Of a stretch of 64,000 nt of DNA, positions 1 through 64,000 are shown one piece after another. How positions within the stretch are numbered: position 1 is the first letter of the stretch; every line of letters starts with the position of its first letter. The notes beneath the pieces were generated by a model. The model searched no databases, was not told the DNA's origin, and worked only from the letters and a program-made list of their open reading frames with translations. This DNA comes from Candidatus Synechococcus calcipolaris G9 (GTDB lineage Bacteria; Cyanobacteriota; Cyanobacteriia; Thermosynechococcales; Thermosynechococcaceae). The stretch is from assembly GCF_029582805.1 (NCBI RefSeq), contig NZ_JAKKUT010000002.1, positions 1,078,001 through 1,142,000 on the forward strand. The letters run 5' to 3'. The translations under genes and the position numbers were made by a program.

Positions 1-1770
1 ACTAAACACACTCCGCTCACCGGTGACAATGGGGGTTGCTTCACCAATGAACTGTAATCCAGGCACAACCTCGTAGTTGACCCCCAAGCCGACCCCGCCC
101 ACGCGAGTATCCCCAGTTAGAAGACCAAACTTAGGATTTAGAAACAAGGCTAGGGGTTCGATGGGACGGTAGGTAAAGGGAAGTTCTAGTACCGCCACCG
201 AGCGACTACCAAAATTCTCCTCTCCCTGTAAAAAGCCGCGATTAAAGGATCCCTTAAAGGCAAAGGAAAAGGGATCCCCCTGGACTTGATCTAAAAAGCG
301 TAATTTAGCCGCCAGTCCAAGGTTGAGATTACCGCTGTAGTCCACATTTTCAAGTAAATCTACCCCTGGCTCTAACTGCTCAACGGCCACTTCAAATTGG
401 GCATCATGGACTACACCGATGGCAATATTAACCCCCTGACCCACATCCCCGGCACTGCCGCGCACCCGTAGCATACCTGGGGGCAGGGTATCTGCCGTTG
501 GAATCGTAATTCCATCTAACAATAACTGGCGATCGCGCTGATCCAAGGGTTGACGGGGGCCGCTACGAAAACTAGGTAAAAAACTCGGCGCATAGTCTAA
601 ACCCAGATCCGGGGTATAGGTCAAGCCCGCCCGCAGGGCAATGTGATCGCCATCGGGCAAAAAGGCCAGGGTGCGCGTTGTCGGTGTCACCCCAAAACTA
701 TTGGTGGCCGCCAGATCCATGCTCACCGCCGGGTTAACCAGGAACCGAACGCCCGCACTCCAGACCGGAAAATTGGTGATGGCCCCATCACTGGCCCGCA
801 CCGTATTGCCACCGGGGCCCACCGGCATAATAATATCCGTGAAAAAGTTGACCCGCTCGTGGGGTTGCCAACTCAGGCCGGTTCCAAAACTAATATTGGT
901 GCCATAGAAGTCCGCACCATTGACATTTTCAGGTAAAAAAGCAACGGCCGGTGTAAAGTGCCATTGGAGTTGGGGTGTCACCCTATAGGTGAGGGGCATT
1001 TCCAAAGAGCCAGCGGCGGTGTAGGAACCTTGCACCTCTGCGCTAGAGGCAAACATAAAATTATCGGAGCGCACCCGCAGCAATTCAACACCACCCATAA
1101 TGGCGATCGCTAGATTGTCACTGTTATGGAAGCGGTATTTGAGACTGGCTCCCACTGCGCCATACTGGAGATCAGGTTGCAAACCATTCACCAAACGCCC
1201 TAGGGGATCATCAAAGTAGTTCCCCGTGAGGCTAATTTGCATATCTTCGTTCAGGCCAAAATCCACGGTTCCGTAGAAGATTTGCAACCCTGCACCGCCG
1301 CCACTGACTTCATCACTGCGGAAAGTGGTGAGACCGCCACTCAGTTGCAGCATTCCAGGGGGCAATAGGTTGGCAGTTTCTATATTGTAGAGACGAATGG
1401 GCGGCCGCATTAGGGGCGGAATCGTGTACTCCGGATCGGAAATGGCCACAGGAGGTAGGGGCTGGACGGGGTCATCGGCAACCGTGGGCGTGGTTGGCTC
1501 ATCGGCATGCTGCTCTAGGGGATCGGGGGTTTCGACAAAGACCGGGCTAGAACTGGGGGGTGATGGAATAGATACGGGCCCCGTCGGTGTGACTTCTTGC
1601 CATTGAGGTGTGTTGGTATCCTGGGGAGCAACATCAAAGGAGGGGCCACTGGTGGTGGTGGGGACTTCCTGCCACTGGGGAGCCGATGGATCCGTGGCTT
1701 GGGCCCAGGTAGGTGGGGTGATGCCCACACCCATCAAAGCAAGAATGGCTGTCCAGGAAAATACTTTCAT
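1..1770 (-). CDS. Beta-barrel-like outer-membrane protein, C-terminus cut by window edge
   Basis: An open frame of 590 codons runs from the ATG at 1770 off the left edge, so the C-terminus is missing. The N-terminus has a short basic and hydrophobic signal peptide ending near ...PPTWAQA, followed by a Pro-rich linker to about residue 110 that carries PQWQEV twice. The rest is rich in alternating polar and aromatic strands with glycine, as in cyanobacterial outer-membrane barrels. The phrase LPPGML recurs near residues 135 and 427, each time at the start of a similar barrel-like segment, which suggests an internal duplication. I do not recognise a named family. Export to the outer membrane is an inference from the signal peptide and composition. 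It stands alone, reading away from the tRNA-Arg. Confidence 0.75.
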   Translation of the reverse strand, partial: MKVFSWTAILALMGVGITPPTWAQATDPSAPQWQEVPTTTSGPSFDVAPQDTNTPQWQEVTPTGPVSIPSPPSSSPVFVETPDPLEQHADEPTTPTVADDPVQPLPPVAISDPEYTIPPLMRPPIRLYNIETANLLPPGMLQLSGGLTTFRSDEVSGGGAGLQIFYGTVDFGLNEDMQISLTGNYFDDPLGRLVNGLQPDLQYGAVGASLKYRFHNSDNLAIAIMGGVELLRVRSDNFMFASSAEVQGSYTAAGSLEMPLTYRVTPQLQWHFTPAVAFLPENVNGADFYGTNISFGTGLSWQPHERVNFFTDIIMPVGPGGNTVRASDGAITNFPVWSAGVRFLVNPAVSMDLAATNSFGVTPTTRTLAFLPDGDHIALRAGLTYTPDLGLDYAPSFLPSFRSGPRQPLDQRDRQLLLDGITIPTADTLPPGMLRVRGSAGDVGQGVNIAIGVVHDAQFEVAVEQLEPGVDLLENVDYSGNLNLGLAAKLRFLDQVQGDPFSFAFKGSFNRGFLQGEENFGSRSVAVLELPFTYRPIEPLALFLNPKFGLLTGDTRVGGVGLGVNYEVVPGLQFIGEATPIVTGERSVFS

Positions 1771-1922
1771 GCACACAATATACTCACACCTATCCGTACA
1801 GTTAAACAGATTCCAGACCTAAAACGCAACTCCAGAAAACGGCATGATTGGGTATGCAAATTGGGCCTGGAATCCTAAATCGGTATACTAGAAGCTGATT
1901 ATCATAAAAAGTCTATGAATTT

Positions 1923-1996
1923 GGGGCTGTAGCTCAGCAGGATAGAGCGAGTGCCTCCTAAGCACTAGGTCGTGCGTTCGAATCGCACCAGTCCCG
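1923..1996 (+). tRNA. tRNA-Arg (anticodon CCT)
   Basis: A complete 74-nt cloverleaf can be folded by eye. The acceptor GGGGCTG pairs with CAGTCCC, the D stem is GCTC/GAGC, the anticodon stem AGTGC/GCACT encloses CTCCTAA (anticodon CCT), and the T arm is GTGCG-TTCGAAT-CGCAC with discriminator G. The 3' CCA is not encoded. It reads AGG arginine codons. Confidence 0.95.
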
Positions 1997-2033
1997 TTCC
2001 CCTAGATCACGGTTGTTACCAGCTTATACCGGC

Positions 2034-2495
2034 TTAGGTGGGCAGAATCCGCAAAAGGGGCTGGCCATATTCAATGGGTTCACCGTTTTCCACCAGGATT
2101 TCCACCACCTGACCGTTGACTTCTGCCTCTATTTCATTCATGAGTTTCATGGCTTCGATGATGCAGACCACCTGTCCCTTGCGAACCGTATCCCCTATAT
2201 CCACAAAGGCGGGTTCATCGGGAGCCGGAGCGCGGTAGAAGGTTCCCACCATGGGTGAGGGAATATCAATGGTTTTGCGACTGCTTTGGGGCGGGGGGGT
2301 GGGTTCAGGTTCTGGCGTAGGGCTAGGGGAGGGCATAACAGTAACCGTTGGTGAAAGACTACTGGCTGGGGGAGCAGAGGGCTGATCTTTCCGTAGAACC
2401 AACTCAAACTGACTACTTTTTAGATTTAACTCCGTGACATTTGTTTGATTAAACATCACTAGGAGTTCCCGTACTTGGTTCAGATCAAACTCCAC
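2034..2495 (-). CDS. accB: Biotin carboxyl carrier protein of acetyl-CoA carboxylase
   Basis: This is the carrier subunit of acetyl-CoA carboxylase, which shuttles carboxybiotin between biotin carboxylase and carboxyltransferase in fatty-acid synthesis. The C-terminal biotinyl domain has the [15 protein letters not shown] motif with the biotinylated Lys between two Met; a Pro/Ser/Thr-rich hinge precedes it. I chose the GTG at 2495 ([11 protein letters not shown], 153 aa). It has AGGAG just upstream and matches the usual start of the family. The longer frame from 2561 would overlap efp by 56 bases. It lies 10 bases after efp, the standard cyanobacterial efp-accB pair, and is surely cotranscribed with it. 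Confidence 0.93.
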
Positions 2496-2505
2496 GCTAT
2501 TACTC

Positions 2506-3063
2506 CTATTCCCGTCCCAGGTATGAATCAGATCGGGTATCAATACGAATTTTTTCGCCAATGGAAATAAATAGTGGCACCATGACTTGGGCCCCGGTTT
2601 CCACGATCGCCGGTTTGGTTCCCCCGGTGGCGGTATCCCCCTTCACCCCGGGATCGGTTTGGATCACTTCTAGGCTGACGGAGTTGGGTAATTCCACTTC
2701 TAGTATCTGCTCACCCCAACGGATAATATTCACCTCCATCCCTTCTTTGAGGTACTTGGCGCGATCGCCAATCTGATCGGGGGTGAGTTGGGCTTCTTCG
2801 TAGCTTGCCATATCCATAAAGACGAAATCACTGCCATCTTTATAGGTATGCTGCATGGTGCGTTTTTCCAAATTGGCTTGGGGCACGGTTTCCCCCGCCC
2901 GGAAGGTTCGCTCCATGACATTGCCAGTCTGGACATTTTTCAGTTTTGTGCGGACAAAGGCTGATCCTTTCCCTGGTTTGACGTGGAGAAACTCAACAAC
3001 GCGCCAGACCGAGCCATCTAATTCAATGCTGACCCCGGTGCGAAAATCGTTACTGGAAATCAT
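2506..3063 (-). CDS. efp: Translation elongation factor P
   Basis: A 185-residue EF-P that relieves ribosome stalling at polyproline stretches by binding between the P and E sites. The N-terminal KOW-like domain contains the exposed loop [14 protein letters not shown], with the Lys at the tip that is modified in some bacteria. Two OB domains follow, ending in the usual [12 protein letters not shown]. The length is normal and the ATG start gives [17 protein letters not shown], the expected N-terminus. No EpmA/EpmB-type modification gene is nearby. It is the first gene of the efp-accB operon. Confidence 0.96.
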
Positions 3064-3154
3064 GTCCTACCGTGCAGTTCACCAAGCTACCATTGTACCG
3101 CCGCAGGGAACGGGATTTATACTTTAGCCTGGGAATTTATGGGAGTCTGGAAAT

Positions 3155-4516
3155 TTATGCGTCCCGATCGCCGGTAATGGCTAGGGGAGCGACCCAGACA
3201 TGGGGGGCCATGCCATAGCGACTAAATTCTGCGGTGGGTTCTAAGTATTCAATGGTTTGCAATAGGGTGCGAATATCCCCGGCAACGGTGGCGGATTCAA
3301 TACTAATTTTTTCACCGTTTCGGAGTAACCAACCATCGAAGGGTAGGGAGAAAGACCCTTGCAGAGCTTTGACCCCCGCATGGAGGGCATGGAGGTCATC
3401 AATCCAAACAATGCCATCCCCTCGGTGGCGATCGTAGGCCGGATCCGCTTCTGTTCCCGGTAAAAGATCATAGAAATGGGCACCCACGGTTACTTTCGCC
3501 CCCAGATTGGCATGGCCCGTGGGGGATGTGGCCATCCGTTTGGCGGTTCCGGCACTGTGGAGGAGTCCGGTTAAGACCCCCTTTTCAATGAGAGGAACGC
3601 GGCGGGTGGGGGTTCCTTCGCCATCAAACTGGGGCGCGCCTAAATTTTGGGGGTGGAGGGCATCGTCATAGAGATTGAGAAGGGGACTGGCGATCGCCTG
3701 GTGAAGAGAATCGAGATTAGACAAACTTTGGCGGTCTAGAATACTTTGGGCATTAAATAAATTAGAGAAGGCCGAGATCAAACTCAAAATCGCTTCTGGG
3801 GAAAACACCACCGGATAGGGTTTGGAAATAATGGGTTGATAGTCGAGGTGGCTGGCGGTTTTGCGGGCGGTTTCTTGGATGCAGCCCTCAATATCGAGGG
3901 TGTCAAGGCCATGGCTCAGGCGAAAGGCTCCAGCACTGCGGGGTTTACGACCCGCTTGATCGGTTTTGCTATAGAGATAAATCGTGGTAGAAGTGTCGGC
4001 TTGGTGACGATTGGCACCTTCACTATTGAGATAAAAATGCTCTACCTGGCGTTGACTTAACCCGTTATAGGGAACACTGGCGATCGCTGGATGGGACTCT
4101 AGTAAGGCCGTTTCCGCTCGAATCAGGGTTTCCAGGAGCAAATTAGCGGGGGCCAGGGTTGTTGGCACCGGTTCCAAGGGATGAAGGGGAGCCGTAGCCT
4201 CGGGACTAAAATCGGGGATATTCTCCTCCACACCAAATTGACTGGCATCCCGGGCCATGCCCAGGGCCAATTCTAGGCCCCGCTCATCCAGATCCGTGGT
4301 ACTGGTCACGCCCATCTGGCCCCGTTCATTCCAGACCCGTACCGTGATACCCGATCGCTGGGAGGCTTTTACTTGTTTGGGTTCCCCCTGCTGCACCTGC
4401 ACCGATACTTCATCAATTTTGGCCCCACCAAGATCATATTTTTTAATGCCGAGCCGTTGGGCCGTCATCTGGGCTAAGGCGGCGATCGTCTGAGTTGGTG
4501 AGACAAGAGTAACCAT
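3155..4516 (-). CDS. pmbA: TldD/PmbA-family protein (TldE/PmbA subunit-like)
   Basis: This 453-residue protein belongs to the TldD/TldE (PmbA) family, whose heterodimers act as metalloproteases on small peptides and on unfolded targets. Family signatures include the early region ITVRVWNERGQMGVTSTTDL and the C-terminal stretch VAGDIRTLLQTIEYL. It lacks a visible HExxxH zinc motif, which fits the non-metal-binding TldE/PmbA partner rather than TldD. No tldD is present in the window, so the partner would be elsewhere. It starts at an ATG and is separate from efp (91 bases). It is divergent from tgt. Confidence 0.85.
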   Translation of the reverse strand: MVTLVSPTQTIAALAQMTAQRLGIKKYDLGGAKIDEVSVQVQQGEPKQVKASQRSGITVRVWNERGQMGVTSTTDLDERGLELALGMARDASQFGVEENIPDFSPEATAPLHPLEPVPTTLAPANLLLETLIRAETALLESHPAIASVPYNGLSQRQVEHFYLNSEGANRHQADTSTTIYLYSKTDQAGRKPRSAGAFRLSHGLDTLDIEGCIQETARKTASHLDYQPIISKPYPVVFSPEAILSLISAFSNLFNAQSILDRQSLSNLDSLHQAIASPLLNLYDDALHPQNLGAPQFDGEGTPTRRVPLIEKGVLTGLLHSAGTAKRMATSPTGHANLGAKVTVGAHFYDLLPGTEADPAYDRHRGDGIVWIDDLHALHAGVKALQGSFSLPFDGWLLRNGEKISIESATVAGDIRTLLQTIEYLEPTAEFSRYGMAPHVWVAPLAITGDRDA

Positions 4517-4612
4517 GGAAAACCTTTTTGACTATAGGTTCATGCTATACCTAGGAACCAAGTCGCAGCAACACTTAAAATGAAGCATGGTGATAGAGGC
4601 GGCTAACCCAAA

Positions 4613-5755
4613 TTGTTTGAGTTTACCTGTCAAGCCCGTTGTGGCCAGGCTCGGGCGGGGACATTCCATACCCCCCATGGCATTGTGGAAACCCCTCGGT
4701 TTATGCCCGTAGGCACCCTGGCCAATGTGAAAACGGTGACACCGGCCCAATTGGCGGACACTGGGGCGCAAATGATCCTAGCCAATACCTACCATCTCCA
4801 TCTCCAACCCGGAGAAGAGATTGTGGCGGCGGCGGGGGGGTTGCACGCCTTTATGGGCTGGGCCGGGCCGATTCTCACGGATTCGGGAGGGTTTCAGGTT
4901 TTTAGCTTGAGCCAGATGCGGGAAATCTCCGATGAGGGGGTGTGCTTCCGTTCCCCTCGGGATGGCCAAAAAATTAATCTCACCCCGGAGCGGGCGATCG
5001 CCATCCAGGGCCAGCTGGGGGCTGATGTGATCATGGCCTTTGATGAATGCCCCCCCTATCCAGCTTCACGGGAACAGGTGAGCCGGGCAACAAAACGAAC
5101 CTTACAATGGTTGGATCGCTGTATCCAGGCCCAAACCCGACCGGATCAGGCCCTCTTTGGCATTGTCCAGGGGGGCGTTTATCCTGATTTACGTCAAGCC
5201 TGTGCTGAAGCAATGGTTCCCTTGGATTTACCGGGGTATGCCATTGGTGGTGTCAGTGTGGGGGAGCCGCCGGAATTGATCCCGGAGATTGTCCGCATTA
5301 CCGCCCCAATTTTGCCGGAAACTAAACCTCGTTATCTCATGGGCGTGGGGACATTTCCAGAAATGCTAGAGGCGATCGCCGCCGGAATTGATCTCTTTGA
5401 CTGTGTGATTCCCACCCGCCTGGGCCGTCATGGATGTGCCATGGTGCAGGGGGAGCGATGGAACCTAAAAAATGCCCGCTTCAAAACCGATCCGGCTCCC
5501 CTGGATGCCACCTGTTCCTGTTATACCTGTCGCACCTTTAGCCGCGCCTACTTAAGTCATTTGGTGCGTTCCCAGGAACTCTTAGCCTATACGCTTCTAT
5601 CCATACACAATATTACGGAATTGGTAGGTTTTAGCCAACGGGCCCGCGCCGCCATTCTGAATCAAACCTTTGCGGAGTTCAAGGCAGACTGTTTAGCCCA
5701 CTGGCCACCACGGAAAAGTGATCTATCGATCACAGCCGAATCAATTACAGTCTAA
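4613..5755 (+). CDS. tgt: Queuine tRNA-ribosyltransferase
   Basis: Tgt swaps guanine-34 of tRNAs with GUN anticodons for the queuosine precursor preQ1. The 380-residue protein has the nucleophile region [10 protein letters not shown], the second catalytic stretch [13 protein letters not shown], and the zinc site [21 protein letters not shown] at 4613 is used as start because an in-frame TAA lies three codons upstream and no ATG precedes the conserved FxxxxxxGxARAG region. It is followed 21 bases later by recN on the same strand, so the two may be cotranscribed. Confidence 0.95.
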
Positions 5756-5776
5756 GGGTACCCCCTTCCTAAATCT

Positions 5777-7480
5777 ATGCTCCATTCATTACGAATCGAG
5801 AATTTTGCCCTCATTGATCACCTTGAGGTGACCCTTACCCCAGGGTTGACGGTACTGACGGGGGAAACTGGAGCCGGAAAATCCATTATCCTAGATGCCC
5901 TAGATGCGGTCTTGGGGGGAAAGGTAACGGGGCGGATCCTGCGGACGGGTTCACAGCGGGGGTTGATTGAGGCGGCCTTTGATCTAAGTCCTAGTCTCCG
6001 GGATTGGTTAACGGAGATGGAGATCGATGCCCTAGGGGAAGGGGAACTGGTCTGCACCAAGGAGTTTTCCCTATCCGGCGAACATTTTCGCAGTCGCTCC
6101 CGCATTAATGGAGTGATCGTCAATCGTCAACAGTTGGAAAGCCTGCGCGATCGCCTTGTGGCCATTACCGCCCAGGGTCAAGCGGTGCAACTTGCCGCCC
6201 CTAACCAACAACGCCAATGGTTAGATGATTTTGGTGGCGATACCCTTTTGCAGGAACGGGAAGCAGTTCTAAGCTGTTATCGAGCCTGGCAAGGTATAAA
6301 GCGGGCCCTAGAGGAACAGCGGCAGGGAGAGCAGCAGCGTTTACAACAACTGGATTTACTAAAATTTCAATGGCAGGAATTAGAGGAAGCCCAGATCCTT
6401 GACCCCCAGGAGTTGGAACAGTTAGAACACCAATACCAACGCCTTAACCACGTTAGTCAACTCCAGCACCAGGGCCGCATCGCCTACCAAGCTCTCTACG
6501 AAGGAAATGATCATTTTGCAGCGGCCGATGTTTTGGCCCAGGCCCAAGTTGCCCTGGGGGAAATGCGGGCGGTGGATCCAGAATTATCGGGGGTGGTGGA
6601 TTTAATTGAGGGGGCGATCGCCCAGGTAGAGGAAGCGGCCCGGCAAATCCGCACCTATACCGATACCCTAGAGGCGGATCCGGATCAACTGGACATGGTT
6701 GCCAATCGCATTGCCCAGCTCAATCGTCTCTGTCGCAAGTATGGCCCCACCCTTCAGGAGGTGATCCACCACCGCGATCGCATTGCAGTGGAGTTAGAAC
6801 GCCATAGCCAAGGCCACCAATCCCAAGGGGAATTGGAGGAACGCTATCGCCAAACCGAACAGGAACTGATCCAGGCCTGCGATCGCCTCCACCAGGCACG
6901 GGTAGCGACGGGCCAAATCCTAGAAACCCAACTCATTAAGCAACTCAAACCCTTAGGGATGGCCAACGTTCAATTTCAGGTACAGTTCCAGCCCATTCCG
7001 CCGAGTTCCTGGGGTAGTGATCAGGTGACATTTTTATTTAGCCCGAACCCTGGCCAGCCCCCCCAACCCCTGGGAGCCATTGCCTCTGGCGGAGAAATGA
7101 GTCGGTTTCTACTGGCCCTACAGGCCTGTTTTTCGGCGGTGACAGCACCCAAAACCCTGATTTTTGATGAAATCGATGCGGGCGTATCGGGCCGCGTTGC
7201 CCAGGCGATCGCCGAGAAACTCCACCACCTAAGCCAATACCATCAAGTTCTTTGTGTTACCCATCAATCCCTGGTGGCAGCCATGGCCGATCACCATTTG
7301 CGCGTTGAAAAGATGATTTCCGAGCAGGAATCCAGTACCCTTGTTCGCATCCATAGCCTCAGTGACGCCGATCGCCCCAGCGAACTAGCCCAGCTTGCCG
7401 GAGGAGGAAAAGATCAACCGGCCCTAAATTTTGCCACGGCACTCTTGGAACAGGCCGCTAACCTACGCCAACCGCTCTAG
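5777..7480 (+). CDS. recN: DNA repair protein RecN
   Basis: RecN is an SMC-like ATPase that helps double-strand-break repair by homologous recombination. The 567 residues show the N-terminal Walker A TGETGAGKSIILDAL (residues about 30-45), a long coiled coil rich in Gln/Glu/Leu, and a C-terminal head with the ABC signature ASGGEMSRFLLAL and Walker B LIFDEIDAGVSG. Length is normal for the family. It follows tgt closely. Its last 18 bases overlap the convergent HEAT-repeat gene. Confidence 0.96.
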   Translation: MLHSLRIENFALIDHLEVTLTPGLTVLTGETGAGKSIILDALDAVLGGKVTGRILRTGSQRGLIEAAFDLSPSLRDWLTEMEIDALGEGELVCTKEFSLSGEHFRSRSRINGVIVNRQQLESLRDRLVAITAQGQAVQLAAPNQQRQWLDDFGGDTLLQEREAVLSCYRAWQGIKRALEEQRQGEQQRLQQLDLLKFQWQELEEAQILDPQELEQLEHQYQRLNHVSQLQHQGRIAYQALYEGNDHFAAADVLAQAQVALGEMRAVDPELSGVVDLIEGAIAQVEEAARQIRTYTDTLEADPDQLDMVANRIAQLNRLCRKYGPTLQEVIHHRDRIAVELERHSQGHQSQGELEERYRQTEQELIQACDRLHQARVATGQILETQLIKQLKPLGMANVQFQVQFQPIPPSSWGSDQVTFLFSPNPGQPPQPLGAIASGGEMSRFLLALQACFSAVTAPKTLIFDEIDAGVSGRVAQAIAEKLHHLSQYHQVLCVTHQSLVAAMADHHLRVEKMISEQESSTLVRIHSLSDADRPSELAQLAGGGKDQPALNFATALLEQAANLRQPL

Positions 7481-8122
7481 GGAAAGTTGGGCCGCCTCTG
7501 CCACCTGGCTATTCTCATCCTTAGCTAAGTATTTGAGGGCCGATATGCCCTTAGCATGGGGTAAATTCCCTAGGGCCTCCGCCAAACGTTGACGGATGAG
7601 CCAGTCATCGGATTGGACAAACCTCAATAGGTGATCCACCACCGCCGGATTACCAATTTCCCCTAGAGCGGCGATCGCCCCCTGGAGCATCAGTACTTGA
7701 TCACTTTCCAGGGCCGATAGGAGTGCATCACAGCCCCGAGGATCCTTCAGATTCCCTAGGGACACCGCCGCTGAAAAACGCACCAACCAATCCGTATCCT
7801 CATAAAACGCACGAATCAGGGGTTCAAAGGCCCGTTCATCCTCCAAATAGCCCAGGGCCCCCGCCGCATCGGCGCGAATGCCGTAGTCCGGTTCCGTTTC
7901 TAAAAGCTGCACCAAAAGACCAAAACACTCCGCAGTGGGTTTCACGCCCAGGGCAAAGACCGCCATGGAGCGAATTTGCAGATTTTCATCCCAGAGCACT
8001 TTTTTAATCAGGGGAACGGCATCATCTGCTGGAATATCTCGCAATGCCGCCAAGGCTAAGAGGCGATCGCGGGAACTGGAGCTTTCTAGCTGATCGGCAA
8101 GCTGTGCTAAGGAAGTAGTCAT
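7463..8122 (-). CDS. HEAT-repeat protein (NblB/phycobilisome-lyase-like superfamily)
   Basis: A 219-residue all-helical protein made of about six tandem HEAT repeats, for example LIRAFYEDTDWLVRFSAAVS and LLSALESDQVLMLQGAIAAL. Similar cyanobacterial proteins include NblB, which takes part in phycobilisome degradation, and CpcE/F-like bilin lyases, but repeat proteins of this kind cannot be assigned by eye. I prefer the ATG at 8122 (MTTSLAQLADQLE) because repeats begin directly after it. An in-frame ATG at 8149 is the alternative; neither has a clear ribosome site. It converges on recN with an 18-base overlap. Confidence 0.8.
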   Translation of the reverse strand: MTTSLAQLADQLESSSSRDRLLALAALRDIPADDAVPLIKKVLWDENLQIRSMAVFALGVKPTAECFGLLVQLLETEPDYGIRADAAGALGYLEDERAFEPLIRAFYEDTDWLVRFSAAVSLGNLKDPRGCDALLSALESDQVLMLQGAIAALGEIGNPAVVDHLLRFVQSDDWLIRQRLAEALGNLPHAKGISALKYLAKDENSQVAEAAQLSLERLA

Positions 8123-8331
8123 GGCAGTATTTTTTACAAAAGTTAACATATATTCTCATTATAGAGACTTGATAACGACTATTCCACTCTCCGACCGATC
8201 CAAGAACGGCGAAGATGGCCGCCACTACAACCAAGACCCTGATGGGAATTTTAGAATTAACGTAGACTGGCCCTAAGTCCAGAGATTTTTGCTAATCTAA
8301 CCTGGATAGAGCCATTTTGGGGATGTGAGAA

Positions 8332-8988
8332 GTGAATATTGCAGAGGCATTTACCCGTGGTGGGCTGGCAATGTGGCCCCTGCTGGTGTTGTCAATTTTA
8401 ACCCTAGGAACTATTTTTGAACGGGTGTGGTTTTGGACCCTAGTCCTACGGGGAGAAACCAAGTTGGCCGAGCAAATTTTATCCGCTGCCCAACGGAACT
8501 GGCAGGAAGCCACCGATCTGGCGGCCCAAGCCTGTGATCAACCCATGGGACGATTTCTCTATACTCCACTGCAATTAGTGGATATGGAGCCGGAGATTTT
8601 TCGTTTAGCCCTAGAAGCGGCCGCCGATGAAGAACTTAGTGCCATGCGCCGTGGCGAAAAGGTACTAGAGGCAACCATCACCATGGCCCCACTACTGGGA
8701 CTCCTCGGAACCGTGCTGGGCTTAATTAGTGCCCTGAGTTCGATCCGCTTGGGGGATATTGGAACACCGGCCACCCTAGGGGTGGGTCTAGGGATTAGTG
8801 AGGCCCTGATTAGTACAGCGGCGGGGTTAATTGTGGCCATTATTAGTTTGGCCTTTCAGCGACTCTTTCAAGCCTTACTCATGCAACAGGCCCAGATTTT
8901 CCGGCGCACAGGTAATGAATTAGAACTGGCCTATCGACAATTTTGGCTTCAGCAACAGTCCTCTGAAACCGAGCGTTCTTTCCTATGA
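8332..8988 (+). CDS. MotA/TolQ/ExbB proton-channel family protein
   Basis: This 218-residue inner-membrane protein is the ExbB/TolQ-type subunit of a proton-driven energy transducer. It has a first membrane helix near residues 13-35 (MWPLLVLSILTLGTIF), a cytoplasmic loop, and two further helices in the family core APLLGLLGTVLGLISAL and LISTAAGLIVAIISLAF. The start is a GTG at 8332. Its stop overlaps the ATG of the exbD-like gene by four bases, implying translational coupling. No tonB gene is nearby, so the outer-membrane partner is unknown. Confidence 0.9.
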   Translation: MNIAEAFTRGGLAMWPLLVLSILTLGTIFERVWFWTLVLRGETKLAEQILSAAQRNWQEATDLAAQACDQPMGRFLYTPLQLVDMEPEIFRLALEAAADEELSAMRRGEKVLEATITMAPLLGLLGTVLGLISALSSIRLGDIGTPATLGVGLGISEALISTAAGLIVAIISLAFQRLFQALLMQQAQIFRRTGNELELAYRQFWLQQQSSETERSFL

Positions 8989-9545
8989 AAATTAATCTCC
9001 GCAATGACACCGATGATGTCCGCATTGAGATTTTGCCCCTCATTGATGTGGTCTTTTGTATCCTCACCTTTTTTATTTTGGCGGCCGTCAGTTTGACCCG
9101 ACAGCAGGCAATTACCCTCAATTTGCCAGAGGCAAGTACGGGCCAAGCCCAATCGCGGCAGATGCTTGTGGTGAGCATTGATCCCGTGGGTCAAATTTAT
9201 GTGGATCAGGATCCGGTAAATCGCAGTGAACTTTACGAAGAACTATTGACCTATCTCCGCCTTAATCCAGAGGGCATGGTGGTGCTGCGGGCCTCCCAGG
9301 TTGTTAGTTACAATGATGTTATTCAGGTTCTTGATCTGTTGCGATCTGTGGGGGGAAACCGCGTTGCCTTGGCGACCCAGCCCCTTGAACAGCCCGCCAT
9401 GGGTGTAGATCCAATGCCCCCCATTGATAATTTTGATGATTTTCCGGCTATAGAAGACGTGCCCCTGACTCCCGATGGTTTAGATAGTCCCGATCGCCCA
9501 GCGGGGGAACTGGAGACATTTCCGGAGGAACCCGCCAGTGATTAA
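8985..9545 (+). CDS. ExbD/TolR family biopolymer transport protein
   Basis: The 186-residue partner of the ExbB-like protein has a short cytoplasmic N-terminus and one membrane helix with the conserved proton-carrying Asp in PLIDVVFCILTFFILAAV. A periplasmic TolR-like domain follows (residues about 50-135). The C-terminal 50 residues are acidic and Pro-rich and extend beyond the usual 130-140-residue family length. It is coupled to the upstream gene by an ATGA overlap. Together they would harness the proton gradient for outer-membrane transport or cell-envelope work; the substrate is not visible. Confidence 0.9.
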   Translation: MKINLRNDTDDVRIEILPLIDVVFCILTFFILAAVSLTRQQAITLNLPEASTGQAQSRQMLVVSIDPVGQIYVDQDPVNRSELYEELLTYLRLNPEGMVVLRASQVVSYNDVIQVLDLLRSVGGNRVALATQPLEQPAMGVDPMPPIDNFDDFPAIEDVPLTPDGLDSPDRPAGELETFPEEPASD

Positions 9546-9616
9546 TCGAGCCGTGATTAATCGAGGGGGTGACTCTGCCCCTGTGCTACGGCAATATCCC
9601 TGGATAGCGGCAGGAT

Positions 9617-10126
9617 ATGGAGCGACCTAAGGGGTTCAAACTGAAAAATCCTGGCTTTTGGTGGGCTGCGGTGGTCTCAATCCTGGGCGATCGCCTAACC
9701 AAACTATGGATTGTCCAAACCTATAGCCTGACCTATCCGCCAGAAACAACGCCCCTGTGGCCCAATGTCTTTCATATTACCTATGTGACCAATACCGGCG
9801 CGGCGTTTAGTCTATTTGCCAATGGTGGGGGCGGCTGGTTACGCTGGCTCTCCCTGGCCGTCAGTTTGCTGTTAATTGCCTTTGCGGTCTTTGGCCCCCG
9901 CCTGGATCGTTGGGAACAACTGGGCTATGGCCTGTTATTGGGGGGAGCCTTAGGTAATGGCATCGATCGCCTCCTGAAGGGAGAGGTGGTGGATTTTTTA
10001 GATTTCCGCTTAATTCGCTTCCCGATCTTTAATGTGGCAGATATTGCCATCAATCTGGGCATTGCCTGTTTACTGTATGCCGCTTGGCGACAGCATCAAA
10101 GGGATAGTGCAGATACCCAAGGATAG
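9617..10126 (+). CDS. lspA: Lipoprotein signal peptidase
   Basis: Signal peptidase II cleaves diacylglyceryl-prolipoproteins in the cytoplasmic membrane. The 169 residues contain the two catalytic-Asp motifs: GNGIDRLLKGEVVDFLDF and FNVADIAINLGI. Four hydrophobic membrane segments and the TNTGAAFSLFA motif are also present. It lies 71 bases after the ExbD-like gene on the same strand. It would process lipoproteins such as the sulfate-binding protein encoded near 33.2 kb. Confidence 0.95.
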   Translation: MERPKGFKLKNPGFWWAAVVSILGDRLTKLWIVQTYSLTYPPETTPLWPNVFHITYVTNTGAAFSLFANGGGGWLRWLSLAVSLLLIAFAVFGPRLDRWEQLGYGLLLGGALGNGIDRLLKGEVVDFLDFRLIRFPIFNVADIAINLGIACLLYAAWRQHQRDSADTQG

Positions 10127-10184
10127 GACGCAGGGTGGGGGCACAGAAATAATACTGTAAAAATAAAAAGCAAATAAAAAATAC

Positions 10185-12944
10185 ATGGACATCGTTCTTT
10201 GCCATACAACCGCTGATTTCGACACCCTGGGGGCGGCGGTGGGTTTAAGCTGTCTCTATCCAGGCACAAAAATTGTTTTGACCGGGGGATCCCATCCCAA
10301 GGTGGGGGAGTTCCTGGCCTTTCACCGGGACGAGTATGCCCTAATTGAGGCGCGATCAGTGACGGCGGAGACCCTGCGGCGCATTTGGATTGTGGATACC
10401 CAGTCCCGCAAACTATTGGGGGCAGCGGTCCCATGGCTGGATCAGCCCCAGGTGGAAGTTTATATCTATGACCATCATCTGGATAGCCCTGGGGATATTG
10501 TTGCCCAGGAACGATGGCTGGAGCCAGTGGGCGCAACCTGCACCATCATTGTGGAGCGGCTGCAAGCCGAAAAGGTCTCCCTAAGGGCAACGGAGGCAAC
10601 GGTTTTAGCCCTAGGGATCCACGGTGATACGGGATCGCTGACCTTTGAGCAAACAACGGCCCGGGACGCGGCGGCCTTGGCCTGGTTACTGGAACAGGGG
10701 GCCCACCAACGGGCGATCGCCGACTTTTGCGATCCTGGTTTAAGCGAGGATCTGCAACCCCTCTTGAGCCAAGCCTGGGATCATCTGCACCAAGAAACTC
10801 ACCAAGGTCATTGTTTAGGACGGGTGCTACTGACCACGCCGGAGTATGTTCCTGGGTTATCCCGCTTAATTACCCATTTGGCGGATCTCAGTGAATGCAA
10901 TGCCTTGATTCTGGGTCACTATTACCGGGCCAATGCCACGGGAGGGCACTTAAGTTTGATTGGCCGAAGTCGAGTCCCTGGCGTGAATTTGGCCACCATA
11001 ATGCAATCCCTAGGGGGAGGGGGCCATGCCCAAGCAGCGGCCGTCACCCTGACAACATCGGAACCCGAACGGGTGTTAGAGAAGATCTACCAGCAACTTC
11101 TTGAGCAAATTCCCCAGCCCGCCACAGCCCAAGAGTTAATGTCATCCCCGGTACGAACCGTACTACCCGATACAACGGTGGAGCAGGCCCATCGGGTTTT
11201 ATTGCGCTATGGCCATTCCGGCCTATCGGTGGTGGATCGTCAGGGTCAGTTGGTAGGAATCATTTCCCGCCGGGATTTGGATATTGCCCTGCACCATGGG
11301 TTTGATCATGCTCCGGTCAAAGGCTATATGAAGTCTCCTGTACGCACGATTGGAACCACAACCACCCTGCCCCAGATTCAGGCCTTGATGGTCACCTACG
11401 ACATTGGACGGCTACCCGTGATCAATGCTCAGGGACACCTCCAGGGAATTGTCACCCGTACCGATGTGTTGCGGCAACTCTATCACCATCAACCGGATTC
11501 CCAAAGGACAACGGCTCCCCATCGGCAATTTCTCTTTCAACCGCTGCAAGATCTGCTGCCACCCCCCCTACGCCACGTTTTGGAACAGGCCGCGATCGCC
11601 TGTAGTCAACGGGGCTGGCAACTTTACTTGGTGGGGGGAGCGGTGCGGGACTTACTCTTGCTCCTGCATCAGCGTAAATCAATGGATGATCTGGCAATGG
11701 ATGATCTGGGGGAATGCTACAGCCGCATCACCCGTGAATTCGATCTCGTGGTGGATGGCATTCAGCAAGGAGTACAGGAGGGGGCCGGGGTGCAGTTAGC
11801 AAGGGAACTCCATGGCTATTACCCCAAGGCCGAAGTCCAGATCTATGGTCAATTCCAAACCGCGGCCCTCCATTGGCCCCACCATTCCCCCCTTGGCGAT
11901 TTTGCCATCGATATTGCCACGGCCCGCAGTGAATTTTATCCCTATCCGGCGGCCCACCCGGAAGTGGCGGCCAGTTCCATTCGCCAAGACCTCTATCGCC
12001 GCGATTTTACGATTAATGCCCTGGCCATTCGCTTGACCCAACCCCACAGTGGTGAACTTCTCGATTTTTTTGGTGGCTGGCAGGACTTGCAAAGCCAGAC
12101 GATTCGGGTCTTGCATCCCAATAGTTTTATTGAGGATCCCACCCGTATTTTTCGCGCCGTCCGCTTTGCCGTGCGTCTAAACTTTCTCCTGGATGCCCAA
12201 ACCCAGGAGTATATTGGCCATGCCCTGACCAGTGGCATTTTTGAGCGGAGTCAACGCCGCAGCCAGAAATTGCCTTCCCTGCAAAGTCGGCTACGCAACG
12301 AATGTCGTTACCTGTTGCAATTGCCCTTGGGGGAAGAGGACACCTTTCCGGGGGAAACGGCCCTAGGTCAATTAAATGATTTGGGCGCGTTGCAATGTCT
12401 CCATCGGGATCTACCCTTTAGCCAACAGACCCGTCAGAGTCTTGCCCTAGCCTGGGAATGGTGGCAAGCCTACGGGGAACCTACGACGATCCAAGGGATA
12501 GGGGATTGGGAACTTTTACTGATGGTTTTGTTAGCTCCCCTAGGGGATGCGGTGATGGTGGCAGAGCAGCTACATTTGGCAGAACCCCTGCACCATCGCT
12601 TAGCCATCTGGCGATCGCGGGCGGAGGAATTCCAGGCACTTCTGGCAACTGAGCCTAAAATCAGCACCTTAACCTGTTGGTTAGATGGGTTGGATATTCC
12701 CCTGATTATTTTGATTGCCAGTCAAACCCCAACCCCAGTGGGCGATCGCCTCAAACAGTATTTAGGGCAATGGCGAGAGCAAAAGTCGCCCCTAAATGGG
12801 GATGATTTGCAGGCCTTGGGATATCAGCGGGGGCCGCAATTTCGGGAGATGTTACAGGCATTGCGCTGGGCTGCCCTCGATGGCATTGTCGGCGATCGCG
12901 ACGGGGCCAAAGCTTTTTTGGCTGCTCACTATCCCCAGAATTAA
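10185..12944 (+). CDS. DHH phosphoesterase - CBS pair - tRNA nucleotidyltransferase fusion
   Basis: A 919-residue multidomain protein. Residues 1-305 form a DHH/DHHA1 phosphoesterase with TTADFDTLGAA, DHH at residues 96-98 and GGGGHAQAAAV. Residues about 313-430 are two CBS repeats that may sense adenylate nucleotides. From about residue 455 there is a class II nucleotidyltransferase (CCA/poly(A) polymerase type) with LVGGAVRDLLL, FDLVVDGI and RRDFTINALAIRL. The same architecture is known in cyanobacteria and Aquifex, where CC-adding and A-adding activities are split between enzymes. Which activity this one has cannot be read from sequence. It is a large free-standing gene 58 bases after lspA, with an AT-rich leader. 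Confidence 0.9.
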   Translation: MDIVLCHTTADFDTLGAAVGLSCLYPGTKIVLTGGSHPKVGEFLAFHRDEYALIEARSVTAETLRRIWIVDTQSRKLLGAAVPWLDQPQVEVYIYDHHLDSPGDIVAQERWLEPVGATCTIIVERLQAEKVSLRATEATVLALGIHGDTGSLTFEQTTARDAAALAWLLEQGAHQRAIADFCDPGLSEDLQPLLSQAWDHLHQETHQGHCLGRVLLTTPEYVPGLSRLITHLADLSECNALILGHYYRANATGGHLSLIGRSRVPGVNLATIMQSLGGGGHAQAAAVTLTTSEPERVLEKIYQQLLEQIPQPATAQELMSSPVRTVLPDTTVEQAHRVLLRYGHSGLSVVDRQGQLVGIISRRDLDIALHHGFDHAPVKGYMKSPVRTIGTTTTLPQIQALMVTYDIGRLPVINAQGHLQGIVTRTDVLRQLYHHQPDSQRTTAPHRQFLFQPLQDLLPPPLRHVLEQAAIACSQRGWQLYLVGGAVRDLLLLLHQRKSMDDLAMDDLGECYSRITREFDLVVDGIQQGVQEGAGVQLARELHGYYPKAEVQIYGQFQTAALHWPHHSPLGDFAIDIATARSEFYPYPAAHPEVAASSIRQDLYRRDFTINALAIRLTQPHSGELLDFFGGWQDLQSQTIRVLHPNSFIEDPTRIFRAVRFAVRLNFLLDAQTQEYIGHALTSGIFERSQRRSQKLPSLQSRLRNECRYLLQLPLGEEDTFPGETALGQLNDLGALQCLHRDLPFSQQTRQSLALAWEWWQAYGEPTTIQGIGDWELLLMVLLAPLGDAVMVAEQLHLAEPLHHRLAIWRSRAEEFQALLATEPKISTLTCWLDGLDIPLIILIASQTPTPVGDRLKQYLGQWREQKSPLNGDDLQALGYQRGPQFREMLQALRWAALDGIVGDRDGAKAFLAAHYPQN

Positions 12945-12964
12945 CCAGAATTAATTAATAACGA

Positions 12965-13930
12965 CTAAGCTGTTAGCGTATTGGTAAACAAGGGGGCGCA
13001 CTCCTTAGCAATTTGGGCAATATGGCGATGATCCGTGCCGCAACAGCCCCCCATAATATTCAACTGCTGAAGTTGTTGCTTAATGGCAATGTAATACTGT
13101 CCCAATTCTGTGGGATTGCCGCTATCGAGTTCTGTAGAGTCATTGAGTTCCTGATGGCTTTTGCGGGAGGAATTCGCCCGTACCCCTCGAATCCGGCCTA
13201 ACTCCGGTTCCCCGCCCATTAAACTTTTTTCAAAGTGGGTCGGATGGGCACAATTAATCATAAAGTAACTGGCGTATTCGGCAGTGGCAGCATCCACTTG
13301 TTGAACCGCCGAAGGTAAGGATTGGCCATTGGGCAGATGACCATCGGTTTCCAGGGTGAAGGAAATGGAGATGGGAATTTGCGCCCTTTGGGCCGCCCGG
13401 ACAATCCCGATCGCTTCCTCTGGATAATTGATCGTGAAGGCGCAGACCATATCGGCGGCAGTACCGGCAACGGTATGAATTTGGGGCCAATGGTAGGCTT
13501 CCGCTTCCGTGGCATCCATCGTACTTTCAATGGCGTAACCATCACCACGGGGGCCAATACACCCACTGAGGACAATTTGAGTGTGGTCACTTTCGTACTC
13601 ATGACGGAGGGTTTCAATATGGGCGATCGCCGCGCAGTTAATCTCTGCTAGGGCTTCGCTGTCGTACCCCAAACGGCTCCCCCAGTCAGAATTGGCTCGC
13701 CAAGTCACACTATCCAGAATAAAATTAGCTTGAACCTGCTGGGCAATCTCTAGATATTTCCGGTAGTAACCATTAAGCATCTCCCGGCCAACCGCCGTCC
13801 TCAAAAGGGGAAACGAGGCAAATTCTGGCAAGTCAACTCCGTGGTGAAAGATCAATGTTGTTTCTAATCCCCCATCCATCAAAAAAAAGTCTTGCCCTAA
13901 TTGGGGTAACTGATGGCGATATTTGGACAT
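12965..13930 (-). CDS. Homocysteine S-methyltransferase family protein
   Basis: The 321-residue TIM-barrel protein has the zinc-binding cysteines of the Pfam S-methyl_trans family: MINCAHP and the C-terminal GGCCGTDHRHI. The N-terminal LMDGGLETTLIFHHGVDLP is also typical. The family transfers a methyl group from S-methylmethionine or betaine-like donors to homocysteine to make methionine. There is no cobalamin domain, so it is not MetH. The donor is not evident. The gene is convergent to the 919-residue protein and divergent from the LD-carboxypeptidase. Confidence 0.9.
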   Translation of the reverse strand: MSKYRHQLPQLGQDFFLMDGGLETTLIFHHGVDLPEFASFPLLRTAVGREMLNGYYRKYLEIAQQVQANFILDSVTWRANSDWGSRLGYDSEALAEINCAAIAHIETLRHEYESDHTQIVLSGCIGPRGDGYAIESTMDATEAEAYHWPQIHTVAGTAADMVCAFTINYPEEAIGIVRAAQRAQIPISISFTLETDGHLPNGQSLPSAVQQVDAATAEYASYFMINCAHPTHFEKSLMGGEPELGRIRGVRANSSRKSHQELNDSTELDSGNPTELGQYYIAIKQQLQQLNIMGGCCGTDHRHIAQIAKECAPLFTNTLTA

Positions 13931-14060
13931 TATGAATACAATCCTCCTAGGGCTGAGCGATGAACGTTCCCATGTCTGTTTGCCATAGCAATATCGACAT
14001 TAATATTATGTCAATAATGTATAAAATCAATAATATAGCAACCAATGGTTTGGTTGAGAC

Positions 14061-14108
14061 GGGGTGCAGGGGTGGAACCCCTGGCTGGCGGCGAAGCCCC
14101 CACACCCC
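14061..14108. repeat. Intergenic GC-rich structured repeat
   Basis: An outer stem GGGGTG (14061-14066) pairs with CACCCC (14103-14108). Inside it are a perfect 7-bp hairpin CAGGGGT-GGA-ACCCCTG (14067-14083) and a second stem GGCT/AGCC (14083-14098). The element sits in an AT-rich intergenic region and so stands out in composition. Short elements of this kind with the phrase GGGGTGGAACCCC are widespread in cyanobacterial genomes. It is present once in this window. Function is unknown. Confidence 0.6.
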
Positions 14109-14168
14109 CCTTATGCAAAATGTCTTAAGGAAACAGGCGACAGCCATATATAAAAAGATTAACAAACC

Positions 14169-15059
14169 ATGATTCAGCCCCAACTTCCAGCCCCTCTCCA
14201 GCCCGGCGATCGCCTTGGGGTGGTCTTCCCCAGTGGTCGATTAAGGGATAGGGAGCCATTCTTGGCCGGACTCCAATGCTGGCGGGATCACGGCTATAAA
14301 ATTGCTGCGGATGATACCTGGCATCGGGGCTGGGGTTATTTGGCCGGTTCCGATGGAGATCGCCGTCAGGCCCTCTTAGATGCCTTGACCAACTCAGAGA
14401 TTAAGGGCATTCTCTGTGGTCGGGGCGGATTTGGGGCAACCCGATTATTAGAGGACTGGGCCTGGCCGGCCCTAGCAGGCAAGTGGCTCATTGGCTTCTC
14501 AGATATTACCGCTCTCCTGTGGAGTTACGTTCAAGAAGGAGTGGCCGGAGTCCATGGCCCCGTTCTGACGACCCTAGCCGCCGAACCCCCATGGAGCCGA
14601 GATCGTCTCTTCCATCTGGTACAGGGCAAGTCCCTAGACCCCCTAGATGGCCAAGGTTGGGGAGGCGGAATCGTCACGGGGCAGCTCTTGCCAGGTAATC
14701 TTGCCGTGGCCACCCACCTGATCCATACCCGCCACTGCCCGGATCTAACTGGGGCAATTTTAGCCTTTGAAGATGTGGGGGAAGCCCCCTATCGCCTGGA
14801 CCGAATGTTAACCCAATGGCGGCAAACGGGATTATTAAGCCAAGTGGCAGGTATTGCCCTCGGTCGTTTTAGCCGTTGCCAAGTGGAACCCTCCGTTCCC
14901 AGCTTTACCGCTGAAGAAGTCCTCGGCGATCGCCTAGCGGATTTAGGCCTGCCCATTGTCAGTGGCTTACCCTTTGGCCATGAGGGGGTGAATGCTGCAT
15001 TGCCTGTCGGGATCATGGCAACCCTAGACGGCGATCGCGGGCAGTTGATCTTTGGTTGA
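14169..15059 (+). CDS. ldcA: LD-carboxypeptidase (peptidase family S66)
   Basis: A 296-residue S66 peptidase that trims the terminal D-Ala from murein tetrapeptides during peptidoglycan recycling. The nucleophile Ser lies in GFSDITALLWS, the acidic member in FEDVGEAPYRLDRML and the His in PFGHEGVNAALPVG, giving the Ser-Glu-His triad of LdcA and MccF. The N-terminal LQPGDRLGVVFPSG is also typical. MccF-type self-immunity enzymes share this fold, but the isolated housekeeping setting favours murein recycling. There is no export signal, so it acts in the cytoplasm. Confidence 0.9.
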   Translation: MIQPQLPAPLQPGDRLGVVFPSGRLRDREPFLAGLQCWRDHGYKIAADDTWHRGWGYLAGSDGDRRQALLDALTNSEIKGILCGRGGFGATRLLEDWAWPALAGKWLIGFSDITALLWSYVQEGVAGVHGPVLTTLAAEPPWSRDRLFHLVQGKSLDPLDGQGWGGGIVTGQLLPGNLAVATHLIHTRHCPDLTGAILAFEDVGEAPYRLDRMLTQWRQTGLLSQVAGIALGRFSRCQVEPSVPSFTAEEVLGDRLADLGLPIVSGLPFGHEGVNAALPVGIMATLDGDRGQLIFG

Positions 15060-15172
15060 GGCAAGCTGCTCTCCAGGAAAGGAAACATCGAGAACTCGGC
15101 GACAGGACTCTTGACAGGTTAAGCTGAAGATGGTTTTCAACCCACCGTTAGTTTCTAAGAATCATAATCTTC

Positions 15173-15997
15173 ATGAATATCCTGGCTAATCTCTTAACCT
15201 CCGACACAACTCCGGTGCAAACTCGTCCTCGCCGTGGGATTGAAATTAAGTCTCGCCGTGAAATTGAGGTCATGCGCCAAGCTTCTAAGATCGTGGCCAC
15301 CGTACTGAAGGAAATTTCCGAGATCACCAAGCCAGGCATGAGTACCGCAGATTTAGATGCCCATGCGGAGCGGCGAATCCGGGAAATGGGAGCCACTCCC
15401 AGTTTTAAGGGGTACCATGGGTTTCCGGCATCGATCTGTGCCTCCGTCAATAATGAAGTCGTCCATGGGATTCCCAACCCCCGCAAAATCATTCGTAATG
15501 GCGATGTGGTCAAAGTGGATACCGGTGCCTATTTCAATGGGTTCCATGGGGATTCCTGCATCACGATCGCCGTCGGCCCCATTAGTGAAGAAGCGGCCAA
15601 GCTAGTGCGGGTAGCCGAAGAGGCCCTTTATTGTGGCATTAAGCAGGTCAAGGAGGGTAATTATTTAATGGACTTGGCCGGTGCCATTCAAGATTGCGTC
15701 GAGTCCAATGGATTTGTGATTGTGGAAGACTTTACCGGCCATGGGGTCGGCCGCAATTTGCACGAAGAACCCTCGGTGTTTAATTTTCGTACCCGTGACC
15801 TCAAAAATGTGCGGCTGCGGGCGGGAATGACCCTGGCCATTGAACCGATTGTGAATGCCGGCTCGAAGCAGGTTCGCATTTTATCCGATCGCTGGACCGC
15901 CGTTACGGTAGATAATGCCCTCTCGGCCCAGTTTGAACATACGGTGTTAGTCACTAAAACAGGCTACGAAATTTTGACCGATCGCCAAGGACTCTAG
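15173..15997 (+). CDS. map: Methionine aminopeptidase, type I
   Basis: This enzyme removes the N-terminal Met from nascent proteins. The 274 residues contain the five dinuclear-metal ligands in [14 protein letters not shown], the His of [13 protein letters not shown], the Glu of AIEPIVNAG and the C-terminal QFEHTVLVT. An extra N-terminal stretch of about 25 residues precedes the catalytic core. It is followed seven bases later by a NUDIX hydrolase gene on the same strand, suggesting cotranscription. Confidence 0.95.
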
Positions 15998-16004
15998 GCC
16001 AACT

Positions 16005-16553
16005 ATGCTAGGTGAGAAAACACCCCCAGAGATATTGCAGTCCGAGGTCTTTTGTCGGAGTCGTAAATTTAGCTTTGACATTAATCGCTATCGCTTGCCC
16101 CACGGCGCGATCGCCCAGATGGGGTGCATTCGTCATCCAGGGGGGGCCTTAGCCGTTCCGGTCACGCAGGACGGGCAGTTGATTTTAGTGCGCCAATATC
16201 GTTTTGCTGCGGAACAAGCCCTCCTCGAATTTCCAGCGGGAACCGTCGAAGTCCATGAACCACCGGAAGCAACCATCCGGCGAGAACTGGAGGAAGAAGC
16301 GGGCTATCGGGGCCACCAATGGCGATCGCTGGGGGAATTTTATGTCGCCCCGGGCTACTCCGATGAAATTATTTATGCTTTTTTAGCAACGGCTCTGGAA
16401 AAGCTAGACAATCCGCCTCCCCAAGACGACGATGAAGATATTCAAGCGGTACTGATGACACCAACGGCATTAGAAAACGCGATTTTACAAGGCCAGGTGG
16501 TAGATGCCAAAACCATTTCTAGTTTTTTCCTAGCCCGCCCCTTTCTTACGTAG
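16005..16553 (+). CDS. NUDIX hydrolase (ADP-ribose pyrophosphatase-like)
   Basis: The 182-residue protein has a complete NUDIX box, starting with GTVEVHEPPEATIRRELEEE and ending in the adjacent AGY; the metal-binding acidic cluster is intact. The preceding LVRQYRFAAEQALLEFPAG resembles the ADP-ribose pyrophosphatase branch (NudF/YffH-like). The likely substrates are nucleoside diphosphate sugars, inferred from that branch. It follows map by seven bases and precedes a small coiled-coil gene by 33 bases. Confidence 0.9.
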   Translation: MLGEKTPPEILQSEVFCRSRKFSFDINRYRLPHGAIAQMGCIRHPGGALAVPVTQDGQLILVRQYRFAAEQALLEFPAGTVEVHEPPEATIRRELEEEAGYRGHQWRSLGEFYVAPGYSDEIIYAFLATALEKLDNPPPQDDDEDIQAVLMTPTALENAILQGQVVDAKTISSFFLARPFLT

Positions 16554-16586
16554 ACCTTCTAAAGAACGCCTAGGGGAACTTTACCG

Positions 16587-17003
16587 ATGTCTGAGCAGCC
16601 CACCCTCTACGACCAATTACCAGCGGAAATCCTGAGCCAACTGCGCCTCTACCAAGAACGGCATCACCTGGAAAATTTAGATGCAGCCGTCGTGCATATT
16701 CTCCAAGACTATTTGACTTCAACGGTTCCCTTAATGGAGCAGTACGAAGATGTGGAGCGTCGCCTCAATGCCCTAGGTCGGGAAGTGGTGCAACTGCGTC
16801 AGCAAATGCCCCAAAACTACGATCGCCTGCGGGAACAATTAGCCGCGGTGCGGTTAAGCCATTCTGGATTACTCCACAATCTCCGCGATCGCATTGCCAT
16901 TGTTGAGCAACACTTACAAATAAACGACGATAATGAAGATACTAGTGGTCAACCCATGGGCGATCGAGGGATGTCCGACCCATCCCCTAGCCCCAATCCC
17001 TGA
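16587..17003 (+). CDS. Conserved hypothetical protein with coiled coil
   Basis: A 138-residue protein I do not recognise. Residues 1-45 look helical and resemble a short ribbon-helix-helix-like or oligomerisation region (LYDQLPAEILSQLRLYQERH). Residues 45-110 form an amphipathic coiled coil (VERRLNALGREVVQLRQQMP). The last 25 residues are acidic and disordered. No signal peptide or membrane segment is visible. It lies 33 bases after the NUDIX gene, so it may be the third member of a map-NUDIX transcript. Confidence 0.7.
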   Translation: MSEQPTLYDQLPAEILSQLRLYQERHHLENLDAAVVHILQDYLTSTVPLMEQYEDVERRLNALGREVVQLRQQMPQNYDRLREQLAAVRLSHSGLLHNLRDRIAIVEQHLQINDDNEDTSGQPMGDRGMSDPSPSPNP

Positions 17004-17162
17004 GTGATTAACAGATTCAAGACCCTGGGGCTAGAAAAAATCCCAAAGAAGAGTCCCTGTACCTGTCCAATTGACTGAAATAGACGGTATGCTGTCAGGC
17101 AATAGGTCTATACATTACTCCCACTAGCCCGTAGACCCCGTTCCGTAAAGGAGAAATGTCGT

Positions 17163-17471
17163 ATGCTACACCGCAAGCTTTATCAACTTTACACCGATGG
17201 CCAGGAGGTCTGGATTTACTTGCGGGATCAACAACGCCTGATTGACCGGGCCCGAATCGTTGAACTAGAAGGGGATTTAGTTACTATCCGCTACGAAACT
17301 GAGGAAGAAGATGAGATCTGTTCCTGGGAAGAGATGGTACGCATGGAAAGTATTGGTGCCATTACCCGTCGCCTAGCCTCTGTATCCAAGGGCTTTAGTG
17401 AACCCTTAGTTTCCGATGATTGTCCTGAGGCGGAGCAACTGCCCAAGCATTCCCCGGAAGCAGAGCATTAA
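17163..17471 (+). CDS. Small conserved cyanobacterial protein (probably DUF6679)
   Basis: A 102-residue acidic protein beginning MLHRKLYQLYTDGQEVWIYL. The pattern DQQRLIDRARIVELEGDLVTIRYETEEEDE...CSWEEMVRMESIGAI matches a short protein conserved in cyanobacteria; I believe it is the family catalogued as DUF6679, from memory. It looks like a small beta-rich fold with no membrane segment. AAAGGAG lies about nine bases before the ATG. Function is unknown. Confidence 0.75.
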   Translation: MLHRKLYQLYTDGQEVWIYLRDQQRLIDRARIVELEGDLVTIRYETEEEDEICSWEEMVRMESIGAITRRLASVSKGFSEPLVSDDCPEAEQLPKHSPEAEH

Positions 17472-17595
17472 ACCTTCAGGGCCATTCCAGACGGTGAACT
17501 AGAGGCTAAAAATGATAAGGTGGTAAGTTGGGTTGCCTAACCTTAGGGTTGGCGATCGCCCCCAAAGCCCCTCACACCATTACCGCTAATTTATT

Positions 17596-19704
17596 ATGAG
17601 TTCTGTCCTGCGCTTCTTAATGTGTCCACCCCAACACTACGATGTGGACTATGTAATTAACCCGTGGATGGAAGGAAATATCCATAAATCCTCCCGCGAT
17701 CGCGCCCAAGAGCAATGGCAAAAACTCTACGAAATTATCCGCGATCGGGCAGAGGTTCAGTTAGTAGAGCCTCAAAAGGGCTGGCCCGATATGGTCTTTA
17801 CCGCCAATGCCGGATTAGTTCTTGGCGATAACGTGGTTCTAAGTCGGTTTTACCATCCCGAACGCCAAGGCGAAGAACCCCATTTTAGGGAATGGTTTTT
17901 AAGCCAGGGGTACACCGTCCATGAACTGCCCTCAGACTTGCCCTTTGAAGGGGCCGGCGATGCCCTCCTGGATCGGGAAGGTCGCTGGCTATGGGCAGGC
18001 TATGGCTTTCGTTCCGAACTGGATTCCCACGCCTACTTAGCCAAGTGGTTAGATATTGAAGTTCTCTCCCTGCGGTTGATGGATGAGCGGTTCTACCATC
18101 TGGATACCTGTTTTTGTCCCTTGAGCGGCGGCTATCTGCTCTACTATCCGCCGGCCTTTGATGCCTACTCCAATCGTTTGATTGAGCTACGGGTTCCCCC
18201 GGAAAAACGAATCATTGTCGGTGAAGCAGATGCAGTCAACTTTGCCTGCAATGCCGTCAATATCCATCAAATTATTATCTTGAACCGAGCCAGCCCAGAC
18301 CTACGGACAACCCTAGAGCAGGCGGGCTTTGAAATTATTGAAACCCCCCTAACCGAGTTTCTGAAAGCGGGTGGAGCCTCAAAATGTTTAACACTGCGGG
18401 TGACGGAGCCAGTTCGGGAAGAGGTTCATGGCAGTGCGTCACTCCAAAGTCGCTTAATTCGCCTAGAGGGGCATCTCTTAGATTCAGGACTGATTAACCG
18501 GGCCCTGGATACGATTGTGGAAGGGGGCGGCAGTTTCCAAGTTACCGATTTCCATCTAGGGGAGCAGCGGCAAAGTACATCCCAGGCCAATGTGCGGGTA
18601 ACGGCTCCCTCCGGCACAGTGATGGAAGAAATCATGACCCAGTTGATTGATCTCGGTGCGATCGCCCCGCCCCAAGAGGTATGTGATAACCAACTGGAAA
18701 CGGTGACCCAGGCAGGTGTGGCCCCGGATGATTTCTATGTCACGACCATCTATCCCACGGAAGTACGGGTGAATTGTGAGTGGGTGCGGGTTCACGGCCA
18801 ACGCATGGATGCGGCCATTGTGGTGCAGTCTACCCCCGAAGGCCATCGAGCGGAATGTCGCCTATTGCGGGACTTAGAGGTGGGCGATCGCGTCGTTGTC
18901 GGTGTAGAAGGCATTCGCACCGTGCGCAAACCGGAAAACCGAGATCAGCGGGGCAATAGCCAAGAATTTACATTTATGGGTTCTGGGGTCTCCAGTGAAC
19001 GCCGCGTAGAATTGGTGGTTGAGCAAATTGCCTGGGATCTGCGCCGGATTCGGGACCAAGGGGGGAAGGTTGTCGTGGTTGCCGGCCCGGTGGTGATCCA
19101 TACCGGCGGTGGCGAACATCTTTCCCATCTAATTCGGGAAGGGTATGTTCAAGCCCTCCTAGGGGGAAATGCCATTGCCGTTCATGATATGGAGCAGGCC
19201 ATGATGGGCACATCCCTAGGGGTAGATATGAAACGGGGCGTTCCCGTGCGGGGCGGCCATCGCCACCACCTCAAGGTCATTAATGCCATTCGTCGCTGTG
19301 GCAATATTAGTGCGGCCGTGGAGCAGGGACTCCTGACCAATGGAGTCATGTATGAATGTGTTAAAAATAACGTCCCCTACGTCCTAGCTGGCTCCATTCG
19401 TGATGATGGCCCCCTTCCCGACACCCAGATGGATTTACTCCAGGCCCAGCAAGAATACAGTCGCCTGATTCAAGGCTCCAATATGATCTTAATGCTCTCC
19501 TCCATGCTCCATTCCATTGGTGTGGGCAATATGACACCAGCGGGGGTGAAACTGGTCTGTGTGGATATTAATCCAGCGGTGGTAACAAAACTCGCCGATC
19601 GCGGCTCCGTAGAATCCGTGGGTATTGTCACCGATGTGGGTCTGTTCCTCAGCCTCCTAGTGCAGCAATTATCGGGCTTAAATCGCCCCTATTCCCTTGT
19701 CTAG
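17596..19704 (+). CDS. argZ: Arginine dihydrolase / ornithine cyclodeaminase (ArgZ/AgrE type)
   Basis: This 702-residue protein matches cyanobacterial ArgZ/AgrE, which hydrolyses arginine to ornithine, CO2 and two ammonia. In AgrE a second domain converts ornithine to proline. The N-terminal guanidine-modifying domain (residues 1-275) keeps Asn71 in TANAGLVL, His168 in YHLDTCFCPL and the nucleophile Cys264 in GGASKCLTLRV; Asn71 and Cys264 agree with positions reported for these enzymes. Residues from about 280 form the LOR/SDH-type (TIGR00300) domain, with a nucleotide-binding region near VVVVAGPVVIHTGGG. It feeds nitrogen mobilised from arginine or cyanophycin into ammonia and proline. A putative FAD oxidoreductase follows 15 bases later, likely in one transcript. 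Confidence 0.93.
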   Translation: MSSVLRFLMCPPQHYDVDYVINPWMEGNIHKSSRDRAQEQWQKLYEIIRDRAEVQLVEPQKGWPDMVFTANAGLVLGDNVVLSRFYHPERQGEEPHFREWFLSQGYTVHELPSDLPFEGAGDALLDREGRWLWAGYGFRSELDSHAYLAKWLDIEVLSLRLMDERFYHLDTCFCPLSGGYLLYYPPAFDAYSNRLIELRVPPEKRIIVGEADAVNFACNAVNIHQIIILNRASPDLRTTLEQAGFEIIETPLTEFLKAGGASKCLTLRVTEPVREEVHGSASLQSRLIRLEGHLLDSGLINRALDTIVEGGGSFQVTDFHLGEQRQSTSQANVRVTAPSGTVMEEIMTQLIDLGAIAPPQEVCDNQLETVTQAGVAPDDFYVTTIYPTEVRVNCEWVRVHGQRMDAAIVVQSTPEGHRAECRLLRDLEVGDRVVVGVEGIRTVRKPENRDQRGNSQEFTFMGSGVSSERRVELVVEQIAWDLRRIRDQGGKVVVVAGPVVIHTGGGEHLSHLIREGYVQALLGGNAIAVHDMEQAMMGTSLGVDMKRGVPVRGGHRHHLKVINAIRRCGNISAAVEQGLLTNGVMYECVKNNVPYVLAGSIRDDGPLPDTQMDLLQAQQEYSRLIQGSNMILMLSSMLHSIGVGNMTPAGVKLVCVDINPAVVTKLADRGSVESVGIVTDVGLFLSLLVQQLSGLNRPYSLV

Positions 19705-19719
19705 GAATGCAACCTAGGA

Positions 19720-21030
19720 ATGAAGTGGGCCTATGATATTGTCATTGTCTCTGGCTCGGCCCTAGGTTTTGAGGTTGCCTTTGATTTGAGTCTTTGGGGC
19801 CGGGTTGCCTTAGTCATTCCCGAAAAGACCTCCTGGGAGGGTAGCTGGTTACGGCTAATTTTACCGGAGCGACTCTGCGATCGCTTCAACGAGCATCCTA
19901 GGGTTCTGCGGGGAGATGCGCTGCGTTCCTGGCTCCAAGGTCAGGTTGAGCGGGTTCAGATGGTCTATTCCAGGGCTGTCTTGGCAGCGGCCGGCGTGGA
20001 TATTATTGAGGGCATGGGGCAATTTTCCCAGGATAAACCCCTCGGATTGGAGATCCAGGGCGATCGCCTCGAAGCCCCCTCCTATCTGCTATTGGATCAA
20101 CCGGATAACCCCTTAGACTTAGGGGAAGCCTACGCCAAACTTTTGACTCCCCCTGGCAAAAATGAATCCTGTGCAAATGGGCATCGGGTTTGGTCGGTGC
20201 GAGGCCACGGCCCAGAATTAGCAGAATGGATTGGCCTAGCTTGCCTGCTGGAAGAATCGGTGTCTTGGTATATTCCGGGCGATCGCCCCCTGCCCCAAGA
20301 AGATGACTGGACAAACCAGCGACTTCAAGCCTACCTGGAAGCCCTCGGTGTTAGGATCTATACCCAGACCCCAGGCTCCCCCCATCCCTCTATCCTGGCA
20401 CTGCCCCCTAGCCACGGGGGAAATGATCAGGATCATCAAAAAGAACAAGAGAAGACAAGCCTACTGGATGAATGGGGCGGGTTAGGGTTAAGCCAACTAG
20501 GACTGCACTGCCATCCTGTCCCCACCGACTCTTTTCTCAATCTCAATGGCTTTCTGAAGGTCAATGGCGATCTCCAAACCCGTCACCCTAAAATTTATGC
20601 CTGTGGGTCTTGGCTCAGGGGCTACGATCTTCCCATGACCACAAAAGCAGAGGCCCTCCACATTGGCCGCAACTGTCTACAGAAACGTCGTCGATTCCCA
20701 AGGAACCACATACCAATGATCTATAAAGGGTGTCCTTGGTGGCTGACCACTCCCTACCCCCTAGCCCGAGTCGGCTGGAATCTTCGCCAATTAACCCAGT
20801 CCCAAAACAATAACGATTTTCGTGGCCATGCCCTGAAAACCTATCGGATTCAAGCCTCTCCCCTCGGTGGCGACTACGGCCAAATCGTGACCCATAACCA
20901 ACAACTCTTGGGGGCAACCCTGGTGGGTTATGGGGCCATATCCGCCAGTCAGACCTTTGCCCTGGGTTTGCAAAAATCCGTTCCTTGGCCGGACATTTTG
21001 GCGATCGCCGGTTGGCAGTTAACTGACTAG
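19720..21030 (+). CDS. NAD(P)/FAD-dependent oxidoreductase-like protein
   Basis: A 436-residue protein resembling the pyridine nucleotide-disulfide oxidoreductase (mercuric reductase-like) fold. The N-terminal dinucleotide-binding strand YDIVIVSGSALGFEVAF has GSALGFE where GxGxxG is usual. A second FAD-contact motif occurs at KIYACGSWLRGYDL, and the last 100 residues resemble the dimerisation domain. The redox CxxxxC pair is not visible, so any activity would differ from mercuric or lipoamide reductases. It lies 15 bases after argZ and overlaps the convergent dps gene by 12 bases. A link to arginine or proline metabolism is only positional. Confidence 0.7.
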   Translation: MKWAYDIVIVSGSALGFEVAFDLSLWGRVALVIPEKTSWEGSWLRLILPERLCDRFNEHPRVLRGDALRSWLQGQVERVQMVYSRAVLAAAGVDIIEGMGQFSQDKPLGLEIQGDRLEAPSYLLLDQPDNPLDLGEAYAKLLTPPGKNESCANGHRVWSVRGHGPELAEWIGLACLLEESVSWYIPGDRPLPQEDDWTNQRLQAYLEALGVRIYTQTPGSPHPSILALPPSHGGNDQDHQKEQEKTSLLDEWGGLGLSQLGLHCHPVPTDSFLNLNGFLKVNGDLQTRHPKIYACGSWLRGYDLPMTTKAEALHIGRNCLQKRRRFPRNHIPMIYKGCPWWLTTPYPLARVGWNLRQLTQSQNNNDFRGHALKTYRIQASPLGGDYGQIVTHNQQLLGATLVGYGAISASQTFALGLQKSVPWPDILAIAGWQLTD

Positions 21031-21498
21031 GCCATCCCCTTTCGCTAAAAATTCCTTGAGGAACCAACGATGTTTTTGGTGGACTTGAACCAAGCGAGTA
21101 TATAAGTCCGCGGTGCCAATATCCCCCGCCTCCGTGGCAATATCGGCATCTTGGTGCATTTCCGTAATGATTGTTTCGTGGTTGGCGATCGCCTCCGCAA
21201 TCATCTCCTTCACCGAGAGTTTACCCGTCGAAGCCGTTACCGTCGCCGTGGGTAAGTAGGTAGCCGGATCCGCAATGGGCTGGCCATCCAACATTAAACT
21301 CCGCTCCGCCAATTCATCAACCATGGCAAAAACTTCGCCACCTTGCTCCTCAAAAAGTAGATGCAAATCCCGGAACAGGGGGCCAAAGGTCAACCAATGG
21401 TATTTCTTGTAGTTGAGAAACGTCACCAGAGCATTAGCCTGGGAACGATTCAGGGTTGTAATCACTTGTTCTTTCAGGGAGGGTGCAGTCGCAACCAT
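21019..21498 (-). CDS. dps: Dps family ferritin-like DNA-binding protein
   Basis: A 159-residue four-helix ferritin-like protein. The inter-subunit ferroxidase ligands are visible as the His of YKKYHWLTFGP, the His of LHLLFEEQ and the acidic pair in MVDELAERSLML. Dps dodecamers oxidise ferrous iron with peroxide and protect DNA. The N-terminal tail is short and not strongly basic, so DNA binding is uncertain. The start ATG follows a GGAGACTC-like ribosome site. It overlaps the convergent oxidoreductase gene by 12 bases. Confidence 0.92.
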   Translation of the reverse strand: MVATAPSLKEQVITTLNRSQANALVTFLNYKKYHWLTFGPLFRDLHLLFEEQGGEVFAMVDELAERSLMLDGQPIADPATYLPTATVTASTGKLSVKEMIAEAIANHETIITEMHQDADIATEAGDIGTADLYTRLVQVHQKHRWFLKEFLAKGDGLVS

Positions 21499-21595
21499 AC
21501 TAGAGTCTCCTTATGGGATATTACTCAATAGTCAAATCATATCCGTTATGAGTACGGATTTCAAGATAAGTAACTTGAGAGCAATTATTCTGTAT

Positions 21596-21949
21596 CTATA
21601 CCTCGTATCCTAACGTTACTAACACTACTTCTTCTAATTGAGTCATTGTTTCAGCACTCAGTTGACCTAAGCTCCGAACTAACCGCGTCTTATCCAATGC
21701 TCGAATTTGAAAACACAATGCAACTGAATCCTGTGATAATCCACCATCTCCCTGTTTGATGAGCATACAAATCGGTAATGAAGCGCGACGCTGGTTTGTA
21801 GTCAAGGGAATAACGATAATCGTCGTTGAGAACCGAGAAACAATGTCATCTTGAAAAATAATGCTAGGACGAACACCGGCTTGTTCAGAACCTTGAGTAG
21901 GATCAAGGTTTACTAGCCAAACTTCTCCTCGTTTAAGCTGGTCAGTCAT
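21596..21949 (-). CDS. mazF: MazF/PemK-type toxin
   Basis: The 117-residue protein is a MazF-like mRNA interferase: RGEVWLVNLDPTQGSEQAGVRP at the N-terminus (GEVWLVNLDP and the RP turn are the conserved parts) and STTIIVIPLTTNQRR in the centre. Such toxins cleave RNA and arrest growth. Its ATG overlaps the antitoxin stop codon by one base (TAATG), so the two are translationally coupled. It lies between dps and a second small module. Confidence 0.9.
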   Translation of the reverse strand: MTDQLKRGEVWLVNLDPTQGSEQAGVRPSIIFQDDIVSRFSTTIIVIPLTTNQRRASLPICMLIKQGDGGLSQDSVALCFQIRALDKTRLVRSLGQLSAETMTQLEEVVLVTLGYEV

Positions 21950-22182
21950 TACTGATCTTCTTGGGCAAGCATCATTGCATAATCACCCATTCCAGCTTCA
22001 GCAAGAGAACGATCTTCTTCTGCAAACTCAGTTGCGAGGGCAGTCAACTGAGCCGGATCAAGAACGATGCGACGGCGTTTATCCCGAAATTTGAGAAAGG
22101 CAATGAAGTCAGCCACTTGTTGCAGTTGCTCCGTGGTGAGTTGATCGATATCCTGCTTAAGATCTTTGCTAGTGACTGGCAT
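21949..22182 (-). CDS. MazE-like antitoxin
   Basis: A 77-residue acidic protein from the ATG at 22182 (MPVTSKDLKQDIDQLTTEQL). The middle VADFIAFLKFRDKRRR and the tail LAEAGMGDYAMMLAQEDQ resemble antitoxins commonly found before MazF in cyanobacteria. An in-frame start at 22281 would add 33 residues that look like non-coding translation, so I reject it. The stop overlaps the toxin start, the usual antitoxin-first arrangement. It probably also represses the pair. Confidence 0.8.
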   Translation of the reverse strand: MPVTSKDLKQDIDQLTTEQLQQVADFIAFLKFRDKRRRIVLDPAQLTALATEFAEEDRSLAEAGMGDYAMMLAQEDQ

Positions 22183-22352
22183 ATCAACACAGTAAACGGA
22201 TTTTTGCGCTATTACTCCATTGTAGATAACAAACAGACAATCTTGAACTCCCACCGATAACCTCTGTGCCGTCCACATCAACGCAGTGTTACGCTGCCGT
22301 TGTTACCACAGGCTAGAACTACTCCCTCAGGAATGATAGAAATAGATTTGCT

Positions 22353-22703
22353 TCACAAAAATCTCATCCGAACTTTATCATCTTCGACAACGCTGAAATG
22401 CCCAACCCAATCATCACGTAGGGAGATCGCCGCTACGACCTTTTGAGCCACTATCACACTTGAGGGGGCTGTAATCCGAAACAGGATAATACCGCTGGCA
22501 GCAGGAAGTTTCGTGCGAAAAGCAAGTTCGCCAAAATCTTTGTCAAAGGTCAGGAGGATACGGTCTTCTGCTTGGGCACGACTCAATACTTCGGGGTCAG
22601 AAATGCCAGGAGATTCTGTACGAATCCAAACCACATCATGTCCCTGCTGACGTAATGCTTCTACAGCATCCAAAGGAAAGTTTTCGTTGGCAAGGAAGCG
22701 CAT
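22353..22703 (-). CDS. DUF5615 PIN-like protein (putative toxin)
   Basis: A 116-residue protein with MRFLANENFPLDAVEALRQQ at the start and ILLTFDKDFGELAF in the middle, the acidic motifs of DUF5615 PIN-like proteins. These resemble PIN RNases and are usually encoded beside DUF433 proteins as predicted toxin-antitoxin pairs. Asp and Glu positions for metal binding appear intact. It starts three bases after the DUF433 gene ends. Toxicity is inferred from the pairing. Confidence 0.85.
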   Translation of the reverse strand: MRFLANENFPLDAVEALRQQGHDVVWIRTESPGISDPEVLSRAQAEDRILLTFDKDFGELAFRTKLPAASGIILFRITAPSSVIVAQKVVAAISLRDDWVGHFSVVEDDKVRMRFL

Positions 22704-22706
22704 GGA

Positions 22707-22937
22707 CTAGAGCGGAATGGCATAAACTTTTTCGGACTTGAGCATAGTACTGGCATAGCTGAGGCAGGCTTGAATATCTTCAAGGCTGATGCCGGGGTAA
22801 TTGCGAAGGATTTCATCAGCACTCCAGCCTTGGGCAAGAAGGTCAATGATGAATTCAACAGCAAGTCGAGTGCCTCGGATGATGGGCTTACCAACCAGGA
22901 TATCTGGGCTAAGAGCGATGCGAGTTGGCTGATCCAT
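22707..22937 (-). CDS. DUF433 protein (putative antitoxin)
   Basis: A 76-residue DUF433 protein with the family phrase GKPIIRGTRLAVEFIIDLLA and a helix-turn-helix-like region WSADEILRNYPGISLEDIQA. The ATG at 22937 is preferred to the TTG two codons upstream. It precedes the DUF5615 gene by three bases, the normal order for this pair. It is the likely DNA-binding antitoxin. Confidence 0.85.
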   Translation of the reverse strand: MDQPTRIALSPDILVGKPIIRGTRLAVEFIIDLLAQGWSADEILRNYPGISLEDIQACLSYASTMLKSEKVYAIPL

Positions 22938-23118
22938 AAACAAATCTGAAGTACGTTGTCTTTTTCATTTTATGACAAGAGCAATTTTCACGATCGCCTG
23001 CACCACTACCATGTGCAATTAACCTCATCACAGGAATTTTGTGTGACTATGCCCTACCGATGACTTGAGGCAGCATAACAAGGCAATGAACCTTCCAGGC
23101 AGAAATGATAGAATAATT

Positions 23119-24605
<1,487 letters not shown>

Positions 24606-24627
24606 GGTTGATCGATAAGCTAGGAAA

Positions 24628-25437
24628 ATGCGAGATAATCTATGCAAATACCTAGCTGAAAAATATCCCACCGCCTTTACCCAGTGGCTCCTCAACGATG
24701 CCTCAGAAGATGTTTCGATCCTGAAAACCGAACTGAATCTGGAACCAATTCGGGCGGATTCCGTGACACTGGTACAGACCCAAGCCTGTATTCTGCATCT
24801 GGAATTTCAGGTTGAACCAGAGCCAACTCTGCCCTTACGAATGCTGGACTACTGGCTCAGACTCTATCGCACCCATCAGTGTGAAATTGTCCAAGTCTTG
24901 ATCTTGCTGCGGCGCACACGGGTTCATGTTCCCGATGCGTTCGAGTTGCCAGCAACAATCCATCGCTATCGAGTCGTGAGACTCTGGGAAGAAGACCCCA
25001 ACCAATTTTTTCAGATTCCCGCCCTATTGCCCTTTGCGGTCTTAGGAAAAACCGACAACGAATCCGCCCTCTTGCAAGCCGTTGCCGACCAAATTGATCA
25101 AATTCAATCGGAGCAGTCCAGGAAAGAACTGAGTACCGTGGTACAACTAATGGCTGGGTTACAGTACAGTAAAGAGCTTATTCAAACTATTTTTCGGGAG
25201 GGAATGATGCGTGAATCCGTGATTTATCAAGAAATTCTTCAGGAAGGGCGGCAAGAAGGACGACAAGAGGGAGAATCTACCCTTATCCTCCGCCAACTCC
25301 ACCGACGACTGGGGATTCTCTCTGATCAGGTTGTTAGCCAGATCCGTGGGTTATCTCTCGAACAATTGGAATCCTTGGGAGAAGCTCTCTTAGATTTTCA
25401 AGACCTCTATGATCTTGAAACGTGGCTAGGATCATAA
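24628..25437 (+). CDS. Rpn-family recombination-promoting nuclease / DUF4351 protein
   Basis: A 269-residue protein of the Rpn/YhgA-like PD-(D/E)xK group abundant in cyanobacteria. The core strand region ILHLEFQVEPEPTLPLRMLD carries the acidic residue and ExQ-like motif of the nuclease fold. The C-terminus (residues about 225-269) is a DUF4351 tail, LRQLHRRLGILSDQVV...ALLDFQDLYDLETWL. A short QEGRQEGRQEGE repeat joins the two. Such genes are often mobile or multicopy. It follows thiC by 22 bases but is probably unrelated to thiamin. Confidence 0.82.
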   Translation: MRDNLCKYLAEKYPTAFTQWLLNDASEDVSILKTELNLEPIRADSVTLVQTQACILHLEFQVEPEPTLPLRMLDYWLRLYRTHQCEIVQVLILLRRTRVHVPDAFELPATIHRYRVVRLWEEDPNQFFQIPALLPFAVLGKTDNESALLQAVADQIDQIQSEQSRKELSTVVQLMAGLQYSKELIQTIFREGMMRESVIYQEILQEGRQEGRQEGESTLILRQLHRRLGILSDQVVSQIRGLSLEQLESLGEALLDFQDLYDLETWLGS

Positions 25438-25456
25438 CCTTAGCCATTAGAAGATA

Positions 25457-26020
25457 TTAACTATCACAGGCTGTACCGGTTTCCGTTCGTAGGGCCCCCA
25501 GCATTGTCACCATGCGAATACAGCGTTGAGCATCTGCTGAGGCATTATTAACGGGGCGAAAGGTGATGCGGCGCGGCGGCGTATTAATAATACTCATGCG
25601 ACCATCGTACTCAAAGGCAACTTGGTAGGTATCTGCTACTGCATTAAAGCTCGTATTGGCAAGATCAATTTCAATCAAGTTAGAGTCATCGCCCAGTAAA
25701 TTCTGCCAGTCCCACTGAGCAACGGGGGTTGTGGTTCGGGAGACGGCCCATTGCACTTGACCATTGGATTCACGAAAGGCTGCCACCCAACGTAGATTTT
25801 CCCGCCGTGCTCCTCCCTGGGCTAAACGAATGGCGGAAACGGATTCATTCACTGCCACCCGCATTCGTTGATTGTTCAGAAAACCTAGCCAGGAAACGCC
25901 ACCAATGGCTGCCAGGATGCCGACCATAACTAAAATAACGACAGTTTCCGCCAGACTAAATCCAGCATCCTTCTGTTGCCCTAGGGCTAAGGGTCGCCGA
26001 GATGTTAAGAGGTGGGCCAT
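25457..26020 (-). CDS. GspH/FimT-like pseudopilin (HpsD-like)
   Basis: The 187-residue prepilin has a 20-residue basic leader ending in Gly20 and the mature start FSLAETVVILVMVGILAA with Glu at +5, the signature for PilD cleavage and methylation. After the helix, MRVAVNESVSAIRLAQGGA resembles GspH/FimT minor pilins (LLSALRLARSEA type). Two Cys near the C-terminus may form a disulfide. It is the last gene of the block 25457-32789. The position matches hpsD of the hormogonium polysaccharide operon; this is an inference from order. Confidence 0.85.
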   Translation of the reverse strand: MAHLLTSRRPLALGQQKDAGFSLAETVVILVMVGILAAIGGVSWLGFLNNQRMRVAVNESVSAIRLAQGGARRENLRWVAAFRESNGQVQWAVSRTTTPVAQWDWQNLLGDDSNLIEIDLANTSFNAVADTYQVAFEYDGRMSIINTPPRRITFRPVNNASADAQRCIRMVTMLGALRTETGTACDS

Positions 26021-26057
26021 GGGTATCGGTCTCCAAAATCCATAGGATTGCTGTGAA

Positions 26058-27092
26058 TTAGTTAACTAGGGGGGTTTTATTGACAACACCACGATTCAGA
26101 ATGGTTGTTGATAAGGTGGGACGACGATCGGAGTTTGCAGCGTTTAAGCCCGGTTTACCCGCAGGATTTGCCCGTAAATAAACAAAGGTGGACTGGTTAA
26201 GGGTTGAGCCACGATTGAGGACGCAGGCATAAAAGCTATTGGGTGGGCTGGTACTCGCCAAGGGCGATCGCACGTAGGCAACACCCTGAACCGCCGGTGG
26301 ACAGTTGATGGGCGTGGTGGTTAGATCGGCCCAATTGGCATCAATGAAATCGGAAACCACGGGTAATTCATCCAGGTTTGCCGTAGGAACCGCTGCCTGC
26401 TGATTGGTGAATGTGCCGCTAACAACCCGGTAGGGCCAGACTTGAAACTGGTTTTGTCCCGCTACCGTGGGATCAACGTAGCCCGTCGTCTGCACGACAT
26501 TACTCGCCGTTAGAGTGGAGAATTTACGCAATTGATAGCGTCGTAGTCGGGCCGTGCCTTGCCAGCCACCGCCGGGATTGGTGTCTAGATAATAGGCCAC
26601 TAGGGTATAGGCCCGCCGTGCATTTTGTACCGATATGCAATCTGTTCCTAAACCTTCACAATTCGTTGGAATGGCTTGGGAGGTGGGATCGTAGGGAACA
26701 GGTTCTAGAATCCACATCGCTAAAATGGGTGTAATACCTGTACCAAAGTTGGGAATATGATTAATCAGACCAGGGCAAAAATCTGTATCGCTGGTGGTAC
26801 CTCGCCCTTCTAAACAGTCACCATCGTAGACGTAGGTGGCCTGGGTGAGGTCAGAGGTAACAAAGTTCATGGCTGATTGCAGGTCTTGCTGTACCTCGTT
26901 TAAGGATGCCTCCCGCGCTTCATTTTGCAGCATATCCACGAGAATGGCTCCCAAAACCGTGGAGATAATCGCCCCTACAACAACGGCAACGAGAAGTTCT
27001 ACTAGGGTAAACCCTTGCTTGCCTGAAGCCAGAGACCCTAGCTTTTGTTGTGGAACTCGCTGCCGCCGAAAACTCTGCCAAAAAGGAACCAT
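26058..27092 (-). CDS. GspJ/PilW-like pseudopilin (HpsC-like)
   Basis: A 344-residue prepilin with leader to Gly27 and mature FTLVELLVAVVVGAIISTVL (Glu +5). The globular part is large, as in PilW/GspJ minor pilins, and has two Cys-containing segments (YDGDCLEGRG and NCEGLGTDCISVQ). I chose the ATG at 27092, which has AGAGGTGA just upstream and follows the previous stop by 10 bases. A further upstream start at 27158 would overlap that gene. It is the third gene of the pseudopilin block. Confidence 0.87.
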   Translation of the reverse strand: MVPFWQSFRRQRVPQQKLGSLASGKQGFTLVELLVAVVVGAIISTVLGAILVDMLQNEAREASLNEVQQDLQSAMNFVTSDLTQATYVYDGDCLEGRGTTSDTDFCPGLINHIPNFGTGITPILAMWILEPVPYDPTSQAIPTNCEGLGTDCISVQNARRAYTLVAYYLDTNPGGGWQGTARLRRYQLRKFSTLTASNVVQTTGYVDPTVAGQNQFQVWPYRVVSGTFTNQQAAVPTANLDELPVVSDFIDANWADLTTTPINCPPAVQGVAYVRSPLASTSPPNSFYACVLNRGSTLNQSTFVYLRANPAGKPGLNAANSDRRPTLSTTILNRGVVNKTPLVN

Positions 27093-27102
27093 GGAATCAC
27101 CT

Positions 27103-27735
27103 CTACTGACAGTCGGTAATATTACAAAGGGTTGCCGGATTATCGCCCCGCACCACATCCGTCGTTAGGACAATCAGGGGAAGCCCCGAAGAATCGCCAG
27201 AGGCGGTGAAGGTGGCGGGAACCTGTGGAATCGGTACATCGGCACTGGGGGTATTGCCGCCATCAAAGGTGCGTAGGCTATAAACCCGAACCTGCATCGG
27301 AAAGGCAATAATTCTACCACCGGCAGTAATTCCCGCCCCTCGATAAACCTGTACGACAAACTCAGCATTATTGAATGTACGCAGACAGCCGGTGACCGCC
27401 GTGGCAGGCACTCCAGTGCAGGTCGTCACTGAGGATGGGGGCGGCTGCATCGAGAGACCACCCGGTTGGCCCAATTCTGCTGATACGGAGCTTGCGGGGG
27501 GTAGATCGGCATTTTGATAGACCCCCTGCTCCATGAGGGCGCGCATCTGATCCACCTGGGAAATGGCTAGGCCGCTGGCTTGATTGATGCGATCATTTTG
27601 CGATCGCGTCGCCGTCACCATCACCAAGGGAGCCGCTAGGGCCGCCAGCAAAATATTGGTAATCACAATGGCGACAACGCATTCCACCAAGGTGAGGCCC
27701 TGGTTTAGGTTTTGCGGTCGGAGTTGAACATACAT
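27103..27735 (-). CDS. GspI/PilV-like pseudopilin (HpsB-like)
   Basis: The 210-residue prepilin has a short leader ending in Gly13 and mature LTLVECVVAIVITNILLAAL with Glu at +5. The moderate size and the N-terminal pattern resemble PilV/GspI minor pilins. Cys residues at the C-terminus (LCNITDCQ) could form a disulfide. AGGAG lies eight bases before the ATG. It sits between the HpsA-like gene (20 bases upstream) and the HpsC-like gene (10 bases downstream), so the block is clearly one operon. Confidence 0.87.
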   Translation of the reverse strand: MYVQLRPQNLNQGLTLVECVVAIVITNILLAALAAPLVMVTATRSQNDRINQASGLAISQVDQMRALMEQGVYQNADLPPASSVSAELGQPGGLSMQPPPSSVTTCTGVPATAVTGCLRTFNNAEFVVQVYRGAGITAGGRIIAFPMQVRVYSLRTFDGGNTPSADVPIPQVPATFTASGDSSGLPLIVLTTDVVRGDNPATLCNITDCQ

Positions 27736-27755
27736 ACCTAACGACTCCTAAATTC

Positions 27756-30700
27756 CTAAGCCGGACAGCCGGTTACAGAAGGATCAATGGTGCCACCGCC
27801 ATCCCGCTCGGCACAGCGCAAATTGAGGATATAGGGATCATCTGCCGGTAACTCGGTAAAGTATTCACTGCGGGCCCGACCCACAGAAATAAACCGATTG
27901 GCTACGGGCCCTGCAGGGGCTAACTGTAGGGCTGGATCATAACCCCACCGCCGTGCAGGTGCGCCGTAGTATTGAATAAGCTCTGCCTGAGGGGCAGTTG
28001 TATCATTAAAGGCCGTGTCCGCAGGAATCGCCGTGGCCGGCATATCCCATTGATCTTGGTCAAAGGGGGCCGTCGCCTGGGTGGAAAAGTTTAACTGCAA
28101 GAAGGATCCTTGAATCCAGAGGTTTCCCCAACCTTCGAGAAAGCGCGGGAAGTTATGCATACCGCCGTAGGATTGCCGGGGACGGGAGGGTACGGTACCA
28201 CTCACCATGACTGCATTCACGCGGGTATTGGACGTGCCTGCCCGCGATCGCCCTTGGTTAAAGGCATAGTAGGCGGAGTTGGCGTTGACACCCGTATAAT
28301 TACCCTGCTGCCCCGTTAGATGATTAATAATCTGGGGCGTACCATTGCGATCCACAAAGACCGGCGTACTTGGGTCAAAGGGATTTTCCCGTAACCAAAT
28401 ATGATCGGCCGGTATAGCTGGATTTGCCTGATTATCGCGGGGACGATTGGCATTCAAGTAGGAGGTGCGCAGATTATTACTAGCATTACCACAACGCAAA
28501 TAGATGCGATTGGCGGCATTATTGTTATTCACCCGCTCATTGTTAGCCGTATTAGCATTGGGATAGTTGTTCACCACATTTTCCGGTGAAACATTACCCA
28601 AACCCACGATGTCATCGTTGTAAGCCTCGGCAAAATAATCATTGGCACTGCCAGGACAGTAGTTATCAGAAACAACGCTCACCGCATCCGCCAAAATTTC
28701 CACCGGTCGCCAGGTATCGGTTTCCGGTCGGCCAAAGCGGGCATCTAGGGTTGTCCGTCCATAGAACTGTGCAGGGTTGAAGTCATTGGGTAACCGAACT
28801 GTAAACTCTTCAATCCGGTTCCCGTCCGTGGTTGAACCATTAGTGCTATGCCAGTTAAAGTCTCCCTGGATATAGGCCGAGTTATCGGAGATAAACGACA
28901 TACCGTAAATATTTTGAACCGCCGTTAAGCCCGTCCGATCCACCCGCACCCCATTCAAGAAGCGAAAACCATGGGGGCGACGCATCGGATCCGCAAAGAA
29001 ATCTACGGGCTTAATGGAAATATTGAAGGGCGGCGACAGGGCCGGGTCGTGGGGCCCCGCTGGATCCGGGTTCATCCAGTTAGAACCGCTGACGACCGGC
29101 CGGGCAATGCCATCTTCCCGCACTGCGTCTTCCCGTGCCCCATAGACAATACCGCCCATGGGAAGCCAGGTGTCACCACCAATGGCAGTGGTTCGCAATA
29201 GATCAATGTCTAAATCCATCACCCGCACATCCATTTCTTCCCGGCCATTAAAGATGGCGGTATCTAAGAAGGCAATGTTGTGGGCAGCACCGCCAAAATC
29301 AATAATCTGATTAAAGCGGTTAGGAAAGCCAGTGGTATTACCCGTGACCGCTGCAACCGGAACGACAAAATCCGCCAGTGAGTCCTTGGGTGTTGCCGCA
29401 ATGTCAGCGGGGGCAACGGTATTGGGGCCATTAAAGATCGCTGCCAGAGCAGGATACTTGACCACGGTATTAAACGTGCCCGCCAATGGTTCAGTGATAG
29501 ATCCCAGACGAACAATTGTTGCACCAACGTCGATTTCATCCCCAGCAGCGGGATCAAAACCACCCAAATAGCGAAGATCAACTTCGTTGTTAGAACCCGC
29601 ATTAAAATCGGTGACGAGGAATCGACCAAATAAGGGCCCCGTTGCAGAGCGGAGTTCAACAATATCATCCTCTGCTAGGACCATAGTCCCTATTTCCAGA
29701 TCATCAATCTCACTACTGTTGGCAGGAGTTGTGCGATCTAGGTTCGGTGGATCATCCGAAATAGTATTGTCATCCGAAACTGTTCCCGTTACCGTGGGTA
29801 GATGCAGAGAAATCGCTGCCCCTGCGGGAATCGGAGTGCCATCCGGTGCATTACCTGCTACTGCAGGATTAGGATTGGTTAAGGTTACCTGCGTCACCCG
29901 TCCGCCTACATCCGTTACCGATGCCAAGGTAAATTGTCCGGCTCCAGCGATGTAAACACTCGCCCCCACATCCCCGGCCCCTAAAAGGAAATCGTAGGTA
30001 GCGGGGTCTTCAATATTTATTGCAGGGGTTGTGTCCCCTACAGCCGGAATCGTAAAGGCTGCGGCAGTTGTTGCCCCCCGCCGTAATAAGCAAAAACGGG
30101 CTTGGAGAAGGGGGTAGGTTCCGGGAATACCGCAGGTATAATTCGCGGGGTCTAAATCAAATATTGCCTGTTCCCGCAGGGCCACGAGCCGCGCTAATTT
30201 GGCATTAACATCGGCGGGGAGTTCTTGCAGGGGTCGGGCAGCCCAACTCGCATTGGGAATCAAGCCCGTCACATAGCTATCCGGGGGCGTGTAACCACCG
30301 GTCATTGTTAAGGGTGCAGCTACGCCAAACCCAGGGCGAATGAGTTGCACCCGTGAGGTGGTCGCCGTTTCCCGGAAAACATCCACTTCGCCATCGTCGA
30401 TGTCCAGATCCGATAAGTCTGCCAGGGCATTATTCAAATTATTCAAATTCCCCGTCCCAGTTGGATCCAGGTTGGCATAAAAATCAGTATCTTGTAGCTT
30501 CTCGACGCTATCGGCGAGCATTCCCAGGGTACAGGCAGCGGTTTGCTGAAAGCTAATATCTGCCAAGCTGGTATTACCGAGGGTACTATCTAAGGCCCGA
30601 GCTAGATTAGAAAAGTTACCACTGCGGGTCGTCGCCGGATTGGGGTGGATGACCCCCGCTTCTTGGCGAGGCGGAAAGGCACCCAGAGCAGTATTGTCGG

Positions 30701-32789
30701 CACTGTAGGCGACTAGGTTTTCTAGGGCCGATTGCATGTCAGGACTAGCGGGATCGACGGGGGTATATTCCCAGCCATTGGTTCCCCGACCAGTGAAAAA
30801 GTCGAGAAAGACATCGGGTGCGCCAGTGACCCCAGCGTATTGATTAAAGGTCACACTCCGCAGGGCCGATTGAGAGGTTCCTGAATGGTAGGTACTCGCC
30901 AAACAGGACACAGGGGCAAAGCCACCGGTGGTGTTCCCTGGATAGGTGGGGGTGAGGGGATCGGCAATACCGTTGTTAATGCTGGTTCCCTCGGCCTTGT
31001 AGTGATAAATGGCCGTGCTTTGTACCGCCGCCAAATCATCTCGCAGGGCGCGGTGTTGGTAGTATTCACTGCCTCGGCGGGGATTAGTGACATAGGCGTT
31101 TGGCGGATCCAGGGGCTTCCCTAGTTCCAGCCGCTCACCCACTAAAATGCGTAGCCCTTCCTGGCGGGCCCGCCGCTCCCAGTAACCGTCTAGACCCAGT
31201 TGTTCTTTGGGTTCATTGGCGGGGGGATTATTCCGATTCAGAACCAGGTTGGCAGCAGGGATTGCATCACCAACAACGGAACCGGATGGAATAACGAGGT
31301 TGGGGTCGGGATTGTCTAGGTTGCGATCATAAACGGGTTTGGGGCCGTAGCGATCGTCGGCGCGGTAGGTATCGTCAATATAGGGCTTAGGCTCTGGGGC
31401 ATTAAAGAGGCGCGATCGCTGTACATAAAATTGATTGTCCCAGTTCTCGTCTCGCACCGTATCCCCAGAGTTGGAGGGGTTACTGGCATTGCGGGCGCGG
31501 CTAATATCCTGGGTTTGCAATAAAACTGGATTTAATGCCAAAGCATTAACCGCCGTTACGCCACTGGCCACCGAGTCACGATCAGTATTCATGATCACAT
31601 TCTCAGCTGGGGGGGCGGCATCGCCCGCCGTTACCGGATCCTCTGGGGGCTGGCGATAGACGTGGTAAGTGGAACTACCCGTAAAGGTGTTGAGTTTCAT
31701 TGAGCCGTTAATAAATTGGCCCTGAAAGGCAATGGGGCCATCCCCTTGACCCGGCTCATTATCCAGTTGGGTAACGGTAATCTCTGAGGAAGAAGCGGTA
31801 TAAATACAGGAGCTTGGGGCACTCACTAGGTAGGCTTGGAACTGGCTACTATCCCCGACAATCATGCTGCCTTCGGTATGAATTGCACCATTCCAGCGAA
31901 AGGCGGGCCCTGGAAAAACCTCTAAGTCATTACGGAACCAAGCTCCCCATTTATTGCCCCGCGCTAGTTCCCGCTCTTGGATCAGGTCGATGGTGGCTAG
32001 GGCTTGCCCCCCACCCCGATTTTCAAAAACAAAGGCATCAATCTGAACATTTTTCCGCAGGACTGCTGAGGTAATGGGATCCCAGCCCGCCTCTGCACCA
32101 CCACCAGCCACATCCCCTAGGGCAGCGGAACAGACTCCGGACTCATCGGTGGTATTTAGGGGGCGATTGCGGGTGACGAGGGCCGCAGCCTTTTGGGCAT
32201 CGGTTTGATTGAGTTGGGCATCGGTGGGCCGTTGCATCAGGACAGAATAGGCAACAATGGAGTTGGCACTAGGCTGAAAATACCAGGCATTATCAACGGT
32301 GCCATCCCCGTCAAGGTCAATGCGCTCTTCATCGTCAAGGGTATAGGGATCGGCAACATCATCCTCTAGGTCTGCATTCAGCATCAGTTCCCGGAGGCGA
32401 TCTTCCCCAGGAACCCCATTGGGAAAGCGCGGGTCTCGACTAAAGAGGTATTCGAGTTTTGCCTTGGCCCGATCCAATGCTGGGGTTGCCGCATTGAGTA
32501 CCTGCACATCCTGCCGTTCCCCAGCGACCTGGGTGGTGCGATTGAGGGTGCGCATGGTTAGGGCGCCAACGGTCATGGTTAAGACCAAGACAACTAAGAC
32601 TGCCGTGGGTAGGACAAACCCCGATCTCCCGAGGCGAAGTCGCTCTGCTGGATTGCCCGGCCGCCCCTGGGCCGCCTTTAATTTCCGCCGCAACCATCGG
32701 GATAGTTGCCGAAAGAGATGACGAATCGTGGATAACAATTTGCGGTAGGTGCGCTTATTGAGTCCGAAACGGTTATATCGCTTAGTCAT
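27756..32789 (-). CDS. hpsA: Giant HpsA-like exported pilin-associated protein
   Basis: A 1677-residue protein. Residues 1-55 are strongly basic, then comes Gly57 and a hydrophobic helix GFVLPTAVLVVLVLTMTVGA (57-76) that looks like a prepilin helix but has Thr rather than Glu at +5, as in GspK/PilX proteins. The remaining 1600 residues are Asn/Asp/Thr/Pro-rich and extracellular-like, with few Cys. Length and position ahead of three pseudopilins agree with HpsA of Nostoc (about 1.7 kb residues by memory), which is needed for polysaccharide-linked gliding. It is the first gene of the four-gene operon. Whether the organism is filamentous is unknown. Confidence 0.82.
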   Translation of the reverse strand: MTKRYNRFGLNKRTYRKLLSTIRHLFRQLSRWLRRKLKAAQGRPGNPAERLRLGRSGFVLPTAVLVVLVLTMTVGALTMRTLNRTTQVAGERQDVQVLNAATPALDRAKAKLEYLFSRDPRFPNGVPGEDRLRELMLNADLEDDVADPYTLDDEERIDLDGDGTVDNAWYFQPSANSIVAYSVLMQRPTDAQLNQTDAQKAAALVTRNRPLNTTDESGVCSAALGDVAGGGAEAGWDPITSAVLRKNVQIDAFVFENRGGGQALATIDLIQERELARGNKWGAWFRNDLEVFPGPAFRWNGAIHTEGSMIVGDSSQFQAYLVSAPSSCIYTASSSEITVTQLDNEPGQGDGPIAFQGQFINGSMKLNTFTGSSTYHVYRQPPEDPVTAGDAAPPAENVIMNTDRDSVASGVTAVNALALNPVLLQTQDISRARNASNPSNSGDTVRDENWDNQFYVQRSRLFNAPEPKPYIDDTYRADDRYGPKPVYDRNLDNPDPNLVIPSGSVVGDAIPAANLVLNRNNPPANEPKEQLGLDGYWERRARQEGLRILVGERLELGKPLDPPNAYVTNPRRGSEYYQHRALRDDLAAVQSTAIYHYKAEGTSINNGIADPLTPTYPGNTTGGFAPVSCLASTYHSGTSQSALRSVTFNQYAGVTGAPDVFLDFFTGRGTNGWEYTPVDPASPDMQSALENLVAYSADNTALGAFPPRQEAGVIHPNPATTRSGNFSNLARALDSTLGNTSLADISFQQTAACTLGMLADSVEKLQDTDFYANLDPTGTGNLNNLNNALADLSDLDIDDGEVDVFRETATTSRVQLIRPGFGVAAPLTMTGGYTPPDSYVTGLIPNASWAARPLQELPADVNAKLARLVALREQAIFDLDPANYTCGIPGTYPLLQARFCLLRRGATTAAAFTIPAVGDTTPAINIEDPATYDFLLGAGDVGASVYIAGAGQFTLASVTDVGGRVTQVTLTNPNPAVAGNAPDGTPIPAGAAISLHLPTVTGTVSDDNTISDDPPNLDRTTPANSSEIDDLEIGTMVLAEDDIVELRSATGPLFGRFLVTDFNAGSNNEVDLRYLGGFDPAAGDEIDVGATIVRLGSITEPLAGTFNTVVKYPALAAIFNGPNTVAPADIAATPKDSLADFVVPVAAVTGNTTGFPNRFNQIIDFGGAAHNIAFLDTAIFNGREEMDVRVMDLDIDLLRTTAIGGDTWLPMGGIVYGAREDAVREDGIARPVVSGSNWMNPDPAGPHDPALSPPFNISIKPVDFFADPMRRPHGFRFLNGVRVDRTGLTAVQNIYGMSFISDNSAYIQGDFNWHSTNGSTTDGNRIEEFTVRLPNDFNPAQFYGRTTLDARFGRPETDTWRPVEILADAVSVVSDNYCPGSANDYFAEAYNDDIVGLGNVSPENVVNNYPNANTANNERVNNNNAANRIYLRCGNASNNLRTSYLNANRPRDNQANPAIPADHIWLRENPFDPSTPVFVDRNGTPQIINHLTGQQGNYTGVNANSAYYAFNQGRSRAGTSNTRVNAVMVSGTVPSRPRQSYGGMHNFPRFLEGWGNLWIQGSFLQLNFSTQATAPFDQDQWDMPATAIPADTAFNDTTAPQAELIQYYGAPARRWGYDPALQLAPAGPVANRFISVGRARSEYFTELPADDPYILNLRCAERDGGGTIDPSVTGCPA

Positions 32790-33181
32790 GGGAGTTCCCT
32801 AGGGGTGCAAAGAGCGGGCAACAGAGAAAACAGGCTACTTAACTTATTGTGGGCATTATTTTATAAAAAGTTGCAGGCTTCACACTAATTCATAAACAAT
32901 TTCACAAACAAGTTTCAGAAACACACAAGCAATGGCGGCGGTGTTTTTTGAGTCAACTTTTTGCTCAACAGCTATGGGCATAAATTGAATTCTTTTGGGG
33001 AAATTATTTATCCAAAAAATAATTTGGTTTAATTTCACCTCTCCATCATGCCCAGAATAACTAGGAATGGATGTGATCAATATCACCGTTTTGGGAAATT
33101 TTAGGGGCTTTCCAAGATACCTTAGAGTTGCGTAGGATGGAGTTCTGTTAATATTTCCGACCGTAGATTGCTATTTATCCT
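32790..33181. other. AT-rich divergent intergenic region between hpsA and sbpA
   Basis: This 392-base spacer holds the divergent start regions of the pilin operon and the sulfate-binding protein. It is much richer in A/T than its neighbours. Apart from the CRP-like palindrome at 33072-33087 I see no gene, tRNA or terminator. A small minus frame at 32880-33086 has no family signature or ribosome site and is probably chance. Confidence 0.6.
33072..33087. promoter_or_regulatory. CRP/SyCRP1-like binding site candidate
   Basis: TGTGATCAATATCACC matches the CRP consensus TGTGA-N6-TCACA at nine of ten positions. It lies 95 bases before sbpA and 283 bases before the hpsA-like gene, in their shared spacer. 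In Synechocystis the cAMP receptor SyCRP1 controls pilus and motility genes, which makes the neighbouring pilin operon a sensible target. Binding is not shown. Confidence 0.45.
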
Positions 33182-34234
33182 ATGTTTGTTTGCCTCAAGG
33201 CTATATATCGCTGGTGTGCCCTGTTTATCCTGGGATTAGGTCTAACGGGTCTGATGGCTGCCTGTGGAGTCTTGAGTCCCTATGGGGGCGATCGCCTGCC
33301 CAGGGTTGAAGTGGTTCTCTCCTCCTTTGCCGTCACAAAACCAGCCTACGATGTGATTATTCCTAGGTTTGCCGAGAAATGGCAGCAGGAGCATCAACAA
33401 ATTGTTCGTTTTCCCACCAGTTATGGGCCGTCCGGGGCCCAAGCACGGGGGGTGATGGATGGCCTACCCGCCGATATTGTGCATTTAGCCCTGGGATTTG
33501 ACGTGGATCGCATTGCTGAGGCGGGCTTGATTGATCCAAACTGGTCAGCACAGTTTCCCAATCATAGTGTGGTTACGGAGTCTGTGCCAGTGATTGTCAC
33601 CCGTGCAGACAATCCCAAGGATATTACCCAGTGGTCTGATTTAGCCCGACCCGGAGTGTCTTTTGTCACCACCGATCCAAAAACCTCCGGGGCAGCCCGT
33701 TGGAATGTGTTGGCCCTTTGGGCATCGGTCATGGAAGCAGGCGGAACCCCTGACCAAGCGGAAACCTTTCTCAGGCAAGCCTTTGGAAATGTGGAAATTC
33801 TCAGTAGGGATGCTAGGGAAGCCACGGATGCCTTTTTTAGTCAAGGCCAGGGGGATGCCCTGATTAACTATGAAAATGAGGTGATTTTGGCAAATTTGCA
33901 GGGGGATGACCTGCCCTATACCATTCCCGATGTGAATATTCTGATTGAAAATCCCATCGCTGTGGTGGATAAAAATGTGGATCGCCATGGAAATCGTGAG
34001 GTGGTGGAAGCGTTTATTGAATTTCTCTATACCCCTGAGGCCCAAACCGAATTTGCTAAGGTGGGCTTTCGTCCAGTTAATCCAGAGGTGGCGGCTGAGT
34101 TTGCCGATCAATTTCCAATGGTGAAAACCCTGGTCACGGTGGGTGAGTTAGGCGGATGGACGCAAATACAAAAGGAGTTTTTTGCGGATGGGGCCCTTTT
34201 TGATCAAATTCGGGATCGGGGGCGATCGCTCTAA
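33182..34234 (+). CDS. sbpA: Sulfate ABC transporter periplasmic substrate-binding protein
   Basis: The 350-residue protein resembles sulfate/thiosulfate-binding proteins (SbpA/CysP), with SYGPSGAQARGVMDGLPADI and the hinge FVTTDPKTSGAARWNVLALW. It starts with a signal peptide and a lipobox GLMAACG, so it is probably a lipoprotein processed by LspA. The sulfate-binding GSSGAQ region reads GPSGAQ here. The permease and ATPase genes cysTWA are not adjacent, so it is an orphan or alternative receptor. It converges on prmC. Confidence 0.9.
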   Translation: MFVCLKAIYRWCALFILGLGLTGLMAACGVLSPYGGDRLPRVEVVLSSFAVTKPAYDVIIPRFAEKWQQEHQQIVRFPTSYGPSGAQARGVMDGLPADIVHLALGFDVDRIAEAGLIDPNWSAQFPNHSVVTESVPVIVTRADNPKDITQWSDLARPGVSFVTTDPKTSGAARWNVLALWASVMEAGGTPDQAETFLRQAFGNVEILSRDAREATDAFFSQGQGDALINYENEVILANLQGDDLPYTIPDVNILIENPIAVVDKNVDRHGNREVVEAFIEFLYTPEAQTEFAKVGFRPVNPEVAAEFADQFPMVKTLVTVGELGGWTQIQKEFFADGALFDQIRDRGRSL

Positions 34235-34253
34235 TGGGAATGGATGAATGGAT

Positions 34254-35183
34254 CTAGGCAATGGTTTGAGCCATTAAAAATCGTGGAATTTGATTCATAT
34301 CGGCAGCGATCGCCAGGGATGAGTACTGCCCAAGGCTTTCCAGAAAGGAGATCACCCTATCCCCTTGACCGGCCATGAGTTCCATGAGTAGCCACCCCCC
34401 TGGTTTGAGGTAATCGGGGGCAGCGATCGCCAGGGTTTTGATGGCCATCAGTCCATCGGTTCCCCCATCCAAGGCTAAACGGGGTTCGTGATTTTTAACT
34501 TCCGGTTGCAGGTGATCAATCATCGAACTGGGAATATAGGGGGGATTACTGACAATGACCTCGATCTTGCCCCGTACATGGCTCAGGGGTTGAAACCAGG
34601 AGCCATGGTAGAGGGTAATGCGTTCCTGGAGACCATAGCGGTGAATATTAGTTTTGGCAATGGCAAGGGCCTCGGCACTGGCATCCACCCCATGGATGTG
34701 GGACTGGGGTAATTGTTGACCTAAACCCAGGGCGATCGCCCCGGAACCCGTACCTAAATCCAGCCAATGTCCAGTGGTAGGCACATGGCGATCGCGGGTG
34801 AGTTGAAGGGCCAAGTCAATTAATTCTTCCGTTTCCGGGCGCGGGATCAGAACTGCTGGTGTAACCTCTAAAATCAAATCACGCCAATGGGCAACCCCCA
34901 ACAAATATTGCAGGGGTACGGCCTCCTGCCAACGGCGTTCCCATAGCTGACCCAGTTCATCTAGGGAGAGTTTGCTGTGAATATCGCCCTGATGCCAATA
35001 GGTTTCTAGGCGCAGATCTAGGCGATTGATATTGGTCACTAGGGTGATCAGATGGGTAAGTTCCTGGAGTCCATCGGGGCGATCGCTGGCAGGAATGATC
35101 ATTTGCGCCCATTGCAACCATTGCCCTAGATCATCACCAGAGCATTGAAAGGGGAAGTCTGGGTTATCTATCAGAATGTTCAA
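34254..35183 (-). CDS. prmC: Peptide chain release factor N5-glutamine methyltransferase
   Basis: PrmC methylates the Gln of the GGQ motif in release factors RF1 and RF2. The 309 residues show the SAM motif LDLGTGSGAIALGL and the catalytic NPPY in VSNPPYIPSSMI. The N-terminal helical domain is present (DDLGQWLQWAQMIIPAS). The start is a TTG at 35183, because later ATG codons would remove this conserved domain; no strong ribosome site is visible. It is convergent with sbpA. Confidence 0.92.
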   Translation of the reverse strand: MNILIDNPDFPFQCSGDDLGQWLQWAQMIIPASDRPDGLQELTHLITLVTNINRLDLRLETYWHQGDIHSKLSLDELGQLWERRWQEAVPLQYLLGVAHWRDLILEVTPAVLIPRPETEELIDLALQLTRDRHVPTTGHWLDLGTGSGAIALGLGQQLPQSHIHGVDASAEALAIAKTNIHRYGLQERITLYHGSWFQPLSHVRGKIEVIVSNPPYIPSSMIDHLQPEVKNHEPRLALDGGTDGLMAIKTLAIAAPDYLKPGGWLLMELMAGQGDRVISFLESLGQYSSLAIAADMNQIPRFLMAQTIA

Positions 35184-35423
35184 TTTGCTATTGGAGCTAA
35201 TGGATTTGCACAGATGCCTGAAATTTTTAGGGTTTTTTCACATTGTCTTGTTTTCTGGAGTCAGTCGTATCACAATAGCGGTAGAGATTTCCCTTATATT
35301 TCCGAGAATGAGCTAATCTTAGCCATTTCTGGCGGATTCCCTGCCTTGATTCCAAGGTATAAAGGATTTAAGAATACGTCAAAGACTTAGGAATACGTCA
35401 ACTCACCTTACCACTAGGCAACT

Positions 35424-35882
35424 GTGACAGATTTAGGGCAACAGGTTAAATACCTCCAGGAACAACTCCGTATTGCTCAAAACCGGGCAGCCGAGTGGCA
35501 AAAACGATATGAAGTAGAAGCTCAACAGCGGCGGCAAGATGCGGAATTACACCGTCAAACCTTGCTCAATTCTAAGTCGTCTGCTCCGAACTATTCTGCC
35601 AATAGATTAACCCTCCCCCCTTCGGCTTCAGAGTCTGGGGAACGGGCGATCGCCGATGGAGTAGCCAATGAAATTCAAGCGCAAGTCCTAGGGGAAACGG
35701 ATCCGGTCACATTGCAGGCCCAATTGATTCAAGCCCTACTGGACAATCAACGCCTCACTCAGGCCCTAGAAAGCGAACGGGCCAGTCATGCCAAAACCCG
35801 TCAAAGCTTGACTACGGCCCTAGGGGATACGATCGAAACCCTCCAGCAACGTCGCCGTTTGCGTCCCCCTAAAAGCCCATAA
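35424..35882 (+). CDS. Conserved hypothetical coiled-coil protein
   Basis: A 152-residue protein that starts at a GTG. Residues 1-45 are a Gln/Arg/Glu-rich coiled coil ([20 protein letters not shown]), then a Ser/Pro linker, and a second coiled region from residue 90. No membrane segment or signal peptide is visible. I do not recognise the family. Its last 14 bases overlap the convergent thrC gene. Confidence 0.65.
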
Positions 35883-36954
35883 CGGCGGCAACGTTTTCAG
35901 ACTGGGCAGAAATATGACGATGGAAGCGATCGCTGTGTTGATCTAGGGCGGTGTCTGGATCCTTGAGGCCATTGCCGGTTAAGACACAGACAATCGTGGA
36001 GCGGGGAGGAACCTGATCCCGTAACTTTAGGAGACCCGCCACCGATGCCGCACTGGCCGGTTCACAGAAAATGCCCTCTTCACCAGCTAACAGGCGATAG
36101 GCTGCTAAAATCTCGGCATCACTCACCCCATGAAATTCTCCTTGGCTGGCCTGTTTCACGGCGATCGCCCGCTCCCAATTTGCTGGATTGCCAATGCGAA
36201 TGGCCGTCGCAACGGTTTCTGGATGGGGAATAATTTCTCCCCGTACCAGGGGAGCCGAGCCAGCGGCCTGAAACCCCATCATCCGAGGCAGGCGATCGCA
36301 GCGATCCTGTTCCCGATACTGACAAAATCCCATCCAATAGGCGGTAATATTTCCGGCATTGCCCATGGGAATACAGAGCCAGTGGGGAGCATTGCCCAGG
36401 GTATCCACCACTTCAAACGCCGCTGTTTTTTGACCCTCTAGGCGGTAGGGGTTCACGGAATTGACCAGCGTCACCGGGTAGCGATCGGCCATCACGCGGA
36501 CAATGTCTAGGGCCTGATCAAAATTGCCATCAATGGCGATCACTTCCGCCCCATAGAGCAAGGCCTGGGCTAGTTTTCCTTGGGCAACATACCCTTCCGG
36601 AATGAGCACATAGGCCCGTAGGCCGGCCCGACAGGCATAGGCCGCCGCTGAGGCCGATGTATTACCCGTACTGGCACAAATGACCGCCTTTGCCCCCGCT
36701 TCCTTGGCCTTGGAAATGGCCAGGGTCATGCCCCGATCCTTGAAACTACCCGTGGGATTGAGGCCATCGTACTTGACGTAGACCTGAACATCTCGACCAA
36801 TGGCCGCCGAAATTTTAGGCACAGGGATGAGGGGCGTATTTCCCTCATTCAGCGTCACAATCGGGGTTTCAGCCGTGACGGGTAAAAAATCTCGATAGGT
36901 ATGAATCAGGCCATGCCAGGCAGGGCGAATGGGAGCAGAAACAGTCAGTGCCAC
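35869..36954 (-). CDS. thrC: Threonine synthase
   Basis: ThrC makes threonine from O-phosphohomoserine with PLP. The 361-residue protein is of the shorter class, with the PLP Lys in [15 protein letters not shown], the phosphate loop in [14 protein letters not shown] and the N-terminal [14 protein letters not shown]. The C-terminal [16 protein letters not shown] and [13 protein letters not shown] are conserved. The start is a GTG at 36954 (GTG GCA CTG). It overlaps the coiled-coil gene by 14 bases at its 3' end. Confidence 0.95.
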
Positions 36955-37107
36955 AGTATCTTCTTAATTTATCTTCTTGATTTACTGTATCTTTTTGAGG
37001 TATTCAGGAACGGGTTAACCCACCTTTTTCCAGGTAGTTATTAGTTTAACTTGTGGGGGGCTAGTCTCCCATTCTCAAGAGGATCCCCGTTCCTAGAACC
37101 ATAGCTG

Positions 37108-37932
37108 TTATTTTTTCAGGTCATTCAGATTCAATAGAAAGGGGACACCGCTGCCCTCTCCCCCCATAACTAACACATTGGGAACCTTAGCACCACCCTC
37201 ACGCCAGGCCTGAATGGCTTCTTTTTGCAAGACCAATTGCCCTCCAGCACTTTTTAGAGTTTCCGCCAAGAGTCGTTGGGCCTCCGCCTTACCTTGGGCG
37301 CGATTGATTTCAGCTTGGGCCTCCTGGGAGGCTTCCTGGGCAATATAGACCGCCCGTTGGGCCCGCTGCTCGGCAATTTGCTTATCTTCAACGGCCTTGG
37401 AGAATTCATGGGAAAACTCCAGGTTGACCACACTGGTATCCATGACAATAATGCTGTATTTCGCCAGTCGTTGCCCTAGGGCCGCATCAAAATCGTTCTT
37501 GAGTTCATCTCGCTTGGTAATGGCTTCTTCGGCAGTGCGCCGGGCAGCGGCAATTTTGAAGGCTTCCTGGGTTTGGGGGGCGATAATTTTCGTGACAATA
37601 TTGGACAAGGAACCCTGGGTGCGGCGAACTTGGACGATTTCCAAGGGATCCAGGCGAAAATTAATGGCAAAGCTGGCAGAAATATCCTGTAAATCCTTGG
37701 TGGCACTTTCCGCGGGAACTTCAAATTTCTGGACGGTGACATCGTAGAGATTGACGGTGGAGATAAAGGGCGGCTTCCAATGTAAACCTTCTAGGAGTGG
37801 GCCATCCTGGGCCTTGCCAAGAACCTGAAGGACTCCCACTTCCCCCGGATTAATAATCACTACGGAGTTGAAAATTAATAGAAAGGTGAGAAAGGCAACG
37901 ATCGCAACGATGGAACTGAAAAGATTTTTCAC
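37108..37932 (-). CDS. Prohibitin/SPFH-family membrane protein
   Basis: The 274-residue protein has an N-terminal membrane helix (IVAFLTFLLIFNSVVI) followed by a PHB/SPFH domain (PGEVGVLQVLGKAQDGPLLE) and a long charged coiled coil ending in QAWREGGAKVPNVLVMGG. This matches cyanobacterial prohibitin-1-like proteins, which form large ring-like membrane scaffolds. The start is a GTG. It lies 46 bases before the FHA gene's end on the same strand and may be cotranscribed. Confidence 0.9.
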   Translation of the reverse strand: MKNLFSSIVAIVAFLTFLLIFNSVVIINPGEVGVLQVLGKAQDGPLLEGLHWKPPFISTVNLYDVTVQKFEVPAESATKDLQDISASFAINFRLDPLEIVQVRRTQGSLSNIVTKIIAPQTQEAFKIAAARRTAEEAITKRDELKNDFDAALGQRLAKYSIIVMDTSVVNLEFSHEFSKAVEDKQIAEQRAQRAVYIAQEASQEAQAEINRAQGKAEAQRLLAETLKSAGGQLVLQKEAIQAWREGGAKVPNVLVMGGEGSGVPFLLNLNDLKK

Positions 37933-37978
37933 AATGGGGGTTTTGACTCCTGGCTAGGTATCCGTAGGGAAAATTAAA

Positions 37979-38842
37979 TTATGGTGGCGTGATAAATTCA
38001 CTCAAAAGTTGAGAGGGTGCATCATCACTCCAAGACAATTGTAAATTGAGTAGGGCCGAGGCCAGGGTATCTTGCTTGAGGGGGCCCCAATTCAAAATCT
38101 TGAGAATACGCTTCAGTTGGGCCGCAACTTCTGCCCCATGCACCGTAAAATCTTCGTCGGGCAGGGCCGGAAACCAATCGAGCGCTCCCTGTTGGTTGGC
38201 CCACTGGCGTTGGATGGGGGAAATATGATTATCGTAGCGATCGATGATCACGATACGCATTTTCGCGTGGGTTGCCTTACACCACTGCAATAGTTTGCTA
38301 ATATCTGGTTCCTCTAATTGGGAATCAAGGAAGAGTAGGTTGGGCAACCGTTTCATGACACCGATAAAATCACTGATGATGCGGCGGGAGTTGGCCTGGC
38401 CCGATTCAATAATCACCTCCATGTCCTGGGAGATGAGCAGTTCTTGCCAAACCTGGGCCTGAATACCGGGCGGTTGAATTAATAACACCACCGGCCGCTC
38501 GTCGGAGGTAGGTTCGGGGGGAATGGTAGAGGTGGCTTCTGCGGTGCGAAACTCTAGGGTGGTGCGCCCAATGGTAAAGCGATCGCCGGTTTTTAGGAGT
38601 GTGGGGACTTGAATGGCTTGGCCGTTAAGAATACAACCATTGCGACTACCTAGGTCAATCAGATAATAGTCATCGTTATCGAGCCGCTGCACCATGCCAT
38701 GGCGGCGGGATGACCAGCGATCGGGCAAAACAATCGTACAATCTTTGCCCCGGCCAATGACCCAGGACTTGCCTTGGGTTAGGGGAACAACATAGGTACC
38801 AGATTCGGTGGAGATCACCAGTTGGGGAAATTGAGCAACCAC
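37979..38842 (-). CDS. FHA-domain protein
   Basis: A 287-residue protein with an N-terminal forkhead-associated domain (residues about 25-95): VIGRGKDCTIVLPDRWSSRRH, then DLGSRNGCILNGQ. The conserved Arg, Ser, His and Asn that contact phosphothreonine are present. The C-terminal 170 residues include a VVLLIQPPGIQAQVWQELLI stretch and a response-regulator-like fold. It presumably reads Ser/Thr phosphorylation; the PP2C phosphatase at 41.4 kb is in the same neighbourhood but not adjacent. The start is a GTG. Confidence 0.85.
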   Translation of the reverse strand: MVAQFPQLVISTESGTYVVPLTQGKSWVIGRGKDCTIVLPDRWSSRRHGMVQRLDNDDYYLIDLGSRNGCILNGQAIQVPTLLKTGDRFTIGRTTLEFRTAEATSTIPPEPTSDERPVVLLIQPPGIQAQVWQELLISQDMEVIIESGQANSRRIISDFIGVMKRLPNLLFLDSQLEEPDISKLLQWCKATHAKMRIVIIDRYDNHISPIQRQWANQQGALDWFPALPDEDFTVHGAEVAAQLKRILKILNWGPLKQDTLASALLNLQLSWSDDAPSQLLSEFITPP

Positions 38843-38880
38843 GTTATTTCTATCCCTAATTCCTAAAAATCACAAGGTTT

Positions 38881-39141
38881 CTATAGACCTGAGCGAAAAT
38901 CTGCACAATTAATTGCCTCTTCAGTGGCTGCACGGTAGGGATGGAGGGCACACTTAAGTCGATAGTCGCCGGAGAAAAATTGACAATGGGCACAGGGAAT
39001 CTGGTGCATTTTTTTGACCGCCACCATGCCATCCCGCCCCATCGACCAGAGACTCCAACTGGTTAAAACAACCAACCCCCAAGCTGCGGTGAAGCAGAAG
39101 GGAGCTAAAAGGGGATGGAGTTGTTGAAGCCATGAAAGCAT
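38881..39141 (-). CDS. Small membrane protein with four-Cys C-terminus
   Basis: An 86-residue protein with one membrane helix (residues about 15-35) and a cytoplasmic or lumenal tail carrying Cys in IPCAHCQFFSGDYRLKCALH and NCADF. The CxxC plus two further Cys could bind a metal or form disulfides. I recognise it only as a short conserved cyanobacterial type of protein without a name. It starts at an ATG and precedes the FHA gene on the same strand by 38 bases. Confidence 0.7.
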   Translation of the reverse strand: MLSWLQQLHPLLAPFCFTAAWGLVVLTSWSLWSMGRDGMVAVKKMHQIPCAHCQFFSGDYRLKCALHPYRAATEEAINCADFRSGL

Positions 39142-39313
39142 AGGTAAGGTTGATCAAGGTCGCTTAATGTTTTTAGATACATAAACCGATCACATAAAAA
39201 ATATATTAACATTAAACCTCCCCAGCGGAAGGTGTCATCCGGCCCAAGAGGGCTCCGTTTCCAGAATGAATCTTAGCTTTTTCCGCAGAATTGGTGGCTG
39301 GGGGTATGGATTC

Positions 39314-40492
39314 CTAAACCATCTGGATCGGGTCAGGCATCGGCAAATCCAGCTTGGCTTCTTTTCCCTGAACAAGAACGTAAAACCCACCTAACCCCAG
39401 GGGATTAATCAGTTGATGGAGGGACTCCCGTCGCTGGAGAGTCTCCATGACCGAACCTTGAGAATGTTGATTATTTTGGCTGAGGCGATCGCCCAGGCCC
39501 AAGGCCATTAAAAAAAGACCCTGCTGAGTGAGTAAACAGGTTTCGAGGCCCGCTTCCTGACCAGTACGCTCTAGGGCGGTCATATCCACATGGGCGGTGA
39601 TGTCCTGCTCGCCGAGATAGGCGTAGGGATCGTCGTGGCGGCGGTGGTGATAGTAGCATTGCAACGTTCCCTGTTCTCGTTGAGGGTGATAGTACTGGGA
39701 GGCAGGATAGCCATAGTCCAGGGTTAGGATAAATCCCCGCTTTAGGCTTTGGGCAATCCGTTCCATGGATGCCAATGCCTTAAGATTCACTTCCGTACAG
39801 TAGCGATCGCTGTAGTTTTGGCGATGAACGTCAATCCCCACCCAATCAAAATACTCAGCCAAGCGGGGATCGGACGGGCGATCGCGAATTTCCTGGAAGG
39901 CACTGTCCGGGTGGACAGCATTGACCGTTACATAGATTTCTTGCCATTGACCCTGATGCCAACAGAGACGGTGAACGGGGAGGGCATCAAAAAACTCGTT
40001 AGAAAAGAGGCAACCCACCAGCGAATTGGGTTGTAAATCATCCCAGGTTAACCAGGAGAGTTTACCGGCCGTTTGCCAAGGATATAAATAATTACGTTGG
40101 CGTTTAAGAAAGGATTGGGACTGTTCAAGAATGTGATAGTTTAGGGCCGTAAAAAAAGAGGGATAGCGATGGTTGACATAATTGAGGACATCCTGGGCAA
40201 TTAATCCCTGACCTGCCCCCAGTTCAATGAGATCAAAGGAATCGGGACGATCTAACTGCTGCCACATTTGCCAGAAACAGTCTGCTAACAATTCGGCAAA
40301 ATCAGTCCCTAGGTGGGGGGAGGTAAAAAAATCACCCTCCATGCCAATGGAATCCGTGGGGTTATTATAGTAACCAAACTGAGGATGATAGAGAACCCAA
40401 TCCATATATTCAGCAAAGGTGATGCGCTGATCGGGGCGATCGCCGATGTAATGCACAAGAAAGTGATAGAGGTCTTGGGATAGGGTATTCAT
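39314..40492 (-). CDS. SAM-dependent methyltransferase of the MidA/NDUFAF7 family
   Basis: A 392-residue protein of the DUF185 family, related to mitochondrial MidA/NDUFAF7, an arginine methyltransferase that helps assemble complex I. Motifs are RITFAEYMDWVLYHPQFGYY, LIELGAGQGLIAQDVLNYV and FSNEFFDALPVHRL. In cyanobacteria a role with NDH-1 is plausible but unproven. I chose the ATG at 40492 rather than the TTG nine codons upstream. It is divergent from the unknown gene at 40555. Confidence 0.88.
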   Translation of the reverse strand: MNTLSQDLYHFLVHYIGDRPDQRITFAEYMDWVLYHPQFGYYNNPTDSIGMEGDFFTSPHLGTDFAELLADCFWQMWQQLDRPDSFDLIELGAGQGLIAQDVLNYVNHRYPSFFTALNYHILEQSQSFLKRQRNYLYPWQTAGKLSWLTWDDLQPNSLVGCLFSNEFFDALPVHRLCWHQGQWQEIYVTVNAVHPDSAFQEIRDRPSDPRLAEYFDWVGIDVHRQNYSDRYCTEVNLKALASMERIAQSLKRGFILTLDYGYPASQYYHPQREQGTLQCYYHHRRHDDPYAYLGEQDITAHVDMTALERTGQEAGLETCLLTQQGLFLMALGLGDRLSQNNQHSQGSVMETLQRRESLHQLINPLGLGGFYVLVQGKEAKLDLPMPDPIQMV

Positions 40493-40554
40493 GGGTTCAG
40501 AATAGAAAAAATCGATCAACTTAAGGGAAACATTGCCCCAAGGGACAACTGAGA

Positions 40555-41343
40555 ATGAATGGTACGGATTTAGAACATCTTCGTTTGGCGATCGCCAAGC
40601 CCTTAGATGCCCTGGGTATTCGAGTACAAGTTAAACAGCATCAAACCCATCTTAATCTGATTCTGAATCGTCGCCCAGATATTCCCGTGGACTACGGGGC
40701 CGCCACTAAAGTGATCCTTTCCGCACTCCAAAATCTGGATATTGCCGATCTCAGCCATGTGCGCCTATTAGGGCGAGTCATCGGCGAAAAAAAGGCAGAA
40801 TGGCAACAAATGTACCCACTATCGGCACGCTCTACCCCAGAGGTTAAGCAAGCTACGATAGAAACCATTTCTCCCAGGGAGAAGACTCCAGAGGGTCAGC
40901 CCAATTACCTGCCCGATTGTCAGTTTATCGGCCGTCCCGGATTTTACTGGAATTTTTTGGGTAATGGCTACTCCATACCTGCCCTGGGAACGATGATTTT
41001 ATTTATCAAGGATGAGGTGCTGATCGCCCGCCGCAAGGGGTTTCTAGAAAGTAGTGAAATTTGGATGCCCCTCTCAACCATTAATTCTCTGGAGTTTTAT
41101 CAGACGCCCATGTATCTCTTTAGCTACCTGGGCTTCATTTGCATTATTGGTACCGTATTTGTGCGATCTCTGATTCTGTTGGCCCCCATTTTGATTGTCG
41201 TGGCATTTTTATTTAGGTCAAAGCACATCATTGTCAAAAATTACACGAACACGATTATCTTTTTTGGCGCGGATGTCCAAGACTACAACGAGATTATCCG
41301 ATCGCTGAAGCTGATGGAGCATCCAAATATCGAAAAAATCTGA
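40555..41343 (+). CDS. Conserved hypothetical membrane protein
   Basis: A 262-residue protein I do not recognise. Residues 1-90 form a soluble domain with alternating helices and strands. Residues about 130-185 are rich in aromatic beta strands with KDEVLIARRKGFLESSEIW. Two adjacent hydrophobic segments around 190-215 (LFSYLGFICIIGTVFVRSLI) suggest membrane insertion. The C-terminus resembles a pleckstrin-like strand-helix end. It is preceded by a divergent methyltransferase gene. Confidence 0.65.
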   Translation: MNGTDLEHLRLAIAKPLDALGIRVQVKQHQTHLNLILNRRPDIPVDYGAATKVILSALQNLDIADLSHVRLLGRVIGEKKAEWQQMYPLSARSTPEVKQATIETISPREKTPEGQPNYLPDCQFIGRPGFYWNFLGNGYSIPALGTMILFIKDEVLIARRKGFLESSEIWMPLSTINSLEFYQTPMYLFSYLGFICIIGTVFVRSLILLAPILIVVAFLFRSKHIIVKNYTNTIIFFGADVQDYNEIIRSLKLMEHPNIEKI

Positions 41344-41432
41344 GATAAGTTTAGTGGGTTTGCCGCATTAGGGTGATTTAGCTCACGGTTGCAGCCCAAA
41401 AACATCACTATCAGATATGGATTCACTTCGAT

Positions 41433-42158
41433 CTATATCGTAATCAATACAATGGTGACATTATCCCGGCCACTATTGTCCTTGGCGGCATCAATCAGAC
41501 TTTGCACGACCTTTGACTCATCGGCTTCGCTCAGATAAATACTAATCAAATCATCATTGAGTTCTTCCGTGAGGCCGTCAGTACACAGAAGCAGGCGATC
41601 ACCGGGTTGAATATCAATGGGTTGAATATCAACGGTGCTTAAGTCTTCCCGGCCAAGGCATTGGGAAAGAACATGTCGCCAAGGGTGCTGTCGAGCTTGC
41701 TCCATGGTCAAGCTGCCTAAACGGACTGCCTGGGCAATCCAAGTGTGGTCATCCGTCACCTGCTCCAAGTCGGGTTCCCGCCAGCGATAAATACGGGAGT
41801 CGCCCACATGGGCACACCAGGCCCGCCGACTACTGGGTTCTAATAAAACCGTTACCGCCGTTGTCCCCATATCTGCGCGGGCGGATTGCAGCCGTTGCTG
41901 CTCGACAATGGCCTTATTGGCAGCCATAAAGGCGGCTCGGAGTAACTCAACCGGGTCGTCACACTCTTCGTCCCCTAGGCGATCGCTCAGGTATTGACGA
42001 ATTTGATCCACCGCAATCCGGCTCGCTTCTTCACCACCAGCGTGGCCCCCCATGCCATCGGCCACAATAAAGAAACGCTGATCGGTCTCATCAATAAAGA
42101 ACGCATCCTGATTTGTTTTGCGTAGAAGACCGCAATCGGTTTGGCCGGCAACATTCAT
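41433..42158 (-). CDS. PP2C-type protein serine/threonine phosphatase
   Basis: The 241 residues carry all PP2C metal-binding motifs: [54 protein letters not shown] and [10 protein letters not shown]. It is a stand-alone Stp1-like enzyme with no membrane segment. It dephosphorylates Ser/Thr or Arg phosphoproteins; targets are unknown. It lies 30 bases after the AarF-like kinase gene on the same strand. Confidence 0.93.
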
Positions 42159-42188
42159 ATTTCACTCACACTGAATTTTAGTTTTGGG

Positions 42189-43904
42189 CTAAAACATTTT
42201 TTCATATTTATCTAACTTAAGTAGCAAACGGAGGTAGGCGATCGCCACCCATAGGGCAAAAACCGCCACAAGACCTGCTAGAACAGCATACTGGTTCACC
42301 AATAAAATAGAGGCTGCTATGGTAAAGCTACCAATGAGGACTACGTAGTTTAAACCCAAATTAATATTACTCATGCGTCGTAAAATGCGATCGCTTTCAC
42401 TGGCCCGCACCCGCATCCGCAAATCGCCATTTTCCAGCTTGTCTAGGGCATCTTCTAAGCGGCGGGGTAAGCCAAAGGCACTGGTTCCCACCTGGGCAGC
42501 CTGCCGCCCCAATTCCGTAAAGAGGCTACCATTGTCTGGGTCTGAAAAATTTCCGTTAGTCATAAGCTCCGCTGCAAAAGGTTGAGCAACATCCATAAAA
42601 TTAAAACTTTTGTCCAAACCCTTGCCAACCCCTTCTAGGGTCGAGAAGGCCCGCATCACAAAGGTAAAGGTTGCTGGAAAACGAAAGGGCTGATCGTAGG
42701 CAATTTCATAGAGATCATCGCTAATTTGAGCCACGGACTGCATCTCAAAGGACTGATCCATGAAATTGTCTAACATATACTGAATCGATCGCCGCACCGG
42801 GCCCATATCCCCCGTCGGGACTAAGGCACCCAGATCAATCAGGGATTCAACAACCTGTTCCCCATTCCGTTGGGCAATACTAAAAAAAGTCTTGAGCAAC
42901 TTATCACGGGTGACGGGTTGAATGCGGCCCATCATACCAAAGTCATAGAAAATTAGCTGGCCGGTGGGGCTGACGGCAATATTGCCGGGGTGGGGATCCG
43001 CATGGAAAAACCCATCATTGAGCACTTGCTGCAAATAGGCCTTTGCCCCCAATTCCGCTAAACGACGGCGATTTAGACCAGCGGCTTCAAGGGCTTCGTA
43101 GTGGCTGATCTTAATCCCTGGCAAATACTCAAGGGCTAACACCCGAGGGGTGGCATAACGCCAATAGACCCGAGGCACACAGACCCAATCCCGATGGCGA
43201 AAATTACGGCGAAAGGTATCGGCATTACGGCCTTCGCTCAGATAGTCGATTTCTTCATAAAGGATTCGACAGCATTCCTCATAAATACCCATCCAGTCCC
43301 GGCCCTGGCCCCACTTGGGATGATTTTGAAAATAGCGGGCAATGCCCTGAAGAATCGATAGATCAATGGCAAACAACTGGCGCAAGCCGGGCCGCTGCAC
43401 CTTGACCACCACCTCTTCCCCGGAAATGAGTTGGGCCTTATGCACCTGTCCTAAGCTGGCAGCAGCTAAGGGAATCGGGTCAAAACTGCGGAAAAGTTCG
43501 GGAATGGTACGCCCAAAATCTTCGTAAATAATTCGCTCAACCTTTTCATAGCTAAAGGCCGGTACGCGATCCTGAAGTTTGGCAAGTTCTTCCACATACT
43601 CCGCAGGAAATAAATCAGCACGGGTAGAAAATAGCTGCCCAACCTTAATAAATGTAGGGCCCAAATCTAGGAAGGTTTCCCGAATCCAAATGGCCTGGGA
43701 TCGCCGCCGAGAAGCCCGTTTGGCATCGGTCATGCCGCCCCAATAGCTCCAGGATTTGGTTAAAAGCCAACGTCCGAAGATTAATCGCCAGACAAATAGC
43801 CAAATATCGACAAAGCGACGGGGACGAGAGTAGCGTTCTCGATTCCAACGATAGGCTTTGCCAGCAGACATTAACCCGACTGACATCTGAGAGGGACTGG
43901 ACAC
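42189..43904 (-). CDS. AarF/ABC1/UbiB kinase-like protein
   Basis: The 571-residue protein belongs to the UbiB/ABC1 atypical kinases, linked to quinone biosynthesis in bacteria and plastids. The family motif FIKVGQLFSTRADLFPAEY (KxGQ type), the nucleotide-binding VVVKVQRPGL and the metal-binding HADPHPGNIA and YDFGMMG are present. Two membrane helices close the C-terminus. In cyanobacteria a role in plastoquinone or tocopherol metabolism is inferred. The start is a GTG at 43904, with an ATG at 43886 as an alternative. Confidence 0.92.
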   Translation of the reverse strand: MSSPSQMSVGLMSAGKAYRWNRERYSRPRRFVDIWLFVWRLIFGRWLLTKSWSYWGGMTDAKRASRRRSQAIWIRETFLDLGPTFIKVGQLFSTRADLFPAEYVEELAKLQDRVPAFSYEKVERIIYEDFGRTIPELFRSFDPIPLAAASLGQVHKAQLISGEEVVVKVQRPGLRQLFAIDLSILQGIARYFQNHPKWGQGRDWMGIYEECCRILYEEIDYLSEGRNADTFRRNFRHRDWVCVPRVYWRYATPRVLALEYLPGIKISHYEALEAAGLNRRRLAELGAKAYLQQVLNDGFFHADPHPGNIAVSPTGQLIFYDFGMMGRIQPVTRDKLLKTFFSIAQRNGEQVVESLIDLGALVPTGDMGPVRRSIQYMLDNFMDQSFEMQSVAQISDDLYEIAYDQPFRFPATFTFVMRAFSTLEGVGKGLDKSFNFMDVAQPFAAELMTNGNFSDPDNGSLFTELGRQAAQVGTSAFGLPRRLEDALDKLENGDLRMRVRASESDRILRRMSNINLGLNYVVLIGSFTIAASILLVNQYAVLAGLVAVFALWVAIAYLRLLLKLDKYEKMF

Positions 43905-43960
43905 GCGGCTTCCTTAGCTGACTTCTGTAACAGATTGTAACGAAAACGGCGGTTTTTCTC

Positions 43961-44257
43961 CTAGCGATTTCGATAACGTTGTAGTTCTGAGCGCAGACGG
44001 GCAATTTCCGCCCGTAACTCGTCAATCATGGCCTGGAGATCCGGGCGATCGCCCCCATCATTGGGTGTCACCCCTCCCGCCTCTTGTTCCGCCCGCTGCC
44101 GCACCTCTTGGGTAAACTGACGCAGTCGCTCCTTTTGTTCCGCATCAAACTTGGCCACCTCACTGAGAATGTCCGTTAAAAGGTGTTCAGCATTATCTCG
44201 CAAAAGACTGGCTGTGGCTCGACCAAGGAAAAAGGCATCAAGGGGAGATTGACTCAT
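43961..44257 (-). CDS. Small conserved protein (DUF6825-like)
   Basis: A 98-residue protein beginning MSQSPLDAFFLGRATASLLR, followed by a charged coiled coil (LRQFTQEVRQRAEQEAG) and a second helical tail ending in LRSELQRYRNR. This start-and-coil layout occurs in a cyanobacterial and plastid family that I recall as DUF6825. I chose ATG 44257; upstream in-frame ATG at 44266 is possible. It precedes the AarF gene on the same strand. Confidence 0.7.
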   Translation of the reverse strand: MSQSPLDAFFLGRATASLLRDNAEHLLTDILSEVAKFDAEQKERLRQFTQEVRQRAEQEAGGVTPNDGGDRPDLQAMIDELRAEIARLRSELQRYRNR

Positions 44258-44362
44258 GGCGTACATTCCGCTTACTAGGTACTGTCTAAGGCGATCGCCC
44301 AAATTATAACCTGTCCCCCGAATTCTGTTTCCCTGGCGCGGGCTTTCTCTGAGAATCGTTTC

Positions 44363-45013
44363 CTAGTCTAGGCGCAAATCAAACAAGATGTGCCGGCAGG
44401 GATCAATCAGGTTATAGCGAAACTTACGGGACTCCAGGACATTGAGATTAAGATCATGAATCATCCTATGCCAATTTTCCTCTGTTAAAAAGCCATAGGG
44501 TAAATGAATGCCGTAGGGTTGATTGCCAATGTAGTCCGCAAATTTCAGACTCGTGAAATCCTTGGAATTAACCCAGTAGTGATCCTTGATCAGGATATTC
44601 TTGCGGGCAACACGCTTTGCTTCTTCGAGAACCCGCCGTGGAGAATCCGCATGGTGCAAAACATCAATGATCATCACCGTATCAAAGTGATTTTCAGGAA
44701 AGGGAATCGTGTAGCCGTCATAGCGAACTACGGGAATAAAGGTTTCAGGTTGAATATGAACATCACAGCCAGTGAATTCTGGAGTAGTAGTGGCACCCAA
44801 TTTTCTTTTAATGTTGGCCGCCAACGCCCCATTGGAGGTTCCCAAATCCAGTACGTTGCTACTCTCTCCAAAATAGGGGGTTAAAATTTGCGTTAAATAG
44901 TGAGTTCTGAGGGGAAATAAAACCGCTTCATTCAGGGTCTTCAATGTGGAGTCTGAGAAAAATCTCACTATCTGGTTCGTTAGGGATTCATAGGTCGAGT
45001 CGGATAGAAACAT
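44363..45013 (-). CDS. Class I SAM-dependent methyltransferase
   Basis: A 216-residue methyltransferase with the SAM motif NVLDLGTSNGALAANI and post-motif DTVMIIDVLHHADSPRRVLE. The substrate is not evident. It starts at an ATG with AAGGAG seven bases upstream. Codon use looks slightly more A/T-rich than its neighbours, and it is followed upstream by a 600-base gene-free stretch. It could be an acquired gene, but this is weak evidence. Confidence 0.85.
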   Translation of the reverse strand: MFLSDSTYESLTNQIVRFFSDSTLKTLNEAVLFPLRTHYLTQILTPYFGESSNVLDLGTSNGALAANIKRKLGATTTPEFTGCDVHIQPETFIPVVRYDGYTIPFPENHFDTVMIIDVLHHADSPRRVLEEAKRVARKNILIKDHYWVNSKDFTSLKFADYIGNQPYGIHLPYGFLTEENWHRMIHDLNLNVLESRKFRYNLIDPCRHILFDLRLD

Positions 45014-45613
45014 AAAACTCCTTAAAATATAAAATAAAATCTAAATCTGACGAGCATTCATCGCCACATCAGAGATGGAAATCTTTCAGAGATTAAAATT
45101 AAATGGGTATACCAGCGATCGCCCCTGCTATGCCGAGGTTGGCAGGGAAAAAAACGCCTTCTGAGGATTGATAACCAAGGAGTCGGCCCATGATGTGTTG
45201 GGATGCGATGGGATCCTATCCATTCCAGGGGGCTACGGATTCTTGAGATGAAGGGGATTCTTGAGATGAAAATGTCCTTTGCCAGAGAACTGATAAAACG
45301 AATCTGCACTAGCCGCCGCTGTTACGATAACAGGTTTGGATCATATCATGGTACATGGACATATAAAAATACAGGAAAGAATTGATTTAACAGATAAATT
45401 CAATAGATAAATAGATGGAACCTAGGGATCGTGATCACCGTCATGAATTTCAGGCCCGTTCTATCACTGCCCTGTATCGTCCGTTTGTTTAAGGTATGTA
45501 GTAGGGCAACAGGAGCTAGTGGATCTATAAAAAAGATGCCGGCATCTCTCGCTGTTTAACCCTTGATTGTCTTGATTTTATTGTGCTTTTCGAGTGCAAA
45601 AGGTGAACCTCCT
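45014..45613. other. 600-base gene-free region with direct repeat
   Basis: I see no convincing gene here. There is a 15-base direct repeat, GATTCTTGAGATGAA at 45238-45252 and again at 45256-45270, and a palindrome at 45534-45547. Two short overlapping frames (45058-45309 minus and 45203-45385 plus) lack recognisable motifs and ribosome sites. The sequence near 45470-45600 is probably the promoter and leader of the DUF928 gene. Confidence 0.5.
45534..45547. promoter_or_regulatory. Perfect palindrome upstream of the DUF928 gene
   Basis: AGATGCCGGCATCT is a perfect 14-base palindrome 66 bases before the ATG at 45614. It could be a dimer-binding operator. No regulator is assigned, so this is a suggestion only. 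Confidence 0.35.
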
Positions 45614-46351
45614 ATGACTTCTCTCTATTCCCGCTCTCTGTCTCGGATGCTCGCAATCGTGGTTGGCCTAAGCGTGGCCCTACCAGCGGGTTTGGCTGGA
45701 GCTAATTTCACACCGCCGAGTAATCTGGGCCGCCCCGGAAATCGTGAAGGTGCCGCCACCCGTGGAGCCTGCAAAGTTCAAGCGAGTGAAACTGAGCCGG
45801 ATCTGACCGCGATCGTCCCCGTCAGCAATATTGGCTTGACGACCGCCACGCGCCCTACCCTGTATTGGTACTTACCGTCCAATAACTATCAGGAAATTCA
45901 ATTTTCCCTCTACCAGACCAAGGAAGATAATACGGAAGCCCTCATCTATGACACCCAACTTCCCTTGGCAGGGCGGCCCCGTCTCGATAGTCTTACCCTG
46001 GATGGCAAAGTTGCTCCCCTCATTGAAGGGGTTGACTATCGCTGGGTGGTGAGTTTAATCTGTAACCCCAATGACCCAGACCCTTCTCAAGTGCGCTATG
46101 TGGAAGGTTGGGTGCGGCGAGTAACAGCTTCTCCAGGGCTTTCCGAGTCCCTCAAGGCAGCAACGCCCCTGCAACAATTTGAGATTCTCGCCGAAAATGG
46201 CCTCTGGTACGATGCCCTGACGACCTTGGTGGAGTTTCAACAAAAACAACCCACCAGTTCTGAGGCGGCGGCAAAATGGTCAGAGTTGATGAATGCCCAA
46301 AGTGTTCGCTTAAATCGGTTGTCCCAGCAACCCCAGGCAACGGGTGGCTAA
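45614..46351 (+). CDS. Exported DUF928 protein
   Basis: A 245-residue protein with a signal peptide (residues 1-30, ending near LPAGLAGA) and the DUF928 start NFTPPSNLGRPGNREGAATR. The conserved region LTTATRPTLYWYLPSNN follows. In cyanobacteria DUF928 proteins are often encoded near CHASE2 or two-component proteins, but not here. AAAAGGTGA lies about nine bases before the ATG at 45614, which decides the start over an upstream ATG-less frame. Likely periplasmic; function unknown. Confidence 0.85.
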   Translation: MTSLYSRSLSRMLAIVVGLSVALPAGLAGANFTPPSNLGRPGNREGAATRGACKVQASETEPDLTAIVPVSNIGLTTATRPTLYWYLPSNNYQEIQFSLYQTKEDNTEALIYDTQLPLAGRPRLDSLTLDGKVAPLIEGVDYRWVVSLICNPNDPDPSQVRYVEGWVRRVTASPGLSESLKAATPLQQFEILAENGLWYDALTTLVEFQQKQPTSSEAAAKWSELMNAQSVRLNRLSQQPQATGG

Positions 46352-46447
46352 GACAAGGGGCTAAGATCATTAGATCGTTGGTGGCGATCGCTAGGGAATT
46401 GCAGCCATTTCCGATAGGCTAGAAACAGTCCAGCTTTGGGCATCTCC

Positions 46448-46945
46448 ATGGTGAGTGGTGTCTATTCTCTAGCGGAATTACAACAGCTACTTCAAACATC
46501 CCCTGAGTTATGGCGGCCAATGGTCTTTACCAATGGCTGCTTTGATCTACTCCATGCCGGTCATGTGCGCTACCTGCAAAGGGCGCGGCAATTGGGTCAA
46601 TCCCTCGTCGTTGGTCTGAACAGCGATCGCTCCGTTGCCGAGATTAAGCCCCATCGGTTGGGCCAACCCCCTCGGCCCATTGTGCCCCAGGAGCAACGGG
46701 CTGAAGTCTTGGCTGCCCTAAAGTCCGTGGATGGAGTGGTTATTTTTGATGATCCCACGGCCAAGACGCTGATTGAGTCCCTACAACCAGACATTTATGT
46801 TAAGGGAGGAGATTACCAATTAAATACCCTGCCGGAAGCATCGGTAGTGAAGAGTTACGGCGGTAAAATAGAACTGATCCAGGTAGAAATTCCCAGTTCG
46901 ACCACGGCCATGATTAATCGCATTATCCAGTTTCAGGGGGGATGA
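46448..46945 (+). CDS. rfaE2: RfaE2-like heptose-1-phosphate adenylyltransferase
   Basis: The 165-residue nucleotidyltransferase has the CTP-transferase motif FTNGCFDLLHAGHVRYLQRA (HxGH) and GLNSDRSVAEIK, as in the C-terminal domain of HldE. It would convert a heptose phosphate to ADP-heptose for lipopolysaccharide core. The kinase half is not fused or adjacent. Many cyanobacteria lack heptose, so the true sugar may differ. The ATG at 46448 is chosen over the TTG at 46436. Its stop overlaps the gun4 start (ATGA). Confidence 0.85.
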   Translation: MVSGVYSLAELQQLLQTSPELWRPMVFTNGCFDLLHAGHVRYLQRARQLGQSLVVGLNSDRSVAEIKPHRLGQPPRPIVPQEQRAEVLAALKSVDGVVIFDDPTAKTLIESLQPDIYVKGGDYQLNTLPEASVVKSYGGKIELIQVEIPSSTTAMINRIIQFQGG

Positions 46946-47667
46946 TCAGCAAATCAATGCAGTCAACCGATGAACAACTTACTGAGCTTAGCTCTCAACT
47001 CAATGGTGGGATTGAAAGAATCCAACTTCCGGCGATCGCCACATTAATGGATCTGGGCCCACCGGGTTGGCATATTCTGCAAGTCTTTCTCCACCAGAGC
47101 CAAAAAACACCTGAAACGGACAACAGTGCCATCTGGATCTATGGGCATATCTATCAACAACTCCTCGGTATTGACGATCACGCCGTCCAGACCACTCTTA
47201 AAGAAGATTTTCCCGGTGGTGTGGTTCCCCTTCACTCGGAAAGAGGGATAAACTATCTTCCCCTGCAACATTGCTTGGCACGAAAGGATTTTCAAACCAG
47301 CGATCGCCTCACCCTTGAAAAACTCTGTGAACTGGCCGGCCCCACTGCCACCCAACGGCGATGGCTCTACTTTACGGAAGTGGAGCAGTTACCCCTCCTT
47401 GATCTGCAAACCCTGAACCAGCTTTGGTTAGCCTATTCCCTAGGACGATTTGGCTATTCAGTCCAGCGGCAACTATGGCTGGGCAGTGGCAAAAACTGGG
47501 ATACCCTGTGGGAGAAAATCAACTGGCGCAAGGGTAAAAAATGGACCCGTTATCCCCATGAATTTACTTGGGATTTGGCCGCTCCCCGAGGGCATCTGCC
47601 GCTTTCTAATCAACTGCGGGGGGTGCAGGTGATGAATGCCATCTTAAATCACCCTGCCTGGAGTTAA
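46942..47667 (+). CDS. gun4: GUN4 domain protein
   Basis: A 241-residue cyanobacterial GUN4 with an N-terminal helical domain (residues 1-80) and the porphyrin-binding C-terminal half: LCELAGPTATQRRWLYF, then IQ...GKKWTRYPHEFTWDL and APRGHLPLSNQLRGV. GUN4 binds protoporphyrin and Mg-protoporphyrin and activates Mg-chelatase in chlorophyll synthesis. It overlaps rfaE2 by four bases, so the two genes are translationally coupled; the functional link between them is unclear. Confidence 0.85.
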   Translation: MISKSMQSTDEQLTELSSQLNGGIERIQLPAIATLMDLGPPGWHILQVFLHQSQKTPETDNSAIWIYGHIYQQLLGIDDHAVQTTLKEDFPGGVVPLHSERGINYLPLQHCLARKDFQTSDRLTLEKLCELAGPTATQRRWLYFTEVEQLPLLDLQTLNQLWLAYSLGRFGYSVQRQLWLGSGKNWDTLWEKINWRKGKKWTRYPHEFTWDLAAPRGHLPLSNQLRGVQVMNAILNHPAWS

Positions 47668-47769
47668 AAGACCCTCGGACTATCCTCGACAAAATATCAA
47701 AATAATAGGTTAAGGGCAGCCGTTGCGATCGCAGAAAAAAAGCTATAATGACATATAGTTCCATACCAT

Positions 47770-48152
47770 GGGGCTGTAACGGCTTCGACGTTCTTGTGAA
47801 AGTCGTTCTGTGATTCAGGTCGAGAGTGGGCTATCTCTCGCAAATCAAAAGTCCAAACTTTATGTAACTGCGAACAATATCGTTCCTTTCGCTCGTAAGG
47901 CTGCTGCTGTAGCTTAAACACCACTCTTTGGTTCGAGCACTCGTTGTCTGACTCCGTTAAGGGCAGCGGGTTAACCCCAACGGATGCCCTAGTTACCTTC
48001 TCTGGTAGGGTAGCTAGTTAAGACTTTACCAGAGCATCCTACCGTTCGGGATTAAGGAACGGTTCCTGCCTAAGGGTTAAAAAGGCTAAACCTGTGAATG
48101 AGCAGACTATGATTAGCTTGGGCGGACACGGGTTCGACTCCCGTCAGCTCCA
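47770..48152 (+). ncRNA. ssrA: tmRNA (one-piece)
   Basis: The tRNA-like ends GGGGCTG at 47770 and CAGCTCC near 48145-48151 pair as an acceptor stem, with GGTTCGACTCCC as the T arm. The tag reading frame at 47870-47917 encodes ANNIVPFARKAAAVA followed by TAA, the cyanobacterial proteolysis tag. The 383-base length fits a one-piece tmRNA, not the split form of marine picocyanobacteria. It rescues stalled ribosomes and adds the tag. The CCA tail is not encoded. Confidence 0.97.
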
Positions 48153-48530
48153 CTTAATTTAACTCTAAAAAAGTCCAAAAAAGTCTCAAATGCTCTTTAG
48201 GTATGGGATATAGCCATTTTTGGTTAGTCTAGCGTAATCCTAGTAAGTCTGTAGATATCTACTCAAAAGTGAGTAGCTTAAAGAATAGGGCTACCTGGCA
48301 AACCTAACGCCAATGCACCGCCAGCGATCGCTGATACCCCTACCCATGAGACAACATCTAAACGCCGGGGTAGCCCCCGCAAGAAACTAATGGAAGAGAG
48401 CTAATTGAGTGACCCTGCCACATCACCAATCGGATTCCTCAACGATAAAACAACTTTGCGTAAGTCCTGGCAGGGTTGATTTACCTGGATATGTTAAATT
48501 ACATGGCAGGATTCACCACGAATTAGCCTC
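48153..48530. other. Gene-free region between ssrA and the permease gene
   Basis: A 378-base stretch with no convincing gene. A minus-strand frame near 48278-48382 has no ATG and is discussed as rejected. There is no clear terminator after ssrA; weak A/T runs follow it. The segment presumably holds the promoter of the amino acid permease. Confidence 0.5.
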
Positions 48531-49877
48531 ATGGCATCATCCCCCCCTACCCATCTCAGGCGTTCCCTGGGATTTACTGGTGTTCTATCTCAATCTTTAG
48601 CTGGTATTGCCCCAACCGCAACGCCAACCATTAACATTGCGATTATTTTTACAACAGCTGGAACTGGTACTTGGCTCACCTATTTAGTTGCCACCCTTGC
48701 TGTTCTCAGCATTGCCCTTAATCTGAATGTTTTTGCCCGTTCTACTGCATCTGCCGGATCATTATCTGATTTTGTCAGTCTGGGCCTGGGGCAACGGGGT
48801 CAAACGGTCACTGCTTGGGCCTTGCTTTTAGCCTATTTATCCGCATCCGTGGCTACGCTTACCGCATGTTCTGGCTATATGCTCAGTCTTCTCACCGCGA
48901 TGGCTGTGCAGGCCCCTCCCGTATTACTAGGGATTGTCATCGCCCTCGTTTGCTGTATTTTCGCCTTCCAAGAGATTCAACTGTCCACAAAACTGATGCT
49001 GATTCTCGAAACCCTTTCGGTTTTAATGATTATCTTTTTGTGTATCCGCATCCTTGTCCGGGAAGGGTTGGTGATTGATCTGTCACAATTTACCCTCAAG
49101 GGAGTCACAGCTACAGGATTTAATGAGGGTCTAATCGTTGCCATGCTCAGTTTTGCAGGTTTTGAGGCGGCCACAACTCTCGGCGAAGAAGCAAAGCATC
49201 CCTACCAGGCCATTCCTCGCATTTTGTTTCTCACCCCGGTTCTCGCAGGTGGATTTTTCATTTTTTCAGCCTATGTCATTGTTCTTGGTTTTAATTTTTA
49301 TAAGATTGGGGTGGCCACCAGTGATGCTCCCTTAGACACCTTGGCTCAAGCAATGGGCATTGGCAACTTTGGGCTGCTCATCAGCGTGGGTGCTACGGTC
49401 AGTCTGTTTGGCTGTGGCCTGGCGACTCTCGTTGCGGCTAGTCGGCTGTTGTTTTCCATGATCCGTTCTCAAACCCTGCCGCAGTTTAATCATGGCGTTC
49501 AATCCGAGAACTCTCAACTCAAACAGGCCATTGTAGTTTGCGCGGTGATTGTCTTTGTTGCCGTAGTCCTATGCTTGGCTAGGTTCAAGCCCTTGGATGT
49601 CTATGACTGGTTTGGTACCTTTGGCACGTTTGGTTTTCTTATCGCTTACGGCCTCAGTTGTATTGCTGCCCCCATTTTTCTACAACGATCTAGGTCTCTC
49701 CATCGCGGGCATTTGCTGGCTAGTGCGGTTGGTTTTCTGGTGATTAGTTTTATTTTTCTGGGTTCCATTGTCCCCTTACCAACATTCCCGTTAAATCTGG
49801 CTCCCCTATTCTTTTTGATCCTCTTGGGCCTGGGAGTAACATATTCTCTCTTACACCCCAAAAATAACCGAGATTAA
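48531..49877 (+). CDS. APC-family amino acid permease
   Basis: A 448-residue integral membrane protein with about twelve hydrophobic helices. The first helix SQSLAGIAPTATPTINIAII and the sixth-helix region FAGFEAATTLGEEAKHPYQA (the LGEE/NP-like loop) are typical of the amino acid-polyamine-organocation superfamily. The substrate is not predictable. It starts at an ATG and is followed 57 bases later by an MFS transporter gene on the same strand. Confidence 0.88.
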   Translation: MASSPPTHLRRSLGFTGVLSQSLAGIAPTATPTINIAIIFTTAGTGTWLTYLVATLAVLSIALNLNVFARSTASAGSLSDFVSLGLGQRGQTVTAWALLLAYLSASVATLTACSGYMLSLLTAMAVQAPPVLLGIVIALVCCIFAFQEIQLSTKLMLILETLSVLMIIFLCIRILVREGLVIDLSQFTLKGVTATGFNEGLIVAMLSFAGFEAATTLGEEAKHPYQAIPRILFLTPVLAGGFFIFSAYVIVLGFNFYKIGVATSDAPLDTLAQAMGIGNFGLLISVGATVSLFGCGLATLVAASRLLFSMIRSQTLPQFNHGVQSENSQLKQAIVVCAVIVFVAVVLCLARFKPLDVYDWFGTFGTFGFLIAYGLSCIAAPIFLQRSRSLHRGHLLASAVGFLVISFIFLGSIVPLPTFPLNLAPLFFLILLGLGVTYSLLHPKNNRD

Positions 49878-49934
49878 ACAAGGACTGATAATGACCTTAG
49901 CCCGTATTCCCGTTCTTCTCGCCCCCTCCCGGCA

Positions 49935-51107
49935 ATGAATTCTAAAATCCATTGGTCTCAGGTGCTTGGCTTGGTCGGAGTCCAGGGATCTATTACCCTC
50001 GCTTGGGTCATTTATGCTCTTTACTTACCGGATCTATTAGTAAGCTTGGGGTTTAGTAAAAGTCTTGCAGGTCTTCTCTTACTGGTTGAACATGGCTTAG
50101 AGGCAGTCATTGAGCCTATTTTTGGGCATCTCTCGGATCTCTCTCAGCGGACGCGGGGAAGTCGTTTTCCCTGGATTCGTTTAGGCGTGAGCCTCGCAGC
50201 GATTCTGTTTATTCTTTTGCCCTTAGTCACGCTGATTTTTGGCCCCGATCAGTTTGGGCGATGGCTTTTACCAGGATTGGCAGTGCTTTGGGCATCTGTA
50301 ATGGCCATTTTTCGCAGTCCGGTGATGGCTCTACTGGGACAAGCGACTCCTCGACCCAAGTTACCGATCGCGGCTAGTGGACTGACCTTTATTCAACAGT
50401 TGGTGGGTGCTTTTCGATTTACCGCCTATGGGGCGATTCTTTCCCTAGGGCCGGTGTTGACTTTTGCGATTGGTTCAGGGGTACTTGCTGGTGCGGCGGT
50501 TATTTTACGCCGAGTGACACCCAATACGCCCCCTCATCCCCGCTCTATTGAATCCTTACCGTTAATGTCGGGTCGGGTGGCGATCGCTATTCTAGGGACA
50601 GGGATTAGTCTGGGGTTGGCGTTACGGTTTCTCTTCGCTAGTGTGTCAAAACTCTTCGCGCTACGTTTGGGTGCCGATGCGGTTGGAGGTAGCTTGTTGG
50701 GTTTTAGCCTTATCTTGGCATTGAGTGCTTTACCTGCGGGGCAGATTGCCAGCCGAATGGGTAACTCTAAAGCAACAATCATTGGCCTAGGGAGTACGGC
50801 TCTATTCCTGGCATTATCCTTGATGACAACTGCCAAAGTTTTATTTATTCTAGGGGCGATCGCTCTGGGGATAACGTTTAGCCTGGCACTGAATGGAATG
50901 ATTCCCTTTGTCCTTGAGACCACGCCAAATCATCGCTCAGGGTTGGGAATGGGGCTTTATTTTGGTGGCTTTAGTGGGGCGATCGGCCTTTTTGATTTTG
51001 GCTTTGCTCAAATGACTGATTTACAACCGATTATTGGTGCTGGTATCCTCTGCTTTATTCTGGCCAGTGGCTTTGTCTTTTTAGGTCATTCCAGTCAAAC
51101 ACGCTAG
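49935..51107 (+). CDS. MFS transporter
   Basis: A 390-residue protein with about twelve hydrophobic segments. The loop between helices 2 and 3, GHLSDLSQRTRGSRFPWIRL, has the D-x-x-x-R-T-R-x-G-R/K-R pattern of major facilitator transporters (sugar:cation symporter-like in style). No substrate can be named. It ends 67 bases before the IS element, which therefore did not disrupt it. It may be transcribed with the upstream permease. Confidence 0.85.
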   Translation: MNSKIHWSQVLGLVGVQGSITLAWVIYALYLPDLLVSLGFSKSLAGLLLLVEHGLEAVIEPIFGHLSDLSQRTRGSRFPWIRLGVSLAAILFILLPLVTLIFGPDQFGRWLLPGLAVLWASVMAIFRSPVMALLGQATPRPKLPIAASGLTFIQQLVGAFRFTAYGAILSLGPVLTFAIGSGVLAGAAVILRRVTPNTPPHPRSIESLPLMSGRVAIAILGTGISLGLALRFLFASVSKLFALRLGADAVGGSLLGFSLILALSALPAGQIASRMGNSKATIIGLGSTALFLALSLMTTAKVLFILGAIALGITFSLALNGMIPFVLETTPNHRSGLGMGLYFGGFSGAIGLFDFGFAQMTDLQPIIGAGILCFILASGFVFLGHSSQTR

Positions 51108-51174
51108 TTAGAACTCTCTTCAAGTCTAAAATCCCCCATTTGGAGAAAGATAACGTTTTTCTGACCAACCGTAA

Positions 51175-52072
51175 GAGGCTGTGTAAAAAGAAATGTAAAG
51201 ATAGTAGCAAGCCACTAGAGTAACGTCTGAAAATGGTGGTGATGTAGTTTGCTAAGACAGTCTATGCCATACCCCAGTGACCTCTCAGACCAGCAATGGC
51301 AAATCCTTGAACCGTTGCTCCCAGATCAAAAGCCCGGTGGTCGGAAACGGCGAGTAGACTTAAGAGCAGTATGCAATGCCATCTTCTATCACCTGAAAAC
51401 GGGCTGCCAATGGCGGATGCTACCGAGTGAGTTTCCCCCCTACTCCACCGTCTACTTTTATTACCGCAGTTGGCAAGTGGAGGGCGTTTGGTCACGCATC
51501 AATCAAACCCTCATCCGGCAAAGACGAGAGCATGTCGGCAAACATCCGTTACCCACCGTGGTCGCTGTGGATTCTCAATCCGTCAAGACCACGGAAAAAA
51601 GGGGGAGGTCTATGGCTTTGATGGAGGCAAGAAGGTGAAAGGACGCAAGCGTCATATCATTGTCGATTCCCTCGGTCAGATGCTCAAGGTGATTGTGACA
51701 GAAGCGAATGGGTCAGATCGAGTTGGCGCAGCCTATGGTTTGATGCAGTGGCGAGATCATTATCCCGAAATGGTGGAGAACGTGCATACCGTGTTGGCGG
51801 ATGCCGGATATCGGGGAGACCGATTTCGCTTGTGGGTGTGGTCACTGGTGCAAGCAGCCGTAGAAATCCGAGAGAATCTCAAGGGAGAGTTTGAGGTGGT
51901 TGCAAAGCCTTGGGTGGTAGAGTGCACGTTTGGGTGGTTAAATGTCTATCGACGATTGAGCAAGGACTACGAGTTGTTGCCTGAAGTCTCTGAGTCAGCC
52001 ATCTATGCGGTAATGGTTCACCTGACACTACGCTACCTTGCCCCTGCTTAATCTTTCTTTTTAAACAGCCTC
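51175..52072 (+). mobile_element. IS5-family insertion sequence, complete
   Basis: An 898-base element bounded by inverted ends starting GAGGCTGTGTAAAAAGAAA (left) and GAGGCTGTTTAAAAAGAAA (right, read inward), with one mismatch in the first 19. Both ends are flanked by TAA (51172-51174 and 52073-52075), a 3-bp TNA duplication typical of the IS1031/IS427 groups. It encodes one transposase in two overlapping frames. Intact ends and duplication suggest recent insertion between the MFS gene and a decayed transposase. Confidence 0.92.
51264..52051 (+). CDS. IS5-family transposase, two frames joined by -1 frameshift
   Basis: Frame one begins with MPYPSDLSDQQWQILEPLLP at 51264 and ends at 51638; frame two carries the rest up to LRYLAPA. 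The DDE residues appear as Asp in VAVDSQSVKTTE, Asp in LADAGYRGDRF and Glu in WVVECTFGWLN. The frames meet at A6G5 (51595-51605): a -1 shift changes EKRGRSM into the homologous KGEVYGFDGGKK. Such slippage is the normal control in this IS group, so the gene need not be broken. A sequencing indel is the alternative. Confidence 0.85.
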
Positions 52073-52085
52073 TAAGTAGCAATAC

Positions 52086-52345
52086 TCAGAGAGAACCTCC
52101 GATTGAGATTGGCACATCGTAGTCGCAGCGTTTGTGGTACATATGCTCAAAGACCTTATCGACACAGCCTGGCCACAACGCGGTTTTCGTCCTCTCCAAT
52201 TTGGTGGTGTATCCTATCAACATTTGTGCAAATTTTCGACTAAGGGATTCCTTCCTGTTCCTGGTGCTCTGGTGTGAAACGGGCAATGATATTCCATACC
52301 CCATCATGGTCATCGCTAACACAGACTACACTTGTGGCTCTAGGG
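52086..52345 (-). pseudogene. Decayed transposase remnant (ISKra4-like)
   Basis: On the minus strand, VVCVSDDHDGVWNIIARFTP ends at an in-frame TAG (52240-52242), and then another frame continues FAQMLIGYTTKLERTKTALW and PGCVDKVFEHMYHK. These resemble the consecutive conserved blocks CLGDGHxGxWNL and KxLxxxxxLLWQGxVxxA of ISKra4-type transposases as I remember them. At least one frame shift and a stop separate them, and both ends are missing. It sits directly beside the IS5-family element. Confidence 0.55.
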
Positions 52346-52465
52346 GCTGATGGTGTATTCAGGTAATCAAACACAATCCCCAACCGCTTTCTACCCTATA
52401 GACGAAACTAGTAGAGGAGGGCAAGTAGAGCCAATTTATATTAACTAGCACAAGGACGATAGACA

Positions 52466-52718
52466 ATGAACTCTGAAGTGACGACAGAAATGGTGTCTTT
52501 ATATGACATCGATTTCCAATGTTGGTTAGGGGAAACGGTAGCACAGCTGCGGGGCCATGATTTTAACAATCTTGACCTAGAAAATTTAATCGAGGAGATC
52601 GAAGGCTTGGGTAAAGCTGAAGGCAACCGAATTCCCTTCTGGCTTGATTTACCAAGAACCTGAATTTAACCTAGAGCAAGCCCTAGATGAAGACTGGTTC
52701 CCCTGGCAACCTGAATAG
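52466..52718 (+). pseudogene. DUF29-family pseudogene with internal deletion
   Basis: The first 50 codons (SLYDIDFQCWLGETVAQLRG, then LDLENLIEEIEGLGKAE) are the normal start of DUF29 proteins. The reading frame then changes near 52625 and codes for a DUF29-like C-terminal end, YQEPEFNLEQALDEDWFPWQ, ending at TAG 52716-52718. The central 60-80 residues expected for the family are missing. A deletion with frame shift has therefore inactivated it. A ribosome site is not clear. Confidence 0.65.
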
Positions 52719-52821
52719 TGCCCGAATAGTGGTGATGTTCATGCCTTCAAACATCATGCAACGAAAGTTGTCGATATTCCCCTCGAAAATTTTATGACCA
52801 AATTGGATAAGGAGGCTGCTT

Positions 52822-53403
52822 GTGTCTACTGCAACTGAACTAAAAGCTGATCAAAACGTGTGGACTGATGAAGAATTTATGGCATTGCCCCAAGACGGCC
52901 ATCGCTATGAAATTGTCAATGGAGAATTGATTGATATGGGAAACTCAGGCGCATTGCATGGCTATGTCTGTAGCCTTCTGCTAACTGCTTTAGCCAGCTA
53001 TAGTTTATCTAACAAGCTTGGAGCTATATTTGATTCCAGTACTGCCTTCACCATGAAAAATGGCAATAAACGTTCTCCTGACATCTCTTTCTTTGCCAAA
53101 GAACGCTTGCAAGGAATAACTGAACTCCCCACAGGGTTTCTAGATGGTGCGCCTGATCTGGCGGTTGAAGTGCTATCCCCTGGCAATACGGTAGAAGAAA
53201 TCCACGACAAACTGGTGGAATACTTCGAGAATGGTACCCGTTTAGCTTGGATTATTCACCCTAATGAACACTATATTCTAGCTTATCGTTGTGCCCAAGA
53301 ACCCGATCGCCTGCTGAAATCCATCGATTCCTTAGATGGGGAAGAGGTAGTTCCCGGATTTACGTTGCCCGTCGCTGATTTATTTCAAGGACTCTCATTC
53401 TAG
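52822..53403 (+). CDS. Uma2-family restriction endonuclease-like protein
   Basis: The 193-residue protein is a Uma2 (DUF820) PD-(D/E)xK nuclease-like protein, common in many copies in cyanobacteria. It shows RYEIVNGELIDMG near the N-terminus, RSPDISFFAKERL (the PD motif), DLAVEVLSPGNTVEEIHDKL (the ExL and K positions) and AWIIHPNEHYILAY. The start is GTG at 52822 with GGAGG six bases upstream. Cellular role is unknown. Confidence 0.9.
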   Translation: MSTATELKADQNVWTDEEFMALPQDGHRYEIVNGELIDMGNSGALHGYVCSLLLTALASYSLSNKLGAIFDSSTAFTMKNGNKRSPDISFFAKERLQGITELPTGFLDGAPDLAVEVLSPGNTVEEIHDKLVEYFENGTRLAWIIHPNEHYILAYRCAQEPDRLLKSIDSLDGEEVVPGFTLPVADLFQGLSF

Positions 53404-53427
53404 GTTGGCCGTTGTACGCCCTCAACT

Positions 53428-54522
53428 TCACTGTTCTAAGACATCTAGGATGCGTTGGCTGGCTTTTCCCTGGCCATAGGGCTGCGCTGAGAACAGAGTT
53501 GAAGTATCCATTTCTAGGGCCCTTTGGATCGTTTCCACAATGGTAGATTGAGTCAGGGTTTTAACTAAGAAATTACAGCCTAGTTCCACTAACTCAACCC
53601 ATTCCGTCTCTTCCCGCAGTGTGACACAGGGAACATGATAGAAGAATGCTTCCTTTTGCATGCCACCGGAGTCTGTGGCCAGTAATCGGGCATTTTTCTC
53701 CAGCATCAACATATCTAAATACCCCACTGGATCAATGAGGGTGAGGGAATCCTTGGCGATCGCCCCCCAAGGAGAATGTTCTAAGGCCTTGCGGGTTCGG
53801 GGATGAACCGGCCACACCACGGGAATAGCCTGATCCCGGGCGACCTTTGCTAACCCCTGAATGATGGCTGCTAACGTCGTGGGATGATCCGTATTTTCGG
53901 CCCGGTGTACGGTGGTTAGGATGTAGCCCTTTGGGGGTAACTGTAAATCTCTAAGAATGGGGCTAGTTTGGTAGGCTTTTTCGCCGTAGTACAGGGCTGC
54001 ATCATACATGACATCACCCACTTGGTAAATTCGGGATGGGGGAATGCCTTCTTGGATTAAGTGTTCCACCGCCGTTGCTGTGGGGGCAAAGAGGACATCG
54101 GCACTGTGATCCGTCAAAATGCGGTTAATTTCCTCCGGCATTCGCCGATTAAAGGAGCGTAATCCTGCCTCCACATGGGCAATGGGAATGTGCAGTTTCA
54201 CCGCAGCGATCGCCCCCGCTAGGGTTGAATTAGTATCCCCATAGACTAAAACCCAATGTGGTTTTTCAGTGAGTAGAACTTGTTCAATTTTGGCTAACAT
54301 TTCCCCGGTTTGGACACCATGGGAACCGGAGCCAACATGGAGATGGTAGTGGGGGTCGGGAATGGCTAGTTCCTGGAAAAACACATCGGACATATTGGAG
54401 TCATAGTGTTGGCCGGTATGCACGAGAATGCTCTCGATTTGGGGGCGATCGCCCATTGCTTGGGCCACAATCGCGGCCTTAATAAATTGGGGTCGGGCAC
54501 CAATAATCGTAATAATTTTCAC
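53428..54522 (-). CDS. wecB: UDP-N-acetylglucosamine 2-epimerase (non-hydrolysing)
   Basis: WecB interconverts UDP-GlcNAc and UDP-ManNAc for surface polysaccharides. The 364 residues show GARPQFIKAAIVAQ, GDTNSTLAGAIAA, HVEAGLRSFNRRMPEE and ATDSGGMQKEAFF with the uridine- and sugar-binding residues. I chose GTG 54522 (VKIITIIGARPQF), which has AGGAG upstream and matches the usual N-terminus; a longer start at 54567 is unlikely. It converges with the Uma2 gene and follows the AI-2E permease on the same strand. Confidence 0.95.
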   Translation of the reverse strand: MKIITIIGARPQFIKAAIVAQAMGDRPQIESILVHTGQHYDSNMSDVFFQELAIPDPHYHLHVGSGSHGVQTGEMLAKIEQVLLTEKPHWVLVYGDTNSTLAGAIAAVKLHIPIAHVEAGLRSFNRRMPEEINRILTDHSADVLFAPTATAVEHLIQEGIPPSRIYQVGDVMYDAALYYGEKAYQTSPILRDLQLPPKGYILTTVHRAENTDHPTTLAAIIQGLAKVARDQAIPVVWPVHPRTRKALEHSPWGAIAKDSLTLIDPVGYLDMLMLEKNARLLATDSGGMQKEAFFYHVPCVTLREETEWVELVELGCNFLVKTLTQSTIVETIQRALEMDTSTLFSAQPYGQGKASQRILDVLEQ

Positions 54523-54659
54523 TGAGAACTCCTGAGTGTGAAACCCCGTCCTTGAGGACAGCTTCACAAAAACTTTTGAGCAGCAAACCCTAGACCGTTG
54601 GTTATTTCAGATAGGTGTTCTTATGCTTGATGAAAAACTAATTATCATTAAATGCCGCA

Positions 54660-55769
54660 CTAAATACTCAAGGACGTTTCCTCTTTCGCCGGGTCTAATC
54701 GCGATCGCACGCTCATTAAAAAGGCTTTGGCGACAACGGCGATGGGAACTGCAACTAAGACCCCCAGCAGACCGGCAACCCTAGCTCCCGTTAAGATGGC
54801 AAGAAAGACCCACACCGGATTCAGGCCCGTAAAACTGCCAATAACTCGCGGAGCAATAACATTTTCGAGGATCTGCTGCACTAGTAGGGAAAAACCCAGC
54901 ACCCGCAACCCTAGCCAGAAATCTTGCAATGTCACCAGCAGCGTCACCGAAATAATGCCAATGGTGCCACCAAAAGGTACGAGGGCCATTACACCAATGG
55001 TGACACCAAAGAGTAAACCATAGGGTACTTTTAGGAATAGGAACATTAATGTCAAACTAATGCCCATAAAAATGGAAAGAATGAGTTGGCCAATAAAATA
55101 GCTTTGAAAACTACGGCGAATGGTTTCCGAAACCGATGGACGAACTGTATCCGGCAACCAACTCATTAAGCTATCCCAGAGTTCATCCCCATGCTGAAGC
55201 AGGTAAAACGTAAGCACGATGGTCAAAATAATATTGATAATGACATCCACCACACTACTGACCGTCCCCAAAAGTAAATTTAGGGATTCCCTGGCAACGG
55301 TTTGGAGTTGATCTTTGAGCCGTTCTAATAACTGATTGGCGAGGGCATCCACATCAATGACAAAGGGTAAATTTAGGGTATCAATCCACTGACCAAACTC
55401 CAATAATCGCTTTTGACCGGAGCTAAACCATTCCGGTAGGCGGATAACCAACTGCTGGGCTTGATTAATTACATTAGGGCCGAGGATGATCAGTGTTGAT
55501 GTAATTAAAATTAATGCCAATAAAAAGACACAGACGGCCGCAGGGCCCCGAGGATTACCCTGTTGTTCTAGCCAGTTCACGGGGTAATTTAAGATAAAAG
55601 CTAAAAGGGATGCCAGAATTAAAACCGCGATTAATGTGCCAAAGTACGTAGAAATGGAGGCAAAGGCCCAGAAATTAATGGTTAAGATGGGCCCCACAAG
55701 GCCAATAACGAGCAGGCGGCTGGGAATGGACAAGCGACTCCACCACGGGAAGGATTGATGCTCTGCCAT
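54660..55769 (-). CDS. AI-2E family transporter (PerM-like)
   Basis: A 369-residue membrane protein of the UPF0118/AI-2E family with about eight helices, e.g. FWAFASISTYFGTLIAVLIL. The conserved region near the C-terminal half is LFGVTIGVMALVPFGGTIG, with LNPVWVFLAILTGARVAGLLG after it. Members include autoinducer-2 exporters and sodium-proton exchangers; the substrate here cannot be set. It starts five bases after the murD gene region on the same strand. Confidence 0.9.
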   Translation of the reverse strand: MAEHQSFPWWSRLSIPSRLLVIGLVGPILTINFWAFASISTYFGTLIAVLILASLLAFILNYPVNWLEQQGNPRGPAAVCVFLLALILITSTLIILGPNVINQAQQLVIRLPEWFSSGQKRLLEFGQWIDTLNLPFVIDVDALANQLLERLKDQLQTVARESLNLLLGTVSSVVDVIINIILTIVLTFYLLQHGDELWDSLMSWLPDTVRPSVSETIRRSFQSYFIGQLILSIFMGISLTLMFLFLKVPYGLLFGVTIGVMALVPFGGTIGIISVTLLVTLQDFWLGLRVLGFSLLVQQILENVIAPRVIGSFTGLNPVWVFLAILTGARVAGLLGVLVAVPIAVVAKAFLMSVRSRLDPAKEETSLSI

Positions 55770-55773
55770 AGGG

Positions 55774-57135
55774 TTATAACTCTAGACACAGTTTACGAAA
55801 GTGATTACCCCTGGACTCAAAGTTTTGGTATTGATCAAAACTTGCACAGGCGGGGGAAAATAACACGGTCTTCACTGATGATTGTGCCACTAATCCTGCC
55901 GCAGTACGCACCGCGTTCTCTAGGGTCTCCACCTGTTGATAATTCTCGTAACCGATCGCCCCTAGACGTTGGGCAAAGTCATCGGCGGCGGCCCCAATTA
56001 ATAGCACGTTAGCGGCTTTTTCCTGAATGGTTTTTAGCCAAGCCCGATCCTCGCCAATTTTAGCCTGGCCCCCAGCAATGAGGATCACGGGGCCGGGAAC
56101 AGCCCGTAAGCCAATCTCCGCCGCATCGTAGTTGGTGGCTTTACTATCATTAATCCAATCTGCATCTTGCCAGTGACAAATCCATTCCAAGCGATGGGGA
56201 ACCCCTGGAAATTGAGCAATGCCCTCGGCGATCGCCCCCACCGGAATATCGGCCAAGTAGGCTGCGGCCACCGCCAGAAGTAGGTTCTGTTGATTATGGA
56301 TCCCGGGCATTTTCAGCAGAGAAATGGGGATGAGTTTAGTTTGCTCGGCAAAAATCCAACCATCCTCAAGGTAAACCGCCTGTTTTTGCCCCTGGGGTAG
56401 GGCGGCGGATCCTTGGCAACTCACCCACCAGGCCCCGGGCCAGCGATTGTTCATGTGGGTGCGTAAATAGGGATCATCCCCATTCAAAATAGGTATATCG
56501 GCTTGTTCGAGGAGTTGGGCCTTGGTGGCACTGTACTGCTCTAGGGTGCCGTGTCGCTCTAGGTGATCGGGGGTGAGGGTTGTCCATAGGGCGCACCGAG
56601 AATGGAGACTCGGCCGGGACTCTAGCTGATAGCTACTAATTTCCGCAATTACCCAATCCGGTTGCTGGGTCAGGGCAACTTCACAAAGGCTATAGCCGAT
56701 GTTTCCACAGGCCGGAGCCTGAAACCCTGCGGCTTGAAAAATGGCGGCGGTGAGGGCCGTTGTCGTGGTTTTGCCATTGGTGCCGGTAATGCTCACCCAG
56801 GGAATGCTCTGGAGGTGTTGCCAAGCGATCTCCACTTCGCCAATCACGGAAATACCGGACTGGCGGGCCGCTTCTAGGTTAGGACTGTGCCAAGGAACCC
56901 CTGGGCTGATAACAATCACATCGGGTTGCGTTAAATTCTGCTGTTCCAGGGTCTGTAGGGAAAAGTTCCAGCCCAGATATACACCAATTCCCTGGTGCTC
57001 TAACTGGTTCTTGAGGGTTTCAAAGTGCTGTTTCTCGGTGCGATCGCTCAGGGTGACCTGCCAACCCTTTTGCTGTAATAGCCTAGCTGCGGCTATGCCC
57101 GAACAACCAAGGCCAATTACATGAGCGGTGGGCAT
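55774..57135 (-). CDS. murD: UDP-N-acetylmuramoylalanine--D-glutamate ligase
   Basis: MurD adds D-Glu to UDP-MurNAc-L-Ala in peptidoglycan synthesis. The 453 residues contain the ATP-binding [19 protein letters not shown], ligase motifs in [11 protein letters not shown] and [20 protein letters not shown], and [19 protein letters not shown] near the C-terminus. The start ATG follows an N-terminal Rossmann-like [13 protein letters not shown]. It is divergent from the small exported protein gene. Confidence 0.95.
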
Positions 57136-57196
57136 AATTTATAATGATGGGCGATCGTGACAACAGTAGTTTACTGTATCACAACCGGGATCACCG

Positions 57197-57667
57197 ATGG
57201 AGCTTAGGTTTGCCATGTTTAGATCAATGTTTTTGCTCCTGAGCATTTTACTGGTTGCGGGAGTTTGGAATACCCTACCGGCTCCGGCCCGGGATATCCC
57301 CCAGAAGTTGGCCCGCCGCCATAACCAAGGGCCGCCAAAGGTCGTTAAAGTCACCGAAGCCCAGGTTGTCAGTGACAATATTAATGGGATATGGTATCAC
57401 AGCCTTAGCGGTCAGGTGGTAAATGAAACCGGGGGAACGGTTCGCAATATTCAGGTCTATTACGAAATTTATCAGCCCGGCACCAATCGCCTTGTGGATG
57501 CGGGGGCAACGACAGTGAAACCCAGTCCCCTCTTAGCCAATGCGGTGGGGAATTTCCGGCTTACGTCTAACCAGGGCGGTCAGGTTAAAATTACCCTCGT
57601 GGAGTGGTTAAGTGGCGATCGCGGCTACCATTCTCACCCGCAAATGGAGGAGTTTCCGGCTCAGTGA
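57197..57667 (+). CDS. Exported hypothetical protein with FxLYD-like domain
   Basis: A 156-residue protein with a signal peptide (MFLLLSILLVAGVWNTLPAP region). The mature part GQVVNETGGTVRNIQVYYEI is the beta-sandwich pattern of FxLYD/DUF3426 domains that sit on the cell surface. An alternative ATG at 57215 would leave a shorter signal peptide. It is divergent from murD and convergent with the recombinase gene. No function is known. Confidence 0.7.
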   Translation: MELRFAMFRSMFLLLSILLVAGVWNTLPAPARDIPQKLARRHNQGPPKVVKVTEAQVVSDNINGIWYHSLSGQVVNETGGTVRNIQVYYEIYQPGTNRLVDAGATTVKPSPLLANAVGNFRLTSNQGGQVKITLVEWLSGDRGYHSHPQMEEFPAQ

Positions 57668-57682
57668 GCTATTTACCCAACC

Positions 57683-58987
57683 CTAGAACATAAAACAGAG
57701 GGTGATCCGCCAGGATTTAACCTCGCCGTAGTGAACCTCTATGGCTTTAATAAATTCACGGAAATAAAATCGCTGTTCCGGGGCAGAGAGGGCGTACCAA
57801 AACTGGGGCACGCCAATATTATCCACGATTTGGCGAAGATTATCGGGGGGAAGTTGGGACTGTTGATCCTGTAGGGTGGCCAATTCACTCCGAAGTTTAT
57901 AGCGGCGGAGTCGGGCTGTCTCCCCATCTAAGATTCCGTCCTGCACCAAGGTTTCCAGTTGGGCGATGCGGTCATTGAGTTGCCCAATGGTGTCTTCCAG
58001 TTGGCCGCGCCTGGCCTCTAGTCCGGTGGTTTTTAGTCCGGCCATTGCGGGGGGGAGTTCCTGGCAAATTTGGTGAATGGTTTGCTCTAAAATGCGATCG
58101 TAGGCAAGACTGGGGCATTTAGGGGAATGGGGACATTGGCGGGGCCGCAGATAGATATATTCCTGCTGTTTGCGATAGGCTGTCACCCGCGATCGCTGGA
58201 AGGAACTACCACAGGCCCCACAATAGATCAGGCCGGCCAAGGCATGGGGAGCACTGGCGGAACGCCTCGGCAAGGAACGATTTCGCCGTAACAGTCGATC
58301 CACTTGGGCGGCTTCTTCCCGTGAAAGAATAGGGGCATGGGTATCGCGAATAATTTCATTGTTTTTGTAGCATAAATCACCGCGATAGACTGGGTGGGTT
58401 AGCCACCGCTGGCCCGTGGTCACAGAAATTTTCTTTTGGTGAGCTTGGTCTAAAAAACGGACGGCCGATCGCAACGAACCGTAGAGCAAAAAGTGATCAA
58501 AGAAATCCTTGACAATAATGGCCGCCTGGCGATCGATGACATATCGCTCCTTGCCGCGACGATAACCGTAGGGAACCCGACCGGGGGGGGGTAAAAACTT
58601 GAGGCGACTGCGGCCATGGCCCTGGCGAATTTGGCGACTGCGCTGCTGTTGCTCTAGGGTCTCCAAGAGGTGGGCAAAAGCTTTCGGGCCGGAGGTGATA
58701 CCAGTGCGATAGGGCTGGGCGATCGCCATTACCTGAATCCCCAAAGCTTCTAACTGCCCGAGGCGATCGCCAATCTCGGAAATTGAATCTGCCAACTCAT
58801 CCAACCGGCAGAGCAAAAAATAACTCACCTGCCCAGGCATCAGGTTCTGCAAAAGAGAACATAGGTGGGGCCGCTGCGGCTCAACATCGATATAAACCCG
58901 ATCCACCTCCTGCCCCCAGACCTCACTATCCTCCGGTAGGGTTTCCCAACGGGTATCAAAATATCGGTAAGCAATTACAGCACCCAT
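57683..58987 (-). CDS. Serine-recombinase homologue lacking catalytic residues
   Basis: A 434-residue protein with the large serine recombinase layout: N-terminal resolvase-like domain, Recombinase domain (from about residue 135), and a zinc ribbon with Cys256, 259, 285 and 291 before a coiled coil. Where the nucleophile Ser is expected, AVIAYRYFDT has no Ser. At RLDELAD (61-67) the motif LDRLxR is LDELAD, so Arg68 and Arg71 are replaced by Glu and Asp. It is therefore predicted to bind DNA but not cut it. The gene ends near tRNA-Lys, an integration hotspot. I chose ATG 58987; an upstream start at 59041 would reach the tRNA. Confidence 0.8.
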   Translation of the reverse strand: MGAVIAYRYFDTRWETLPEDSEVWGQEVDRVYIDVEPQRPHLCSLLQNLMPGQVSYFLLCRLDELADSISEIGDRLGQLEALGIQVMAIAQPYRTGITSGPKAFAHLLETLEQQQRSRQIRQGHGRSRLKFLPPPGRVPYGYRRGKERYVIDRQAAIIVKDFFDHFLLYGSLRSAVRFLDQAHQKKISVTTGQRWLTHPVYRGDLCYKNNEIIRDTHAPILSREEAAQVDRLLRRNRSLPRRSASAPHALAGLIYCGACGSSFQRSRVTAYRKQQEYIYLRPRQCPHSPKCPSLAYDRILEQTIHQICQELPPAMAGLKTTGLEARRGQLEDTIGQLNDRIAQLETLVQDGILDGETARLRRYKLRSELATLQDQQSQLPPDNLRQIVDNIGVPQFWYALSAPEQRFYFREFIKAIEVHYGEVKSWRITLCFMF

Positions 58988-59042
58988 AGCAGCAAAACGA
59001 TTTACCTGTGCTAGTCTAGTAAAGGACTTAAATTTTTCCAAC

Positions 59043-59114
59043 GGGTTGCTAGCTCAGTGGTAGAGCATTCGGCTTTTAACCGACTGGTCCTGGGTTCGAG
59101 TCCCAGGCGACCCA
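59043..59114 (+). tRNA. tRNA-Lys (anticodon TTT)
   Basis: A 72-nt cloverleaf: GGGTTGC/GCGACCC acceptor, GCTC/GAGC D stem, anticodon loop CTTTTAA (TTT), T arm CTGGG-TTCGAGT-CCCAG and discriminator A. One anticodon-stem end pair is T-C. CCA is not encoded. It lies just outside the start of the recombinase homologue gene, which is on the other strand. Confidence 0.93.
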
Positions 59115-59121
59115 CTTTTAA

Positions 59122-59232
59122 TCAAACTGCAGTCACACCAGTATCCTGAAAACCAATCCCGGCGATCGCCCCACCCAGACCCATCAAAACTAGCAGATCA
59201 GCCCAGTTGAAACGAAAAGAAGAATGTGTCAT
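59122..59232 (-). CDS. Possible 36-residue membrane microprotein
   Basis: A short frame from ATG 59232 codes for THSSFRFNWADLLVLMGLGG, followed by AIAGIGFQDTGVTAV. It would form one hydrophobic helix of a type seen in small photosystem subunits, but I do not recognise it. It lies after the psbC terminator and before tRNA-Lys, and only a weak ribosome site (GTAGGG) precedes it. Its AIAG part is encoded by a HIP1 octamer, so chance is quite possible. Confidence 0.3.
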   Translation of the reverse strand: MTHSSFRFNWADLLVLMGLGGAIAGIGFQDTGVTAV

Positions 59233-59270
59233 CGGCCCTACAGAAAAACTAAAAGTTGGCACAATCATAT

Positions 59271-59301
59271 AAAAAAAGACTCCCACATGATTATGGGAGC
59301 C
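59271..59301 (-). terminator. Rho-independent terminator of psbDC
   Basis: On the minus strand GGCTCCCA (59301-59294) pairs with TGGGAGTC (59285-59278) around TAATCATG, and seven T follow. It sits about 38 bases after the psbC stop and faces the psbD-psbC operon, so it should end that transcript. Confidence 0.9.
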
Positions 59302-59339
59302 TGTATCAAATTGTTTACGTTTCTACGCTTGGATAATTA

Positions 59340-60725
59340 TTAATCCAAATTAGGCATAGACAGCACGGGTTCTGTTTCCCGCTCAATTCCTTTTTCAAAC
59401 CCAGCCGCCGCAGCCCGGGCCCGACCCGCATGCCACAGGTGGCCCACTAGGAAAAAGAAACCTAAAACAAAGTGAGAAGTGGATAGCCAAGAACGGGGTG
59501 AGACAAAGTTCACCGAGTTAATTTCCGTGGCCACACCACCCACAGAGTTCAAGGAACCCAAAGGTGCATGGGTCATGTACTCCGCCGCACGGCGAGCTTG
59601 CCAGGGCTGAATATCATTTTTGATCTTGTTCAGATCTAGACCATTGGGCCCCCGCAGCGGCTCTAACCAAGGTCCCCGGAAATCCCAGAAACGCATGGTT
59701 TCACCACCAAAGATGATTTCCCCAGAGGGAGACCGCATCAAATATTTACCCAGACCGGTGGGGCCTTGGGCTGAACCCACATTAGCACCAAGCTTTTGGT
59801 CCCGCACCAAGAACGTCATCGCCTGAGCTTGGGAGGCTTCCGGGCCGGTGGGGCCATAGAACTCGCTCGGATAGACGGTATTGTTGAACCAAACAAAGCA
59901 GGTGGCAATAAAGCCCATCAGGGACAACGCACCCAAACTATAGGAGAGGTAGGCTTCACCAGACCAAATAAAGGCACGGCGGGCCCAACCAAAGGGCTTG
60001 GTCAAAATATGCCAGATACCACCAAAGATGCAGATCAGGCCAATCCAAATGTGACCGCCGACAACATCTTCCAGATTACTCACACTGACAATCCAGCCAT
60101 CCCCCCCAAAGGGAGATTTTGTGAGATAGCCAAAGATGACCGTAGGATCCAATGTGGGGTTGGTAATAATCCGCACATCTCCACCACCGGGGGCCCAGGT
60201 GTCATAGAGACCACCAAAGAACATCGCCTTCGCCACCAAAAGAAATGCACCAATCCCTAAAACCACTAGGTGAAAACCCAGGATCGTGGTCATTTTATTT
60301 TTGTCTTTCCAGTCATAGCCAAAGAAAGACGAGTACTCTTCTAAGGTTTCCGGGCCACGTACCGCGTGGTAGATGCCCCCCAGTCCTAACACCGCAGAGG
60401 AAATAAGGTGAACAACCCCGACGACAAAGAAGGGGAAAATATCCACCACTTCACCCCCGGCACCGACACCCCAACCAAGGGTGGCAATATGGGGAAGCAA
60501 AATAAAACCCTGCTCATACATGGGTTTTTCAGGAATGAAATGGGCGGTTTCAAACAGGGTCATCGCCCCGGCCCAGAAGACAATCAAACCAGCATGGGCA
60601 ACGTGAGCACCCAATAATTTGCCAGAAAGATTGATTAACCGAGCATTACCGGCCCACCAGGCAAACCCGGAGGATTCCTGATCACGATTCGTTGCAAAAA
60701 TTGAATTACTAGAGAGCGTTACCAC
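59340..60725 (-). CDS. psbC: Photosystem II CP43 chlorophyll apoprotein
   Basis: CP43 is an inner antenna of photosystem II that also supplies ligands to the oxygen-evolving cluster. The 461 residues have six hydrophobic helices, DRNKMTT-type loops and the large lumenal loop with [11 protein letters not shown], whose Glu and Arg contact the Mn cluster. The start is the GTG at 60725, inside psbD, as in other cyanobacteria. Genes overlap by 17 bases and are translated as a pair. The strong terminator follows. Confidence 0.98.
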
Positions 60726-61767
60726 GGGGCAGTACCTCTTCGGGGAAGACTAGGTTTTCATGGGGTTGATCTTGGGGAGCCATCCAGGCACGGATACCAT
60801 CATTGAGCAAAATGTTCTTGGTGTAGAACGTCTCAAATTCTGGGTCTTCCGCTGCCCGTATCTCCTGGGAGATAAAATCATAGGCGCGCAGGTTCAAGGC
60901 TAAACCCACAATGCCAATGGAACTCATCCACAGACCGGTCACAGGCACAAATAACATGAAGAAGTGCAGCCAGCGTTTGTTGGAGAAGGCAATACCAAAA
61001 ATCTGACTCCAGAACCGGTTCGCCGTCACCATCGAATAGGTTTCTTCCGCTTGAGTTGGGTTAAATGCCCGGAAGGTACTAGAACCTTCTCCATCCTGGA
61101 AGAGGGTATTTTCCACCGTGGCACCATGAATGGCACACAGCAAAGCACCGCCCAAGACCCCGGCAACCCCCATCATGTGGAAGGGATTCAAGGTCCAGTT
61201 GTGGAAGCCTTGCAAAAAGAGCAGGAACCGGAAAATGGCAGCGACACCAAAACTAGGGGCAAAAAACCAACCGGACTGCCCCAAGGGGTACATCAAAAAC
61301 ACGCTGACAAAAACGGCAATGGGTGCGCTGAAGGCAATGGCGTTGTAGGGACGAATGCCCACCAAACGGGCAATTTCAAACTGCCGTAGCATAAAACCAA
61401 TCAGCCCAAAGGCTCCATGGAGCGCCAAAAAGGTCCACAGTCCACCCAATTGACACCAACGGGTGAAGTCCCCCTGGGCTTCGGGGCCCCACAATAGGAT
61501 CAAAGAATGCCCCATACTGTTTGCCGGGGTTGAGACTGCAACGGTGAGGAAGTTACAGCCTTCGAGATAACTGGAAGCCAGTCCGTGGGTATACCAAGAA
61601 CTGACGAAGGTGGTGCCGGTCAACCATCCCCCCAGAGCCAAATAGGCACAGGGAAATAGTAGGATACCCGACCAACCCACGAAGACAAATCTGTCGCGCT
61701 TGAGCCAGTCATCGAGGATGTCAAACCACCCCCGCTCTGCTGGTGCGCGTCCGATCGCTATGGTCAT
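60709..61767 (-). CDS. psbD: Photosystem II D2 reaction-centre protein
   Basis: D2 forms the PSII reaction centre with D1 and holds QA, P680 and the redox Tyr. The 352-residue protein starts at ATG 61767 ([20 protein letters not shown]), with AAGAGGA upstream. Five membrane helices are seen, and conserved parts such as [20 protein letters not shown] and [20 protein letters not shown]. An upstream in-frame start at 61827 gives an uncommon N-terminal extension and is rejected. It is the first gene of psbD-psbC. Confidence 0.98.
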
Positions 61768-61892
61768 TGAATTAAATCCTCTTACAGATATTAGGATTGC
61801 CAAAGTAAAAGAATGTAGCCGTCCCACCCCCTATTCTGACCCGAAAGTGGAGCCAAGAACTAATCTACGGTGAAACACTACTAACTTGGACA

Positions 61893-61920
61893 TATATATA
61901 AAAAGCCTGACCTGATGCAA
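61893..61920 (-). promoter_or_regulatory. Candidate psbD promoter
   Basis: On the minus strand TTGCAT (61920-61915) and TATATA (61898-61893) are separated by 16 bases. They could be -35 and -10 elements, placing the start about 118 bases before the psbD ATG. The -35 match is weak. The same TATATATA could also serve the other strand. Confidence 0.4.
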
Positions 61921-61979
61921 GGAACTGAGGTCGGTAGCAGAACGCCAGGTGGAACACTCAGCGAGACAACGGCAGGCTT
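61903..61979. other. Structured intergenic element with possible pseudoknot
   Basis: An outer stem AAGCCTG (61903-61909)/CAGGCTT (61973-61979) encloses two interleaved 5-bp pairings: ACCTG (61910-61914) with CAGGT (61946-61950), and CTGAG (61925-61929) with CTCAG (61957-61961). Interleaving gives an H-type pseudoknot on either strand. An alternative hairpin is GACCT/AGGTC (61909-61932). On the minus strand TTTTTAT follows the outer stem. I do not recognise it as a named RNA; which strand works is open. Confidence 0.4.
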
Positions 61980-62084
61980 ACCTTCCCAAAACAGCCTAGT
62001 TTGGAAAGTCCATATTAACGTGATAGCGGAATTCTTACGAAATATCAAGGGAAATGGAGGAACTCTCTCATAATTCTCATACTT

Positions 62085-62145
62085 TCCCTGCCCCGCCTGA
62101 GCGCCGGGGAAGGGATTAATATTCTTAAGGGCAGCTTGTTTTTTT
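62085..62145 (+). promoter_or_regulatory. gltS leader: alternative hairpins and T-run (possible attenuator)
   Basis: Hairpin one is TCCCTGCCCCG (62085-62095) with CGGGG-A-AGGGA (62105-62115). Hairpin two pairs CTGCCC (62088-62093) with GGGCAG (62129-62134) and is followed by CTTG and seven T (62139-62145), like a terminator. Both use the same bases, so they exclude each other. The signal or ligand, if any, is unknown. They lie 80-140 bases before the gltS ATG. Confidence 0.4.
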
Positions 62146-62224
62146 GAACTTTAACAATTTCATGGTATGAAATTTAGGGAACTGAGTGACTCGCTGCAAT
62201 ACCTCGGAGAATAAATTTTAGATA

Positions 62225-63430
62225 ATGAATATCGTTCTGTTTGATACTCGACAAACGATTATTGCGGCTATTTTAACCCTATACCTGGGCAAGTACCTCA
62301 CCCGTCATAGTCGATTTCTGCGGAATTTTAATATTCCCGACGCGGTCTCTGGTGGTGTTGTCGCCTCGTTGTTTTTTGGGTTTTGCTACGTTGCTCTGAA
62401 TCTCCAAATTGAATTTAGTCTCCAAATTCGCGATGTGCTGCTGATTGTTTTTTTTACTACCATTGGCCTTTCGTCAAAGCTGAAAACCCTGCTGGAAGGT
62501 GGCAAGCCCCTTTTGATTTTATTAGTCACCGCCTTAGTTTATCTGGTGTTGCAAAACTCTGCGGGGATAGCGGTGGCCAGTCTGTTGGGGCTGGATCCAG
62601 CTATTGGCATTTTAACGGGTTCCGTTTCCTTAAGTGGTGGCCATGGGACGGCGATCGCCTGGGCTCCTATTTTTGCCGACTATGGGATTCCCAATGCCTC
62701 GGAAATCGGAATTGCCAATGCGACCTTTGGCTTAATTATTGGCGGGATCGTGGGTGGCCCAATAGCTCGGTATTTAATTCTGAAATATCAGTTACAGCCC
62801 GTCAATGAGGAGGAACAATTAAGCGTTAGTATTAAGCACAGACAAAAAAATGTCAAAATCGACTATGACACCATGCTCAATTCCCTATTGGTTTTGGGCC
62901 TGACCATTGGCTTTGGTCTGCAAATTAGTGTGGTGATTGAGGCCATTGGCTTAAACTTACCGATGTTTGTGGCCTGTCTATTTGCCGGGATTATTTTGAC
63001 GAATACCATGCCCTTGCTGTTCAAACGATTTCCCTGGCCGACGGGCACCCCCACCCTGGCCCTAATTTCCGATCTAAGTCTGGGATTATTTCTGTGTATG
63101 TCCCTGATGAGTTTGCAATTATGGACATTGGTAGATGTGGCGGGGCCGATTTTGATCTTAGTTTTAGTTCAATTTTTACTCAGCACCGTTTATACAATTT
63201 TCTTGGTCTTTCCCGTCATGGGCAAGGACTATAATGCGGCAGTTATTGCAGCGGGTTATTCGGGCTTAACGCTGGGTACAACTCCCACGGCGATCGCAAA
63301 TATGACCGCAGTTACGGCTCACTTTGGCGCGGCTCCCCAAGCCTTTGTGATTTTACCCCTAGTAGGGGCATTCTTTATTGATATTGCCAATGCCTTTGCT
63401 ATTCAGACGTTCTTAAACTTTCTCGGTTAA
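62225..63430 (+). CDS. gltS: Sodium/glutamate symporter
   Basis: GltS takes up glutamate with sodium. The 401 residues equal the usual length. Two inverted halves of hydrophobic helices are visible with the reentrant-loop motifs FNIPDAVSGGVVASL, SVSLSGGHGTAIAWAPIF and GYSGLTLGTTPTAIANMTAV, conserved in the family. The ATG start is preceded by GGAG at some distance. It is alone and divergent from psbD. A leader with competing hairpins may regulate it. Confidence 0.95.
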   Translation: MNIVLFDTRQTIIAAILTLYLGKYLTRHSRFLRNFNIPDAVSGGVVASLFFGFCYVALNLQIEFSLQIRDVLLIVFFTTIGLSSKLKTLLEGGKPLLILLVTALVYLVLQNSAGIAVASLLGLDPAIGILTGSVSLSGGHGTAIAWAPIFADYGIPNASEIGIANATFGLIIGGIVGGPIARYLILKYQLQPVNEEEQLSVSIKHRQKNVKIDYDTMLNSLLVLGLTIGFGLQISVVIEAIGLNLPMFVACLFAGIILTNTMPLLFKRFPWPTGTPTLALISDLSLGLFLCMSLMSLQLWTLVDVAGPILILVLVQFLLSTVYTIFLVFPVMGKDYNAAVIAAGYSGLTLGTTPTAIANMTAVTAHFGAAPQAFVILPLVGAFFIDIANAFAIQTFLNFLG

Positions 63431-63772
63431 ACGTAATCCTTCATTCCGGAGAAACCTAAAATAGCCAAAAATCAGGTTGGATTGAGATGGGAATCATGGG
63501 TTTGTCCTACTAGTCTTAAGCCCTGGGTCTTGATCCCTGCCCAAAGAGCGGCAATTCTTGGTTCGCGTTAACATAAATATGGTGTTGTATCCCATGGATT
63601 GAGCGTGATCAGGAATGGTAACATTCAAGGGAGGACGGATGAAACGAGCAACTCTCAGGAGCGTTGGCACAGTCTACGCCCAGCAGGTTTTTGAGAAGCC
63701 AGTGCTGTCCCCCTTGCGGCCAGTGACTGGAAATGCCACTATGTTAAGAATTGTTTTGGGACACACATCAGC
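63431..63772. other. Gene-free spacer after gltS
   Basis: A 342-base spacer before the PRC-barrel gene. I see no tRNA, terminator with a clear T-run, repeat or coding frame with a family signature in it. Confidence 0.5.
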
Positions 63773-64000
63773 ATGACCATACCGGAACAACTGCTTCAAC
63801 GGGCGGATCTGATTGGTACTCAGGTAATTACCCGGGATACGGGCCGTAAATTAGGGGTAATTAACCAGGTCTGGGTGGATGTGGATCAACGTCAGGTTGT
63901 GGCCATGGGATTGCGAAGTACCCTGTTTACGGGTGAACAGCGATTTATTTTGCTCGCAAACATTAGTCAAATTGGCGATGTCATTCTAATTGAAGATGAG
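63773..64000 (+). CDS. PRC-barrel domain protein, C-terminus cut by window edge
   Basis: The first 76 codons from ATG 63773 give LLQRADLIGTQVITRDTGRK and then LGVINQVWVDVDQRQVVAMG, the PRC-barrel beta-barrel pattern used in photosystem and ribosome-maturation proteins. The frame is open to the right edge. The full protein is probably a two-barrel cyanobacterial type, but the second part is not in the window. Function is unknown. Confidence 0.75.
   Translation, partial: MTIPEQLLQRADLIGTQVITRDTGRKLGVINQVWVDVDQRQVVAMGLRSTLFTGEQRFILLANISQIGDVILIEDE

Follow-up and report, generated by a model that had tools for sequence, protein, structure and literature searches.

The best NCBIfam match of the protein described here is XisF, the excision recombinase of the fdxN element (NF041201; E 7e-36, aa 29–419), with which it shares the domain order. 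At 124.2 bits, however, the match stays below the 375-bit cut-off, the catalytic residues are gone, and the gene is not tied to an excised element. The same architecture, an N-terminal resolvase-like domain (NTD) followed by a recombinase domain (RD), a zinc-ribbon domain (ZD) and a coiled coil, is found in the large serine integrases A118/LI Int (4kis), YokA, Bxb1 and phiC31, from which the protein nevertheless differs in having no nucleophile, in the acidity of its NTD, in not residing on a mobile element, and in that its RD is its most conserved part, whereas theirs is fast-diverging. With the gamma-delta/Tn3 resolvases (PF00239 NTD) it has the NTD fold in common (Z 12.5 to 2gm5), but its active site is lost and its AlphaFold model lacks helix A of the catalytic domain. 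We found no prior description of an inactive cyanobacterial serine recombinase in the open-access literature; subscription papers could hold one.

Results

The gene and its domains

The gene lies at 57683–58987 on the minus strand of the window, by which we mean the whole 64,000-nucleotide stretch of the Candidatus Synechococcus calcipolaris G9 genome that was analysed, and it is an intact open reading frame of 434 codons with an ATG start. PF00239 (Resolvase, weakly), PF07508 (Recombinase) and PF13408 (Zn_ribbon_recom) all match above cut-off. The protein thus has the parts of a large serine recombinase (LSR): the NTD (aa 1–100; 58688–58987), a long helix E joining the catalytic and recombinase domains in the AlphaFold secondary structure (aa 101–129; 58601–58687), the DNA-binding RD (aa 130–240; 58268–58600), and the ZD (aa 245–300; 58088–58255), whose putative zinc ligands Cys256, Cys259, Cys285 and Cys291 are invariant in the family. 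They are followed by a coiled-coil hairpin with the conserved tip ILD.ETA.LR.YKL (aa 319–378; 57854–58033; the AlphaFold prediction spans aa 321–377) and a conserved C-terminal subdomain with the pattern QFW..LS..E.RFYFREF (aa 379–434; 57686–57853). The initial annotation of this stretch, which had described an intact gene of 434 codons retaining the recombinase domain, four zinc-ribbon Cys and the coiled coil, is borne out on each of these points.

By profile search, the source genome holds no other PF00239 or PF07508 match, which argues that there is no active partner of this recombinase type; a PF07508 match was present in the S. elongatus control genome. The window neighbours of the gene look like housekeeping genes (psbC, psbD and murD, identified by sequence). 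Tail to tail with the gene, across a 15-bp gap, lies a 156-aa open reading frame (57197–57667, plus strand) that matches nothing in Pfam and whose beginning resembles a signal peptide.

Loss of the active site

The N-terminus of the protein reads MGAVIAYRYFDT, and the second catalytic motif reads LDELAD. We aligned it with gamma-delta resolvase, whose sequence served as the ruler, and with 18 homologues that have an intact active site and yield the same register. In gamma-delta numbering, R8 is replaced by Y9, S10 by D11, R68 by E64 and R71 by D67, while the Asp67 position (D63), D36 (D34) and R45 (R39) are retained. Aspartate therefore occupies the place of the Ser nucleophile of the GYxRVS motif, and no other Ser of the protein aligns with that position; the nucleophile is gone, as the initial annotation had stated. 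Its count of two lost catalytic Arg falls short by one, since Arg8, Arg68 and Arg71 are all gone.

As alignment with other cyanobacterial sequences makes clear, these losses are common to the orthologue family. In a set of 133 unique full-length cyanobacterial orthologues, no sequence has Arg at position 8, where 125 have Tyr. Ser10, Arg68 and Arg71 are each retained in a single sequence; 104 sequences have Asp at position 10, 124 have Glu or Asp at position 68, and 109 have Asp or Glu at position 71. D36 is found in all 133 and R45 in 127 of them, and the NTD has no alternative Ser that is invariant across the family. The divergent orthologues of families f5 and f17 are likewise inactive as judged by these residues. 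Outliers that might have seemed to have regained a nucleophile (L068, L144 and others) retain at most one or two catalytic positions. All 18 outgroup homologues have Arg8, Ser10, Arg68 and Arg71 intact.

Distribution and selection

Six short peptide patterns, which bound what is detectable, were run against 84,980 species genomes of bacteria and archaea; the 63 loci that they hit are all cyanobacterial by title. Of the 244 genomes of the phylum that were sampled, 88, from 26 families, have an orthologue, always as a single copy; the 88 include a few broken copies (G093, G183). Orthologues are set apart by a score gap, scoring at least about 380 bits where other homologues reach about 110 or less. 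Among the phylum genomes sampled, no orthologue-level score occurred outside the class or in f2, whose genomes (1.5–3.7 Mb) are of picocyanobacterial size. The gene is lost or broken in G009, G022, G171 and G204, with G022 and G171 carrying disrupted copies.

A quick tree separates the inactive proteins from the others at a branch with SH-aLRT 100, which does not contradict a single origin of the loss. Nei–Gojobori dN/dS is about 0.1–0.2 in most of 60-odd pairs, in the NTD and the remainder alike. The low dN/dS and the conservation argue for a maintained protein, not a remnant, in keeping with the earlier suggestion that selection keeps the gene. Moreover, because the NTD is itself under purifying selection in most lineages, it presumably also does something.

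Predicted structure and conservation of the domains

AlphaFold, run on 50 orthologues, gave a monomer model with a mean pLDDT of 86 and the full LSR fold. Along its whole length the model resembles known structures of large serine integrases, the best VIA Z being 16.0 to the LSR–DNA complex 4kis over 285 aligned residues in the C-terminal part of the model, and its NTD matches resolvase catalytic domains at Z of about 12.

Within the inactive family the RD is the most conserved part (conservation score 0.79 versus 0.57 for the NTD), and the order is reversed in active relatives (0.50 versus 0.59); as the active relatives used here are few and more diverse, the order within each set is comparable but the absolute scores between sets are not. 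Mean net charge of the NTD is -9.8 in the inactive family versus +0.9 in active relatives, and the RD and ZD of the inactive family together carry +18, as would befit a DNA-recognition region.

Orthologues without the catalytic domain

Three genomes, G313 and G318 of family f36 and G052 of family f22, have intact open reading frames of about 340 aa comprising the DNA-binding part only (L208, L211 and L214, respectively). These naturally truncated orthologues start near the end of helix E and include the RD, the zinc ribbon, the coiled coil and the C-terminus; no trace of the NTD was seen upstream of them, where unrelated coding sequence directly adjoins. The G313 and G318 proteins are 65% identical over the DNA-binding part despite saturated dS, and they may share one deletion, that of G052 being a second. 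Some lineages can thus do without the catalytic domain, which is missing from three genomes of at least two lineages, but they keep the DNA-binding part. Judged from sequence, the truncated orthologues make the strongest single argument that DNA binding would be the retained function.

Genomic neighbourhood

In 30 of the 71 genomes that have both genes, across 12 families, the recombinase gene is preceded on its own strand, at no more than 1.2 kb, by a VOC/glyoxalase-fold gene (119 aa, PF00903). In several unrelated lineages the stop codon of the VOC gene and the recombinase start overlap by 4 bases (ATGA). Tight pairing is seen, for example, at L018, L028, L053, L153, L162, L036 and L163, among others, and short tandem repeats of the CCAATGA type expand the spacer in Nostocales loci (L024, L026, L021, L003 and others). 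We rejected the VOC gene as an obligate partner: it was not found in 17 of the 88 gene-positive genomes and lies 117 kb away in the source genome. The g5 genomes of the source family have, instead of the VOC gene, a glycogen-synthase-like gene (identified from sequence) 3–37 bp upstream.

The adjoining tRNA-Lys that had been pointed out initially is real: a tRNA-Lys(TTT) at 59043–59115 on the plus strand stands divergently to the recombinase, separated from its ATG by a 55-bp intergenic region (58988–59042). The arrangement is limited to two families, however, recurring in six genomes of the source family (the window and five others) and in two of f17 (two genera), mostly at 40–115 bp from the likely start codon, and we rejected a general tRNA link. 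With VOC linkage in 30/71 genomes and the tRNA-Lys in these two families only, no conserved neighbour points to a pathway, and we treat both arrangements as leads, not as a mechanism.

Discussion

Our preferred explanation, which we consider probable, is that the protein is a domesticated LSR that no longer cuts DNA and serves as a sequence-specific DNA binder, a putative regulator or architectural protein. An ancestor of crown cyanobacteria would have recruited a recombinase of the XisF or phage-integrase kind, its active site would have been lost, most simply once, and the gene would then have been inherited vertically as a single copy. Most likely, a dimer would bind a specific conserved DNA site, perhaps one target shared across the family, through the RD and ZD, and the bound protein, cleaving no strand, would regulate transcription locally or play an architectural part, with subunit contacts made by the coiled coil and the remnant of the catalytic domain. 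A DNA-binding role, which the initial annotation had raised as a possibility, is strongly supported to the extent that it can be read from sequence, by the basic and most conserved RD and by the survival of the DNA-binding part where the catalytic domain has been deleted. Several observations count against this explanation. No binding site was found for the protein, and DNA binding by the RD and ZD alone leaves the function of the NTD unexplained. The loss of the gene in several lineages and its disruption in G022 and G171 mean that it is not universally needed. Gene regulation and chromosome organisation are both possible readings of the putative DNA-binding role.

One particular form of this explanation would make the protein a DNA-bridging, chromosome-organising factor: two site-bound dimers would pair through their coiled coils and helix E, much as in an integrase synapse, and hold distant sites together without cleavage. 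The full LSR fold, the retention of helix E and of the coiled-coil hairpin with its tip, and the presence of the coiled coil even in the truncated orthologues are consistent with such pairing. On the other hand, we saw no sign of more than one site per genome or of tetramers, and some lineages have lost the NTD, which bears the synaptic interface. We therefore regard bridging as a rather unlikely form of the DNA-binding role.

The preferred explanation can also be pushed further, to an integrase turned into a phylum-specific DNA-binding factor for one conserved sequence, at its furthest the HIP1 repeat or a HIP1-dependent site. In that case the protein would bind the HIP1 octamer, GCGATCGC, for which a binder has long been sought, and its conservation would follow HIP1. 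Elhai (PMC4390886) linked HIP1 to methyltransferases and doubted a dedicated HIP1-binding protein. If the recognition domain is conserved, its target should be conserved too, and we therefore compared HIP1 abundance with gene presence; a target common to most cyanobacteria would in turn explain the conserved RD. With f2 set aside, 114 of 123 HIP1-rich genus units have the gene versus 9 of 17 HIP1-poor ones (Fisher p 1e-4, in a post hoc comparison that ignores phylogeny and genome reduction and in which gene presence or absence was partly deduced from the lack of a listed profile match). The sampled picocyanobacteria have neither the gene nor HIP1, and G009 and the small-genome species of g66 have lost both while their relatives retain both. 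Against this, HIP1 is abundant where the gene is missing in the whole genera g77 and g129 and in several other lineages, and the gene is intact where HIP1 is not abundant in G400 (22 sites), G407 (72 sites) and f5. Furthermore, LSR recognition sites are much longer than 8 bp. The HIP1–gene association is weak and confounded, with exceptions in both directions; we think it very unlikely that the protein is a HIP1 binder, or the single-sequence factor of which that is the furthest version, and keep the association as a low-probability lead.

Two further points concern the HIP1 survey itself. G351 and G383 of g77 were considered as inactive orthologues and rejected, being active recombinases, and g77 was scored as lacking the gene in the genus-level comparison, which is therefore unaffected. 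In addition, HIP1 is nearly absent (22–134 copies) in single species whose congeners have thousands, as in G400 and G407 versus other f13 g153 genomes, and the same depletion is seen in G052 and G107 versus G103 and G118; in G107 the reversed control octamer CGCTAGCG outnumbers HIP1 (174 versus 74), perhaps an alternate HIP.

The protein might otherwise be a non-catalytic subunit or accessory factor that steers or inhibits an active recombinase, and several genomes do carry active homologues as well. We hold this to be extremely unlikely, as the source genome lacks any candidate partner of this type and the gene is conserved in many genomes regardless of active paralogues. That it still recombines DNA through different catalytic residues, as the retention of D36 and R45 might suggest, is scarcely credible: the nucleophile and the phosphate-binding Arg are replaced family-wide, mostly by acids, neither another invariant NTD Ser nor a predicted helix A is there to take part, and three orthologues have no catalytic domain at all. 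A decaying prophage or mobile-element remnant, to which the recombinase ancestry, the adjoining tRNA and the few disrupted copies might point, is equally hard to credit given the mostly low dN/dS, the clade-wide single-copy conservation, the housekeeping neighbours, the lack of convincing att-like direct repeats within 2.6 kb and the lack of any confirmed viral relative among 2.9 million viral contigs scanned with profile A2.

A serine recombinase is normally taken for an enzyme of a mobile element. The protein described here is vertically inherited, single-copy and apparently non-cutting across most of the phylum, and domestication as a DNA binder would make it a clear example of how an enzyme of a mobile element can be recruited for putative DNA binding. 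Should its target be found, the protein could represent a new type of regulator or nucleoid protein in cyanobacteria.
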